Shown in pieces: positions 1-64,000 of a stretch of 64,000 bases of DNA. Under the pieces are notes generated by a model. It worked only from the letters and a program-made list of their open reading frames with translations. It was not told the DNA's origin and made no database searches. The position numbers and the translations under genes are program-made. The stretch comes from Sycon ciliatum (Eukaryota; Porifera; Calcarea; Leucosolenida; Sycettidae). Location: assembly GCF_964019385.1 (NCBI RefSeq), contig NC_088655.1, positions 9,298,130 to 9,362,129 of the forward strand, read 5' to 3'. Within the stretch, counting starts at the first letter, position 1. Every line of letters begins with the position of its first letter.

Positions 1-291
1 CAGAAACAACGGGCACATTGCCTGCACATGATGAGATCAGGTCCATGCACTTGATATGATACGGAGGAATCTGAGATCTCAGTTTTGGGACACAGGCTGA
101 GCACGAATACAGCTCCAGTTTGAGTTAGCGAGTGAGAGAGTTAGCGGGAGAGTGAGCGGGCGAGTGAGCGAGCGAGTGAGTGAGTGATTGAGTAAGTTTG
201 CAAAGGAACAAGTGATTGAACAATAGAACGAGTGAGTGAGCAGGCCACATTGAGTAGTGTGTGTGGTGAGTAGTACTGGAGAGTTACATAC

Positions 292-7976
<7,685 letters not shown>

Positions 7977-9150
7977 GATTCGATGTCGGAGGGTGGATGC
8001 TGCCTCTGCTGGCTCTGGGTTGCACCGAAGCGTCCCAGGAATGGATCAGAATTCGCACAAGTAACCAGCAGCAGAAAGTAGGTACCAGGGAAGGGAATCT
8101 CCAGCAAAGGCAAGCAACGGTTGCAGCTTGTCGCCAAACTGCTTGCTCGAACACCGTCCAGCTGAGCGCAAATTTATACCCCGGCCGCCGTCATGGGAAA
8201 GAAAAAACGACGCACTACACGTCGCGTCGACAAGCAAACTGCACGTAGATCTAGTACTGTGCAGTCTGTGGCCCAGTGTGGGTGCAACTGCACGAGCCGC
8301 TACAGTGGTCTCCAGGTACGGTGGGTCGGTCTGGAGAAGTCGACCCTGAACTCTACGTGCGAAGCAGGCGACACCAGTCACCCCACTACACTGACTGGAT
8401 CCTTCCATGCACTGACATATCGACAGTCTAGTCTGTGTTTTTTTCACATGCATATGCAGTAAGCACAGGCAGAGCTCAAAATAATCACCACAAACCGTCC
8501 GTACCGCACGGCATTTGTAAAAGTGCACGCAAAGCACTACTGAGCGAGTCGTATGCCCGAATTTGGTCACATGTCCACATCTGGCTCACAGTCACAGCAT
8601 GACACCGCGACGTCCACGTCAAAGGTTGGATGATGATTTTGCTGACTTTTCGTATGGAGACAGGATTTGCCTCCTACGAGACGACATAACGGGACACCTG
8701 GGGAGCCTGTAACACAGATACGATCTACGCTTGCCTGTATTGTCATGTATTTCCATGAACGTATGACGTTCAATGGCAGGTAGCCGCAGAGTGGCAAACT
8801 GACAAGGAAAATACATGTCTGTAAGGTTTATCCTCCACTTCGATGCAGCCAGTAAATGAGTAATGTTACATGACCAATCATACAATCAATGAGTACCGTC
8901 ATCATGTCGTCATCGCAAAAATACCACACTCACTGCTGATATAAGATTTATAATAGCGGATAATACGGCCGTAATGTGAGCAAATAAAATACCTGTCAAG
9001 CATGGCGCCAGCCATGGATAATGAGCCTAGCGGCATACATGTACAATCACATGTAGGTCATGATACCGAACTTCCGAAGCATACCGCCGTACCGGTATTG
9101 CGACTTCACGAAACAGAAGACAGTCACTGAGTCAGTGAGAATCCTGCTGA

Positions 9151-9329
<179 letters not shown>

Positions 9330-10510
9330 TCTAAAATAGCTGATGCACACAATTCCTGGAAATGCCGCTATACTGACCGCGCACACGAACTAGTCCAGTG
9401 GCAGTGTAGTGCATTGTACTGCATGAGTCTCTTCCAGGAAATGGCAGTACTCCAAGCATGACGTCGCTCAACGGCAGCCAGTGGTATTTCACGCCTTATA
9501 TGAGCAACTGAACTATACATGATAGTCTATACTATTGGTCATCGACACACATGCTGACAAGAGCATAAAATAATAATCATGCTTTGTGGACTGTTGATGG
9601 CATTCTTTTTAGACAGATCACCGCATAAGCTCAGGGCGAGGAATACTCAATGGAACAGTTACAGTAACTGTTGCAGACGGTAGCCTCGGATATCAAGCTG
9701 TCAGCCAGTGTGCCAATGTCATTCCCTCAGGCCTGTAAATGTGTATAATGATGTAGGTATCTCCTCCAAAACCATCACAGTCATTATGCAGAGCACTTCT
9801 CCTTTCTCCGCCAACGTGACTGAGCTGCTACATGCTCAAGTCCATTGGCTTGGCGCCTAGCAGTATTGTACATGTAACTTGCTTGGCATAAGCAAAACAT
9901 GAACACACACGAAGCAGTATTATGTGAATTACATCGTAGATGACCAAGTTTGTCCATGATCGACACACAGCTTCGACATGCTGAAGTAATCCATTGTACA
10001 TATCCATGATATAGTCCGCAATCACCCACTCTGGATTCAATACATTTACAAGCGGGCACTAGTATGCTCTACACCCTGGTCAATAGTGTATCACTGGCTA
10101 CAAAAGCAAATGCCAACAACCCGCACGCTGTGATCGCCAGGCACTGCAATCTCTGTGCACAAGTACGGTAAATATTATGGGGTCACATTCCCAAAGCCTG
10201 GGTTCATTGTGCAAAAAATCAGCCTCAGACACAAAATGGAAATCCCAAGCTCCTCCTTACTACAATGGTATATGGGGTCCCATTCCCAAAGCCTGGGTTC
10301 AGCGTCCTACGAAATCAGGCTGAGAAACCCTAAGCTTGTCCTTGCTTTGTTCCCTAGCTCTAGTCATTGATGTGATAGGTGCCGTTACCGTGGTTACAAA
10401 ATTAATGGCCCTTTAACCAATGGACAGGCCAGGCCCACTGGAACTGGTCCGGTTGGTCAGGCCATTGTCGGACCAACTTGTTGGTCACCAACCTGTGTTT
10501 ACTGCTAGCT

Positions 10511-11193
10511 GAGGAGGTCATGTGTATACCCTCCATATCATACACAAACTGTATGAAAGTCATGTGACTACCCTCCATATCATACACAAACTGTATGAAA
10601 GTCACGTGACTACCCTCCATATCATACACAAACTGTATGAGTCATGTGTATACCCTCCATATCATACACAAACTGTATGAAAGTCATGTGTATACCCTCC
10701 ATATCATACACAAACTGTATGAAAGTCATGTGACTACCCTCCATATCATACACAAACTGTATGAAAGTCACATGACTACCCTCCATATCATACACAAACT
10801 GTATGAGTCATGTGTATACCCTCCATATCATACACAAACTGTATGAAAGTCATGTGACTACCCTCCATATCATACTCAAACTGTATGAAAGTCATGTGTA
10901 TACCCTCCATATCATACACAAACTGTATGAAAGTCATGTGTATACCCTCCATATCATACACAAACTGTATGAAAGTCATGTGTATACCCCGCTACATATC
11001 ATACACAAACTGTATGAAAGTCATGTGTATACCCCGCTACATATCAGTGAGTCGTAAAATATGGTATTTTACGACTCCCTGCTCCATATCATACACAAAC
11101 TGTATGAAAGTCATGTGACTACCCTCCATATCATACACAAACTGTATGAAAGTCATGTGACTACCATACATATCATACACAAACTGTATGAAA
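10511..11193 (+). repeat. 42-bp minisatellite, about 15 copies
   Basis: The unit CCTCCATATCATACACAAAC-TGTATGAAAGTCATGTG-AC/TATAC is repeated. Copies alternate between GTCATGTGTAT, GTCATGTGACT and GTCACGTGACT endings. One copy is interrupted at 11045-11085 by a short palindrome (CGTAAAATATGGTATTTTACG). Confidence 0.95.
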
Positions 11194-12559
11194 GGCTAGG
11201 GTAGGGCCGGACCAATCAAAAAACTGCTTTCACCGCCGGTCCTGATGGATACTCAAAGAAGGCAAAGTTGAAGGCAAGCAAGTTTCTGGAAACAAATTCG
11301 TTCATACAGGTCTAGAAACAATGACAGGAACCTAAAAATACAAGAGTGCTCCGGCTCGTTAGAGTGCTCAATATTCATTCAAATAGAGCTATAATTACAC
11401 ACAACCCAACTACAACAAATGATGCGTAGTGCTCTGTGTCGGGGAACCTAAAAATACAATTTCTTCACAAAGAGTCAGATATCATTCATCCGGTTCTTCT
11501 GAAGCTGCAGATAATAATAATTAGATTTAATAGAAATAAATAGCTATTCAGGAGTGTGGGGAGCTTGGCCGTCCTAATACCTATGCCCTTAACTAATGCT
11601 GAGGAAACTCAATCCGATCCTATTGTCATGTAGCATTCATAGATCCGCTGTCCAAGCAAAGGAAGCGAGGAAAGTGCCCAGGCCAAAACAGCGGCATATA
11701 TCGAGTGAGAAATCGTAGAATACGTCCTAATTTGAAGTGCATGTATCTGCACGACGATGTGCTAGATCTTCAATGCAGACAAATATCAGTTGCTCTGTAG
11801 GTTGGAGCAAATGAACCTAACAAAGGGTTTTTTTATGAGCATCAGAACCTACTAAAATTTGATAGAAAGTGAGCTTGCATCTGTTCAGAAGTTTTGTCAC
11901 AGCCAGTGCCCATTGTAAAATAATTTGAGTTCAAAACAAGTGCACATTTAAAAAGAATATTAGTTCAAACGATAGGAAATCCCGAATGTTTCATTTCCAA
12001 TAAAATTTAGATTTGCTTAGAGTTCTATTTGTCAATTTCACATCCAGATGAGCTTCAGGGCAGCCATTAGGTTGTCGACCCATGTTTCCTTTGGTGGCGG
12101 GTAGCGAAGCAGAAACAAAGGGTGGCCCATGGGTGCAGAGAAGTTCACATACGTGTCATTGCCTGTCATACAGAAGCAATGCAGAAGAAAAGAGAATACT
12201 TGCTTTGCTATGGGAAGGGAGAAGACCCAATGACGATAAGCTCATTGCACATTACCAACCAAGGAATGTGCGAGTAATGCATGTGAGTATGCTGGGATGA
12301 GTAAATCACTGTTCAACACCCTACACCGCCGTAGATCAGCAATATCCTGTTCAACACCCCATACTGCCATACAAGATCAGTAATGCACTCAGCCATACAA
12401 GGGTGGTCATGTGGGGTGTTGGTGACACAAACGATGTCAATGTTATTATGCACAGAATTGGGATTATCCCATGAGCCCAGCCAATCCACTCCTACTAATG
12501 TACAGGCACATACTTTTGAAGTACAAAACATAATAATATTATGCTGCACACACATGCAC

Positions 12560-12561
12560 GT

Positions 12562-12593
<32 letters not shown>

Positions 12594-12624
12594 CCATGCA
12601 TGCATACGTGCACACACATGCACC

Positions 12625-12660
<36 letters not shown>
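12560..12660 (+). repeat. CA-rich microsatellite
   Basis: Interrupted (CA)n with CATGCA variants. Confidence 0.9.
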
Positions 12661-12661
<1 letters not shown>

Positions 12662-12664
12662 ACA

Positions 12665-12686
12665 CCTTTGACCTTTGACCTTTGAC
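12665..12686 (-). promoter_or_regulatory. Three tandem AGGTCA-type half-sites with 1-bp spacing (DR1)
   Basis: The minus strand reads AGGTCAAAGGTCAAAGG, the direct-repeat-1 arrangement bound by RXR/HNF4/PPAR-class nuclear receptors in animals. It sits at the edge of a CA array, so it may be a short tandem repeat by chance. Confidence 0.3.
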
Positions 12687-12859
12687 GCCCATCGCCGGAG
12701 GCGATGATAGCAATGCTACGGCAGAAGCCATAGCAACTTGTGCTGGGATTGCACCATTCAACAGCTTGCAAGGCTGAAGAATTGACCGTCACTATTCAGC
12801 CTGGTCTACACCATATAGCTATTTGAAGTGACTTTTTCTGGCCAGTGAATCCCTAATCT

Positions 12860-12873
12860 CACACACACACACA

Positions 12874-12940
<67 letters not shown>
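12860..12940 (+). repeat. (CA)n microsatellite
   Basis: Nearly pure CA with one CCCA interruption. It adjoins the dispersed repeat at 12942. Confidence 0.95.
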
Positions 12941-12941
<1 letters not shown>

Positions 12942-12943
<2 letters not shown>

Positions 12944-13222
12944 TACTTACTTGTACTTACTTGTACTTGTTGCTCACTACCAAAACTGGTCACGTGAGTC
13001 CCCCCGGGAGAGGGGAGAGAGACTCAAAAGGAATCTTGGAAAGATGACTCAATTGGTTATTGAACCGCCCAACGACCGACACCCCCTGAAATCCCCAAAA
13101 CTCTGGGTGGACTTGAAAATGACCCCACTTATGGGCTCACCACACCTCAGTAAGTGGGTGAGGACAAGGTGCAGAAAAAGGATTGACGGCATCAGGGTAT
13201 CCGTCCCGGGATTCAACTGCAG

Positions 13223-13223
<1 letters not shown>
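12942..13223 (+). repeat. Dispersed repeat (copy 1), flanked by CA arrays
   Basis: It shares long near-identical blocks with 27325-27570, such as AAACTGGTCACGTG, GACACCCCCTGAAATCCCC and AAAAAGGATTGACGGCATC. Both copies start CTTGTACTTGTACTTG next to a CA array. No coding or tRNA-like part was recognised. It is probably a SINE or MITE-like element that spreads with its CA tail. Confidence 0.75.

Positions 13224-13311
<88 letters not shown>
13224..13311 (+). repeat. (AC)44 microsatellite
   Basis: Pure AC run at the right end of the dispersed repeat, 25 bp from GH31 exon 13337-13556. Confidence 0.96.
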
Positions 13312-13312
<1 letters not shown>

Positions 13313-13336
13313 CTTACATCTGATCCTCACACTCAC

Positions 13337-16300
13337 CAGTGACCAGAGTGCTGTTGTTGGCCCGGACCGCCCATTTCGTCGCCACCGGCAACCAAACCGA
13401 GACCGTACTTACACCCGGATCCGTGACGGGAGCCACTAGGATCTCGGAGCCGAACATGAACTGTTCATAGCGAATGCCCAGGTCACACAGGGCCGTGTTG
13501 TTCCAGTGCTCAAACACCATGTGGCGCACCATCGGCCAGCCATACGTGTTGGCTTCCTATAACATACACAAACAGAAGCAGTATGCTTAGGTTCTGCGAA
13601 ATTGCTCAATACCTGATTCAGGCAGAGCGGAAATTGCCCAAGGTTTTCATTGTGTGCCTTTGTGTTTAACCCTTTAAGAGCCACAGGAAAATTTGAAATT
13701 TCTGCATTTTTTCGTGTTCCTTGGATCATAGCTTCAGTTCTACTCACTCAATTCTCACAATCTAGGGCTTCCTGGAAAGGTCTCCGCGAGAGGAAGAGAA
13801 TGAGGTCGATCATGATAGCCAGCACACCGTCTATCCAGCGCTAGATCGCAGCGACAGTACGAAAAATGCCCCAAATGCGTCCAATTGCGTCCCGCTCCAG
13901 ATATTTCATTTTACTCGATCGTGGAGTTCCAATTTTTTCGCTGTGTACTCTTGACAATATCAACAGTGAAACCCGTGCAAATTCGAGTAAACCAGCGTGA
14001 CGAAAAGTCTCAAAATTCTCAATACTAAAGTCGCACTGCGCGCTTTTGAAATTGCCGCGATCGCGGCTCAACTTACGAGTGATTTATCTCAGGAACCGTT
14101 GCTCGCAGCGCTTCGCGGATTGTTTCTCCCGACAGGTGAGAGTTTTCTCTTCGCCCTGGATATTTCGATCACTGGATTTGAGCGAGATTGGACTGAGTTA
14201 CGATCTTTTGAAATTTTGCATTTGAATGCGTCATTTACGACGCATTCAAGTATGGGGCGGCTCTTAAAGGGTTAACATACACACAGACGGCAGAACACAC
14301 AACAACATCGTATCACCCATAAAGCAGTGCAGTGAAACGGTTTTCAAATTGTGAACCAGCATCTGTCTCCAGATGCCCAATAAATGCCCCCATCTTTTCG
14401 CGATTTTCGGATCGTTTCGAACAGAAGTAAGTTTCAGACAGCATCCAAAAGATCCTATGCGCAAAAAAAGGTACACATTTTACTTATATCACATGATCAT
14501 ACGGGACAGCCATGTGGGCTCCAACTCCAGTTGTAAGTCTTGCACCAAGAGGTCACATGACGTCGGCCATGTTGGTTCCGCTGTCCACTACACAAAGCCC
14601 GATTTTGCTAGCAATTCTGCTATCAAAATATTGAAGAGTTTTGACAAAAGAATTTGCTGGCAAAACGGTGCAAAATATCGGCATGTTTTTTTTTGCTGGA
14701 AATTGGGAGATATTTACACTTATAAGGTGCACGCGACTCATTTTCGCACATTTTGCCAACACGTGACTGACTGGTGCTCATGTTTGCCCACAAGTGACCC
14801 ATTTTCGGTCTGTTTCCCCACACGTTACACAAATTTGGCCTCGCATTGGAGCAAAAAGTGAGCAAAATATCCAGTGGTCTGGCAAAGTGAAAGCAAAATA
14901 TCGACGATGAGCCAGCAAAATTTTGGGGCAAATTATCGAAGCTTCACTGGCAAAATCGGGCTTGGCCTACTGTCCACATCATGACATGATCACTTTCTGC
15001 ACAAATTTAGTCACATGACAAAGATGTGAAACCACTCCACACTGCAATGGTCTATACTAGTACTGCTAACCAATAATTGTGCAAACGTACCCCGTATAGA
15101 ATGTCCCTATAGGCTTGCAATCCCTTGAAGAGCATGGCCATGCGCAGAAACTGCTCTATCGTGTCAGCATCGCTGTCAACCTGCCGCACACACCACAGTG
15201 CAAGAAAGAGAGAGGGCAGAGAGTGATGTTGTTCAGCATACAGTAGTACACTGAACAGAAAGCTAATGTCGTCGGGGGGTTTTAATCCCTCGCACGATAG
15301 CCCTTCCGATTACTCTCGATATCTCATATCACACGGACGCCACACTCAGAGAACAGATTATCGTTCATGCTCCAAAGAGAGTCTCAAGAAGAAGGCACAC
15401 AAAACAATCAGGATGCGCACGATAAGCATGCACGCATGCGCAACCTGCACGTGCCAAAAGGGGCACACACGTGCCAAAAGGGCAGGGACAACATATTTCC
15501 ACACGAAAAAAAATGCATCCTCTCCTGAGGATGGGAGAGAAAAAAAAAACGAGAAGACAGACAGGAGAAGAAGAAATCAAATGTGAACAACATACACATG
15601 CAGATACGCAGGGCCAAACAGTAGGATACATTAGTAACTCCGGACAACGGGGGAAAAGCCAAAGCAAAGGGGTGGAAAGAAAACAGACTGGGCCCACCCA
15701 TAGAGGGAACCGCCATCTTTCAGGCGTGGGCCCCCGGAAAACAACCACCTCGCCCTGGTGCGAAGCCAAGGCAAACCGACGGTACGGCGAAGACCGCGGC
15801 AGCTGAACCGGGTGACCAGTCATCTGACAGCACAGGAGTTGTCCGGAAAACCATCACGCAGCCGATGGGGCTACGAAAACTCACAGATACACACACAGAA
15901 AGAAAGAAACAAGGACTGACGCAAACATCTCAGCAATACTAGGAGCCAAAATTCAGACAAGAAAAACCACAAGAAGGAATGGCAGAACAGCAACGTTGAA
16001 CACGCCTACGGATACAGGGGCAGTCTATCCATGAGGACACCAGATAGCACACAAACAAATCGGTCACCAATACGCAAACAAAAATTAACATAGAAAAACC
16101 ACAGGGCGCTACCCTGAATAACCACAGGCCTCTAACCTGAAAAAACCCACAGGTCTCTAACCTGAAAAAAACCCACAGGGATTGAACCTGAATATCACGC
16201 GTGAAACACAACCGCTCACGAAACACAAAAAAACACCGTCCTGAACCCTACTGGGACGCACAAAGGCCAGCCAGCAAAACACGGAAACCGAACACCCGCA

Positions 16301-19300
16301 AGGCGAACCGATACAAATAAGCGCTGGATCCCACCAGCCCACCAGGCAGACCGTGGCTCACCATGATCGGACGCCCCCCTAGGTGAAATGAAGAGACCCA
16401 CGTGCCAAAAACACAAATACCAAACAACACGCTCACAGAAATATTGCCACCCGGACCGTCAACGAGAATCTCAGAAGCATGTTACACCACTGGGCGTCAG
16501 CCATTCCACATGAGCGGGACAACCAGGCGGAGCACTAAAACGCTCGACACAAAACATGAATACTAGTAAAACGAAAAAGAAAGCACTTGTACTTGAAACT
16601 GGAAACGACGGAGTGCCACCACATCGAGTAAATCGATGGGGACATCTACCAAACTGAAACAAATCGGACGACACAGGATCGGAGCAGTCCGACGACACCG
16701 AAACGACGTGCACCAGTGCACAACACAGGGCGAGTAAGCAAACACGAGCAAAGCTACCCATGCTGACTACCATGATGACGTACCAAGCAACACGATGAGC
16801 ATGCACGACAGCACGGACAACAAACTTTCAAGTCAGAAGGTGTGAAACACAGTGCACACGACCACTCGAACAGCCAGAGGCCGGAGGGCGACAATGTACA
16901 CTGCTTCAAAACACCGCACACACAACGTGGGCCACAATCATGTACTAACAGGAGCGAGGCTCGAACAATGTACTCGTACACAAGAGAACAACCCGGGACT
17001 TCAATGCCACGAAGCGAAACAATTATTTTGAAAATCCCAAATCGAAGACTAGTACCAGGAGAACTACGTACAAGGTACCAAACATTACGCAGGGCAGACA
17101 AAGCATGCTCACCTGAGTAGGAGCTCCGAGGACAGGGTTGAGCAGATGGAGCAAAGCGGAGCCATGGCGAGGACGCGTGGAGAAGACAAGATTTGAAGCC
17201 ACGGCGAAAACGATCTCAGGGTCGTGGGAAACGATGCCACTAGCTGGGCGCCAATTGTCGTCGGGGGGTTTTAATCCCTCGCACGATAGCCCTTCCGATT
17301 ACTCTCGATATCTCATATCACACGGACGCCACACTCAGAGAACAGATTATCGTTCATGCTCCAAAGAGAGTCTCAAGAAGAAGGCACACAAAACAATCAG
17401 GATGCGCACGATAAGCATGCACGCATGCGCAACCTGCACGTGCCAAAAGGGGCACACACGTGCCAAAAGGGCAGGGACAACACTAAAGTCACTAAACACA
17501 ACACATGGGTAAGACAAAATTCTGGCTAACATTGATGGCAACTTGATCCTGCTCACATACATGTGGTACAGTGGACAAATTTCTACTAACACAAAGTTCT
17601 GGAAAAATGGGAGACATGCCCGCTTGCCCAAACCGTGTGACTTCTGTTAAAGAGTCAATGTCTCTAAACGACCAAACAGAATTGGACATGGCCAAATCTC
17701 CATAGACTACTTTATCCGTTGGGTACTTTATACTGAGCTGTCGCACTGTCGTGCAATCAGAGTGCACACCATGCAAGAAGACATTCTAAAACAAAAAGAC
17801 TCTATTCTAGAAATTCGACGAGGAGACAATAATTTTAATATGGCAATAAGTAGGACGAGCTGAAGCGACATGTGGACTACTTTATTAACAATGTAAGCGA
17901 TGGAGACGATGCAAGAAACAACCTAAAGGGTAAGGAAAAATACATGTAAGAAGAAAAAGGGCAATGGAAAAAAAATATGATTCGAACAAGTTTTCGTACA
18001 ACACTCTTCAGGAATCACCGTTGTACTAAAGAACAAAATGAGAACAAAGGAAATAATATAGCAATCAAGGTAGGGTGACACGATACAATGACAGCACTAG
18101 AATATCGAGGTGCGATTTCTCACAAAAGTGTGCAGAAAACAAGGGTATACAAGTAAGAACTAAGCGTGACAAGTGTGTATCAGCAACAAAAAACAAAAAA
18201 GTGAGAACGAATGATAATAATAACAATCATAAACAAGAAGGTGACAAAACACATTTAGGCACAAGTGGCAACAACGTTGCCACACTACACAACAGAACAT
18301 TATTTGAACAATTTTAGGGTAATAACACTATCTTTCTGGACACACAAATTCGGCTTATGAATGCGCTGACAAACAGCTTCCAAAACTTGTAACTGCAACA
18401 GATAACCATGACGAGCACGGCACAAAACAGAAAAACAGGAATCAGAATAAGTACGACAACAGTCAGTACTAGAAACCAAATGATTGTATACTGAAGACTT
18501 GTTATTACGAGACGGACGCACACAATCTCGACTCACGCGCACACCCTCACACTCCCTCTCACCCCCACTCAGCTCACCTTCTCCCTCACTGTCCGAATCA
18601 GAACCTGCTCCGTCATCCACCGCGGTTTGACTCTCCTCCTCACTTGCATCGTCCTGCGTCTCACCTTCACCACCCACGCCAACCCTGAATGCCGTTGCCT
18701 TCACGTCAGTCGTCGTCCTTTCCGATTGTTTCCTTTGTATTTTTACCGTGAATTCATAGGTCCGGTTGTAATCTGCTGTAGATCTCCGTGGTCTGTCATT
18801 TGCTGCTTTGTTTTGTGGATTAGTTGTTGTTGTTGTTGTTGGATGTGAACCTGGTGTTGTTGTTGGATGTGAAGCTGGTGTTGTTGTTGCCGCCATGGTT
18901 GTTGGTCTTTCTGTTGAATCCAGCTCTGGTTCCGGTGATTTGTCCCACCGGAACCCGAGTCAAGCTCCGTGTGAAGACATCCAAGAAGAAGATTGCCTGA
19001 TGAGTCCAGCGGGGACGAAACGTACGTCGCAATCGAGCTATGTCGTTGCTGTGTCATCTGCTATGTGCCATGCACTACTTGATGTACCAGCCTGCTATGC
19101 CGGATACCGCCAACCATGCATCGACCAGGCGCCAGGCGCGAACTGATGGTGGTGGTGGTGAGAAGGAGAGCTCTGTGCCAGAACTTTGCAGCCTAGAGAG
19201 CGTGTGTGGGCAGGCGTGTGTTTACCGCCATATTGCCAGGTGTGTCTTTACCACCATATTTATCAACCAACTCATGTCACAGTTATTTAATACTGAGGAG

Positions 19301-20849
19301 GTTATGTGTGCCGATAACCGTATTTTCCAGAGTATGAGCCGCACTTTGAACACTGGAGATTCACCCAAAGTCGGTGTGGCTAATATTATGATGGCCGAAT
19401 GAATGGTTATATACAGGGTGGATGTCTGTATTATTCCGTGACAAAACATGATCTGAGTGTGTGGCCTATATTCCAGTGCGGCTTCTACTCCAGTGCCGCT
19501 TATACTCGTAAACTCATACCTCAGTTATCCGGACCCCGCAATGTTTCAGCGCTTCTTGTTGAAGCGGATAGGAGCACCATGGACACTTCAATGGTCTCCT
19601 CCAGGGCGCTCCTCTGCACACAGTTGTGGAAAAATTGCGAAAATAGTTTGTGAAAATGAAGAAAGTTGCGAAAGTTGCGATTTCTTCCAAAACAACAGAA
19701 AGTTGCGAAAAAAGTGGCGAGCATCTTTGGGAAAGGGCTAATTATGGCGCGCTTCGTCTGCGTAGACGCCGAGACCTTTGAGGTCGGCAGAGCAGCCTGG
19801 CCCCGCCACCACTTCTCGCACATATTCGGGAATATAGTGGACTTTCGTATAAAAAATAATAAAAAAATAAAAAAGACAGCACTGGTATCAGCATCCAACC
19901 TGCCAGGTGTTGGGTAAGGTTCCAAGGTGAGAACGAAACATGGCGGAGAACACGGCTAACTCGGTCCAGCGCATCAGCAGCTCTTTTGTACGCAAAAACC
20001 TGCAGGGAACATTCACGTCCAATCATTCATGCACTCATAAGGTGAATTATTGAAGAGAATCGACAAACAACAAAATGTGGTAGCCTACTAGGTCCGCATC
20101 TGCTTTGCCTGGAGCGCTGGAAAGCTAGTTCACGTTGAGTGATAATCAAATATGTTACCTAGCAACCACAAGGTGTTCAAAAGTGCTTTATTCGAATGGA
20201 AAGATGACTCAGTCTGCATGCACACTCAATGAATGGTCTTTCCGCTACGCAATCGTGACTTCTTCTATCCTGACATCAGTTTATCAGTACTAGCCCATAA
20301 GCAGGCTACTGTCGTAGATATTCGGCGCATATCTATTTTCGGCCATTTTCGGCCTGGTCATGTTTGGCCCGAAATTTGTTGTGGCCGAAATTTTGTTTTA
20401 CAAGGTTCAGTGTGACAGTGTATACAGGCGGCAGCAGTGCAGGCCAAAAATTTGATGCGGCCAAAATGGGTTTTAGCCCTGGGAGGCCGAAATTTGAATG
20501 GGGCGAAAATTTGTACACTTACAGTATACAGAGCGTAAATGAAGCGACGGAATGTGAGAGAGGACTGGACAAAGAGATTATCATACCGGTACCCTATCTA
20601 CGTACTCACTTCACGCCAGCAATGTCAACGTCCGCATATCCACCGATGTCCGTGTGCACCAGTGTGTGTCCAGACATGCCTGTTCATGTACAGGGCAAAA
20701 TGTGCATACACACATTCACACGTACACACGTACACACATACACACATACACACGTACACACACATTGATGCATCCAGGCATCCATACACATGCACTAATA
20801 CGCATACACGCAAGTGCACGCATGCATACACACGTATATACACATACAC

Positions 20850-20905
<56 letters not shown>

Positions 20906-20985
20906 ACACACACACACACACACGCATGCACGCATACACATACGTGCACACACACGTGCACACACACACACACGTGCACACACAC

Positions 20986-21028
<43 letters not shown>

Positions 21029-23946
21029 GACGTGAACACCACACTGACCCTCACCCGCACTCAGCATGCCTACAATGGCGGACTTCATTCCATCGTAGAC
21101 GTCCCACGACACCAGTTGATCACCCATCCAGTAATGTGTGGTGTACGCTGATGTGAACACACCTGCACTACGCATGAAGTAGGTATACCTCTTGCCAGTC
21201 TAAACACAGCACAAAACACACAATGGGTTGAAAAAAACAGTGGCGGCAAAGTGAGATCCGACAATCACATTCCCGAGGGTTTTTACTTTCAGAATCTTGT
21301 GCATAATAAAAGTGAAAAATAAAAAAAGTTATGGCATGAACAATAACGAACGGTTTTTGCTGTACAAATACCTAAAACGGTACAGGGTTTAAAAAAGAGT
21401 AGCTGTCCATCACTGTAACTACATCTTGTGAGCTTGGCCTTACTTCCTTCTCGCACTGGTCCGTCACTTGCTTGTTGAGTTCGGCCCACATAGTCGGGTA
21501 CCGGTTGTGCAGGGTGTGGCCATCACCATGGAAAAGATGGCCGTCCAGTGGCAGGGCCTCGCCAAAGTCGTTCATGTGTCCCACCGCCCCAGTGCTCAGA
21601 AGACCCTGAGGGAAATTCAGCACAAGAATGATAGGGACAGCAGCAGCAGCAGCAACAATAGCGACCGCAGCAGCAGTTGCAGCAGCAGCAGCGACAGCAG
21701 ATGCATAGGATTATGACGCTCATCATTCGCTCCCTTGTCACTGGACAGTTCTGTCCGTTTTGGTTTTAGCGAATTCAAATAAAGAAAACAACAACAACAA
21801 AACAGCAGCAACAGCAACAGTGGCGGAAGCGGTAGCAGAAGCAACAGCAGCAGCAGCAGCAGCAACAGCACCGCCACCACAGCAGCCATTAGCCTTAGCC
21901 ATTCTTGTTCGTAGACTATTTGTCTACTGCTGCGGAGTGTTAATTAAAACATTCCATCAATGTTTCACTCGTGTCATGTTGAAGGTAGCAAGAACCAGTG
22001 GTCCTTCTGTGCCGTCCCGCATAGCAAGCTGTGATCGTCTAGTGGTTAGGACCCTACGTTGTGGCCGTAGTAACCCAGGTTCGAATCCTGGTCACAGCAC
22101 ACTTTTTTGCTCAAGATTGTTTTGTTTCTTTTTCTTCAACTTCTGAGACACCTGTTTCGCATCGTCTGAGAAATTTCGGAAGCTCTTTTCTACGTTGGGT
22201 CCTCCGTAGGACTTTTTGAAATATTTTTCGCATTTTCCGGATTTATCCATGGCAACGTTCAAGCCGGGCGAACCACAAGTTACACACACCGTACACCGCG
22301 TTCAAAATAAAACGGAAAGCGCGGTTTCGGTTCGTGGCGCATGCGGTGGACGCATGCAGCTAGCGTGTTTCCAAAGCAACAAGGCACTTTTAGAACATGT
22401 GGGCATGGTGACCATGTATTAGACCGTACACCTGTGGTGTGGTTACTGCCAGTGACTAGTGACTGTGCCATCGGCAACCTCATAGTCATACGTGCCATTT
22501 TGCCTATTTAGACTACCGTAAATCAACAAAATTTTGGCCGAACTCGAAATGAGACTTTTGGTCGTCATTTAATCGATCGATTTCAAAAAAGAAATCGATC
22601 AGTATCTGTTGCTCTCACATGCAGTCATGACTCGATTACGCATCATTTGCCTCTATGATAAACTTTAGCCTGCAACTTTGGCCGGTTGGTACCAAGCAGC
22701 GAAATCAGCGAGATTAAATCGCCAGTGAAAATTAGTTGAGTTACAGTACTGTAAACTGTGAAATTATTGCGATGGTCTAATTTCTGCGAAATTCGCGACC
22801 GCGTGGAAATCGCAAAATTTAGACAGCGCGAAAAGGAGATCCATGAAAGGTTTAGCAAGAATGCCACAGGTTTAGCAAGAATGCCATTCTGCAATCGCAA
22901 AATTAAAACCTCGCAAACCTGTCCGGATTCTGAAAACGCGAACTAAAAACGCCGCGAAAATTTCACGCTTTACAGTATGTAGTACGTCTGACAGCCATGT
23001 GCTGGTGTGGTCACCGGACTATGCTGTCTATACATGAGCTACACGCCTGCATACAAACTCTATGCAAGCAGCATGCAACTCGTGGAGGGAGAGAAAGAGA
23101 GAGAGCCCATGCTACATTTTTGTTCGGGCTATATCCGGAATGGGAGGTATGCATCGAAGATGGCCGTCAACTTTTTGTGGGGCAAGTTGCCCCATTTTTG
23201 GCAGGTACAACCCATTCCAGTACGTTTATGAGTATGACCGTACAAAGTTCATGACCTTTTATGCAGAGCTGGTATCACAGTGTGTACTGTTGTAGTGCAC
23301 TTGCCCCGTAAAACCGAGCGGCGGGAAATGTATGCATGCGTCCCATTCATTTCTGCTACATGGTGTGTCATCTCTTACTGGCTGTCATGACTGTTTCACA
23401 GCATCACCATGGTAATCTCCGCTGAGAATTGCTCTGCCAGAAGTGAAACAGACACGCATTTCCCAGTGCTATCTCAGCGGCGCAATGTGGTTGGTCCGAC
23501 AGTGCACCGCTCGACAGGATATTCCTATCTTTCATTGGATATTCCGGTCTGCCACGGTTGGCTCTCACCCTTCATCTCAACCCGTTACTTTAAAAGCAGA
23601 AATTTTCGGAGATGTTTTATTTTCGGTAACTTCGGTGCCGACAATTTTTACCGAAAATAAAACGCACCGAAAATTTCAGTACTGCCGGTACTGTATACAT
23701 TTAGTACTACATGTACCTGGCCTGGAAACGGGTTTTACCGAAAGTTTCCCTCCACCGAACCGCCGATTTTGGAGAATACCGATAATAATACACCACCGAA
23801 AATTTCTGCTTTTACAGTAGTTAGAGAGATAACTCTAAGAACAACAGCAGTGAAATTTACAAGTGTGAATTTTAACAATGAAAGCGAGAGCAATAACGAA
23901 TGCGTGTGCTAACAATAAACTTGCAAATGAAAAAATGAACAAACAA

Positions 23947-23982
<36 letters not shown>

Positions 23983-25371
23983 AGGACAAAGCGATAACAC
24001 ATAACAGCAGTACATTTCATCTAGAACATTAACGGCCAAGCTTGGCCGCACCAAACACGACATGTTACGTGTATATTGTGCCGTGGTCGTCATGGTTATG
24101 GACTACAGTTAAAAGTTTTGGAAGCCAACTATCAGCGTCTGTATAAGCCTAATGTGTGTGTGTGTACAGAAAGATAGTAACAAGTTATAATTGGGTCGAA
24201 ATTGTTCAAGTAACGTGTCGTGTTTGGTGCGGCCAAGCTTGGCCGTTAATGTTCTAGGTGAAATGTGCTGCTGTTATGTGTTATCACTTTGTCCTTCTTT
24301 CTTTCTATTGTTTTTTTTCATTTTTTCATTTGCAAGTTTATTGTTAGCACACGCATTCGTTATTGCTTTCGCTTTCATTGTTAAAATTCACACTAAGTCT
24401 TGTAAATTTCACTGCTGTTGTTCTTAGTGTTATTTCTCTAAGTTAGATTTACAGTAGTTGACAGTCTCTTGACAAGCCAGGAGATGATGATTTACCAAAA
24501 AAGGTCAAACAGCTAACTGCCCGGAGACGAGAGAGCTTGGAAGCTCAGGGCCCTACGCTATGCTTTTTTGCCTTGATGACCTAGACAAAAAAACGCATGG
24601 GGATGTTATAAATTCTTTAAAAATTCTTTTTTTAAAGACATAACCTGGTATTCGAACCCGCACTATCGCGCCCTGCATGCATCCCCCGGTCTTTAAAAAA
24701 TTCCTTTTTTTTAAGACATAACCTGGGATTCGAACCCGCACTATCGCGCCCTGCATGCATCCCCCGATACACTTCGCATACATACTAATTCTTCCAAGTT
24801 GCTTCACATTATGATCTTGCATTTGAAAGCCCTATTTGAATATGCATTGTGGCCAGCCGTCTTTGATGGCACGGTACGGTAGGGATAGGTACGGGAGAGG
24901 TACGATCGAGGGAAATACGACACCGTCTCCCGTACTGTACCATCAAACACAGCTGGCCACATACAGCTGGCCGCAATATTCAAATAGGGCTTTCAAACGC
25001 AAGATCATAACGTGAAGCAAATTGGAAGAATGAGTATGAATGCGAAGTGTATGGGGGAATGCATGTAGGGCGATAGTGCGGGTTCGAATCCCAGGATATG
25101 CCTGAAAAAATAGGAGAATTGAAAAATTTATAACATCCCTATGATTTTTTGCCGTCAGATACGGGATAGCACCAGGCGTGACACAAACAAACAAACACAC
25201 AAACAAACAAATACCAAATTAAAGCTGTGTTGACCCTGGCTAGCGCCAGACGTTACTGAAGTAACATCTTCTGCATAGCTACGGGAATTAAAAAAATACT
25301 TGTAAAGAAATATACAATGATTCGTATTGACCCAAACAACAAACTTTGCTGTGGGCACTCTTTCAGTACGT

Positions 25372-25428
<57 letters not shown>

Positions 25429-25801
25429 ACATACACATACATTTTGAGAACTTACAGTCGCGATGATATTACCCATCCAGCTGGCAGCGTCTGGATTCGT
25501 CAAGTCCACAAGTGCCGCTTTGTTGTAACCAAGCCATACCTAGGAAACCACAGCAAGAGTATCCACGTGACATGATTAAATGGCTATACCGGAGAACAGT
25601 GCAAAGCGACCACTGAAGAGAGATTTTTTACTGTATTAACACAGCCCTATGGGAAAACAGGTGGAGAACAAAAAGAAACGAGGAAAAGGACAAAACAAAG
25701 GGGATGTAGGGACGACGTGCCACGTGTTGTGAAGTTCTGCCATCGTAGACTCCATAGACTGGAGTTACTGCAAATCAACAAATATCCGGCGCGTAATTAT
25801 T

Positions 25802-25879
<78 letters not shown>

Positions 25880-27789
25880 TCTCTGTCTGTCTCTGTCTCT
25901 CTCTCTCTCTTACCTTGTCCTCTCGGTCCCTCACAAAGTAACCCTTTTCCAGTCCCTCCTCGTAGTAGTTGTGTACATAAGGCGTGCCACGCTCGGTGAT
26001 ATTCGTTATCATCGGATTGAAATAGATCAGAACGTCGATGCCCACACTCTTCATGTCTTTGACAAACTGAGAAAAGTTAGGATAGTGCACTGTGTCTACC
26101 TGTGACCAGAGTTTGCAGAAGAACACAAGGCAACCAAAATCGTGAGTCATGCAAACATTGTGTAGATACAGACCTCACAAATAAATGCTCCATGCGAGGA
26201 GAAATATGCTGTAAAGAGGACAGCGCCAGGCCGCTTACCTCCCACACCCACCAGAGGCCCACACGCTGCAATTCTCCGGCTTCGGTGAAGTTACGCTCGC
26301 CAGTCCAGTCCTGCAACCAGAGGGCACTGATTGGACAGTCGATGCGTGGCCACAGGGCGTCCGAGTCCTGGAAGAGCTACAGAACAATAGACAACACCGC
26401 CAGACACAAACGCAGACATTTGTTATGTGATTTTCACGCTCTGCAAGTACACTGAAAGACCGATGAGCGCCTGGAAACACAGAACAACAAGCTACAGACT
26501 CCAAGCGAGATGTAGGATATTGCCACTGAAATGGATGTCGGGGTTCTACAAGAGCATCAAATACATCCTGGGACTAGTTTCATTACAAGTGTCTGGGAAC
26601 ACAGAGTACGAAAGGCTGGAAGAATGGGCATCAAAGTTTTGAGCTATATCATACTGTAAGTGTACAAATTTTCGCCCCATTCAAATTTCGGCCTCCCAGG
26701 GCTAAAACCCATTTCGGCCACATCAAATTTTCGGCCCGTACTGCTGCCGCCTGTATACACTGTCACATTGAACCTTGCAAAACAAAATTTCGGCCGAAAT
26801 TTTTTTCGGCCAATCATGACCAGGCCGAAAATAGCCGAGAATAAATATACGTCGAATATTTGTTGACCTACAGTACTAATTTCGCACCTCTTTCTTTCTT
26901 ATGTGAAAAGGTTTGCTCTCTACGTAGAATTGAGCACTTTTCCAGCAGTTCTCTAAACCTTCTTTGAACATGATGCATGACATTTTACACTCAAACGTCT
27001 CTTATCCGGACGCCTCAAATACAGGCACGTCTTTCTACCATCAACCTTCAACTTGAGCTCCTAAAATGTATGCCACGGTGACTGGGAACTCACGTTGTAC
27101 ACTCTGTCAAACACCGATCGAGTTCCTCCCTCCAGACCGAGGACGGCTGCTTGAGTCGTGCCGGTGCCTGTGCGTTCCGCCATGCGTCCAGTGTACGCTG
27201 TGTAGGATGTGAGCAGCTCAGGTATGCTATTGCAGCCTAAGATGGGTGGAGAAATAATACACACACATATACACAGACACATGCATGGACACACACATGC
27301 ACACACGCATGCACACACACACACTTGTACTTGTACTTGCTCACTGCCAAAACTGGTCACGTGGGTCTCCCCGGGAGAGGGGAGAGAGAGATGACTCAAT
27401 TGGCCATTGAACCAACCAACGGCCGACACCCCCTGAAATCCCCAAACTAGGGTGGACTTGAAATGATCCCACTTATGGGCTCACCACACCTCAGTAAGTG
27501 GGTGAGAACAAGGTGCAGAAAAAGGATTGACGGCATCAGGGTATCCGTCCCAGGATCCAACTGCAGGTACCCCTGCCCCCAGTGAAGGTAATACTTGGTA
27601 CTAGTGTGGGTGGCTAAATAAGAGTGGATCTGATAAAAGCTTCACTAGCACCATTGATTACACAAGAGTTTATCTAGCCAGAAGCAGTCCATGGTTAACA
27701 GGTATGTATACCTCAAATAGAAAGTATATGAACCCTGAAACCAACAAAGGTTGTAGGTACAACAATACACACACCCACACCCACACCCA

Positions 27790-27841
<52 letters not shown>

Positions 27842-30800
27842 TACAGCAACACAATTCGTGGTACAGTGAAACCTGTCTAAGGCGACCGCTCAAAGGACCT
27901 TCAACATGCGGTCACTGTGCTACAAGTAGACTCCTTTGCCAAGGTCATTTGACTGGAAGTAACATCATTTGGCCCCTCCTGGTTGCACTGAGTTGTCCTC
28001 TGGGACAGGTGGTCATGTAATCAGATCGGATGCCTGATCTCAGACAGGTTTTGCTTTCAAACTTTCTTTGCCTTCCGAGTGTGTGTAGGCGTATCTTTCC
28101 TATCTTACAATTGGCTAATTAACTGAGTGAGTGTTTCGCGAGCGATTGCCTCCGGGGCCAGCTACTACAACTGTATATCCTCTCGTATGGAAATTGCAGA
28201 AATCAATGAGCTACTGAGATTTACTTGTTCAACAGCAATCAGTATTCAATGTGGAATAGCAAGCCCTGAATTACCTCCAAACAGTCTGAAGGTGAGGTTG
28301 CGGCTCACCAGACCGATAACAGCTTGGTCGCTGCCCTTCAGGTTGAACTCCACATACTCTGTGGACTCGAGAAGCAGCGCTCGCAGCGCGCTGGTCGTGT
28401 AGAACGGCACGTGCGTGTACGACGTGTACCAATGGCCACCCGATCCGGGATCCAGGGAGTTCAAAACCTGCACCATGGCAACACAACAACAAGCAAGTTG
28501 CTATGGAAACATGAGAGTGGTCTGCTGTTGCTGATTATTTATTCTAAATCACAAGCTACTGGGCCAACGGGCATCTATGCCCCAGTAATCATGACAGCTC
28601 ACATCTATAAATACAGGTTATTCTCCTGGGCCCAAACGGAGAAGCTTCGGAGCATTATTTGAACTTTGTACACTCTGTTTCTCAGTCATGGTCTTAGACC
28701 ATCCCACTATGCCAACACACACACACACACACACGTACACACACGTACACACACGTACACACACGTACACACATGTACACACACGTACACACACACACGC
28801 ACACACACACGTACATACACACCTATGTTTTTACCTTGGTGAGTGGCTGCCGTCCACGTCCAATACCCTGCTCCGACGAGAAGACGGGGAACTTCTGCCC
28901 TCCCAGATCAAACTGTGTGTACTGGTGACCGAAACCGTAGAACTGCTCATTCTCGCCCTTAGCATAGGTCAGCATCAAGTGTGTGTAGGGATTCCCTATC
29001 TGCCAAACAAGCCAAAGAGTGAAATTCAGAAAAAACTATTCCAGGAGTTCACACACACACACACCAACCAGCTATTTACACATTACTCTGTACCAGCAAA
29101 TTCTGGAATCCAAAGCTCTTTCCGAGCACCATAGTGCATACCGTAGTTCAGTTTGGGGATATAATATCCAGTAAAACATGTTCGTTTTTTAGCCCATGGG
29201 CCAATATTCGAATTTTGAAGGTTCACGAAAAAGTACAAGTCCGTGCTCATGGTGAGTCTACCATTCTCTACTGGTAAACTGCACTGACCTGCTGTACCAT
29301 GGTAGGAAGAGTCCATTTTGTGAAAAATTCTACTTGACACGTGAGTTGCATTTGTGTCTGTTTATTAGCCCATGGGCTTATAAACGGAGCTGGGCTTATA
29401 TCTGGATATAGGCCCATGGGCTTACCGGTATATGCACGGAAATACGGTACTATGTTACTCAAGCCATTCGACCTCGAGTATTCAGTACTTTGACTGGAGA
29501 CTCGTACAGACTTGGCCCATAGAGTTTTCTAGTGTTGCCGTTTCACCTTCCAGAAGAATCTCTCTTATTCACACATCTTTACATCTTCGTTCTGAGGATG
29601 TCCATATCTTAGAATCTTCTGTAACTCGGAGATACATGCACATGCACACTACAAACACGTTTATTGCGGTCTGGACTTCGGTAGCCACATTACAATAGAA
29701 ACTATGTCTCGTTCCCGTACGTCAGGCAACGAGAAGCATCACTAGACGAGGATTATGCTCCAACCGGCTTGCTCTGGCTAGTAGAACACTGACGAGGAAG
29801 ACACCACAAGCTGAAGTCTACTTGTTGGGGTATTTCCCCCCACGCCCTTCTCCGCACGCCACACAACAGTTCTAGTACTCATTCGGCTTCTCGATGATAC
29901 TTCTCACAGATACAATAATGTAAACCGGTGGCAGAGAGAACGGGGGAGAAAGACAAGGAAATGATAAACGACCAACAGTTATAAACAGAGAAAGGGCGAA
30001 CACATCGAAACGACCAATGAGCGACCAGTACGTACGATACATGTGACCAGAACCAAGACAACAACACCGTGGATGAATCACACCACTCCCTCGCACCCGA
30101 ACCTGACTCGCACAGCGCATGCTCCACATAGTCCACGCATGCGCAACAACTAGTCGACAAACGCACTCACACAGGCGGAAGCAGATCCGCACACTCTGAC
30201 AAGGCATACCCCACATATACCACGTCATACGCATCACACCCATATACTGCACACCACGCACCACACCCGTACAGACAGCAGACCATATTTGACACCGGAC
30301 AGGACAAGACAGCGAGACCAGAGACAACAACGGGTGCAAATAATAAGCGTATCGAATTTCGCAACATACTGGATGAGAGCAGAACGGGTTTTGACCACCA
30401 GCAGCAGTAGGCACTCATGTCAAACCAGCCTTGCAGGGCAGGCTGGTTTGACATGAGCGAGAATGCATAGCGGGCAGGCATGGTGCTAGCGTGAAAGTGC
30501 CAACTTAGCTGGGATTACTCTAGTTCACCACCGTTTGCAGCATACACTGAGTGAAACTTCCCAAATACACACTGAGTGAAACTTCCCAAATACAAAAAAA
30601 GCTGTGCGGGTATCAGCGTGAACCTGATGGGAGGAACAAAACCTTCCCTTGTGGCAAAACCTTCAGCTGGTGTGGGTGTGAGTCTGAAAAAAACTTCCGT
30701 GGTGGCGAACTGCTGGTGTTGGTGCGAGCTTGATGGGAACAGAGCAACTTCCATGGAGGCAGCATCTACAGCGAGTATCGTGTGAATCTGATGGGGGCAA

Positions 30801-33800
30801 AAGGGGTCCATGGTAACAATATCTGCAGCTGACAAGCACGTTCCAGTCACCAGACGATGGTAGTGCTACAAACTTTTAACAGACGCAAAACGCGACATAT
30901 CCATTTCATCACTTTTCGAGAAATGGCCAAGAAAGGATTCTCTTTATATGCGGGTACAGTACCATTTTTGAGGTGGTTATAGTCAGATTTTAATGCGAAA
31001 TTTCGCAGGAAGGTGTCCCTGGACCTGCTGATTACACTGAGCTCAAAATCTCAATTCCTCCAATTTGGCACTTGCCGCGTCTTACGCCTTTTTAACGGCT
31101 CCGCAAAACTATTGATTGTCATAAAGGATGTTGACTTGCATGCAATCAGTATGACATACAGTAACACTTGGTGTAGGCGACCTCTGGGTTTAGCGACCAC
31201 CTGCTCGTAACGACCGTTTGTCCATGCACCGACAGTTCTACACAGACACTGTGGGGCCTGGTTCTAAAGACCACCAGTCCTGGCTTTAACGACCGTTTTT
31301 GCGTGCACCGTGGGGTGTTGGTCGCTTAATTTAAACCAGGTTTTACTGTACATACGTCATTGTATGCATGTCGTGCATTGCGGGCAATTCCTTGTTATGG
31401 CCAGTGCCCAATCCGAACTTGTCCGGATATGAGTTTCACTGCAGGCGCATGCGGCGGTGCCCTTCAAGGGGGGGGGGGGGCTTCGGGGGGTCCTCCCCTG
31501 GGAAAATATTCAAAAAATGAAGCAAAATCCTGCATTTTGAGCGGAAAAAGGGGGGTTCCGGGCACCCAGGAACCCATACGGGACACGCGCCTGTACTGTG
31601 CCTGCATTGCCTGGATTATCAGCAATATCTACATATATCTGCATTAAAAAAGATCCCACGCTGTGCAATTACAATAGTAAAAACGGTAGTCAATCTGCGG
31701 AAAGTGCACTGCATGCGGATCCGTGATACAGAGTTTCGACCCACGTAGCTGCACACGGCAACTCAGGATACGAGCACGTATGACCTGGGGAGAGAGTCAT
31801 ACAGTTGTGCCTCACTCCACTCGCTGAGCACCTCCGCTACTGGCGCCCTACGTACGTGCTATGCGTAGACAACTGTCCGTAAATTAGAGTGCAAACTCGC
31901 AAATTCACGGGTTTTCCCCGCCAAACGTAAGTAAAGTTGGTCAACTCTACGCAGTGTGGAACATCTCTACTACCTATACATATCTTATTATTATTCTTTT
32001 GCTTGTTCGCGTTGGCATCAACCTGCATAAAGCAGGTATATAGCCTTCGCTTAAGCTGCCATAAAAAAGAAAGCTCATCCTAAGCGAGAGGGCTAGAGGA
32101 AAAGATAACGATAACGAGATACAGAATACAAAGAAATCCAATGAGTTAAACATACGTATACAGTTCAAAACAGAGCAGAGCCGAAGTTACTAATCGGAGT
32201 TACGAATGCGTTGGTACCGATTGATCCATCAATCGACAAAGGGGACTAATCCGTTAATATTGCAAAGTAGAAACCGATTGCAGTTGCAGATCTCCAGGCC
32301 AGGGCGCTGGTATGGCCGATTCTGGATAGGTCTCTGCAGCATTTGATGTGGTAATTATTAGTGATAAAATTGTTAGAGTATCTAGTATCTATAGTACCTA
32401 GTATCTAGAGTATCTAGTGTAATTATTGTTAGATATTATTGTTAGAGTATCTAGTGTAATTGTATAACTTCAGCCACTACACACAGCACACATTAGTTCC
32501 TTCCACTTTCGACGATCCTGGGCAAGCTGCCTCAGTGCAACTAGATCCTCGTGTGATGTGAGGGAGTTTGTGGATCTGGAATTTTTCAGGTCGTTGTTGA
32601 TAGTTCGCGGGAGGGTTGTTCTCGGGCGGCCTCGGAACCCTGAGCTTCCTGCCTGAAAGTATGCTGACATAGGCTGCTAGACCGGAGATGAGGTGTCTAG
32701 TTGAAGCACGTGGCCAAGCATTCTCCACCTAGCAGACTGGATGATTCTGCTGAGTGGCTTGGAGCCAGTGCGCTTGTACAGTGCTTCATTGCGTATTATA
32801 CGGGGATATTTGACCCCTATGACTGCTCGTAACTGCTGGCGGTGGAACGAGTCAAGTTTCTTTTCTTGAGTCTCTGTCAGGCTCCATGTTCCGCAGTTAT
32901 AAAGAAGTATTGGAAGAATAAAGCTGCTGTATAACCTGATCCGAAGGGGTTCACGGGCATGGTTACCTCTCAGCCATATCACCCACAGCTGATGTAAGGC
33001 ACATGTTGCTAGACGTTTTCTCCGACTGATATCTTCCTCCACTCCAAGCATCGATCCTAGTTTGACCGTATCTACATTACTTTATTCGGTTTTTTTGAAA
33101 GTACAAATCTACTCGTCAGAAGGGGAGAAGACAACAGAATATCAGCACACGAAGCACAGAAGCCATACGATTTCGACTAGGCCTTTCGTACCATTACTCT
33201 TCAAGTCGAATACAATGGTGATTAACAAGGTAGCAAGCATTGTATTCGACTTGAAGAGCAATGGTACGAAAGGCCTGGTCGAAATTATTATGGCCTCTGT
33301 GCTTCGTGTGCTGATTTGCTTTCCTCTAACCAAAAATCTACACAACATAATATACAATAGCAAAACAGCAGGGAGAGTAGGGAGAGTAGGGAGAGTAGGG
33401 ACTGCAAAGCAAGCCTGTGCTGGTGAGGCAAGCCCACAACACGATGTACACGTATAGTCTCGGCGTTAACGTGGGTTTGCGCACCATAGCCTAAAAGAAC
33501 AATACCTAAAAGGACAATACCTACATTGCCTGGCTTCCGGGTACTGTAGAGGCAGAAAATGTCGTCGGTCAATAATTTCGTCCAACTCCATAGAATGGGA
33601 GTTCGTCCGGTTGAAAATTTCGTCCATGGATCATAAGAGTGTATAGAAGAGCTGGACAAATCGACGTTAGTCCGGCATGTAATTTAGTCCTAAAAGCTCC
33701 TTGGACGAAAAAGACAAAATTAAATTCCAGACGAATATTTCTGCTTGTACAGTATGCCATGAACTAGTCACCCTTAAAAGCCACTGCATCGGTGATAGGA

Positions 33801-34561
33801 CTTACCCCGAGTATGGTGGCCGACACTATCAGCTGATCATGTTCTTCCACTTGCACCGCCTGGAGAGTGACCTCCACCGGATGGATTGTGCACAGCGTTC
33901 CGTACAGTGTCACACGGGATGCGAGCTGCTCTGCGCTGTGTGCTGGATGAGTGCTGCTGGAGCCCTGCCTGTCGTCCGTATAATCAGACTCACTGGGGAT
34001 GTTCTCTGCAACGGTGTCTTGCCTATTGGTGTCGCTTGAGTCTACACTGTCCTTGCTGCTTTGTTCCATATTGTGGGGATCTGTTTCACCGCCCTCCTTT
34101 GGAGCAGTGCCATCGTGCATTCGGGCAGTACTCGAATCTCCGCTAGTCCACGAAAGGATGCTCAGCTCCTCACACGTGTCCCGAATGTCGTTATCGATGA
34201 CAAAGTATCCGGAGTTCTGCTTGGCCGAGAACTCGCCCTTGGCGGCCGTCAGGAAGCTGGTGTACTCCGGCGACGACCACAGCGTACGGCCGGTGACGAC
34301 GTCGAAGATGCTTAACTGCGGCGGTGTGTATGATGATGATGCAGATGCACTAGCACTGACGTTTTGTTTGTCAGTTTGGTCGGCGGTGGCGACGCGATCG
34401 CCTTCCTCCTCCTCCATCGGCAGCAGCAGACGGGCGATGAACGGCCCGACCGGCAGTGTGACGTTACGATACAAACCGGCATTGGCGCCAGGCTGTATGG
34501 CGTGCAGGGTCGCCAGGAACAAGCACACTACGTACCGTGAAAGGTGCATTGCCGTTGGCAT
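13337..34561 (-). CDS. Secreted GH31 glycosidase, sulfoquinovosidase (YihQ)-like, 13 exons found, extreme C-terminus not located
   Basis: Glycoside hydrolase family 31, closest in visible motifs to bacterial YihQ sulfoquinovosidases, which release sulfoquinovose from sulfolipid headgroups. Exons (plus coordinates): 33806-34561, 28835-28999, 28275-28467, 27094-27236, 26239-26376, 25914-26099, 25456-25539, 21444-21605, 21055-21199, 20610-20679, 19900-19999, 15091-15180, 13337-13556. All have GT/AG borders and compatible phases, giving about 817 codons. The start ATG at 34561 begins a signal peptide (about residues 1-28). Residues about 145-215 form a Ser/Asp/Glu-rich insertion unlike the bacterial enzymes. 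Landmarks: FDLGGQKFPVFSSEQGIGR (residue ~280), GLEGGT (E407), LQDWTGER (Q441), NDFGEALP with predicted nucleophile D568, WMGDQ with predicted acid/base D636, HTDIGGY (Y672), then the FGSEILVAPVTDPG segment. The last exon ends in phase 1, so a short terminal exon is missing from this model. Family and catalytic residues are firm; substrate is inferred. Confidence 0.88.
14588..14970. mobile_element. MITE, gcaaaatatcg-word family (copy 1)
   Basis: Inverted ends AAGCCCGATTTTGCTAGCAA and TTCACTGGCAAAATCGGGCTTGG. The interior is filled with variants of GCAAAATATCG and its complement. A relative lies at 44029-44464. It is within a GH31 intron. Confidence 0.65.
15267..15493 (-). repeat. 3' LTR of TRIM-like element
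   Basis: 227 bp, TG...CA, identical by eye to 17256-17482. Its left edge is 86 bp from the 3' splice site of GH31 exon 15091-15180. It contains paired CACGTGCCAAAAGG-like motifs near one end. Confidence 0.88.
17256..17482 (-). repeat. 5' LTR of TRIM-like element
   Basis: 227 bp, identical by eye to 15267-15493. The adjoining minus-strand TGGCGCCCAGC (complement of about 17244-17254) is the probable tRNA primer binding site. Confidence 0.88.
17492..17776 (-). other. Open reading frame, 94 aa, unrecognised, next to the TRIM-like insertion
   Basis: The frame has balanced amino-acid composition and is not low-complexity, ending MCCV shortly before the LTR duplication. I recognise no domain. It sits in a GH31 intron with another frame at 18300-18896 on the same strand, so both may be remnants of one older mobile element. 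Coding status is uncertain. Confidence 0.2.
18300..18896 (-). other. Open reading frame, 198 aa, Thr-rich head and acidic middle, unrecognised
   Basis: It starts MAATTTPASHPTTTPGS, followed by a basic patch (NDRPRRSTADYNRTYEF) and a Glu/Asp/Ser/Gly stretch near residues 75-115; the remainder is unremarkable. The composition resembles a disordered N-terminal region, possibly of a retroelement protein. No known motif. It is in a GH31 intron, 58 bp from the solo retrozyme. Confidence 0.2.
18954..19269 (+). mobile_element. Solo retrozyme copy in a GH31 intron
   Basis: About 316 bp closely similar to the 352-bp unit at 39031-39636. It begins CCCGAGTCAAGCTCCG and ends in ATCAACCA, and lacks about 36 bp of the unit. 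It contains an intact hammerhead (18991-19034). No clear target-site duplication was found. It lies between GH31 exons at 19900-19999 and 15091-15180, in antisense orientation to that gene. Confidence 0.8.
18991..19034 (+). ncRNA. Type I hammerhead ribozyme (solo retrozyme)
   Basis: The core is the same as at 39362-39405: GATTGC/GCAATC stem I, CTGATGA, GTCC/GGAC stem II, GAAA, and the loopless ACGT palindrome as stem III. Cleavage is predicted after C19028. All core positions of the hammerhead consensus are kept. Confidence 0.88.
19316..19513. mobile_element. MITE-like element, gccgcactt-word family
   Basis: It starts CCGTATTTTCCAGAGTATGAG and contains repeated GCCGCACTTTG, GTGCGGCTTC and GCCGCTTATACTC words in both orientations. 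The right end is indistinct. It follows the solo retrozyme. Confidence 0.45.
20309..20524 (+). mobile_element. TA-flanked MITE, ggccgaaat-word family (full copy)
   Basis: TA duplication at 20307-20308 and 20525-20526. Ends CTGTCGTAGATATTCGGCG and ...AAATTTGTACACTTACAG. The interior repeats GGCCGAAATTT many times. An opposite-orientation copy is at 26654-26873 and a deleted copy at 6066-6220. It abuts GH31 exon 20610-20679 by about 85 bp. Confidence 0.85.
20834..21029 (+). repeat. CA/TA-rich microsatellite
   Basis: Compound (CA)n with CACGTG, CATGCA and (TA)6 interruptions. It ends 26 bp from GH31 exon 21055-21199, acting as intron sequence. Confidence 0.93.
21637..21895 (+). repeat. Two interrupted CAG/CAA tracts
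   Basis: CAGCAG-rich stretches at 21637-21705 and 21785-21895, separated by unique sequence. They are in a GH31 intron, so the poly-Leu/poly-Ala/poly-Ser frames are not coding. Confidence 0.85.
22028..22099 (+). tRNA. tRNA-His (anticodon GTG)
   Basis: A 72-nt cloverleaf. Acceptor arms GCTGTGA and TCACAGC pair perfectly, with discriminator A at 22099. The anticodon stem CTACG/CGTAG encloses loop TTGTGGC, so the anticodon is GTG. The A-box region (TAGTGGTTAGG) and B-box (GGTTCGAATCC) are intact, and a T6 Pol III terminator follows at 22103-22108. There is no intron. G-1 is not encoded, as usual for eukaryotic tRNA-His. It sits in a GH31 intron on the opposite strand. The close match to consensus suggests a functional gene rather than a SINE head. 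Confidence 0.95.
22749..22975. mobile_element. TA-flanked MITE, cgcgaaat-word family
   Basis: TA at both ends. Ends CTGTAAACTGTGAAATTATTGCG and CGCGAAAATTTCACGCTTTACAG. The interior repeats GCGAAAT, CGCAAAATT and complements. Confidence 0.8.
23588..23817. mobile_element. TA-flanked MITE, ccgaaaatt-word family
   Basis: TA at both ends. Inverted ends CTTTAAAAGCAGAAATTTTCGG and CCGAAAATTTCTGCTTTTACAG. The interior repeats TACCGAAAATAAAA-like words. Confidence 0.82.
23822..24455. mobile_element. Foldback element, about 250-bp inverted arms
   Basis: The left arm 23822-24075 and the right arm 24195-24455 are inverted copies (GCGGCCAAGCTTGGCCG, TTGCAAGTTTATTGTTAGCAC and others) around a roughly 115-bp centre. 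The left arm has a (GAAA)n stretch that is short in the right arm. It has no coding capacity and lies in a GH31 intron. Confidence 0.88.
24583..25152. mobile_element. Foldback built on an inverted pair of tRNA-like (B-box) sequences
   Basis: The left arm (24583-24870) and right arm (24950-25152) are inverted copies, with outer ends around GGGATGTTATAAATT. Each carries GCGATAGTGCGGGTTCGAATCC-like sequence with a Pol III B-box. The left arm has this part duplicated in tandem (period about 75 bp). It looks like tRNA-derived SINE material in a palindrome. Confidence 0.7.
25373..25423 (+). repeat. (CA)n microsatellite
   Basis: Pure CA run, 33 bp from GH31 exon 25456-25539. Confidence 0.95.
25800..25862 (+). 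repeat. (CT)n microsatellite
   Basis: Pure CT run. With the adjoining CA/CT stretch to 25910, it ends just before GH31 exon 25914-26099. Confidence 0.95.
26654..26873 (-). mobile_element. TA-flanked MITE, ggccgaaat-word family (inverted copy)
   Basis: Opposite orientation to 20309-20524, with TA at both ends. Ends CTGTAAGTGTACAAATTTTCG and CGAATATTTGTTGACCTACAG. It shares AGGGCTAAAACCCATTTCGG and CTGCCGCCTGTATACACTG. Confidence 0.85.
27325..27570 (+). repeat. Dispersed repeat (copy 2)
   Basis: Second copy of the element at 12942-13223, slightly shorter, again preceded by a CA array. It lies in a GH31 intron. Confidence 0.75.
27771..27839 (+). repeat. (CA)n microsatellite with CACACC variants
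   Basis: ACACCC repeats grade into pure CA. Confidence 0.94.
28717..28812 (+). repeat. CA-rich microsatellite with CACGTA units
   Basis: (CACACACGTA)n, 22 bp from GH31 exon 28835-28999. Confidence 0.9.
29141..29447. mobile_element. TA-flanked MITE-like element, gcccatggg-word family
   Basis: Flanked by TA, with ends CCGTAGTTCAG and GGAAATACGG. The palindromic word AGCCCATGGGC recurs four times inside. Confidence 0.55.
29730..30410 (-). repeat. Dispersed repeat related to 43430-43990
   Basis: Minus-strand translation of about 29990-30200 and plus-strand translation of about 43620-43850 show the same strings (SVRICF-LCE, GSGHM/GLGHVF, YWSLIGR), so the DNA is homologous. Frames are interrupted and no domain is seen, so I take it as a non-coding repeat, perhaps a non-autonomous LTR interior. 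Confidence 0.5.
30414..30457. repeat. Perfect hairpin, 18-bp arms, 8-nt loop
   Basis: CTCATGTCAAACCAGCCT pairs with AGGCTGGTTTGACATGAG around TGCAGGGC. It marks the right edge of the dispersed repeat. It is not followed by a T-run, so it is not a typical terminator. Confidence 0.9.
31159..31348. mobile_element. TA-flanked MITE, gcgaccacc-word family
   Basis: TA at both ends. Ends CAGTAACACTTGGTGTAGGCGACC and GGTCGCTTAATTTAAACC...TTTTACTG. The interior repeats AGCGACCACC and AAAGACCACC. Confidence 0.8.
31671..31971. mobile_element. Diverged copy of the 35832-36183 inverted-repeat element
   Basis: It shares CCTGGGGAGAGAGTCATA, GAGTGCAAACTCGC and AATTCACGGGTTTT in the same order as 35832-36183, with eroded ends. 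Confidence 0.7.
32470..33051 (-). pseudogene. LINE reverse-transcriptase C-terminal fragment
   Basis: Two overlapping minus-strand frames (32677-33051 and 32470-32670/32728) together resemble the region after the RT domain of RTE/CR1-like LINEs: LLYNCGTWSLTETQEKKLD, then NEALYKRTGS, WRMLGHVLQLDT and GFRGRPRTTLPRTINND. A frameshift near 32690-32730 separates them. There is no upstream RT core or endonuclease, so this is a 5'-truncated dead copy in GH31 intron 1. It is followed downstream (left) by an AT-rich tandem TATCTAGTGTAATTAT-type tail at about 32370-32460. Confidence 0.75.
33141..33315. repeat. Foldback, about 78-bp arms, 20-nt loop
   Basis: ATCAGCACACGAAGCACAGA...ATTCGACTTGAAGAG-type arms are inverted copies around GTGATTAACAAGGTAGCAAG. 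It lies in GH31 intron 1, beside the LINE fragment. Confidence 0.88.
33544..33752. mobile_element. TA-flanked MITE, tcgtcc-word family
   Basis: TA at both ends. Ends CTGTAGAGGCAGAAAATGTCGTC and GACGAATATTTCTGCTTGTACAG. The interior repeats TTCGTCC/GGACGAA and TTAGTCC. It ends 54 bp from GH31 exon 1. Confidence 0.8.
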
Positions 34562-34639
34562 GTTTTACTGTTGCAATAAAGACGTGCCTGTAACAGGCTT
34601 GTTCCAAATAGGACTTGTTCACAATAGACCAGTCCCTAT

Positions 34640-34745
34640 AAGGACTTGTTTGTCAAAGACTTGCCCCAATAAGGACTTGTTTGTCAAAGACTTGCTCCAA
34701 TAAGGACTTGTTTGTCAAAGACTTGCTCCAATAAGGACTTGTTTG
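34640..34745 (+). repeat. 31-bp tandem repeat, about 3.3 copies, upstream of GH31 start
   Basis: The unit AATAAGGACTTGTTTGTCAA-AGACTTGCTCC is repeated 80-185 bp upstream of the GH31 ATG, in the expected 5' UTR or promoter. Confidence 0.9.
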
Positions 34746-35295
34746 TGCTGTTTGAAGTCACAGTCAACGTACCAGTCAACACAGATGCTCAACTAGTCCT
34801 GTTGCGAGAGTGCTGGGCTTTCCTGAGGTCCCCCGTTGTATGTGAGCACTTTCCTGCAGCAGCGAATCAGCGACGGGTACTGGTAGCGGTGTGACAGGTA
34901 GGGAATTCCCCGCTCGGCGTGCAGCTGCCCACTGTGCTCCGCTACACGGCTCTACCCATGTGTTAAACACACTGTCCCTTCAGCCAGACATCCGTTCATT
35001 GCCCAGGCCCGCCTGCAAACACACATGATCAAGTACCACCCCACGCACACACTACATTGTCACATAGCACAACTCAACCATCCGCTACCCTGTTATTGAG
35101 CACTCCTGCTCGTTTAGTCTCACGGATCCAAATAAAATCAATCAATCATCAATCAAGTACATGGATACTATGAGGTTGGCAGTGCTACATGATCACCACA
35201 CCACACATGTGCTCGCTACACCCCTGGGTAACACCACTGTTGTATACATGTGCTGCATGCTGAGTCATAATATTATGATGTGTGCTTGATCTACA

Positions 35296-35299
<4 letters not shown>

Positions 35300-35341
<42 letters not shown>

Positions 35342-35350
35342 TGTGTGTGT
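35300..35350 (+). repeat. (GT)n microsatellite
   Basis: Nearly pure GT with one TTTG interruption. Confidence 0.94.
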
Positions 35351-35656
35351 GCATGCGCACTCCTGGTGTCGTTCTCTTTTGCTTCTGCTAAGTTCTGGTC
35401 TAACTAATCATGTAAGGAAACCAGAGTGTCTTACTGTGCCTGGTGCTTGAGAGACAATGCATGCCGAGTGTGAATAGAGTCCCGAGGACATAACCATTTT
35501 TTTCCCTTTACATGATTAGTTCAAACATGTGCACGTTGTGGCCAAGGCAAGGAATGCAACAGACTCCGCTCTCTCTCTCTCTCTCTCTCTCTCTCAACTA
35601 GAGACATGGACTACTCGCTGTTACCTGACATGCCCCATGCCTGCTCGTCAGCAAAC

Positions 35657-35826
35657 CATATTTCCCCGAACATAAGTAGCACCCTTTTAGCCTAAACTTC
35701 AAGGGCAAAGAAGGGGATACAAATGGTGTGCGACTGTCAACCGAGTGCGACTGACGTATAAGTTTTAACTGGGTGCGATTTATAACTGAGTGCATAACCG
35801 AGTATGACATATTTGGGGAAAAACGG
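35657..35826. mobile_element. MITE-like element, gagtgcgact-word family
   Basis: The ends TTTCCCCGAACATAAG and ...CATATTTGGGGAAAA are inverted. The interior repeats GAGTGCGACT, GGGTGCGATT and similar words. Confidence 0.5.
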
Positions 35827-35831
35827 ACAAG

Positions 35832-36183
35832 CAATAGAGAGGTTCCGCATAACGTAATTACGTTAGTAAAAAACGTAGTCGATCTACGGAAAGTCTTACG
35901 TAAACTGCATGCGCATCTGGGTTCCGCCATACGGAGTTTTCAAATCACGTAGCTGCCCTTGGCAACTCCGAACGCGGCAGTGTACGACCAGATCGACCTG
36001 GGGAGAGAGTCATAAATTTGTACCCTAATCCACTTACGGACCAGCTACGTTATCAGAGCCCTATGTACGTACTCTCCGTAGTCAACTTTCCGTAAGTGGA
36101 GTGCAAACTCGCGAATTCACGGGTTTTTCCCGCCCACTAACGTAAAGTTGCTCAACTTTACGTTGTGCGGAACCTCTCTATTG
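35832..36183. mobile_element. MITE with about 27-bp terminal inverted repeats
   Basis: CAATAGAGAGGTTCCGCA at the left is matched by the complement TGCGGAACCTCTCTATTG at the right, followed inward by AACGTAA/TTACGTT. There is no coding capacity. A diverged copy is at 31671-31971. Confidence 0.85.
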
Positions 36184-37896
36184 GGTGCTTCATTGCACTA
36201 CTACATGCAGGTGAGATCAGAGACTGACTGGCATAAATGTAACATGTGTGTGTTCAGTTGTGTGCGCACACACAGTCACGTATTTTTCTATATAAGGGAG
36301 CACTCATTGACACGGCCTACTGTACACTCTGTACACTCTTTACTGATAAACATGTGCTTGATTGAATGCTGCATGTGTGTCTTACAACTGCAATCACAGA
36401 CTGCAAGGCGCTATATGCACGCATGCTTGCCCATTGAAACGCTCCAGGAGATCAGACATTTTTACAATATTAAATGACTATTTTTTGTAGTATTAAACTG
36501 GCAAATAATTTAATTGATTGAAGGTGAAAGACTAAGTGGACTGTGCTGCAGTGTGCACTGACTGTGCACAACTGCATGGCATTGTACCAAACATTCTCTG
36601 AGTGATAGTGACTGCTAGCAGCGCACCAAGTCCTGCACGCTCACCCTACGCGATGTCAGCACTCAGCAGCCTGGAAACAGTCTCGTCTTGCAACGGGGCA
36701 GACCTCTGAAGTATGACTGCAGTTAGGCTTGAATACTCTCACAACTGTAGCTCCTCGTCCCTAACAATAGTATGGACATTCAACATTGTGTTTGACAATT
36801 GCTAGTAAGTAGTATGATTCGATTGTCCTTTTAGAGAAATCCTGGGGGAACGTCACAGTGCTGCACGAGTACGAGGGTACAGACTTTTGGCTTGACTTGA
36901 GTCGAGGGCGCGCGATCGCACTCGAGCCAGTAGATCTACGACTCTACAAGTAGCCGCATGTGTGAACGCTGTCGAGTGTCGTTGTCAGCGTCCGCCGTGC
37001 CCATGGACATGGACATGGACATGGACATGGTGTTACTACTGAACTGTCTGTTACTTGTAGTAGGCACTTCAGGCGATTTTTTCAAAACGAGAAATACGCG
37101 TATTTCTTTTTTGTATCTGATTCAGATAGGTTTAGGAAGACTCCACAGAAAATTTGAAGCAAAAAGAATAACTTAGCACAGAGATATAGCCACCCAAAGT
37201 CGGAGAATTGAATAACGGCATTTTCAGTATTTCGACGGCACCAGCAGCATATCAGAAATTGGCAGAACTTGCTTCAGTGTCTATAGTGGCAAAATACCAG
37301 GCTCGCTGGAAGCAGGTCAAAATAACCAGATGAATGCAGAAACAGCATGGTTTGGAAAAACTTCGGATTTTTCATCCGTCCGGCAGCTCCGACGAAGATA
37401 TCGGGTGTGGTCACCATGGCAACTCCATAGCAACAGCATAGCAACTCCATCGCAACAGCATGAAAACAGTGCAGAGAAGCCTTCGGAAAAGCATAAGATG
37501 AGACTTTGAGGTAAGATAAAGTAACTACAATAATTCAGTGCCAGAAAACATTGTTGCTACATGTACAGTACTGACTTGGTGATGAGCACGGAAGAAAAAT
37601 GAGCCGAAGACTGAGCAAACTAGAATTTACCGGGTATTTGACGGAAAGAAATGACAAACTATTACAATAGAACATCGTCTGCAAATTTTTGGGACTACTG
37701 AAACTTCAGCAACTCCAGCATGAGAGATTTTGTGCATAGAATGTGTGCTGGATTCTTGGTATAATATCACCGTCAATGCTTTTCTTGGTCGCTGGAAGCC
37801 ACCTGCTGATCAGCTGACGATTTGTTCCGAGCAGGCCGTTTTGATGTCAGCTCTCTTGGTCCAGTCGCCGAAGTATATACTGTCCTACTCGTCGCC

Positions 37897-38093
37897 TGCA
37901 GGAGAGGACGACTCCTCCGATGCGACTCCAATAACACCTGGCAATATTTCTTCTTGCGCAGCCATGCGCATGGGCTCCGACGAACAAGGACTATTGCCGG
38001 GAGGACGCCTGTCGCGGTTCGCTTCCAATAACACCTCGCATTATTTCTCCTTGCGCAGCAATGCGCAAAGTGTCGGACGAACGAGGACAACTG
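37897..38093 (+). repeat. 97-bp tandem duplication
   Basis: Two copies share CCAATAACACCT, TATTTCT-CTTGCGCAGC and GACGAAC-AGGAC. Frames on both strands run through it, with no recognised product. Confidence 0.75.
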
Positions 38094-39030
38094 ATCCCGA
38101 AAGGAAATACGACGCTGAAGACGATGAGCTACATGGCAAATGCGTGCAACCAATAGTCCTAGGGCCCATTTGAAATTTCTCACTTTTACTTGACACATGT
38201 TTGCTAACATAGATTTTATGATCATTCCTGGATGGTTTTTGCCTCCTGAACACGATGGCATAGGTTTCGATTGCCGGATTGTGTCCGAACATGGTGAAAA
38301 ACATCAAAATAGAAAAGGCCGTTATTACCATAGCAACCCAACTAGAATTGCTCCTATATCCATTTTTACTGACACGTATATGGCCAAGTAGCACCTCATT
38401 TTGCTCAGAATAAGCAGTAGATACAGTACGGCAACAAGTACTGTACTTTAACAGTGTCAAAACAAAATTTCCAAGGTGCAGTGAAACTTGGCTATTGGAC
38501 ATGTACATGCACAGTACATGTCGCGTCGAATGTTAGCATTGAGGTACGTGTACATGTACGTGCAGCTAGCAGGTACATGAGACTATTTACAGGCATGCAT
38601 TACTATAATCAGACTGCAAATACGAGAGAAGCGTCAGACGGTTCGGCGTTACACTTCAACTGAGAGAATAGGTATTGTAACCCAAATACTAACAGGAGAA
38701 GGAAAAGGTGGTAGGAAACTGTCAGAGTCTAAGGAACGAAGTGCTATAGGACAGTTTCAACCTGAACTAATTTACTCGAAGTACGTGTAGATAATACGAT
38801 AGATCTTGCAGCAATGTAAGAAGGACAACACTACTTGTATGCGATGGCAGTGCTGTAACGAAAAATGATGAAAATGAAAATACCAAAATCCTTTGCATAA
38901 AACAGTCCAAACATTGGCTAGCTTGTCATTCAAGGCTGCAGTTGGACAACGCTCACATGTGAATAGCTGCAGTTTAAAAAGCTGATCGATCCCAACATTG
39001 TGATGCGAATACTTTCGCTTCCATGTGTTT

Positions 39031-39636
39031 TGGGAGAATCGTACATCGCAATTGAGCTATGTCGTTGCTGTGTCATCATCTATGTGCCATGCGCTACTTG
39101 ATGTACCAGCCTGCTATGCCGGATACCGCCAGCCATGCATCGACCAAGCGCCAGGCGCGAACTGATGGTGGTGGTGGTGAGAAGGAGAGCTCTGTGCCAG
39201 AACTTTGCAGCCTAGAGAGCGTGTGTGGGCAGGCGTGTGTTTACCGCCATATTGCCAGGTGTGTCTTTACCGCCATATTTAGCAACCATAAGTACAGCTG
39301 CAGTGGTGTCTTCAACTTCATTCTCCCGAGTCAAGCTCCGTATGAAGACATCCAAGAAGAAGATTGCCTGATGAGTCCAGCGGGGACGAAACGTACGTCG
39401 CAATCGAGCTATGTCGTTGCTGTGTCATCATCTATGTGCCATGCGCTACTTGATGTACCAGCCTGCTATGCCGGATACCGCCAGCCATGCATCGGCCAGG
39501 CGCCAGGCGCGAACTGATGGTGGTGGTGGTGAGAAGGAGAGCTCTGTGCCAGAACTTTGCAGCCTAGAGAGCATGTGTGGGCAGGCGTGTGTTTACCGCC
39601 ATATTGCCAGGTGTGTCTTTACCACCATATTTAGCA
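39031..39636 (+). mobile_element. Tandem retrozyme (about 1.7 copies of a 352-bp unit) with hammerhead ribozyme
   Basis: Two direct copies with a period of 352 bp, read from the matching TCGCAA at 39046 and 39398. The first copy starts inside the 3' half of a degenerate hammerhead; the second junction carries a complete type I hammerhead (39362-39405). The array is flanked by TCCATGTGTTT at 39020-39030 and 39637-39647, an 11-bp target-site duplication. Tandem non-coding units of a few hundred bases bearing a type I hammerhead with a very short stem III are the hallmark of animal retrozymes, non-autonomous retroelements spread through circular RNA. A single-copy relative lies at 18954-19269. 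The open frames across the unit look incidental. Confidence 0.85.
39362..39405 (+). ncRNA. Type I hammerhead ribozyme (retrozyme copy)
   Basis: Stem I GATTGC/GCAATC is 6 bp. The conserved CTGATGA is at 39368-39374. Stem II GTCC/GGAC has loop AGCGG. GAAA occupies 39388-39391. Stem III is the self-complementary ACGT-ACGT with no loop, and cleavage is predicted after C39399 (GTC). A stem III without a loop cannot fold stably within one molecule, so this form is expected to act as a dimer, as in other animal retrozyme and Penelope-type hammerheads. Confidence 0.9.
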
Positions 39637-40254
39637 TCCATGTGTTTCACTTTAACTGAAGTTGTTCTTCCGTCTGAGCTTCGAAACTCTACGCCGTACA
39701 GCTGAGCCCATCTCTACTCCGCCACCTACACCATCACTATTGGCTCTGCAGTCAGGGACAATTCTTTAGCCACTAGTTCATGAGGTATTACATGAACATG
39801 TTTTCCCTCTTCACCACCGCTCTTGAATCGCATCAACTACGTGCCGTGATCAGTTCAGGAGAGACAAGCCACGACATTGGACATCGGACTCTTTCTTGCA
39901 GTTAGTGTTTTATAAGTATAACTGTAGTTTCACACTGCCTAGGCCCAGCCATCAAATTCTGCGACAAGGAAATGATTCTTCTACTGCTGGTGTTGCATAT
40001 TGGGATAGGTTACCTCCAGGTACTCGGATTTCGTTTTTGTAACACTCCACACCACATAGCTACTCCCTCTCACTGCAGCATGGCACTCCTAAGGCAGTTG
40101 TCCTAGAGCTGTTGAGCTGGCAAATAGGCTTTGTGATAATGGTAGCTGATCACCACGGTCGGTGTGTTCAAATCATGGTACTAACACTAGCCGCTCTTGT
40201 AGATTCGAATCAAATGCTCGTCCACTGTAACACCTCCTGTGCAGCAGTACTCAC

Positions 40255-40653
40255 AAAGTAAATGCCTTCATTCCAGCCCGATGAAGTTAGCCAGGTCTGA
40301 AACTTTCCACGGTTGTAGATTAGTCCTACGAATACAAGTAGTTACAACTGGCTTGGCAAGCTATGATGACTTTCCCCTGCTTTCCACACATAATTGTTGT
40401 GCTGCTCCTTGTTGGAATCATGCCTACTTTTCCGGGGAGCCAAGATGACATTGTAATGAAGGTTCTGCTGAATTTAGCATCGATCCATTCGTGGACGTTC
40501 CGACAGCAAAAGCACCAGCGAGTCAATGCAAAACTTTGAAGAAAGTGTCCAAACGAGGTAACACATTTCTGGTATGTCACAACTACACTACGGTACTTGA
40601 TGCTCAATCTTTCCAACTCTCGCACAAAATCAGTGTACGCGTCGGTTCGCATC
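40255..40653 (-). other. Candidate two-exon fragment of an unrecognised minus-strand gene
   Basis: Exons 40592-40653 and 40255-40325 have AG acceptors and GT donors (GTAGTG, GTGAGT) and join in phase across codon CGA. The joined peptide includes DFVRELERLSIKY and YNRGKFQTWLTSSGW. I recognise no family. Upstream and downstream exons were not found, so this could be a gene relic or coincidence. Confidence 0.25.
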
Positions 40654-41621
40654 CTGTGTATGTACGGTGTTACTATAGCTCCTGGCACATAAAAGGGTAA
40701 AAACTCCCAGGTCCAGTCAATATAGTACCGAGAAAGTCTTGAAAATGCTTGAATATAGCCGATGAGAACTTAGTTTTTTCGGCAATTTTGTATTCCTATC
40801 GAGGGTGATTTCGGGACCTTTGGACGCGATTGGACTCGCCATACTGGGCCAAGATGCTCTTGAAGACATTATCTATCAAATAACACCGAAAAATCCTTGT
40901 TAGCCAACATGTGTCAAGGCATGTATTTTAGAGGTCGATTTTTTGAATTGGCCCCAGTACTACAAGTGAAATGCCCGAAAAATCCTTGCCGATTTTACTC
41001 GAACTGTACGTGAGTTCAAAAAATTGCCGCATCATGACGTATGTGGGCTCAAACGAAAGCTGAGGGCCTCAGCTACATGCTGCGCCACACGAGAAGGCCC
41101 TGCGCAGCTTCCGTGCAGCTACAGATCGATCTATGCATGCGCCTTTCCTTGGTGCCACGCATGTACGCGATTCAGCGTTAGCACTTTTTGACAGGTCATG
41201 TCACGTGACTGAAGTGCCTACTTGTAGTTGTACGTAACCGTTGTAGTTTTCTGGTCAACGCGCTGCACGTGATCCTGAGCCTGAGGAGTCGAGTGATGAC
41301 TGAGCTGAGGAATGAGGTGCATGCACTGACCATGCAACAATGTGGTGCCGGCGCGGTGGTGCCACCTAGTACCAGAGTACCTGTGCCTGTGGCTGTGCTG
41401 CTGCAGCAGTGCAGGCCAAAAAGTTGAGAAATAAGAATAAACGCCATATGCCGGGTGGCATATGCATAGGGACTGATCGATTGCCTCATTTTGTTGTTGA
41501 CGTCTTCGAGTTTGAACCTGTTTATTTCCTCCTCACGCTTTTTGATCTTCCATGAATTTTTTTCATGCTGTGCTTTTGTTGATCGGATCGGATTGGCTGA
41601 GTGCGGAGTGGGGGCTGAAGA

Positions 41622-42221
41622 ATGGTGCTGGACGCTGCACGGGTTGTACTCTACGCGGTCGGAGCACTTACGCTGTTGAACATCTACTTGCTGTTCGACG
41701 ATGTGCGCGTTCACCAGTATCCACCCCGAGATGTGCACAGAGCGCCGCGTGCTAGCGCAGACAGTGGCGAGAATATCAGTCCGGCTCGCGATGGCTATGG
41801 AGATGAAGCGCTCTTTGGGTCGGACACTGCCGCACAGCGAAGCCAGCAGCAGCACTCCACAGATGAGGAGAATGTAGCTGCTATTAGTATGGTAGATCAG
41901 TGGAGCGATGCTAGTGCGGACAGCGATAAGTCTGAGTGGTATGGCTATGGTGATCCGGATGGCTCGGAGCGCATCAGTAGCGACCAACAGCCTAAATCCG
42001 ACACCAAAGCTGGCACCACACGGAATGATACCGAGGCTGATGATTCATCTAGCCGGTCAGAGGAAGAGGGGGAGGGCTCCTCTCTGCTGTGGGTGGTGTT
42101 GCAGATCGCGTTTGAACTGGCCGATGAGGTGCTGCCGGTAGTTTTCATGCTAGTTGTTATGGCTGGTGGTGGTATTATGAACATGCTGGCTGGACAAAGA
42201 GGGCCCCAAAGACGACGGTGA
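41622..42221 (+). CDS. Small single-exon membrane protein of unknown function, 199 aa (paralogue of 48474-48953)
   Basis: I do not recognise this family. The N-terminus (about residues 4-23) is a hydrophobic helix followed at once by NIYLLFDDVRVHQYPP. A long Ser/Asp/Glu/Gln-rich, probably disordered linker follows, then a second hydrophobic stretch near residues 155-180 (LLWVVLQIAFELADEVLPVV), and a basic tail ending GPQRRR. The head segment resembles the gene at 48474-48953 on the other strand, with different codons, which argues for a real protein. The ATG at 41622 has a purine at -3. A longer open frame on the opposite strand (41196-41987) has no such support and I treat it as a shadow. 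No intron is needed. Topology with one or two membrane passes is a prediction from hydrophobicity only. Confidence 0.55.
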   Translation: MVLDAARVVLYAVGALTLLNIYLLFDDVRVHQYPPRDVHRAPRASADSGENISPARDGYGDEALFGSDTAAQRSQQQHSTDEENVAAISMVDQWSDASADSDKSEWYGYGDPDGSERISSDQQPKSDTKAGTTRNDTEADDSSSRSEEEGEGSSLLWVVLQIAFELADEVLPVVFMLVVMAGGGIMNMLAGQRGPQRRR

Positions 42222-43429
42222 TAATACCGAGATGGACTGCAGGCGAACATAACACCAGTTGTAGCAAGCTGTCGCAGTGCAACCGGTACGCTATCGTTGA
42301 GTCGACGACACCAGAAAGCCGGCGACTGAAGCGGATGAACGCTCAAGTCTGACAGTTCCGGCAAGAAAGCTAGCATGGCTGTCCCCGTGGTTTGGTTATT
42401 GGTCGCTACTTGGCATCAGAAAGCCGTTGACAGGCGATGACTTTGCTTGAAGGCAGTTAGCTATGCTTCGTAGCTGGTGCATGGCAAACATCGCATTAAT
42501 GTTGCCTCCACGACTCAAACCGGGCAAATACGTCCGTTAAACAGTTGTTCAATTGGGAGCTGGCATCCACAAGCCATGCATTTAAAATCCGCTGCCGCCA
42601 TCTTCGCGGAGCTGAGAACGGTACGCAGCGCAGCGTGCTGATGGTGAGAGTCAGCAGCGTGCCGTTATGCTGTGACTCAGACCACGCGTTCTTCGGATGG
42701 GTGTGTGCCTGACACACGCTCTTGCATCACAGACATCGACGTAAGAACGGAATGTGACTGTGCTGATGATGATGGCTGCCGTTGCTGCTGCTGGTGGTGG
42801 TGGCGAAGAAACAATGCATGGAGCGCTGCCCTTGCCGCTTACAGAGGCCATGTTTGCAATGGTGCTCCCTCCCCTCCCCCTCTCCTCTCTCCACCACCTT
42901 GCATTGGTACGTATGCACTAAAGCGCCCGCTGATGAACTGCTTATGTTCTAGGTACCTTTTATTTGAAGAGTCGACGAGGCCGAGACAAACGTTTTAAAA
43001 TCGCAATTATTAGTAAAAGTTAATGTTCTGTCATTCTATGTATTCATGCATCTACACACGCCATCAAGGAACAGTGTTTTGGATCTAAGCACGTGACATG
43101 TCAAAACCACTAGAGTCCAGACTCAACTCATGCACTGCAACTAAAAGGCGCGAAGTCCGTTTCACGCACGCGCGCGCTGGAAACGGCACATGCTACGTGC
43201 ATAACATAACACGATGTACTACTATCATGAATGTCTGGAGTGGCCAAGGAATGCCACAGTGCGTATATAGATATGATCACTACAGAGTACGGTCACGTTT
43301 TATTTATTTATTTTATTTGTATCACAGTGTGTATACCTACGGAAGGAGAGGAAACAAAACGAATACAAAGTAAAATTACAATTAATACTCTGCTTGGGCT
43401 GTCATACAGATTAGCTGGAGTTCCGTGCT

Positions 43430-43990
43430 GTGGTGTGTTGGTTCAGTGCGTGCACAGTGTGTCCCATGACTACAGGTATAGAGTCACATTGTTGCGAAAT
43501 TCCGTTCGACTATTATTTACGCATGATGTATTTAGTTCTTGTCTCGCAGAGTCCAGTGCCCGACGTCATATATGGTCCAAGTGTACATGCGGGTATGGTG
43601 TGATGTTTATGGTGCGTGGTGCATGCAAGAGTAGATCTACGCGTTGTCCGAGTGTGAGAATCTGCTTCCATCTGTGTGAGAGTGACTGTCAAGTGAATGC
43701 TGTACATGCGCAGTGCTAGTTTGGACTGGGAGTGAGAGTGGTGTGTGATTCGTCCGTGGTCTGGTTGTCTTGGTCTTGGTCATGTGTTCTGTACGTATTG
43801 GTCCCTGATTGGTCGTCCTGATTTGTCGTCGCTTTATCACTGCTTGTTCTTTGTTGATTCTTCGTTTCCTTTTCCTTTGTCTTTTCGTATTCACCTTTGT
43901 TTTCACCGCCTTTCTCCTCCTTCTTTTCCGGTTGTGTAAGAAGTCAGAAACTCTACCAAGTCGTTTGTGTTGTTGTGTGGCAGGGGAGAG
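43430..43990 (+). repeat. Dispersed repeat related to 29730-30410
   Basis: See the translation-level similarity noted for 29730-30410. The shared right end includes TGTTGTGTGGC. It is opposite in orientation to that copy. Confidence 0.5.
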
Positions 43991-44028
43991 GGCATTCACA
44001 TTTCAACATGACTGCAGGCTAGGCCTAG

Positions 44029-44464
44029 CCCAAATTTGCCGGCAATGCTTCCAGCAGAATATCGAAATTTCCCACGAAAAGAAATTGCTGGCAAATTCCG
44101 AGCAAAATATCGAATTTATAGAAGATTTGGGTGCGTTGTGGCAATTTTTTCTAATTTCTTTGGCTTCATTGGGCCAATTTCGTCCTGAAATAGCTCGTAC
44201 ATGTTGTCAGGGGTACATTAATTTGAAATCGTGCCACAAAATCCGTAATACTGACACCCCTTGCAGTTTTGCTTTCCTCATCAGAGTTACCATTCACTTT
44301 TACCAAAGTAGACTGTTCATTCGAAGCCATTTTTGCCACAAAGCAGGAGCAAAATGGAGCAAAATATCGGAAACGAAAGGCAATGCCAAGCAAAATATAG
44401 AAAGTGCTCGGGCAAAATTTGCCGGCAAAATATCGAAGCGCCCGAGCAAATTTGGGTTAGGCCA
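44029..44464. mobile_element. MITE, gcaaaatatcg-word family (copy 2)
   Basis: Inverted ends AGGCCTAGCCCAAATTTGCCGG and GAGCAAATTTGGGTTAGGCC. GCAAAATATCG and GGCAAAATTTGCCGGC recur inside. Confidence 0.75.
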
Positions 44465-44465
44465 A

Positions 44466-44585
44466 GACTGCAGGCACAGTGTCACATGACTACACACATA
44501 GTGTCACATGACTGCAGGTAACTGTGTCACATGACTGCAGGTACAGTGTCACATGACTGCAGGTATACTGTCACATGACTGATGT
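44466..44585 (+). repeat. 22-bp tandem repeat, about 5 copies
   Basis: CTGCAGGTACAGTGTCACATGA units with small indels. Confidence 0.88.
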
Positions 44586-45250
44586 AGTGGTCAGTGGTCC
44601 AGTACGGTGGTCACGTGATGTGAAGTTCCGCCGTCGCAGCAGTGGATAGAGGTTGTGCGGACAGTTGCACACTCTTGGAGGTTGCTGTAAAAGCCATTGT
44701 TATTATAAACGCGCCACAATTATAACGATTTGCTAAAACAGACCGGTTTACGTATACCAAAGGTAACGATTCTCACTCGCTCTCGGCGACCACTAGCAAC
44801 AGCATACGTATTGAGTTCTGTATAACCTTTTCTATTCTAACGACAGATATATCCACGTTGACTCGTTACAATTAGCACTTCGTTAAATATAACTTCAACA
44901 TATAAGGCTTTTGCAGTATGTACTCTTGCACATGCGCACTGGGAACCTAATTGCTTGGATCTGGGCGGCAAGCTTCGCTGACTCATTAGACTATTCCTAC
45001 CATGATGGGTGACATCTTTCCGGCTGTGCTTATTGCCATTGTAGTTGCCACTAGTATCACACATCCTCTTCATAATTATTCCTATTCACCATATCAGCAT
45101 CCACTATGTTGTCTGACGAGTTTGCTCCGTTGTCATGAAAACTCTAGATCGGAGTACCAACAGAACAAAGTCTCCGCTATTGTGAACTTATGCCTTGATG
45201 ATTTACGTGCGAATTGAGCCCACAGACATTGCATGTACTACAAAAAAAAA

Positions 45251-45505
45251 AGGGGGGCATGTACTGGGGGCATGTACTGGGGGCATGTACTGGGGGCATG
45301 TACTGGGGGCATGTACTGGGGGCATGTACTGGGGGCATGTACTGGGGGCATGTACTGGGGGCATGTACTGGGGGCATGTACTGGGGGCATGTACTGGGGG
45401 CATGTACTGGGGGCATGTACTGGGGGCATGTACTGGGGGCATGTACTGGGCATGTACTGGGCATGTACTGGGCATGTACTGGGGGCATGTACTGGGGGCA
45501 TGTAC
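45251..45505 (+). repeat. 14-bp G-rich minisatellite, about 17 copies
   Basis: CATGTACTGGGGGG-type unit (GCATGTACTGGGGG); three copies near the right end are shortened to GCATGTACTG. GGGGG tracts recur every 14 bp on the plus strand. Confidence 0.96.
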
Positions 45506-45540
45506 CTGTTTGAGATACAGTAAAACCAGTGTTTGCCGGA

Positions 45541-45783
45541 CCATGGACCGAGCAGAATCCTGTATTGACCGGACAAGTGTTCATGCATCAAAGTGCTGTG
45601 GATCAAACGCGCATCTCTGGACCGAGCGGAATCCTGTATTGACCGGACAAGTGTTCATGCATCAAAGTGCTGTGGATCAAACGCGCATCTCTGGACCGAG
45701 CGGAATCCTGTATTGACCGGACGAATGTTCATGCGCCATTAAGTGCTGTGGATCGAACACGCATCCATGGACCGAGTGGAAAT
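45541..45783 (+). repeat. 74-bp tandem repeat, about 3.3 copies
   Basis: Starts of GGACCGAGC at 45545, 45619, 45693 and 45769 give periods of 74, 74 and 76. Each unit holds CTGTATTGACCGGAC and TCAAAGTGCTGTGGATC. It is preceded by a MITE-like end, TACAGTAAAACCAGTG. Confidence 0.9.
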
Positions 45784-46365
45784 CTGTCATATCAGGCGTA
45801 GTTTCCCCTGCACCAAGTCCGTCCGGTCTGGGCAGGTTTCTCGCGCTCATTCTCGTTGTGTTCGCATGCATCCTAAAAGGTCTTGATTTGTTGAGCAATT
45901 TTGCAAGACAACTGCACCTTTGCTCTGTACACAAACAACTCAACGCTGTAAAGTGATAAACTTTCGCTATTTTCGCGACCATCCCACATTCGCGAATATA
46001 AATCGCAGCAAACTGCTCTGTACATTGACTGTAGACAGTATACGGTCCAAATGAAGAGATACAATCGCAAACGTTTCTCGTCGTGAACCAGCCCAATTCA
46101 TGAAAACGCAAATTTTGCACGCCGCGAAAGTCCATCGCTTTAACGGTACTCACAACAGTGCCAATATGCAGTGACCAGTTTACAGAAAAAATGGCAAAGT
46201 CAAACGACTCACGTAGGCAGAGAGATGTGGAGTGTGGAGAGATAAAACCAAGTCATTTTGAATAAAATAACGCCGGGGGGGGGGGGGGTAAGCATTTTGA
46301 ATAAGCCAACAGTAAAAAACAAACAAAAAAACAAACAGTATAAGTATCAGGCAAAGGTCAGAATA

Positions 46366-46772
46366 AAGCGGGATTCGCAGAAGCTTTTTTGCGATGCGAC
46401 ACGCGATGCGACGCGATCTGCGACGGACGCGTGCGATGCGAACTCGCGAAATACCATTCACAGAAGAAGTCAGTGATGCGACAAAATCTTGCTGATTTGG
46501 CTACGTCACCATGATATTCGCGCGGTTTGATACAACTTGTACAAATTTATAGGCAACTCTTGCACCTTTGTACAACTTTGCTGTAGAAAAGGTCAAAATC
46601 GTACGCCAAATCGCTTGTCGCATCGCAAAAGTTGAGCCAAGCTCAACTTCTGCGATGGCCCAGTTGCGGCAGTTGCGTGGGGTGCGACATGGCTGCGATT
46701 TGGGGTTTTCCCAGTTTCGCGCCTGTCGCATCGCGTGTCGCATCGCAAAAAAAGCTTCTGTGAATCCCGCTT
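46366..46772. mobile_element. MITE with about 48-bp terminal inverted repeats, gcgatgcgac word
   Basis: AAGCGGGATTCGCAGAAGC at the left mirrors GCTTCTGTGAATCCCGCTT at the right, continuing through TTTTTTGCGATGCGACACGC. The word GCGATGCGAC or its complement recurs throughout. There is no coding capacity. Confidence 0.85.
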
Positions 46773-47761
46773 GAGGCTGGCAGAGGATGATGTGAACTCA
46801 TTCAGGTTTTGTGCTTGGTCAGCCAGGACTAGTATGTGTTAGGTGACCGTCTGAAGGTTGTTGCGAAATCACAACAATACAACCGATTGGGCTGAGTGCC
46901 GTAAAGGGATGTAATCAGATCAAATGTACCGAGGTTTTATGTGCAGGGGCAGAAGGAGAGAAAACGGGCTACAAATGTGTATGGTACTAATTATTGCATG
47001 CAGGGGCAGCGGGGAAATGGGGCAATTATGGAAGTTATGACGTGTGTGCCGTATGTATGGATTTTTGCATGCATGGGGAATGGTACAACCTGGGGGTGCG
47101 TCTGTGAATATAGGGGACATGTACAACAGCAGGTGTGGGAGATGGACAATCAAAACTGACACAGCAGTGCAATCTGGTGTCCTGCAATTCTACTCAGCCA
47201 TATATGCACATGTACGCATGGTATGCAGCAGTAACCATGGTAACGTTACTACAATGTACGTCCTGTAGTGGTGTACTTGCCCGCAATGGCACTACTACGG
47301 CAACTGAAACCTGTTTTATTGACAAAACACGCCAATCATAGACGAATGCAGGCAGAGTATAGGACGGATATACGGAAATAAAGAACAGCAAAGTTGATAA
47401 AACACGAGAATAGCAACAGCAATGCAACAACAATGGCGCTGGTACTATTACCATGATGCGAGGAAGCTGCCAGTCTACCTGAACACAACCAGCACAAGCG
47501 AAGCTGACCCAGCACCTCCGCCATGTGTATAGGAGCAGCAGCATCAGCACCAGCAGTTTGTTATCTGGTTTGTGCCTTCAACAAAACACCTTTTTAGTTA
47601 GTACGGGCAGTGGCACCAGCATATCACAGCAGGATGGTGTCGCCACGGAGAGGGGGGGGGGGGTAAATTAGGTAATCATCCATGCAGAGTGCTGCAGCAG
47701 ACTCACATAGCAGCAGCATAGCGTGTGGACGAGGTGGTGATGTGAAGAACACACACACACA

Positions 47762-47798
<37 letters not shown>

Positions 47799-48473
47799 AG
47801 TACTATGCTCAGCTTACTTGTACTCGAAGTACAACGCAGCACACTTAAAATGCTACACACTCGACAAGCTTTGCAAGACACACTTGCAACAACTGTACTG
47901 GAACATCCGAATAGATGTGAGTTCCAGGACAATGACATCATAATAAGTACGGTATAACAAATCACCGCGCTCCACATCATCGAACTAGCTACCATGATCC
48001 ACAACAAAGCAGCGGAGAGAGAGAGCGCAGGGCTGAGTTCCAGCTTCGATACAAAATGGAATGAGCTAGGTAACTTACTTCCAGCATGCTTTTTTTCACT
48101 TGTGGCTGGCAACGGTCTTCAGCATAGATTTCGTGATTATGCCTGAAAGCACAAGTAACTTACAATATTCCATGAATAGACGGGAAGCATTCGTGGGGCG
48201 CTGTTCGTGTTATGTCGGCTCTAGTGCCGCGCTCTGGAATACGCACCGGGGGCCGTATGTACAAGAGCGCGTTGGCAGCACTGAGGCTGGCGGCGATGCG
48301 ACAACACACCATAAGCCCATTACACTATGACGTAATTTGTACCGCGAACACCCCACACAGCCACCTGGGCATGCATTACTCATACATTCCATATTTGGCA
48401 ATGCACCCTGGGCTTATCCGCTGTCTTTACGCCAGGGAGGAGGATGTGAATCCATCACGTAACACGCTGCTGC

Positions 48474-48953
48474 TTACGATGCCGCTAAGAGCAGGTCGAG
48501 TCCAACGCGGATAATTTTCCACACAACCGACCATTGTGAGACGATGTCGCTGAGAGCCGGTTTCGGCTTGCCACTGCTCTGGGATTTGTCACCTTCCGAT
48601 ATGGAGTCATCGATGTTGTCTGAAGTATGTGCAGTGTCCACTGTAAGCCATGAGGCATCATTATCGTCGATAGTGTCACTTACCACCGATGATCTGTCCT
48701 CTGTGCTGGATATCGTGTGGGCGAAGTCTATGCTGTCCGACGAGTACACGGTGTCGCCATCGGCGACAACAAGGCCATGATCGTGCCTCTCGTGCCGGCA
48801 GCCGTCCGCGGGGTATTCATGCATGCGCACGTCGAAGTCGACGTACAGAACGTAGATGTTGGCCACTGCCAGGGCACAGGCCGTGACGAACAGCACAAGG
48901 TGTGTCACATCGGCAATGGTCAGATCGCCGCGGCGTTCCATGTCGGGCTCCAT
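48474..48953 (-). CDS. Small single-exon membrane protein of unknown function, 159 aa (paralogue of 41622-42221)
   Basis: The family is unknown. The open frame starts at the ATG at 48953; a second in-frame ATG lies four codons later. A hydrophobic helix spans about residues 16-35, followed by NIYVLYVDFDVRMHEYPAD, which parallels NIYLLFDDVRVHQYPP in the plus-strand gene at 41622. The middle is rich in Asp, Ser and Thr. The C-terminal SDIVSQWSVVWKIIRVGLDL is a second hydrophobic or amphipathic segment and ends LLLAAS. The two genes face each other across about 6 kb of repeats, so they may derive from an inverted duplication. Function, localisation and expression cannot be told from the sequence. 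Confidence 0.55.
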   Translation of the reverse strand: MEPDMERRGDLTIADVTHLVLFVTACALAVANIYVLYVDFDVRMHEYPADGCRHERHDHGLVVADGDTVYSSDSIDFAHTISSTEDRSSVVSDTIDDNDASWLTVDTAHTSDNIDDSISEGDKSQSSGKPKPALSDIVSQWSVVWKIIRVGLDLLLAAS

Positions 48954-49949
48954 GCCACTGCGCGCACTACTACTAGTACTAGCAGTATGAATACAGTGCT
49001 GGTGTGATATCGCGTGTACTACTAGTACTCGCGTCCAGTGAATGAAGCCGAGGGGAAATTCCCCGCACTATGGGGTGGGTTACTGTGACGCCACTGCACA
49101 GGGGATATGGCGGAACGAATCACACGGCTACCGGTATATTATCAACAGCAACACAAACAGGTCATGCCGCCCGGTCATGGATGTCCACAACTGGCACAAG
49201 GGAGAACAGCGCCAAGGCTGGATGCTGACTGTGAAACACAACTTGCTCGAACTGCAAGGGTTATAGTATAGGCCAGGTCAGGGGGGGGGGGGGGGCAGAA
49301 ACAGACAGCCACGCGCACAAGAATCCACCCTCTAGAGTGGTGCGTTCACGTCTGAGAAAGTCTTGCTCCAGTAATGGATAGTGCACGTGTGAACAACCAG
49401 GCTTCAGGTCAGTAACTCTTCAACACAGTACAGGCACGCCGCTGGCTCAGTCCAACACTACAAAAAATTAATATTTGCCCAGATTTCATTCAGAAAGCTT
49501 GGTACAGTACAGCCTGTTCTGCTCAGAGTAACGAAAGTGACCCGTACGAGTATCGCACTCGCCAACCGGCAGGATCCCGTGCAGTGGCTCTGCTATCAGA
49601 GACCAGAGAGAGAGAGAGAGAGGGCTAGAAGAGGAGTGGTGTTTTGAAACAGCTCGATCTGAAAAAGTGAAACTATGAAAGGACATTTTGCCACATTGAC
49701 TTTGTGATTTGAATGGAAAGTCTGAAACAGTAACACGCCATTCAAACAGGCCAAGTCACGTCGCTTACGTCATTGTCAGGTGCAATGTGAAGTGTCTACG
49801 TCATTATGGCACCGCTATTATAGCGCCTAGTAGTAGTAGTAAAGTAGGCACTTCTCTTCTTCTTCTTTTTCACCCTCCTGCAGTAGGCCAGTAGTAGATC
49901 TACTACTAGGCAGTAGCTGTCTTACCCACCCATGCCCATGGCCAAAGTG
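48954..49949. other. Intergenic stretch right of the minus-strand orphan gene
   Basis: It should contain that gene's promoter. Features seen: tandem ACTAGTACT triplets near 48965-49030, a short poly-G at about 49281, a (GA)n run near 49603-49621, and nothing recognisably coding. Confidence 0.4.
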
Positions 49950-52390
49950 ATGTAGCTTTGAGCCTGGGTGACCACGATGCCGACTCTACTGGCCAGATTG
50001 TTTCCGCGGCATACAAGGAAGCTGTGCACTTCCTGCCCAACCTTCACCAAGTGCCACAGGGAGGCGCGGGCGCCAAGTTTGTGAACCTGCTAGCAGGTCT
50101 CTATCGAAGGTTTGGTGAGGGCGGGGCAGGAGAAGGCCTTGCACACAAGACCGCAATGGTCGCGACCCAACTACTCTCGAACAGCCAGTGGATTGCCGTG
50201 ACCAGAGAAAACATCGTCAGCACCTGAACCGCAGACTTGAACTATGGGAACGTGGCGATATAAACAACCTTATGCTTGAAGCCCGCGCACCATCCAGAGG
50301 CAACTCAAGCAAAGGCAGCGTCATTCAGGATACTCGAAGAGTGGACGGACATCTCATGATGACGCTCGGCGATTCGCCAATCTGGTTCACGAAGGAAAAA
50401 TTGCCAGCAGCCTTCAAACTCTTGATGATGATGGCGCCAAAGGAGTGCATAAGCTGAGCGCAGAAATTGATGGCAAGACTGTTCGTCAAATTCTGGAAGA
50501 CAAACACCCACCAAACAGCTGGGCCTGTTCAAGAAGATGCGGTCATACCAGACGCACCCCACCACCGCCGGCCCGCATCCAACATATTTCGCGGCTATCA
50601 ACAGGGAAATCATCCGTCAAGCTGCGCTTGACACACACGGTAAAGATTTCTTTGCTTCAAGAAATCTTTACCAGCCGCTGCTGTAGCTCTCACACCACTG
50701 CCACTACGAGATCCCAGGTGTCTTTTTCTTTGGCATTCCCCCCAGCACAGAGTACGGCTGGCTTTTCCCCGGAGTCAGGCCGATTGGTGTCGGCGAGGTT
50801 GTGCGACGGATTATCAGCAAAGCCATCCTCAAAGTCACCAAGGCTGACATAATCCAGTCGGTCGGTTGTCTCCAGCTCTGTGGGGGCCAAGAGTCAGGCA
50901 TAGAGGCAGCAATCCATGCTATGAGAGAAATCTTCCAGCAGGACGACACAGAGGGTATTCTCTTTGCAGACGCTTCCAACGCGTTCAATCGCTTTAAAAG
51001 TAGTGTTTACCACCACGTACCGACAGCCGCAAAGCTGTTTGTCCACGGGGAGACCATTCAGTCTGCTGAGGGCACAACGCAGGGGGATCCCCTCGCCATG
51101 GCGATGTATGCTCTAGGGACCGTGGTTGCCATTATTGCATTAATCCGCGAAGCTGCTGCAGCCAACGCCGTACAAGCGTGGTACGCTGATGATTCTACAG
51201 CTGCAAGTAAGATAATTCGTCTCAGAGAATGGTGGTCTATCCTGAAAACGCGTGGTCCAGCTTGCGGCTACTATACAAATGCTGCAAAGTCTGTGTTACT
51301 TGTCAAACCACAGTTCCTCAACATCACGCGGGAAGTGTTCGCCGACACTGAAGTTCGCGTAACCGCTGACGGTCACCGACATCTTGGAGCTGTCCTGGGC
51401 ACAGAGCAGTATTGCAATCAGTACGTTGCTCAAAAGGCAGAGCAATGGTGCAAAGAGGTCCAGCGCCTCGCAACCTATGCACTTAGTCAACCGCAAGCCG
51501 CCTACACTGCATTTAGCCAAGGCCTCAAGCATGGTCATTTCTGGTTCGTACTGTACCAGGAGCAGCAGATCTGCTACCGTAGCCACTTGAGGATGTGATC
51601 CGCAATGATTTCATTCCGGCATTGACAGGGCGTCACCCACCGAATTCGGTGATCCGCGCTGTGCTTGACCTTCAGTGTCGTCTCGGTGGTCTCGGTATTG
51701 TTGACCCCAGTCAGCTGAGCGATGAACATCAGCGCTCTCTGTCCATCACCCATCCACTCATTGACTACATCATCCAACAGCAGTCATCCATGGAAGGCAT
51801 CTCAGGGCGGATGCGGGTACTGAAGGCAACAGCTAGGACAGCCGCTGGAAAGAAGGAGAAGGACCATGTCGTCACCCTGATGGCCCAACTCGAGCCAGAC
51901 CTGCAACGCACCCTACAGCTTGCCTCAGAGAAAGGCGCCTCAAGTTGGCTGACATGTCGGCCATTGCGAAGGCATGGCCTTCCACGATGCCATATGCCTC
52001 AGGTATGGATGGGATCTTGATCGCGTATCTGCAACATGCGCGTGTGGAAAGCCATTCTCGACCACCCATGCCATGTCATGTGCCATGGGTGGTTATCCCT
52101 CGTTACGGCACAACGAGGTCCGAGACCTAACAGCAGCACTGCTACGCGACGTCGCACATGATGTTCATGTTGAGCCGCACCTCCAGCCTGTGACCGGTGA
52201 GCGCTTTCCGCTGCGACAAGCTCGGCTGGATGTAGTTGTCAGCGGTCTACACGGTGGACGGTTTGAGAGGACCTTTCTAGATGTCCGGGTTTTCAACCCA
52301 TTTGCCCCCTCAAATCGGAAACCAACGATCGCTGGCAGCTACAGAAAGCATGAAGAGGAGAAAAGGAGGAGTTACGAGATACACACGTAG
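49950..52390 (+). pseudogene. Decayed non-LTR retrotransposon with restriction-like endonuclease
   Basis: Collinear fragments in shifting frames. About 49958-50450: N-terminal part (NLHQVPQGGAG, RRLELWERGDINNLM, then GVHKLSAEIDGKTVRQ). 50770-51590: RT domain with VRPIGVGEVVRRII, FADASNAFN (motif A), EGTTQGDPLAM (motif B), WYADDS (motif C) and HLGAVLG. 51590-51940: the part after the RT, IPALTGRHPPN and CRLGGLGIVDPSQ. 51940-52390: CACGKPFSTTHAMSC zinc motif, then RHNEVRD and a LDV...FLDVRVFNPFAP segment typical of restriction-like endonucleases of the R2/R4-type group. Several frameshifts, stops and a short deletion after motif A show it is dead. Confidence 0.8.
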
Positions 52391-52435
52391 TACTCCGCAG
52401 TGTCCGGGGTTGCAACATTTCTAGCAGACAAGTAA

Positions 52436-52740
52436 AGGGGTTAACCCTCAACGCGCAGAAAACCCAGGTTCTGGGCATCTCCGCTGGAAGGTGAAACAGA
52501 CTAGAGATTGCAGTTACATGTCATAACACTCCTCTGGCTCAAACCAGCACAGCCAAATACCTCGGTATTTATCTGGACGAGCGTTTGAGCTGGGCAGGTC
52601 AAGTGGCTGCTGTAGAAAAGAAGGTGTCCAACAAACTCCGAGTCTTGCGCAACATCAGAGCAGACATCACCCGCGCGCAGTCCCTCCTTTACTACACAGC
52701 TCTTATCCTATCTCTTAATTTGCTAGATCCTATTATAGGA
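52436..52740 (+). pseudogene. Second LINE reverse-transcriptase fragment
   Basis: Translation gives LTLNAQKTQVLGISAG, one stop, then TAKYLGIYLDERLSWAGQV and KKVSNKLRVLRNIRADIT, ending in LLYYTAL. This is the thumb-proximal region of Jockey/CR1-like LINE reverse transcriptases. It abuts the end of the restriction-like-endonuclease element, with no upstream catalytic part. Confidence 0.7.
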
Positions 52741-53393
52741 TTTTATGCAACAGAGAAAGACCAAGGAACAGTACAAGTTACGCTATACTGTCCACAAATA
52801 CCACCAGTTACTAAACAATCAGCTCATGCGATAACATTGCACGACACTGACCGACTGACTGACTGTTCCTTGGTCTCAGTTCTCTTTTGTATAAATTAAA
52901 CCTTGGCTCTCCGTCTGAGTCCATATAGGATTTTGGTCATATTTTTCAACTCAAAATGGGTGTGGCATGAGCATAGGGAAACGTATGTGACCAATTCTTC
53001 CGTGTTAGGTTTTAGTAGATGTTACACTACTAGTGTTACAGGCAGGAATTCAAATTCCGATACACGTGCACAGGCACACTCTCCGAACGCAAATGGGACA
53101 ACACACCATTACTATACTAGACGTTCTGGAATTTCTCCTTGCAAACACACTTCAACCATAACCGGCATAACTCTAAAACCAAAAACTGCAAAAGGAAGCA
53201 AAAAAGGGCCAGCAAAGGCACAGCGCGCTTGCGCCACGACATACACGGACACGTGACACAAAAGGCATCATAGCTAGTGCGAGCATGACTCATACTGAGT
53301 CATAGTCATAGCTCAGTCATACAGCACAGCGCAGTTGTACAAGCGCATGATCGCGGGTACAAAGGGTTTGAAAAATACTACAAATAAATTATC

Positions 53394-53803
53394 ATTATAG
53401 CAATAAAAACTGCTTTATGGCAGTTTTCTAAAAAAAGTTATTGTGTTCTAGTCCATGGACCCCGTCCAAAAAGTAAGAAAGTACCGAAATGTGATAGCTG
53501 GAAATTAAAATTTCACCCAAAACCTCACAATAATCACAACACTTGAAATGCTGCTTTCAACTTTAACTTGTACTGCACCAACAATTGGCAACATGCATGC
53601 ATAGGAAAGAGGATCACGAGGGGAAAAGGTCTTCTACATGTAGCTTTTAATTCTGTGTGTGATTATTGTGAGGTTTTGTGTGAAATTTTAATTTCCAGCT
53701 ATCACATTTCGGTAATTTCTTACTTTTTGGACGGGGTCCATGGACTAGAACACAATAACTTTTTTTAGAAAACTGCCATAAAGCAGTTTTTATTGCTATA
53801 ATT
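53394..53803. mobile_element. Foldback MITE, about 165-bp arms
   Basis: The arms are nearly perfect inverted copies, from ATTATAGCAATAAAAACTGC inward through GTCCATGGACCCCGTCC, TTACTTTTTGGACGG and GATTATTGTGAGGTTTTG. The spacer is about 80 bp. Confidence 0.9.
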
Positions 53804-53845
53804 TCTTTTGTTTTTTCTGTCACCAATCAATGGAATGCCCTATAT

Positions 53846-53879
53846 CAAGAGTACATAACCCCGGGGTTATGTACTCTTG
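53846..53879. repeat. Perfect 34-bp palindrome
   Basis: CAAGAGTACATAACCCC joined directly to its complement. A related imperfect copy (TCAAGAGGTTTATGCACTC) follows at about 53921. Confidence 0.95.
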
Positions 53880-55186
53880 CCTGTATCAATAATTATGTAA
53901 ATGATGGCCTTCACATCATATCAAGAGGTTTATGCACTCTTGATCATATCAATACCGTATTATACGCATTGATGTGCAAGCCTTTTCTGGCAGAAAATGG
54001 CACTAGCATGATAATGCATGTTCTCCTGCAGGTGAACATGTGAGTAGTGGTGGTTATACCTTTTTATACAGAGTTCACTCTGTGCATGTTGCTGTTGCAG
54101 AATTTCATGACTCTGTCATAAATTTGTCTTATTATTATTATTTACTTTTATTTTACTAGGCTGCGCCTTGATCCTTGAAGGGTGGTGGCGTTCCTACGGA
54201 TGCGGAAAGCCCGGCTTCCAGCAGAGTCTCACGCGAACCGTGAATTTTTTTTTACTAGGGTGCTTCCCACAGATCTATGGTCTTCTTACGGGAGCCCCTA
54301 GGAAGGTTATGCATGAGTCGTGCCTTTCAGATATTTCAGATTTCCCCACCCTCGATCAGATTTGTTTGAGAAATGTAGCCATGCGCCAGGTGCGTGTCGC
54401 AGATGTTTTTGTTGATTCTGTGTTTATATTGGTTTATAATCATGGGTTATCGTGATAAGGTCATCCACCATCATATTGCACTGAAATCGTAATCCTGTTG
54501 ATGTCGATACAACTTTTGGAAGTAGTTCAATGACTTCAAACTGTTAGTCCACGATTTTCTAAAACAACACAGCAAAGGAGGAACAATAAACATGTATTAA
54601 AATGTAAACAAATACATTGCTGAGTCCGACACCTCGTTCCAACAACTACACTGATCCTGAGGATAAAAGGGTCAAGGCTATGGTTGGAGGTACTGATACT
54701 GAGAGATAAACAAGGCACTCCATGATAATAAAATCTTACACATCTTTTGGTGAGTATGAATGATATCCAGTCGAACCTCTTTAGGACGAACACCAAGGGA
54801 CCGATGGTATTTATTCTGTGAGTTTGTCTTAACCTATTTTATAACCAGTGAATACAACCCGCGATATTCATGTTAAAACAAAATGGCGTCACGATTTATT
54901 GAAAGTGGTATAGTTGGTGGAACGAGTGTTCAAAACCATTTGAACTTCATACTGTTCGTCTTCTTTTTGACATGCTCTCTTTCCATCGTCCTTAGCTTTT
55001 GTTTGTTGTGAGCTGTTTTGGATTTCTCCTGTACCTCTGGGGGATGCCAAGTGATGGTTTTGAGAGGTGATGGCTGTGAGCGAGAGTTTGCCGATCGGCG
55101 TCGTCCTCGCTGTAGCGATGAAAATACTAGTTACTGCGCACCTGGCAGATATCACAACACGTCGGAGCGTCCAGGAGCAAAGGAAT
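53880..55186. other. Stretch without recognised genes
   Basis: A frame from 54168 to 54455 (95 aa) resembles nothing I know. The rest is AT-rich with one possible MITE end near 54770 (CAGTCGAACCTCTTTAGGACG). Confidence 0.4.
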
Positions 55187-56623
55187 CTTGGGTTTTCACT
55201 GGAATCTAGTTCCTCCAGCATCGTGTAGCCCACCGTCGGTGAATGGCGGTCCAGAAAGGTCGAACCTGGTCTTCTGCAGCACCTCGCAGTCCTGCGAGGC
55301 ACACCGTGTACGCCTGCCATGTATTGTACAAATATAACTCATGCAGTAGTGGACTCTACAGTGATGTGTCTCAGCCTAGATGCTGCAAAAGACACAGGAA
55401 ATGTGACTGGTGTCTGTACACTCAGTGACTGGACGCCAACACCCCAGTCTTCTCATGCAGGATCTGTTTGACATTGACATTATGCAGTAGGTCGGCATTG
55501 ACCTGGTTTGGCAGCTATCGTAATAGTATCTGCCTGGTTGGATGTAGCAGGTTGGCGTTTGCTCGTCGTCCAGTCCGGAATTTTCTTGTAACTCACGGTG
55601 GAGTACGCGCAGGGTTTGTGATCATCCCTGTTCACTTCAATATTATCAAACACAACGTTCCCTTTGTCACTCATCTTATCCTAAGTACTGAATTTGCTGA
55701 CAATATTGCACCACACTTGTCACGACCTACCGCCACTGCTGGCGGTGGCGACTGGTTCGTCAATGGCGGTGACCAGGCTGATTGACTAGCTTCGAGACAG
55801 TGGCCTCGTTGTCAACCCCGCGACAGCCTAAAGGTTGATTTTATTGATCCAGCCTCAGCGCCATGTTGACGATGCCCTAGTGACTGTGTGTTATGCCATC
55901 AGCGGTCATTGCCGTCCACCTTGGTGCAGCCCTCAACAACTGGCTCAGCCCATGGGAGTCTCAAGTGGACAAAGTTGTTGCCAAAGTAGCTCAGAAGATT
56001 GGTGCATCGTGGTGTAGGTGAGCACATAACTAGGACTTCCCAGCGCCTATTTGTCCAGGCTGCGATACTATGTGACATGCTGTACTGCACATTCTTTTCA
56101 GCACTGCAAGGCCGGTAGCTGGACCGACTGCAGGGGCCGCGCACATGCAGACCGCCTGTTGCCAGTGCAGCATTCTGGAACGTTCCTTCCTTCTGAGATC
56201 CGTGGAATAATAACTTTCTTTGCTTCAAAGCAAGTTGCTTACCTTTCTGTTGTGCTCCCAGTGTCCTTACAACAATAACCTACAGCAATGTTTTATTTTT
56301 TCTTTCCATTCCCCAACCAATGAATACTACAATGTCGATTCTATTTCTGAATACTTTAGTGTGTGCCCGCGCACGCACGTGTGTGTGTGTGTATACCTCA
56401 CTCGCCACTCGAAGTTCTGTTCCCCATTACTGGAACACTGCCTGTTCTTTCAGGACCTGCCATCATCTGCGGATGGGCATTCAATGATTGTATTGTGTGT
56501 GTGTGTGTGTGTTTCATTCAGAATCAGATCCGCAATCGTTGCTATAAGAGAAAATCTGTGGGTTTTCATCCAGTGCATTTGTAGATTTGCGTGCTTTTCT
56601 CGCCACGGGCGCATACATGGGAC

Positions 56624-56680
<57 letters not shown>

Positions 56681-58124
56681 CTGTGTGTATGGGGATATTG
56701 TCTGTATCGGCTTTTGGTACTAATGTTCAGGTCTGTGCTTGCATGTGTGAACATGAAATTGTTCGGTTCTGTGCATGCTATTGCTATGTTGTATTTTATT
56801 GTATGTATGTGTGCATTCCACGAACAGTGTAGATGAGCGTGGAGAGTGCATTCATCCCTCATCAACCACTTCCCCTTGGGCTTACGAGAGTTTTTTCTGC
56901 GTACCTCTCATTTTTGTTTGTTTCTCTCTGATACTGTATTGATGCCGGTACCTGTACCTCGATGTGTTCCTCTATCTGCAGTCGCCTTTAACCTTCGGTC
57001 AAGTTAACGTTTATTGTGCTCTATTTATCGTGCGAATCAAAATAAACAATAACACAAGTCATGCTAGAGTGACGACATGTGCGTGTAGTAGGGTTGATGT
57101 GATGGGACGTTATAATTAGGTGGAACAGAACACACATTGGGCAGATTGATTGGACATCATTGATTGTGCTCAGTCTAAACAGTGAACATAATAATTATCT
57201 CCAGTGACAGACTGTAGCGGCTAGCCTCCAATAGGTAGCTGGCACTAGTCGCTACTGCTTGTTTGACAGGTGCCGCCAGAACCCCTGTTGTGTCATGCTA
57301 TAGATGCACATGCCCTATTCTGGGGCATACTGAGGTACTTTGATTTTGTTGACTGCATGTAGACAGCATCCAATAGTAGTACTCGTAGACCTTGGCTCTT
57401 TGTAGGTCAACCACCATCGCATGGATCGATCGGTGACTATGCACTTGGAGGTTGGAATAGCCCGCGCTGAACAGATCTTGCCATGGCCCAGGGAGTAAAC
57501 TCGCTTACTCGACTATCCCGGTTTTAGTCATCCAGCATGAGTGGCGCAATTTGTCCATACCATGTTGCGAGCTCACAGTTGTTTGAGCAGGTTTTGAGCT
57601 GCACCACGAAACAAAGCGAAATAAGCGCGACTGTAGAGCAAGGAAGCGGCGAGACGGCACTTCCAGGACGAGACAGGCAGTAGAGATGTGTTCACAGCAT
57701 GAGCAACCTCTCAAACCCTGCTGGTACTCCACAGCTACAGGAAAATGTCGGACTGGACGACGAGCCAATGCAAACCTGCTCCATCCACCCAGGCAGATAC
57801 CTGCCAAACCAGGCCAATGTCGACCCACTGCATACCGGTATGTCAATGCCAAACAGATCCTGCAGGAGAAGACTGGGATATTGGCGTCCAGTGTACAGAC
57901 ACCAGTCACATTTCCTGTGTCTTTTGCAGCGTACAGGATAGACTCATCACTATAGAATCCACTACTTCGTGATTTTTATTTGTAGAATACATGACAGGCG
58001 TATTCAGTGTGCCTCGCAGGACTGCGAGATGCTGCAGAAGACCAGGTTCGACCTTTCTGGACGGCCATTCACCGACGGTGGGCTACACGATGCTGGAGGA
58101 ACTAGATTCCAGTGAAAACCCAAG
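55187..58124. repeat. Large inverted repeat, about 420-bp arms around 2.1 kb
   Basis: The left arm 55187-55618 and the right arm 57711-58124 are diverged inverted copies. Shared blocks include CTTGGGTTTTCACTGG, AGGTCGAACCTGGTCTTCTG and ACACAGGAAATGTGACTGG. The outer end of the right arm stops about 20 bp before the BEL/Pao LTR. The interior holds a (TG)n array and no recognisable transposase. Confidence 0.8.
56625..56678 (+). repeat. (GT)n microsatellite
   Basis: Pure GT run inside the large inverted repeat. Shorter GT runs lie near 56382 and 56495. Confidence 0.95.
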
Positions 58125-58143
58125 TGTTTTCGTGAGATCCTAG

Positions 58144-58381
58144 TGCCCCGTGGCACAACCCTCGTCACAGACACAAGCTCCTAATTCTCTTGTTGGTTAG
58201 AAGGTGTTCTTTATTGATCTGTCCCTGTTCTCGGGAGTTGTGTGATTATAGGAAAAATAGTGTGCAAAGTGAGTCGGACATGTATGGAAAAGTGTTGTAT
58301 CGTGCTCTTTACAGTGGGTGCCCAATCGGGCAAAGCACAAACGAAAAGGGTGCCGTGAGTCAGTGCTGTCATGCAGCAACA
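58144..58381 (-). repeat. Probable 3' LTR of the BEL/Pao element
   Basis: In minus orientation the repeat begins TGTTGCTGC directly after a polypurine tract, which fixes the right border at 58381. An AATAAA signal (complement of 58210-58215) lies inside. The left border at 58144 is the first position giving a terminal CA (TG on the plus strand) after the poly(A) signal. It is provisional because the 5' LTR is not in the window for comparison. Confidence 0.6.
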
Positions 58382-58610
58382 TTCTCCCCCCTGGTTACGA
58401 ACCGTGGGAGAGTTAACATAAACATGCAAAAAAGGGAACAGAAGAAAAGCGAAGAAGACTGTATTAAACCTAGCAACCATCGTGTTATTCGAGTAGAAAT
58501 AAGGGTGGACGGTCCATGGACGCACGAAACAAGAAAAAGGAAAACAAGAAAAAAAGAGAAAAAAACAGCGCAGCTAGCTGCAGCTCAGAAGTGCGGGAGG
58601 CATGACAGCT

Positions 58611-61600
58611 CTACGAACGCACGTCCAGTACACAAATTTTCGCGGCGGGTCGGCGAAAAACGCTACCTGATGCGGTCTTGACGTCGACAACACGGACAAC
58701 ACCATCGCGGCCTGGATGGACAGCTGAGACGACACCTTTGGGCCAGGAACCCCGTGGTGCGTTGTCATCCGCGATAATGACAATGTCGTTTACGACGAGC
58801 TGCTTCGTTTGGCGGTTCCACTTTGTGCGGCGAGCGAGAGTTGGAAGGTACTCGCGAACCCAACGGCGCCAGAACATATCTGCAAGGGCTTGCGCAACGC
58901 GCCATTGGCGCCGCAGCGAGACGTCTCCTGCCTGCGCGATTCCTTGAAGAATGGCACACGAGGAACCGATCAGGAAGTGGTTCGGAGTCAAGGCCTCGTC
59001 ATCGGCGGCATCCAGACTGACATGTGTGAGAGGTCGACTGTTCACGAGTGCCTCTGCTTCTGCCAGTGCGGTCAGGAGGGTCTCCTCCTTGGGATGGCGC
59101 TCTTTGAGGATGGCGTGAAGTGCGGTCTTGATGGATCCAACGAGCCGCTCCCAGGCTCCGCCCATGTGGGGTGCCGCCGGCGGGTTGAACGACCATGTAA
59201 TGCCGTCATGAGAAAGCTGGTCCTGGATGCGGGCTTCATTCAGCTCACGAATGGCCTGGCGGAGCTCTTTGGCGGCGCCTTTGAAGTTGGTTCCGTTGTC
59301 TGAGTGGATCACCAGTGGACAGCCTCGCCTGCTGATGAATCGCCGGATGGCCATTAGCGTTGAGTCTGTGGACAGGTCGTGCGCCAGCTCCACGTGAACG
59401 GCTCGGGTGGCGAGACAAGTGAAGAGAGCGCCGTACCGCTTCTCATGTCTGCGCCCAACAGTGACAGACAGCGGGCCGAAGTAGTCCAGTCCTGTCCGTG
59501 TGAAGGGTCGCTGAAAGGCGTCAGTGCGGCACTCTGGCAGGGCCGACATGATTGGTGGCTGCGGCTTGGCACGGAGATTCTTGCAATGCTGGCACTCGCT
59601 CCAGGTGCTTCTTACCGCTGTGCGGATACCGGGTACCCAGTACTTCTGACGCAGCTCGTTCACTACGCGATCCTGTCCTTGATGTAACGACCAGACATGG
59701 TGTTGCTGTATGAGCAGCCTAGTGAAGGCGTGCTTCGGCGGGAGCAAGACAGGTTGGCGCAGGTTCTTGTTTTCAACCTTTGCGTTCCGTACGCGGCTGT
59801 CAGAGCGCATGATGCCATTGTCGTCGATGAAGGGTGTCATCTGGACCAGGCGGCTGTCCTTGTTGACTGGCTTGCCATTGCGGAGCGCAGCGAGTTCTTC
59901 TGGGAAGCCTTCCGCTTGTGCAGCTTTCCACCAAAGACTCTCCGCGGCTCGTAGCTCGGGGACTGTCAGTGACGGCTTGGCAGTGTCTCTTCCTCCGTGT
60001 CTCAGGTGGCGAGTGAAGCGTAGCACCCAGGCGGTTGCTCTTACCAGGCGACACCAGCTTGAGAAGCGCTCGATCTCTGGTAGTGCTGCCTTCAGGCTGG
60101 GTGGCTCTGAGCTGTCTCCGGCTGCTGCGTGGACGCCACTGAACGCACGCTTCAGCTCGAGATCATCCGGGTCCGGCGTACGAGTCTCCTCGGCGGGCCA
60201 GTCTGCTTCGCCTTGCCTCAAATAGTCCGGGCCGCCAAACCAGCGATCGTCCGGCTGCAAGCGCTGGGCAGAGATGCCTCTGGAGAGGTCGTCGGCTGGG
60301 TTCAGTCTTGTCGGTACCCAGTGCCACTGATCTACTTCTGTTGTGTCTGTTATTTCCGCGATCCGGTGGGCCACAAATGGTTTGAATTGCCGGGCGTCCG
60401 AGCGTATCCACAACAGCACCGTTCTGGAGTCTGTCCAGAATATGACCCGTGGAATTGAAATACGCAGCTGCTCTCGTACGGTACAGGATAGGCGCGAGGC
60501 GAGGACCGCAGCCTGGAGTTCCAGACGGGGTATCGAGGCCGGTTTCAGTGGAGCAACGCGTGCCTTCGCTGCAACTAGGGACACTGCCAGCTGAGTACCG
60601 TGGTTCGCTACTCTCAAGTACGCAGCGGCGCCGTATGCTTTCTCGCTTGCGTCAGCGAACACGTGCAGCTGGATGTCTGTAGCGACTGCAATCAACGGTG
60701 TGTAGCACCGTGGCACTTCTACGGTGGCCACCTGATCTAGCTCTGCAGCCCAATCTGTCCATCTCAGTGCAAGAGATGCAGGGAGTTCATCATCCCAGCC
60801 TATGCCAGCTCTCCACACGTCTTGGAGAAGCATGTGTGCGATGATGGAGTGGCAGGACACCAGGCCGAGTGGGTCAAATACCGACATTGTGTGTCGCAGG
60901 ACGCTTCGCTTCGTGACTGGTGCCTTTGGATCTGGCTTCGTGCCGCAGGAGAAGCCAAGAGTGTCCTTCGCAGGGTCCCATCGGAGGCCCAGGGTCTTCT
61001 CGATGGGGAGGTCGTGGCTGTGGACGTTCACGATTCTTGGTGACCTCAGATCTGATGGAAGGCTCTCGAGGACCGTCGGAGAGTTGCTCACCCAGTTACG
61101 GATCACAAACCCTCCCCCCTCGTGGACGTCCATCACCTTGCGAGTCAGTGCTACAGCTTCCTCGGTTGTTGGGGTGCTGTCGAAATAGTCGTCGACATAG
61201 TGGCACTCCTCTATGGCTGTCACGGTTCGCGCATCTCCGGAAGCCAAGTCGTGCGCATTGATGTTCTTCGCAAACTGGCCGGCGGTTGGTGAGCAGACTG
61301 CACCGAACGTCATCACGTCCATCTGGTACACATCAGCTGGTCTGCTTGCATCCATGTCGCGCCAGAGGAAGCGTTGTGCATGACGGTCTTCGGGACGCAT
61401 CTTCACCTGGTGGAACATCTCCTTGATGTCTGCACCAAAGGCAACCTCATACAGTCGGAAGTTGTACAGAACTTGTGTGATCGGCGTCAGGAGGTCGGGG
61501 CCGGTGAGGAGGAAGTCGTTTAGAGACTTTCCATGCGACTTTGCCGCGGCGTCAAACACCAGTCGCACCTTGCCTTTCTCTTTGTTGTACACAGCAAAGT

Positions 61601-63899
61601 GTGGCAGGTACCATGTCCGCTCTGGCTGGTGGGTGGCCTCCTCAGGTGACAGCTTCCGGGCATACCCCTGTTCCAAATAGCTGTCGATCTTGCTCTGGTA
61701 GCCTTGTGCAAGCGTGTCATCCTTCCGCAGGCGCCTCTCCAGCTGCTCGAGACGCTGGGCAGCCGTTGCCTTGCTCCGTGGAAGGGTGATGTTGTCCTCC
61801 CGCCAGAGAAGCCCCGTTTGCCACCGGCGTCCGGTACGCGTGGTGAGAGTGTCTAGCAGCTGGAGTGCGCGGTCGTCAGCCTTGCTGCGGATTTTCGCAG
61901 GCTTGACCCCGAGGGAGTCTAGGGCGAACGACTGCTGGACCAGGTCATGGAGGTCGCTGTCGAGACCCCAGGTGGAGAGGACCACGCCTTCATCGATTCT
62001 GCAGCGGTCGGCGATCGTTTTGCCATGAACAACCCACCCTAGCTTGGTCTGTGTAGCTACGGGTGCGTTTGGAGGGCCCTCCGCGATCACCCGTGGTGCG
62101 ATCAGGCTGTAATTATCCTGTCCGATTAGGAGTCTGGGCTTGGCACAAGACAGCGTTGGTAGTTCAAGTCCCTCCAGGTGGGGGCAGTTTTTCAGCCGTT
62201 GAGGGTTGATTGATTGTGTTGGCAGGTTGAACTTGGCATGAGTGTGGACGTTTGTCAAGGTGAAGCTGTCCTGTCTCTGCCTGCCAGCTACGCTGAATGT
62301 TACTACCTTGGAGCTGGACTCCTGGTGCTGCTTGCCATCCGTCCATGACAGCCTCAGGGGCCGCGTTGGTCCTGCAAGTCCAAGTTCCTCCGCCAGTTCG
62401 CTTTCAATCAAGGACACTGTTGAGCCTTCGTCCAGGAGTGCGTATGTATCAGCCGCTGTGTCTCCGTTTCGTACCGTGACCGGAATCACCCTCAGCAGCA
62501 CCCTTCCACTGTGTTCCGACACGTGGGTTGCCGAGGTGTATGTCGTCTCTGACATGCGTCCTAGCGGTGCTACACTTCCGCGGCCATCACGGTGTAGTAG
62601 CGGATGGTGGGGTTTGCCACACGAGCAGGCCTTCTCCTCGCATACCCTCGCCAGGTGGCCTTCGCCAAGGCAGCGGAAGCACAGCCGTCTGTCACTAACA
62701 AACTGCCGACGGGCGTTAAGTGGCTCCGCGGCTAGCTGACGGCAGCTACTTGTGGTGTGCCCAGCTTTGCTGCAGAATAGGCAATGTGGCTTACCGGCGG
62801 TGGCCTCCACGACTGTGAACGTTTGGCCTGTGCGTAGAGTGGCCTGAGTGACGTCACATGGGCTCGGCTGAGCGACTAGGCATGCAGCCTTGGCCCTCTG
62901 TTGAAGCCAGGCAGAGAAGGTGTCCAGGTGCGGGTCTGTGCCGGTTTTAAGCACGTACTCTCCCCACTGGATCCGAAGCCCCCCAGACAGCTTGCCAACT
63001 AGCTCCTTGACCAATTGAGGGTTGTAGAGATGGCCGGTGCACTTTGTGCTTCGCATAGTGGCCACAAGGTTTCGGCACAGGGCGCTGATTTCAATCAGGA
63101 CCTCGATGGCCTCCTCCGACTTCATGCCTTTCTGTGATTTCGTCTTCAGAATGAGATTCTGGACAATCTGGTCCGGGCGGCCGAACCTCATCCTCAAGAT
63201 GGAGATGACCTCCCCTACATTGTCGGGGAGAGTCATCATCCCCTGTACAGCTTCCTTTGCCTTTCCGCGCAGCGCCTTTTGCAGTCGTCCAAGGTTCTCC
63301 CCGTTCGAGAATCCGCACTCTCTGGTCGTGTGCTCCAGGGCGAAGATGAATGCTGGCCACTCGTCAGCATGTCCAGAGAACTGAGGCAAGTCCTTGGCAG
63401 TGGACTGCCTTGCCATGAAATGGTGGGTGGTGAGATTCATGGGGTGTGACTGCCTTGCACTTGTAGGGGTAGGACGTGTGCCATTGGGCTCGTTCCCTGA
63501 AGCCTGCTCACCTTGGACTTGGTGGTCCAGTAACAGATCCTGGATTTGACCATTGGCTTCCTCAAGCGCTGCTCCCATGTTTCTCTCCGCGCGCTCGGCG
63601 CGCTGTGCGCGCTCAGCTAGGCTAATGCGATCCGCGCATGTCAGCTCGGATCCGTTGCCGGTCTCCCGTGATCGACGGGACGAACTTGATCGGACGCTGG
63701 CATTACTGCTGCCGCTTGACCGGTTTCTGTTCAACTTCTTCTGGAGTTCTAGCTTCTTGCGGATCAGCTTTCGTTCTACTTCTGCAAGCTCCTCCGCGGC
63801 GATACGTTCCGCTTCCGCGTCGAGCTCGTCGATCGAGCGGAGCGAGCGCCGGCTGCTGCAAGACGTTGCTGATGAAGTAGTGAGTGAACGAGCGCTCAT
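58611..63899 (-). CDS. BEL/Pao LTR-retrotransposon gag-pol polyprotein, intact, 1762 aa
   Basis: One uninterrupted frame from ATG 63899 to the stop at 58611. Order of domains by residue: basic/Ser-rich N-terminus with a coiled-coil-like Glu/Lys/Arg segment (about 23-60); a gag-like DUF1759-type region (about 165-330); two CCHC zinc knuckles (CLFCSKAGHTTSSC near 375 and CFRCLGEGHLARVC near 410); an aspartic protease with LLDEGST near 488; reverse transcriptase with the YVDD box near 901; RNase H with FADAS near 1080 and a TDSR motif; an HHCC integrase zinc finger; an integrase core with SDNGTNF near 1535 and GGAWERL; and a C-terminal DUF5641-like domain. This order is that of the BEL/Pao superfamily. 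No frameshift or internal stop is visible, so the element is a candidate for an active copy. Confidence 0.93.
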   Translation of the reverse strand: MSARSLTTSSATSCSSRRSLRSIDELDAEAERIAAEELAEVERKLIRKKLELQKKLNRNRSSGSSNASVRSSSSRRSRETGNGSELTCADRISLAERAQRAERAERNMGAALEEANGQIQDLLLDHQVQGEQASGNEPNGTRPTPTSARQSHPMNLTTHHFMARQSTAKDLPQFSGHADEWPAFIFALEHTTRECGFSNGENLGRLQKALRGKAKEAVQGMMTLPDNVGEVISILRMRFGRPDQIVQNLILKTKSQKGMKSEEAIEVLIEISALCRNLVATMRSTKCTGHLYNPQLVKELVGKLSGGLRIQWGEYVLKTGTDPHLDTFSAWLQQRAKAACLVAQPSPCDVTQATLRTGQTFTVVEATAGKPHCLFCSKAGHTTSSCRQLAAEPLNARRQFVSDRRLCFRCLGEGHLARVCEEKACSCGKPHHPLLHRDGRGSVAPLGRMSETTYTSATHVSEHSGRVLLRVIPVTVRNGDTAADTYALLDEGSTVSLIESELAEELGLAGPTRPLRLSWTDGKQHQESSSKVVTFSVAGRQRQDSFTLTNVHTHAKFNLPTQSINPQRLKNCPHLEGLELPTLSCAKPRLLIGQDNYSLIAPRVIAEGPPNAPVATQTKLGWVVHGKTIADRCRIDEGVVLSTWGLDSDLHDLVQQSFALDSLGVKPAKIRSKADDRALQLLDTLTTRTGRRWQTGLLWREDNITLPRSKATAAQRLEQLERRLRKDDTLAQGYQSKIDSYLEQGYARKLSPEEATHQPERTWYLPHFAVYNKEKGKVRLVFDAAAKSHGKSLNDFLLTGPDLLTPITQVLYNFRLYEVAFGADIKEMFHQVKMRPEDRHAQRFLWRDMDASRPADVYQMDVMTFGAVCSPTAGQFAKNINAHDLASGDARTVTAIEECHYVDDYFDSTPTTEEAVALTRKVMDVHEGGGFVIRNWVSNSPTVLESLPSDLRSPRIVNVHSHDLPIEKTLGLRWDPAKDTLGFSCGTKPDPKAPVTKRSVLRHTMSVFDPLGLVSCHSIIAHMLLQDVWRAGIGWDDELPASLALRWTDWAAELDQVATVEVPRCYTPLIAVATDIQLHVFADASEKAYGAAAYLRVANHGTQLAVSLVAAKARVAPLKPASIPRLELQAAVLASRLSCTVREQLRISIPRVIFWTDSRTVLLWIRSDARQFKPFVAHRIAEITDTTEVDQWHWVPTRLNPADDLSRGISAQRLQPDDRWFGGPDYLRQGEADWPAEETRTPDPDDLELKRAFSGVHAAAGDSSEPPSLKAALPEIERFSSWCRLVRATAWVLRFTRHLRHGGRDTAKPSLTVPELRAAESLWWKAAQAEGFPEELAALRNGKPVNKDSRLVQMTPFIDDNGIMRSDSRVRNAKVENKNLRQPVLLPPKHAFTRLLIQQHHVWSLHQGQDRVVNELRQKYWVPGIRTAVRSTWSECQHCKNLRAKPQPPIMSALPECRTDAFQRPFTRTGLDYFGPLSVTVGRRHEKRYGALFTCLATRAVHVELAHDLSTDSTLMAIRRFISRRGCPLVIHSDNGTNFKGAAKELRQAIRELNEARIQDQLSHDGITWSFNPPAAPHMGGAWERLVGSIKTALHAILKERHPKEETLLTALAEAEALVNSRPLTHVSLDAADDEALTPNHFLIGSSCAILQGIAQAGDVSLRRQWRVAQALADMFWRRWVREYLPTLARRTKWNRQTKQLVVNDIVIIADDNAPRGSWPKGVVSAVHPGRDGVVRVVDVKTASGSVFRRPAAKICVLDVRS

Positions 63900-64000
63900 C
63901 GACCTGCTCCCGTTTTGGTACCCTGCGCTGGCTGCAGCAAGGCCTGCATTTTCGCCGATCTGCGCGTCGTTTGTGTACTGGACACGCTTTTGGTGTGCAT

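What the first reader, a model, noticed from the sequence alone, without database searches (positions are those of the whole stretch)
39020..39647. Tandem animal retrozyme with a loopless, dimer-type hammerhead and an 11-bp target-site duplication
A 352-bp non-coding unit occurs 1.7 times in direct tandem, carries a complete type I hammerhead at the junction, and is bordered by TCCATGTGTTT on both sides. Stem III is a bare ACGT palindrome, so cleavage should need two ribozymes. Seen directly: repeat, core, stems and duplication. Known: animal retrozymes have tandem units of this size with short-stem-III hammerheads and produce circular RNA. Inferred: this unit is transcribed and circularised.
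Basis: partly seen in the sequence, partly recalled or inferred. Interest (0 to 1): 0.85.

Follow-up and report, generated by a model that had tools for sequence, protein, structure and literature searches.

The report
Hammerhead retrozyme inserted Penelope-style

Summary
A 352-bp unit is present 1.7 times, with a complete type I hammerhead and an 11-bp target-site duplication (TSD). Seven retrozyme-free copies of the surrounding repeat show the empty site. This copy sits inside an inverted-repeat DNA element that has since carried it to about ten sites. In the 28 other loci examined, the unit forms 29 insertions. Of these, 22 are head-to-head palindromes of tandem arrays, 17 of them with 12-14 bp flank repeats. 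One outer end lies at site A and the other at site B, 30-47 nt apart on the RNA (20 of 22; none A+A or B+B). Penelope-like elements (PLEs) in the same genome end the same way (3 of 3 insertions mapped, repeats of 11-12 bp). This is the published PLE 'tail' signature. The best reading is a non-autonomous retrozyme copied by a PLE-type enzyme that primes from both cut target strands at two internal start sites. Both arms of a locus usually share one template type, which fits, but does not prove, a circular RNA copied repeatedly. In the papers I saw, PLEs were only a proposed mobiliser of animal retrozymes. Transcription, cleavage, circularity and the organism's identity were not established.

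The parts
39020..39030 (.). left target-site duplication TCCATGTGTTT
   Evidence: present once in the 7 empty carrier copies among 20 cut out
39032..39039 (-). probable 8-nt inverted stub starting at site A (GGGAGAAT)
   Evidence: exact reverse complement of unit positions 32-39; a forward reading with 1 deletion and 1 substitution is possible
39040..39288 (+). first, 5'-truncated retrozyme unit (begins near the hammerhead stem III)
39289..39636 (+). second retrozyme unit, ending at site B (unit position 348)
39362..39405 (+). type I hammerhead ribozyme with loopless ACGTACGT stem III; predicted cut after the GTC at unit position 111
   Evidence: Rfam RF00163, 35.4 bits; unit position
39289..39326 (+). 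'tail' segment between site B of the previous unit and site A (unit 1-38), holding AGCTGCAG
   Evidence: outer-end positions of 22 palindromic insertions elsewhere
39637..39647 (.). right target-site duplication TCCATGTGTTT
38154..40962 (+). carrier: apparently noncoding inverted-repeat element with TA at both ends, loaded with the retrozyme
18954..19269 (+). second, separate retrozyme copy: one unit from position 37 to 352, hammerhead at 18991-19034

Best explanation
This is a non-autonomous, hammerhead-bearing retroelement (animal retrozyme type) copied into the genome by a Penelope-like enzyme. Inferred steps: the enzyme cuts both target strands with a stagger of about 10-14 nt, leaving two 3' ends. 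Each 3' end primes cDNA on retrozyme RNA, one at site A (unit position 32-46) and the other at site B (349-6), 30-47 nt apart. Each cDNA runs upstream, in the longest case for 14 units, and the two free cDNA ends are then joined, often with 1-4 nt of microhomology. This gives TSD, inverted array, direct array, TSD. The template must be multimeric or circular; a circle is favoured but not shown. Shown here: anatomy, TSDs, A/B ends, junctions, and the same anatomy in local PLEs. In the window, one such insertion landed in an inverted-repeat DNA element that later spread, carrying the retrozyme with it.
For: 22 of 29 insertions in the 28 non-carrier loci are head-to-head. 20 of these 22 have exactly one A and one B end, none A+A or B+B. 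A shared flank string of >=9 bp occurs in 19 of 22, 12-14 bp in 17, against >=9 bp in 2 of 812 mismatched pairs. Targets are AT-rich: 73% in adjacent flanks against 54% background, in the 17 insertions used. PLE domains: GIY-YIG over the Pfam cut-off at residues 701-745 of the L067 frame after a stretch resembling defence-system reverse transcriptases (RT_UG4, E 1.7e-4). Three PLE insertions with both ends seen have one A and one B end, 31 and 35 nt apart in the two mapped by BLAST, with flank repeats of 11-12 bp (the L067 ends read by eye). 5 of 5 mixed-orientation PLE clusters are head-to-head. Published: a purified Anolis PLE cleaves and extends both strands and starts at two internal sites bounding the 'tail' (PMC11167929, two of four parts read); Adineta PLEs have inverted pLTRs, 8-10 bp TSDs and a 31-bp tail on one of them (PMC3846280 passages). 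Cross-arm unit similarity beats all 20000 permutations over the 10 loci with full units in both arms. One private variant is fixed in all 17 full units of both arms of L032. The tail resembles the tails of three local PLE families: 202 of 20000 background windows score as high in sum.
Against: No PLE carrying this unit was found. Tail similarity is weak for two of three PLE families (PLE1 3454 and PLE2 876 of 20000 windows score as high). Local PLE hammerhead-like motifs differ from this one. L040 (A + position 308) and L054 (B + position 16) break the A/B rule. Seven of 29 insertions are single-orientation and only one of them has a flank repeat >=9 bp. L055 and L037 have heterogeneous units, and only 5 of 12 loci with three or more units have any private variant fixed in all units. 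The L039 flank match is poorly placed and L038 lies in a microsatellite. Unit GC is 53%, above the <45-50% reported for animal retrozymes. The RT domain is not found by Pfam or among solved structures. No RNA data.
Confidence: 0.83

Rival explanations
1. Self-priming (fold-back) replication, as proposed for Penelope in 2013: the inverted arm arises because a strand folds back and copies itself.
For: Palindromic architecture; proposed for Adineta PLEs (PMC3846280 passages).
Against: Fold-back should make the two arms meet at nearly the same unit position. Only 4 of 21 junctions lie within 35 nt, 4.2 expected by chance. It does not explain why the outer ends are A on one side and B on the other.
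Confidence: 0.06
2. LINE-type target-primed insertion with twin priming of the retrozyme RNA.
For: TSDs of about 12 bp and 5'-truncated arms joined by microhomology also occur with LINEs (general knowledge).
Against: LINE twin priming is, from general knowledge, a minority outcome with a variable second start; here 22 of 29 insertions are inverted and both starts are fixed. Local PLEs show the same footprint.
Confidence: 0.06
3. Satellite DNA spread by recombination, inversion and segmental duplication, with no RNA step.
For: Some copies are clearly duplicated DNA: L003-L006 share flanks and so do L033/L045. Within-array homogeneity could come from gene conversion.
Against: Separate sites with their own flank repeats and the same two end positions; an empty site for the carrier insertion.
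Confidence: 0.02
4. Same PLE mechanism, but the template is a linear read-through transcript of a genomic tandem array, not a circle (a variant of the best explanation, so its odds overlap with it).
For: Heterogeneous units in L055 and L037. Arm 5' ends are not enriched at the hammerhead cut: 3 of 42 within 10 nt, 2.5 expected. In vitro, hammerhead mutants did not affect Anolis PLE insertion (PMC11167929).
Against: L029, L032, L034, L038 and L056 arrays are near-uniform; L056 has 3 private variants fixed in all 4 units and L032 one in all 17. 96 of 109 units keep the hammerhead core, which, if active, should cut long transcripts.
Confidence: 0.4

Closest known systems
Metazoan non-LTR retrozymes (Cervera and de la Pena 2020, PMC7229834)
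   Same: Tandem noncoding 150-450 bp unit, type I hammerhead, TSD longer than 4 bp, many copies, PLEs in the same genome; the axolotl families include one weak in helix III that works better as dimers (abstract and passages).
   Different: GC 53% rather than low. Head-to-head palindromes with paired A/B ends are not described in the parts I read, and 'inverted' occurs 0 times in its main text.
Penelope-like elements (PMC3846280, PMC11167929)
   Same: Head-to-head inverted arms, tail on one side, AT-rich targets, short TSDs, hammerhead motif.
   Different: No RT or GIY-YIG reading frame found in the unit; unit is 352 bp rather than ~2.9 kb; hammerhead has a 6-bp stem I and other stems than the local PLE motif.
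LINE twin priming (general knowledge)
   Same: Two target ends used as primers, microhomology joins.
   Different: Both ends here use fixed adjacent start sites, and in the sample it is the usual outcome.
Plant LTR retrozymes (PMC4918200, search listing only)
   Same: Non-autonomous hammerhead elements in direct repeats.
   Different: 4-bp TSDs, LTR/PBS/PPT and type III hammerheads, as contrasted in passages of PMC7229834 and PMC7761336.

Membership tests
Metazoan non-LTR retrozyme | tandem 150-450 bp noncoding unit with type I hammerhead | tested here: met
   352-bp unit, RF00163 over cut-off; core pattern in 96 of 109 sampled full-length units; 152-aa tandem frame has no Pfam match at E <= 0.1
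Metazoan non-LTR retrozyme | TSD longer than 4 bp, where present | tested here: met
   11 bp with empty sites; >=9 bp in 19 of 22 palindromic and 1 of 7 single-orientation insertions
Metazoan non-LTR retrozyme | low GC (<45-50%) | tested here: not met
   53.1%; a descriptive rather than essential trait, in my judgement
Metazoan non-LTR retrozyme | expressed as linear and circular RNA | not testable with these tools
   no RNA data
Metazoan non-LTR retrozyme | self-cleaving hammerhead | tested here: inconclusive
   sequence and dimer fold only
Metazoan non-LTR retrozyme | host is an animal | not tested
   organism not named; a mitochondrial marker search did not complete
Penelope-like element (as an autonomous member) | reverse transcriptase / GIY-YIG reading frame | tested here: not met
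   longest frame in the array is 152 aa, no Pfam match; not filed as a PLE
PLE insertion footprint | head-to-head inverted arms | tested here: met
   22 of 29 insertions
PLE insertion footprint | 30-40 nt tail on one of the two ends | tested here: met
   20 of 22 palindromic insertions, tail 30-47 nt; local PLEs 31 and 35 nt
PLE insertion footprint | AT-rich targets, short TSD | tested here: met
PLE insertion footprint | RNA start-site signal shared with a local PLE | tested here: inconclusive
   CTGCAG in register; sum 202 of 20000 windows, PLE3 57, PLE2 876, PLE1 3454 of 20000
TA-type inverted-repeat DNA transposon (carrier) | inverted repeats, TA at both ends, unrelated sites | tested here: met
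   TA at all 19 left and 17 right ends printed of 21 rows; 10 distinct loaded flanks; 29-nt inverted arms at 90%. That the TA is a target duplication is inferred, no empty site of the carrier was seen
TA-type inverted-repeat DNA transposon (carrier) | transposase family | not tested
   two carrier frames have no Pfam match; an autonomous partner was not sought

The most novel reading that the evidence does not exclude
Both target-strand ends prime on the same small circular ribozyme RNA, at two adjacent start sites held by a PLE dimer, and both enzymes run round the circle repeatedly. The two tandem arrays are thus copies of one RNA molecule, and the palindrome is the normal product of insertion rather than an accident. 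The ribozyme parasite would be a circular-RNA satellite of PLEs that has also colonised a DNA transposon as a second vehicle.
Probability: 0.4. Interest if true: 0.85.

Novelty: new variant of a known kind. Interest (0 to 1): 0.68.

Why it matters
What moves animal retrozymes was left open in the 2020 paper, with PLEs named as a strong candidate on the grounds of shared hammerheads, tandem copies and co-occurrence (PMC7229834 discussion). Here the insertions themselves carry the PLE footprint, down to two fixed start sites used one per target end. The arrays help to separate two models of PLE replication (two-strand priming against self-priming) and offer a small natural template for biochemistry. 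The loaded carrier shows a retroelement being multiplied by an unrelated DNA element.

Tried and rejected
Unit as a diverged PLE reading frame: the frame through the hammerhead stops 75 codons into the unit and the 152-aa tandem frame has no Pfam match. The TSD as part of a larger repeat: at first a worry, because 12 loci shared it; resolved by empty sites. Direct match between the unit and the PLE inter-ORF stretch (L070) or L067: nothing better than E 1.7. PLE1 tail alone against the retrozyme tail: not significant (154 of 2000 shuffles). Hammerhead cut as the template 5' end: not enriched. Unit RNA unusually stable: no (z 0.77). Exact core in viral contigs: no match. A genome search with Rfam Hammerhead_1 scored 74 of 76236 candidates and listed 21 matches, 4 over the cut-off, none of them at the copies studied here, so it does not count this family. 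Two of its 21 places were looked at: one isolated motif and one different retrozyme array. A count of hammerheads by exact pattern was not obtained.

The locus set comes, where 40 of 1391 candidates were scored with a 1.7-unit query. All 28 non-carrier clusters listed there were fetched, but short or single-unit copies (such as window 18954) are under-sampled. L045 was dropped from the junction tests as a duplicate of L033. Arm lengths use 19 of 22 palindromic insertions (L040, L045, L054 left out), the target analysis 17 of 22. For L054 I set the right boundary at the first plus block. Units of L043's second insertion and of the four fetched carriers were dropped.

Full report
OBSERVATION. 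The window holds a 1.7-copy direct tandem of a 352-nt unit with 96.5% identity between copies. Rfam Hammerhead_1 matches at 39362-39405 + and again at 18991-19034 +. TCCATGTGTTT borders the tandem at 39020-39030 and 39637-39647.

THE LOCAL COPY IS A PASSENGER. A genome search with 39020-39647 gave 123 matches, of which 12 cover the whole stretch including both TSD copies (40 of 1391 candidates scored). The shared stretch extends over ~38154-40962. It has TA at both ends in every end printed (19 left and 17 right of 21 rows), inverted arms of 29 nt at 90%, six frames of 80 aa or more overlapping it, and no Pfam match in the two carrier frames scanned. One search listed 40 carrier copies and cut out 20: 13 are loaded (12 in full, one reduced to 0.7 unit) and sit at 10 distinct flanks, four copies on two contigs sharing one flank. 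The other 7, at 91-95% identity over the left part, have no retrozyme and carry TCCATGTGTTT once. Twenty more were not looked at. So one retrozyme insertion into a DNA element made an 11-bp TSD, and movement of that element multiplied it.

OTHER INSERTIONS. All 28 non-carrier clusters were fetched and mapped onto the unit. They contain 29 insertions. Twenty-two are palindromic: a minus array, then a plus array, 5' ends inward. None is plus-then-minus as a whole, though L035 has an extra minus fragment to its right. In 20 of 22, one outer end falls at site A (unit 32-46) and the other at site B (349 to 6), 30-47 nt apart, with A on the left in 12 of 20. The exceptions are L040 (A and 308) and L054 (B and 16). 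L033 and L045 are one duplicated event, leaving 19 of 21. If ends were chosen independently at 0.5, nineteen mixed pairs would have probability 2e-6. Flank repeats of >=9 bp occur in 19 of 22 and of 12-14 bp in 17, some bases of which may be shared by chance; mismatched pairs reach >=9 bp in 2 of 812. L039 is poorly placed and L038 is in a microsatellite. Among the 7 single-orientation insertions only L056 has a repeat >=9 bp. Targets are AT-rich (17 insertions).

JUNCTIONS AND TEMPLATE. Arms meet at scattered, unequal unit positions with 1-4 nt microhomology in 13 of 22, blunt in 4 and short filler in 5. Fold-back self-priming predicts near-equal positions; 4 of 21 lie within 35 nt against 4.2 expected. 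Arm 5' ends are not enriched at the hammerhead cut (3 of 42, 2.5 expected) but are mildly enriched in the tail region (19 of 51, 9.1 expected, P 0.0008; the region was chosen after seeing the list, and the window copy was entered at position 103). 31 of 38 measured arms exceed one unit, the longest being 4913 nt (19 insertions). Units differ by 2.1 changes within an arm, 2.5 across the arms of a locus and 5.2 between loci; L054 alone goes the other way. Cross-arm similarity beats 20000 of 20000 permutations over 10 loci. Of 12 loci with three or more full units, 5 have a private variant fixed in all units: L032 one in 17 units of both arms, L043 and L052 one each in both arms, L055 two and L056 three in one arm; 7 have none. 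L055 and L037 are internally mixed. One template type copied many times fits most of these loci; gene conversion and linear array transcripts remain possible.

PLE PARTNERS. GIY-YIG hits led to an 802-aa frame at C1:2907166. Pfam finds GIY-YIG at its C-terminal part, over the cut-off; no RT family of Pfam at E <= 10; PADLOC reverse transcriptases at residues 329-503 with E 1.7e-4 to 0.0044. RT followed by GIY-YIG is the published PLE order. Searching with it gave 57 matches, many with frames of ~900 aa and no stop, several in tandem; all five mixed-orientation clusters are head-to-head (56 of 3572 candidates scored). Mapped ends: C1:97.53 Mb left at reference 444, right 479, flank repeat TATTCGATTTTG; C7:1.37 Mb left 479, right 448, ATGTACAGTTAT; L067 A left, B right by eye, AGTTGTCTTCC. 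A second family shows one B-ended and two tail-extended copies. All three families carry a CTGATGA..GCCGAAACGTTG motif near the end; Rfam finds no hammerhead there up to E 1 in the two families scanned. Tails share CTGCAG in register with the retrozyme; the summed similarity is reached by 202 of 20000 background windows and 46 of 5000 shuffles, but PLE1 alone is unremarkable and PLE2 weak. The names PLE1-3 are mine.

LITERATURE. PMC11167929 (parts 1-2 of 4 read) reports a purified Anolis PLE that cleaves and extends both strands and starts cDNA at two adjacent internal sites bounding the tail. PMC3846280 (passages) describes inverted pLTRs, 8-10 bp TSDs, a 31-bp tail on one of them, and proposes self-priming. 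PMC7229834 (sections 14 and 17 plus passages) leaves the animal retrozyme mobiliser open with PLEs as a strong candidate; 'inverted' does not occur in its main text. PMC7761336 and PMC8490949 were seen as passages. Searches for retrozymes with Penelope, tails, inverted structures or DNA-transposon carriage (listings only) showed no title or abstract start reporting paired A/B ends in retrozymes or a loaded carrier. The library lacks most subscription papers and the two PLE-hammerhead papers I looked for.

RIBOZYME. The core pattern is kept in 96 of 109 sampled full-length units (carriers and the duplicated locus included). A pair of hammerheads co-folds at -30.0 kcal/mol with an 8-bp intermolecular stem III, against -10.5 for one whose best fold is not the hammerhead. 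Four of the tallied units carry a longer, closable stem III (CGTAGATACG). Activity is inferred.

VERDICT. A real, apparently recent retrozyme family whose sampled insertions carry a Penelope-type two-primer footprint, with the window's own copy a passenger in a DNA element. Known kinds, in a combination that turns a proposed link into a testable one.

Noticed in passing
L069 (C13:12600900-12602900), about 217-1064: A different retrozyme array: hammerheads at ~228-bp spacing (three units) in one orientation, with AACCTATAACCT-like repeats on both sides by eye, and a separate partial copy at 941-1064 flanked by ATAACGAAG. It is not head-to-head, so a second family may insert differently.
   Followed up: partly
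L068 (C2:21060800-21063800), about 1495 minus strand: One hammerhead of another sequence with no tandem repeat seen around it.
   Followed up: partly
L014/L061 (C11:26052000-26055000): A loaded carrier whose array is reduced to about 0.7 unit, perhaps by recombination between the direct repeats.
   Followed up: partly
L003-L006 (C13 and C8) and L033/L045 (C8): Shared flanks show duplicated segments or assembly duplicates carrying the element.
   Followed up: partly
L047 left flank and L051 right flank: Both insertions lie at nearly the same place in two copies of another repeat, by eye, suggesting a target preference.
   Followed up: no
a few units of the sampled arrays: Units with CGTAGATACG in place of CGTACG, which would give hammerhead stem III a loop.
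   Followed up: no
C1:78524354-78538499: Five PLE units in direct tandem at 2935-bp spacing with frames of 902 aa and no stop.
   Followed up: partly
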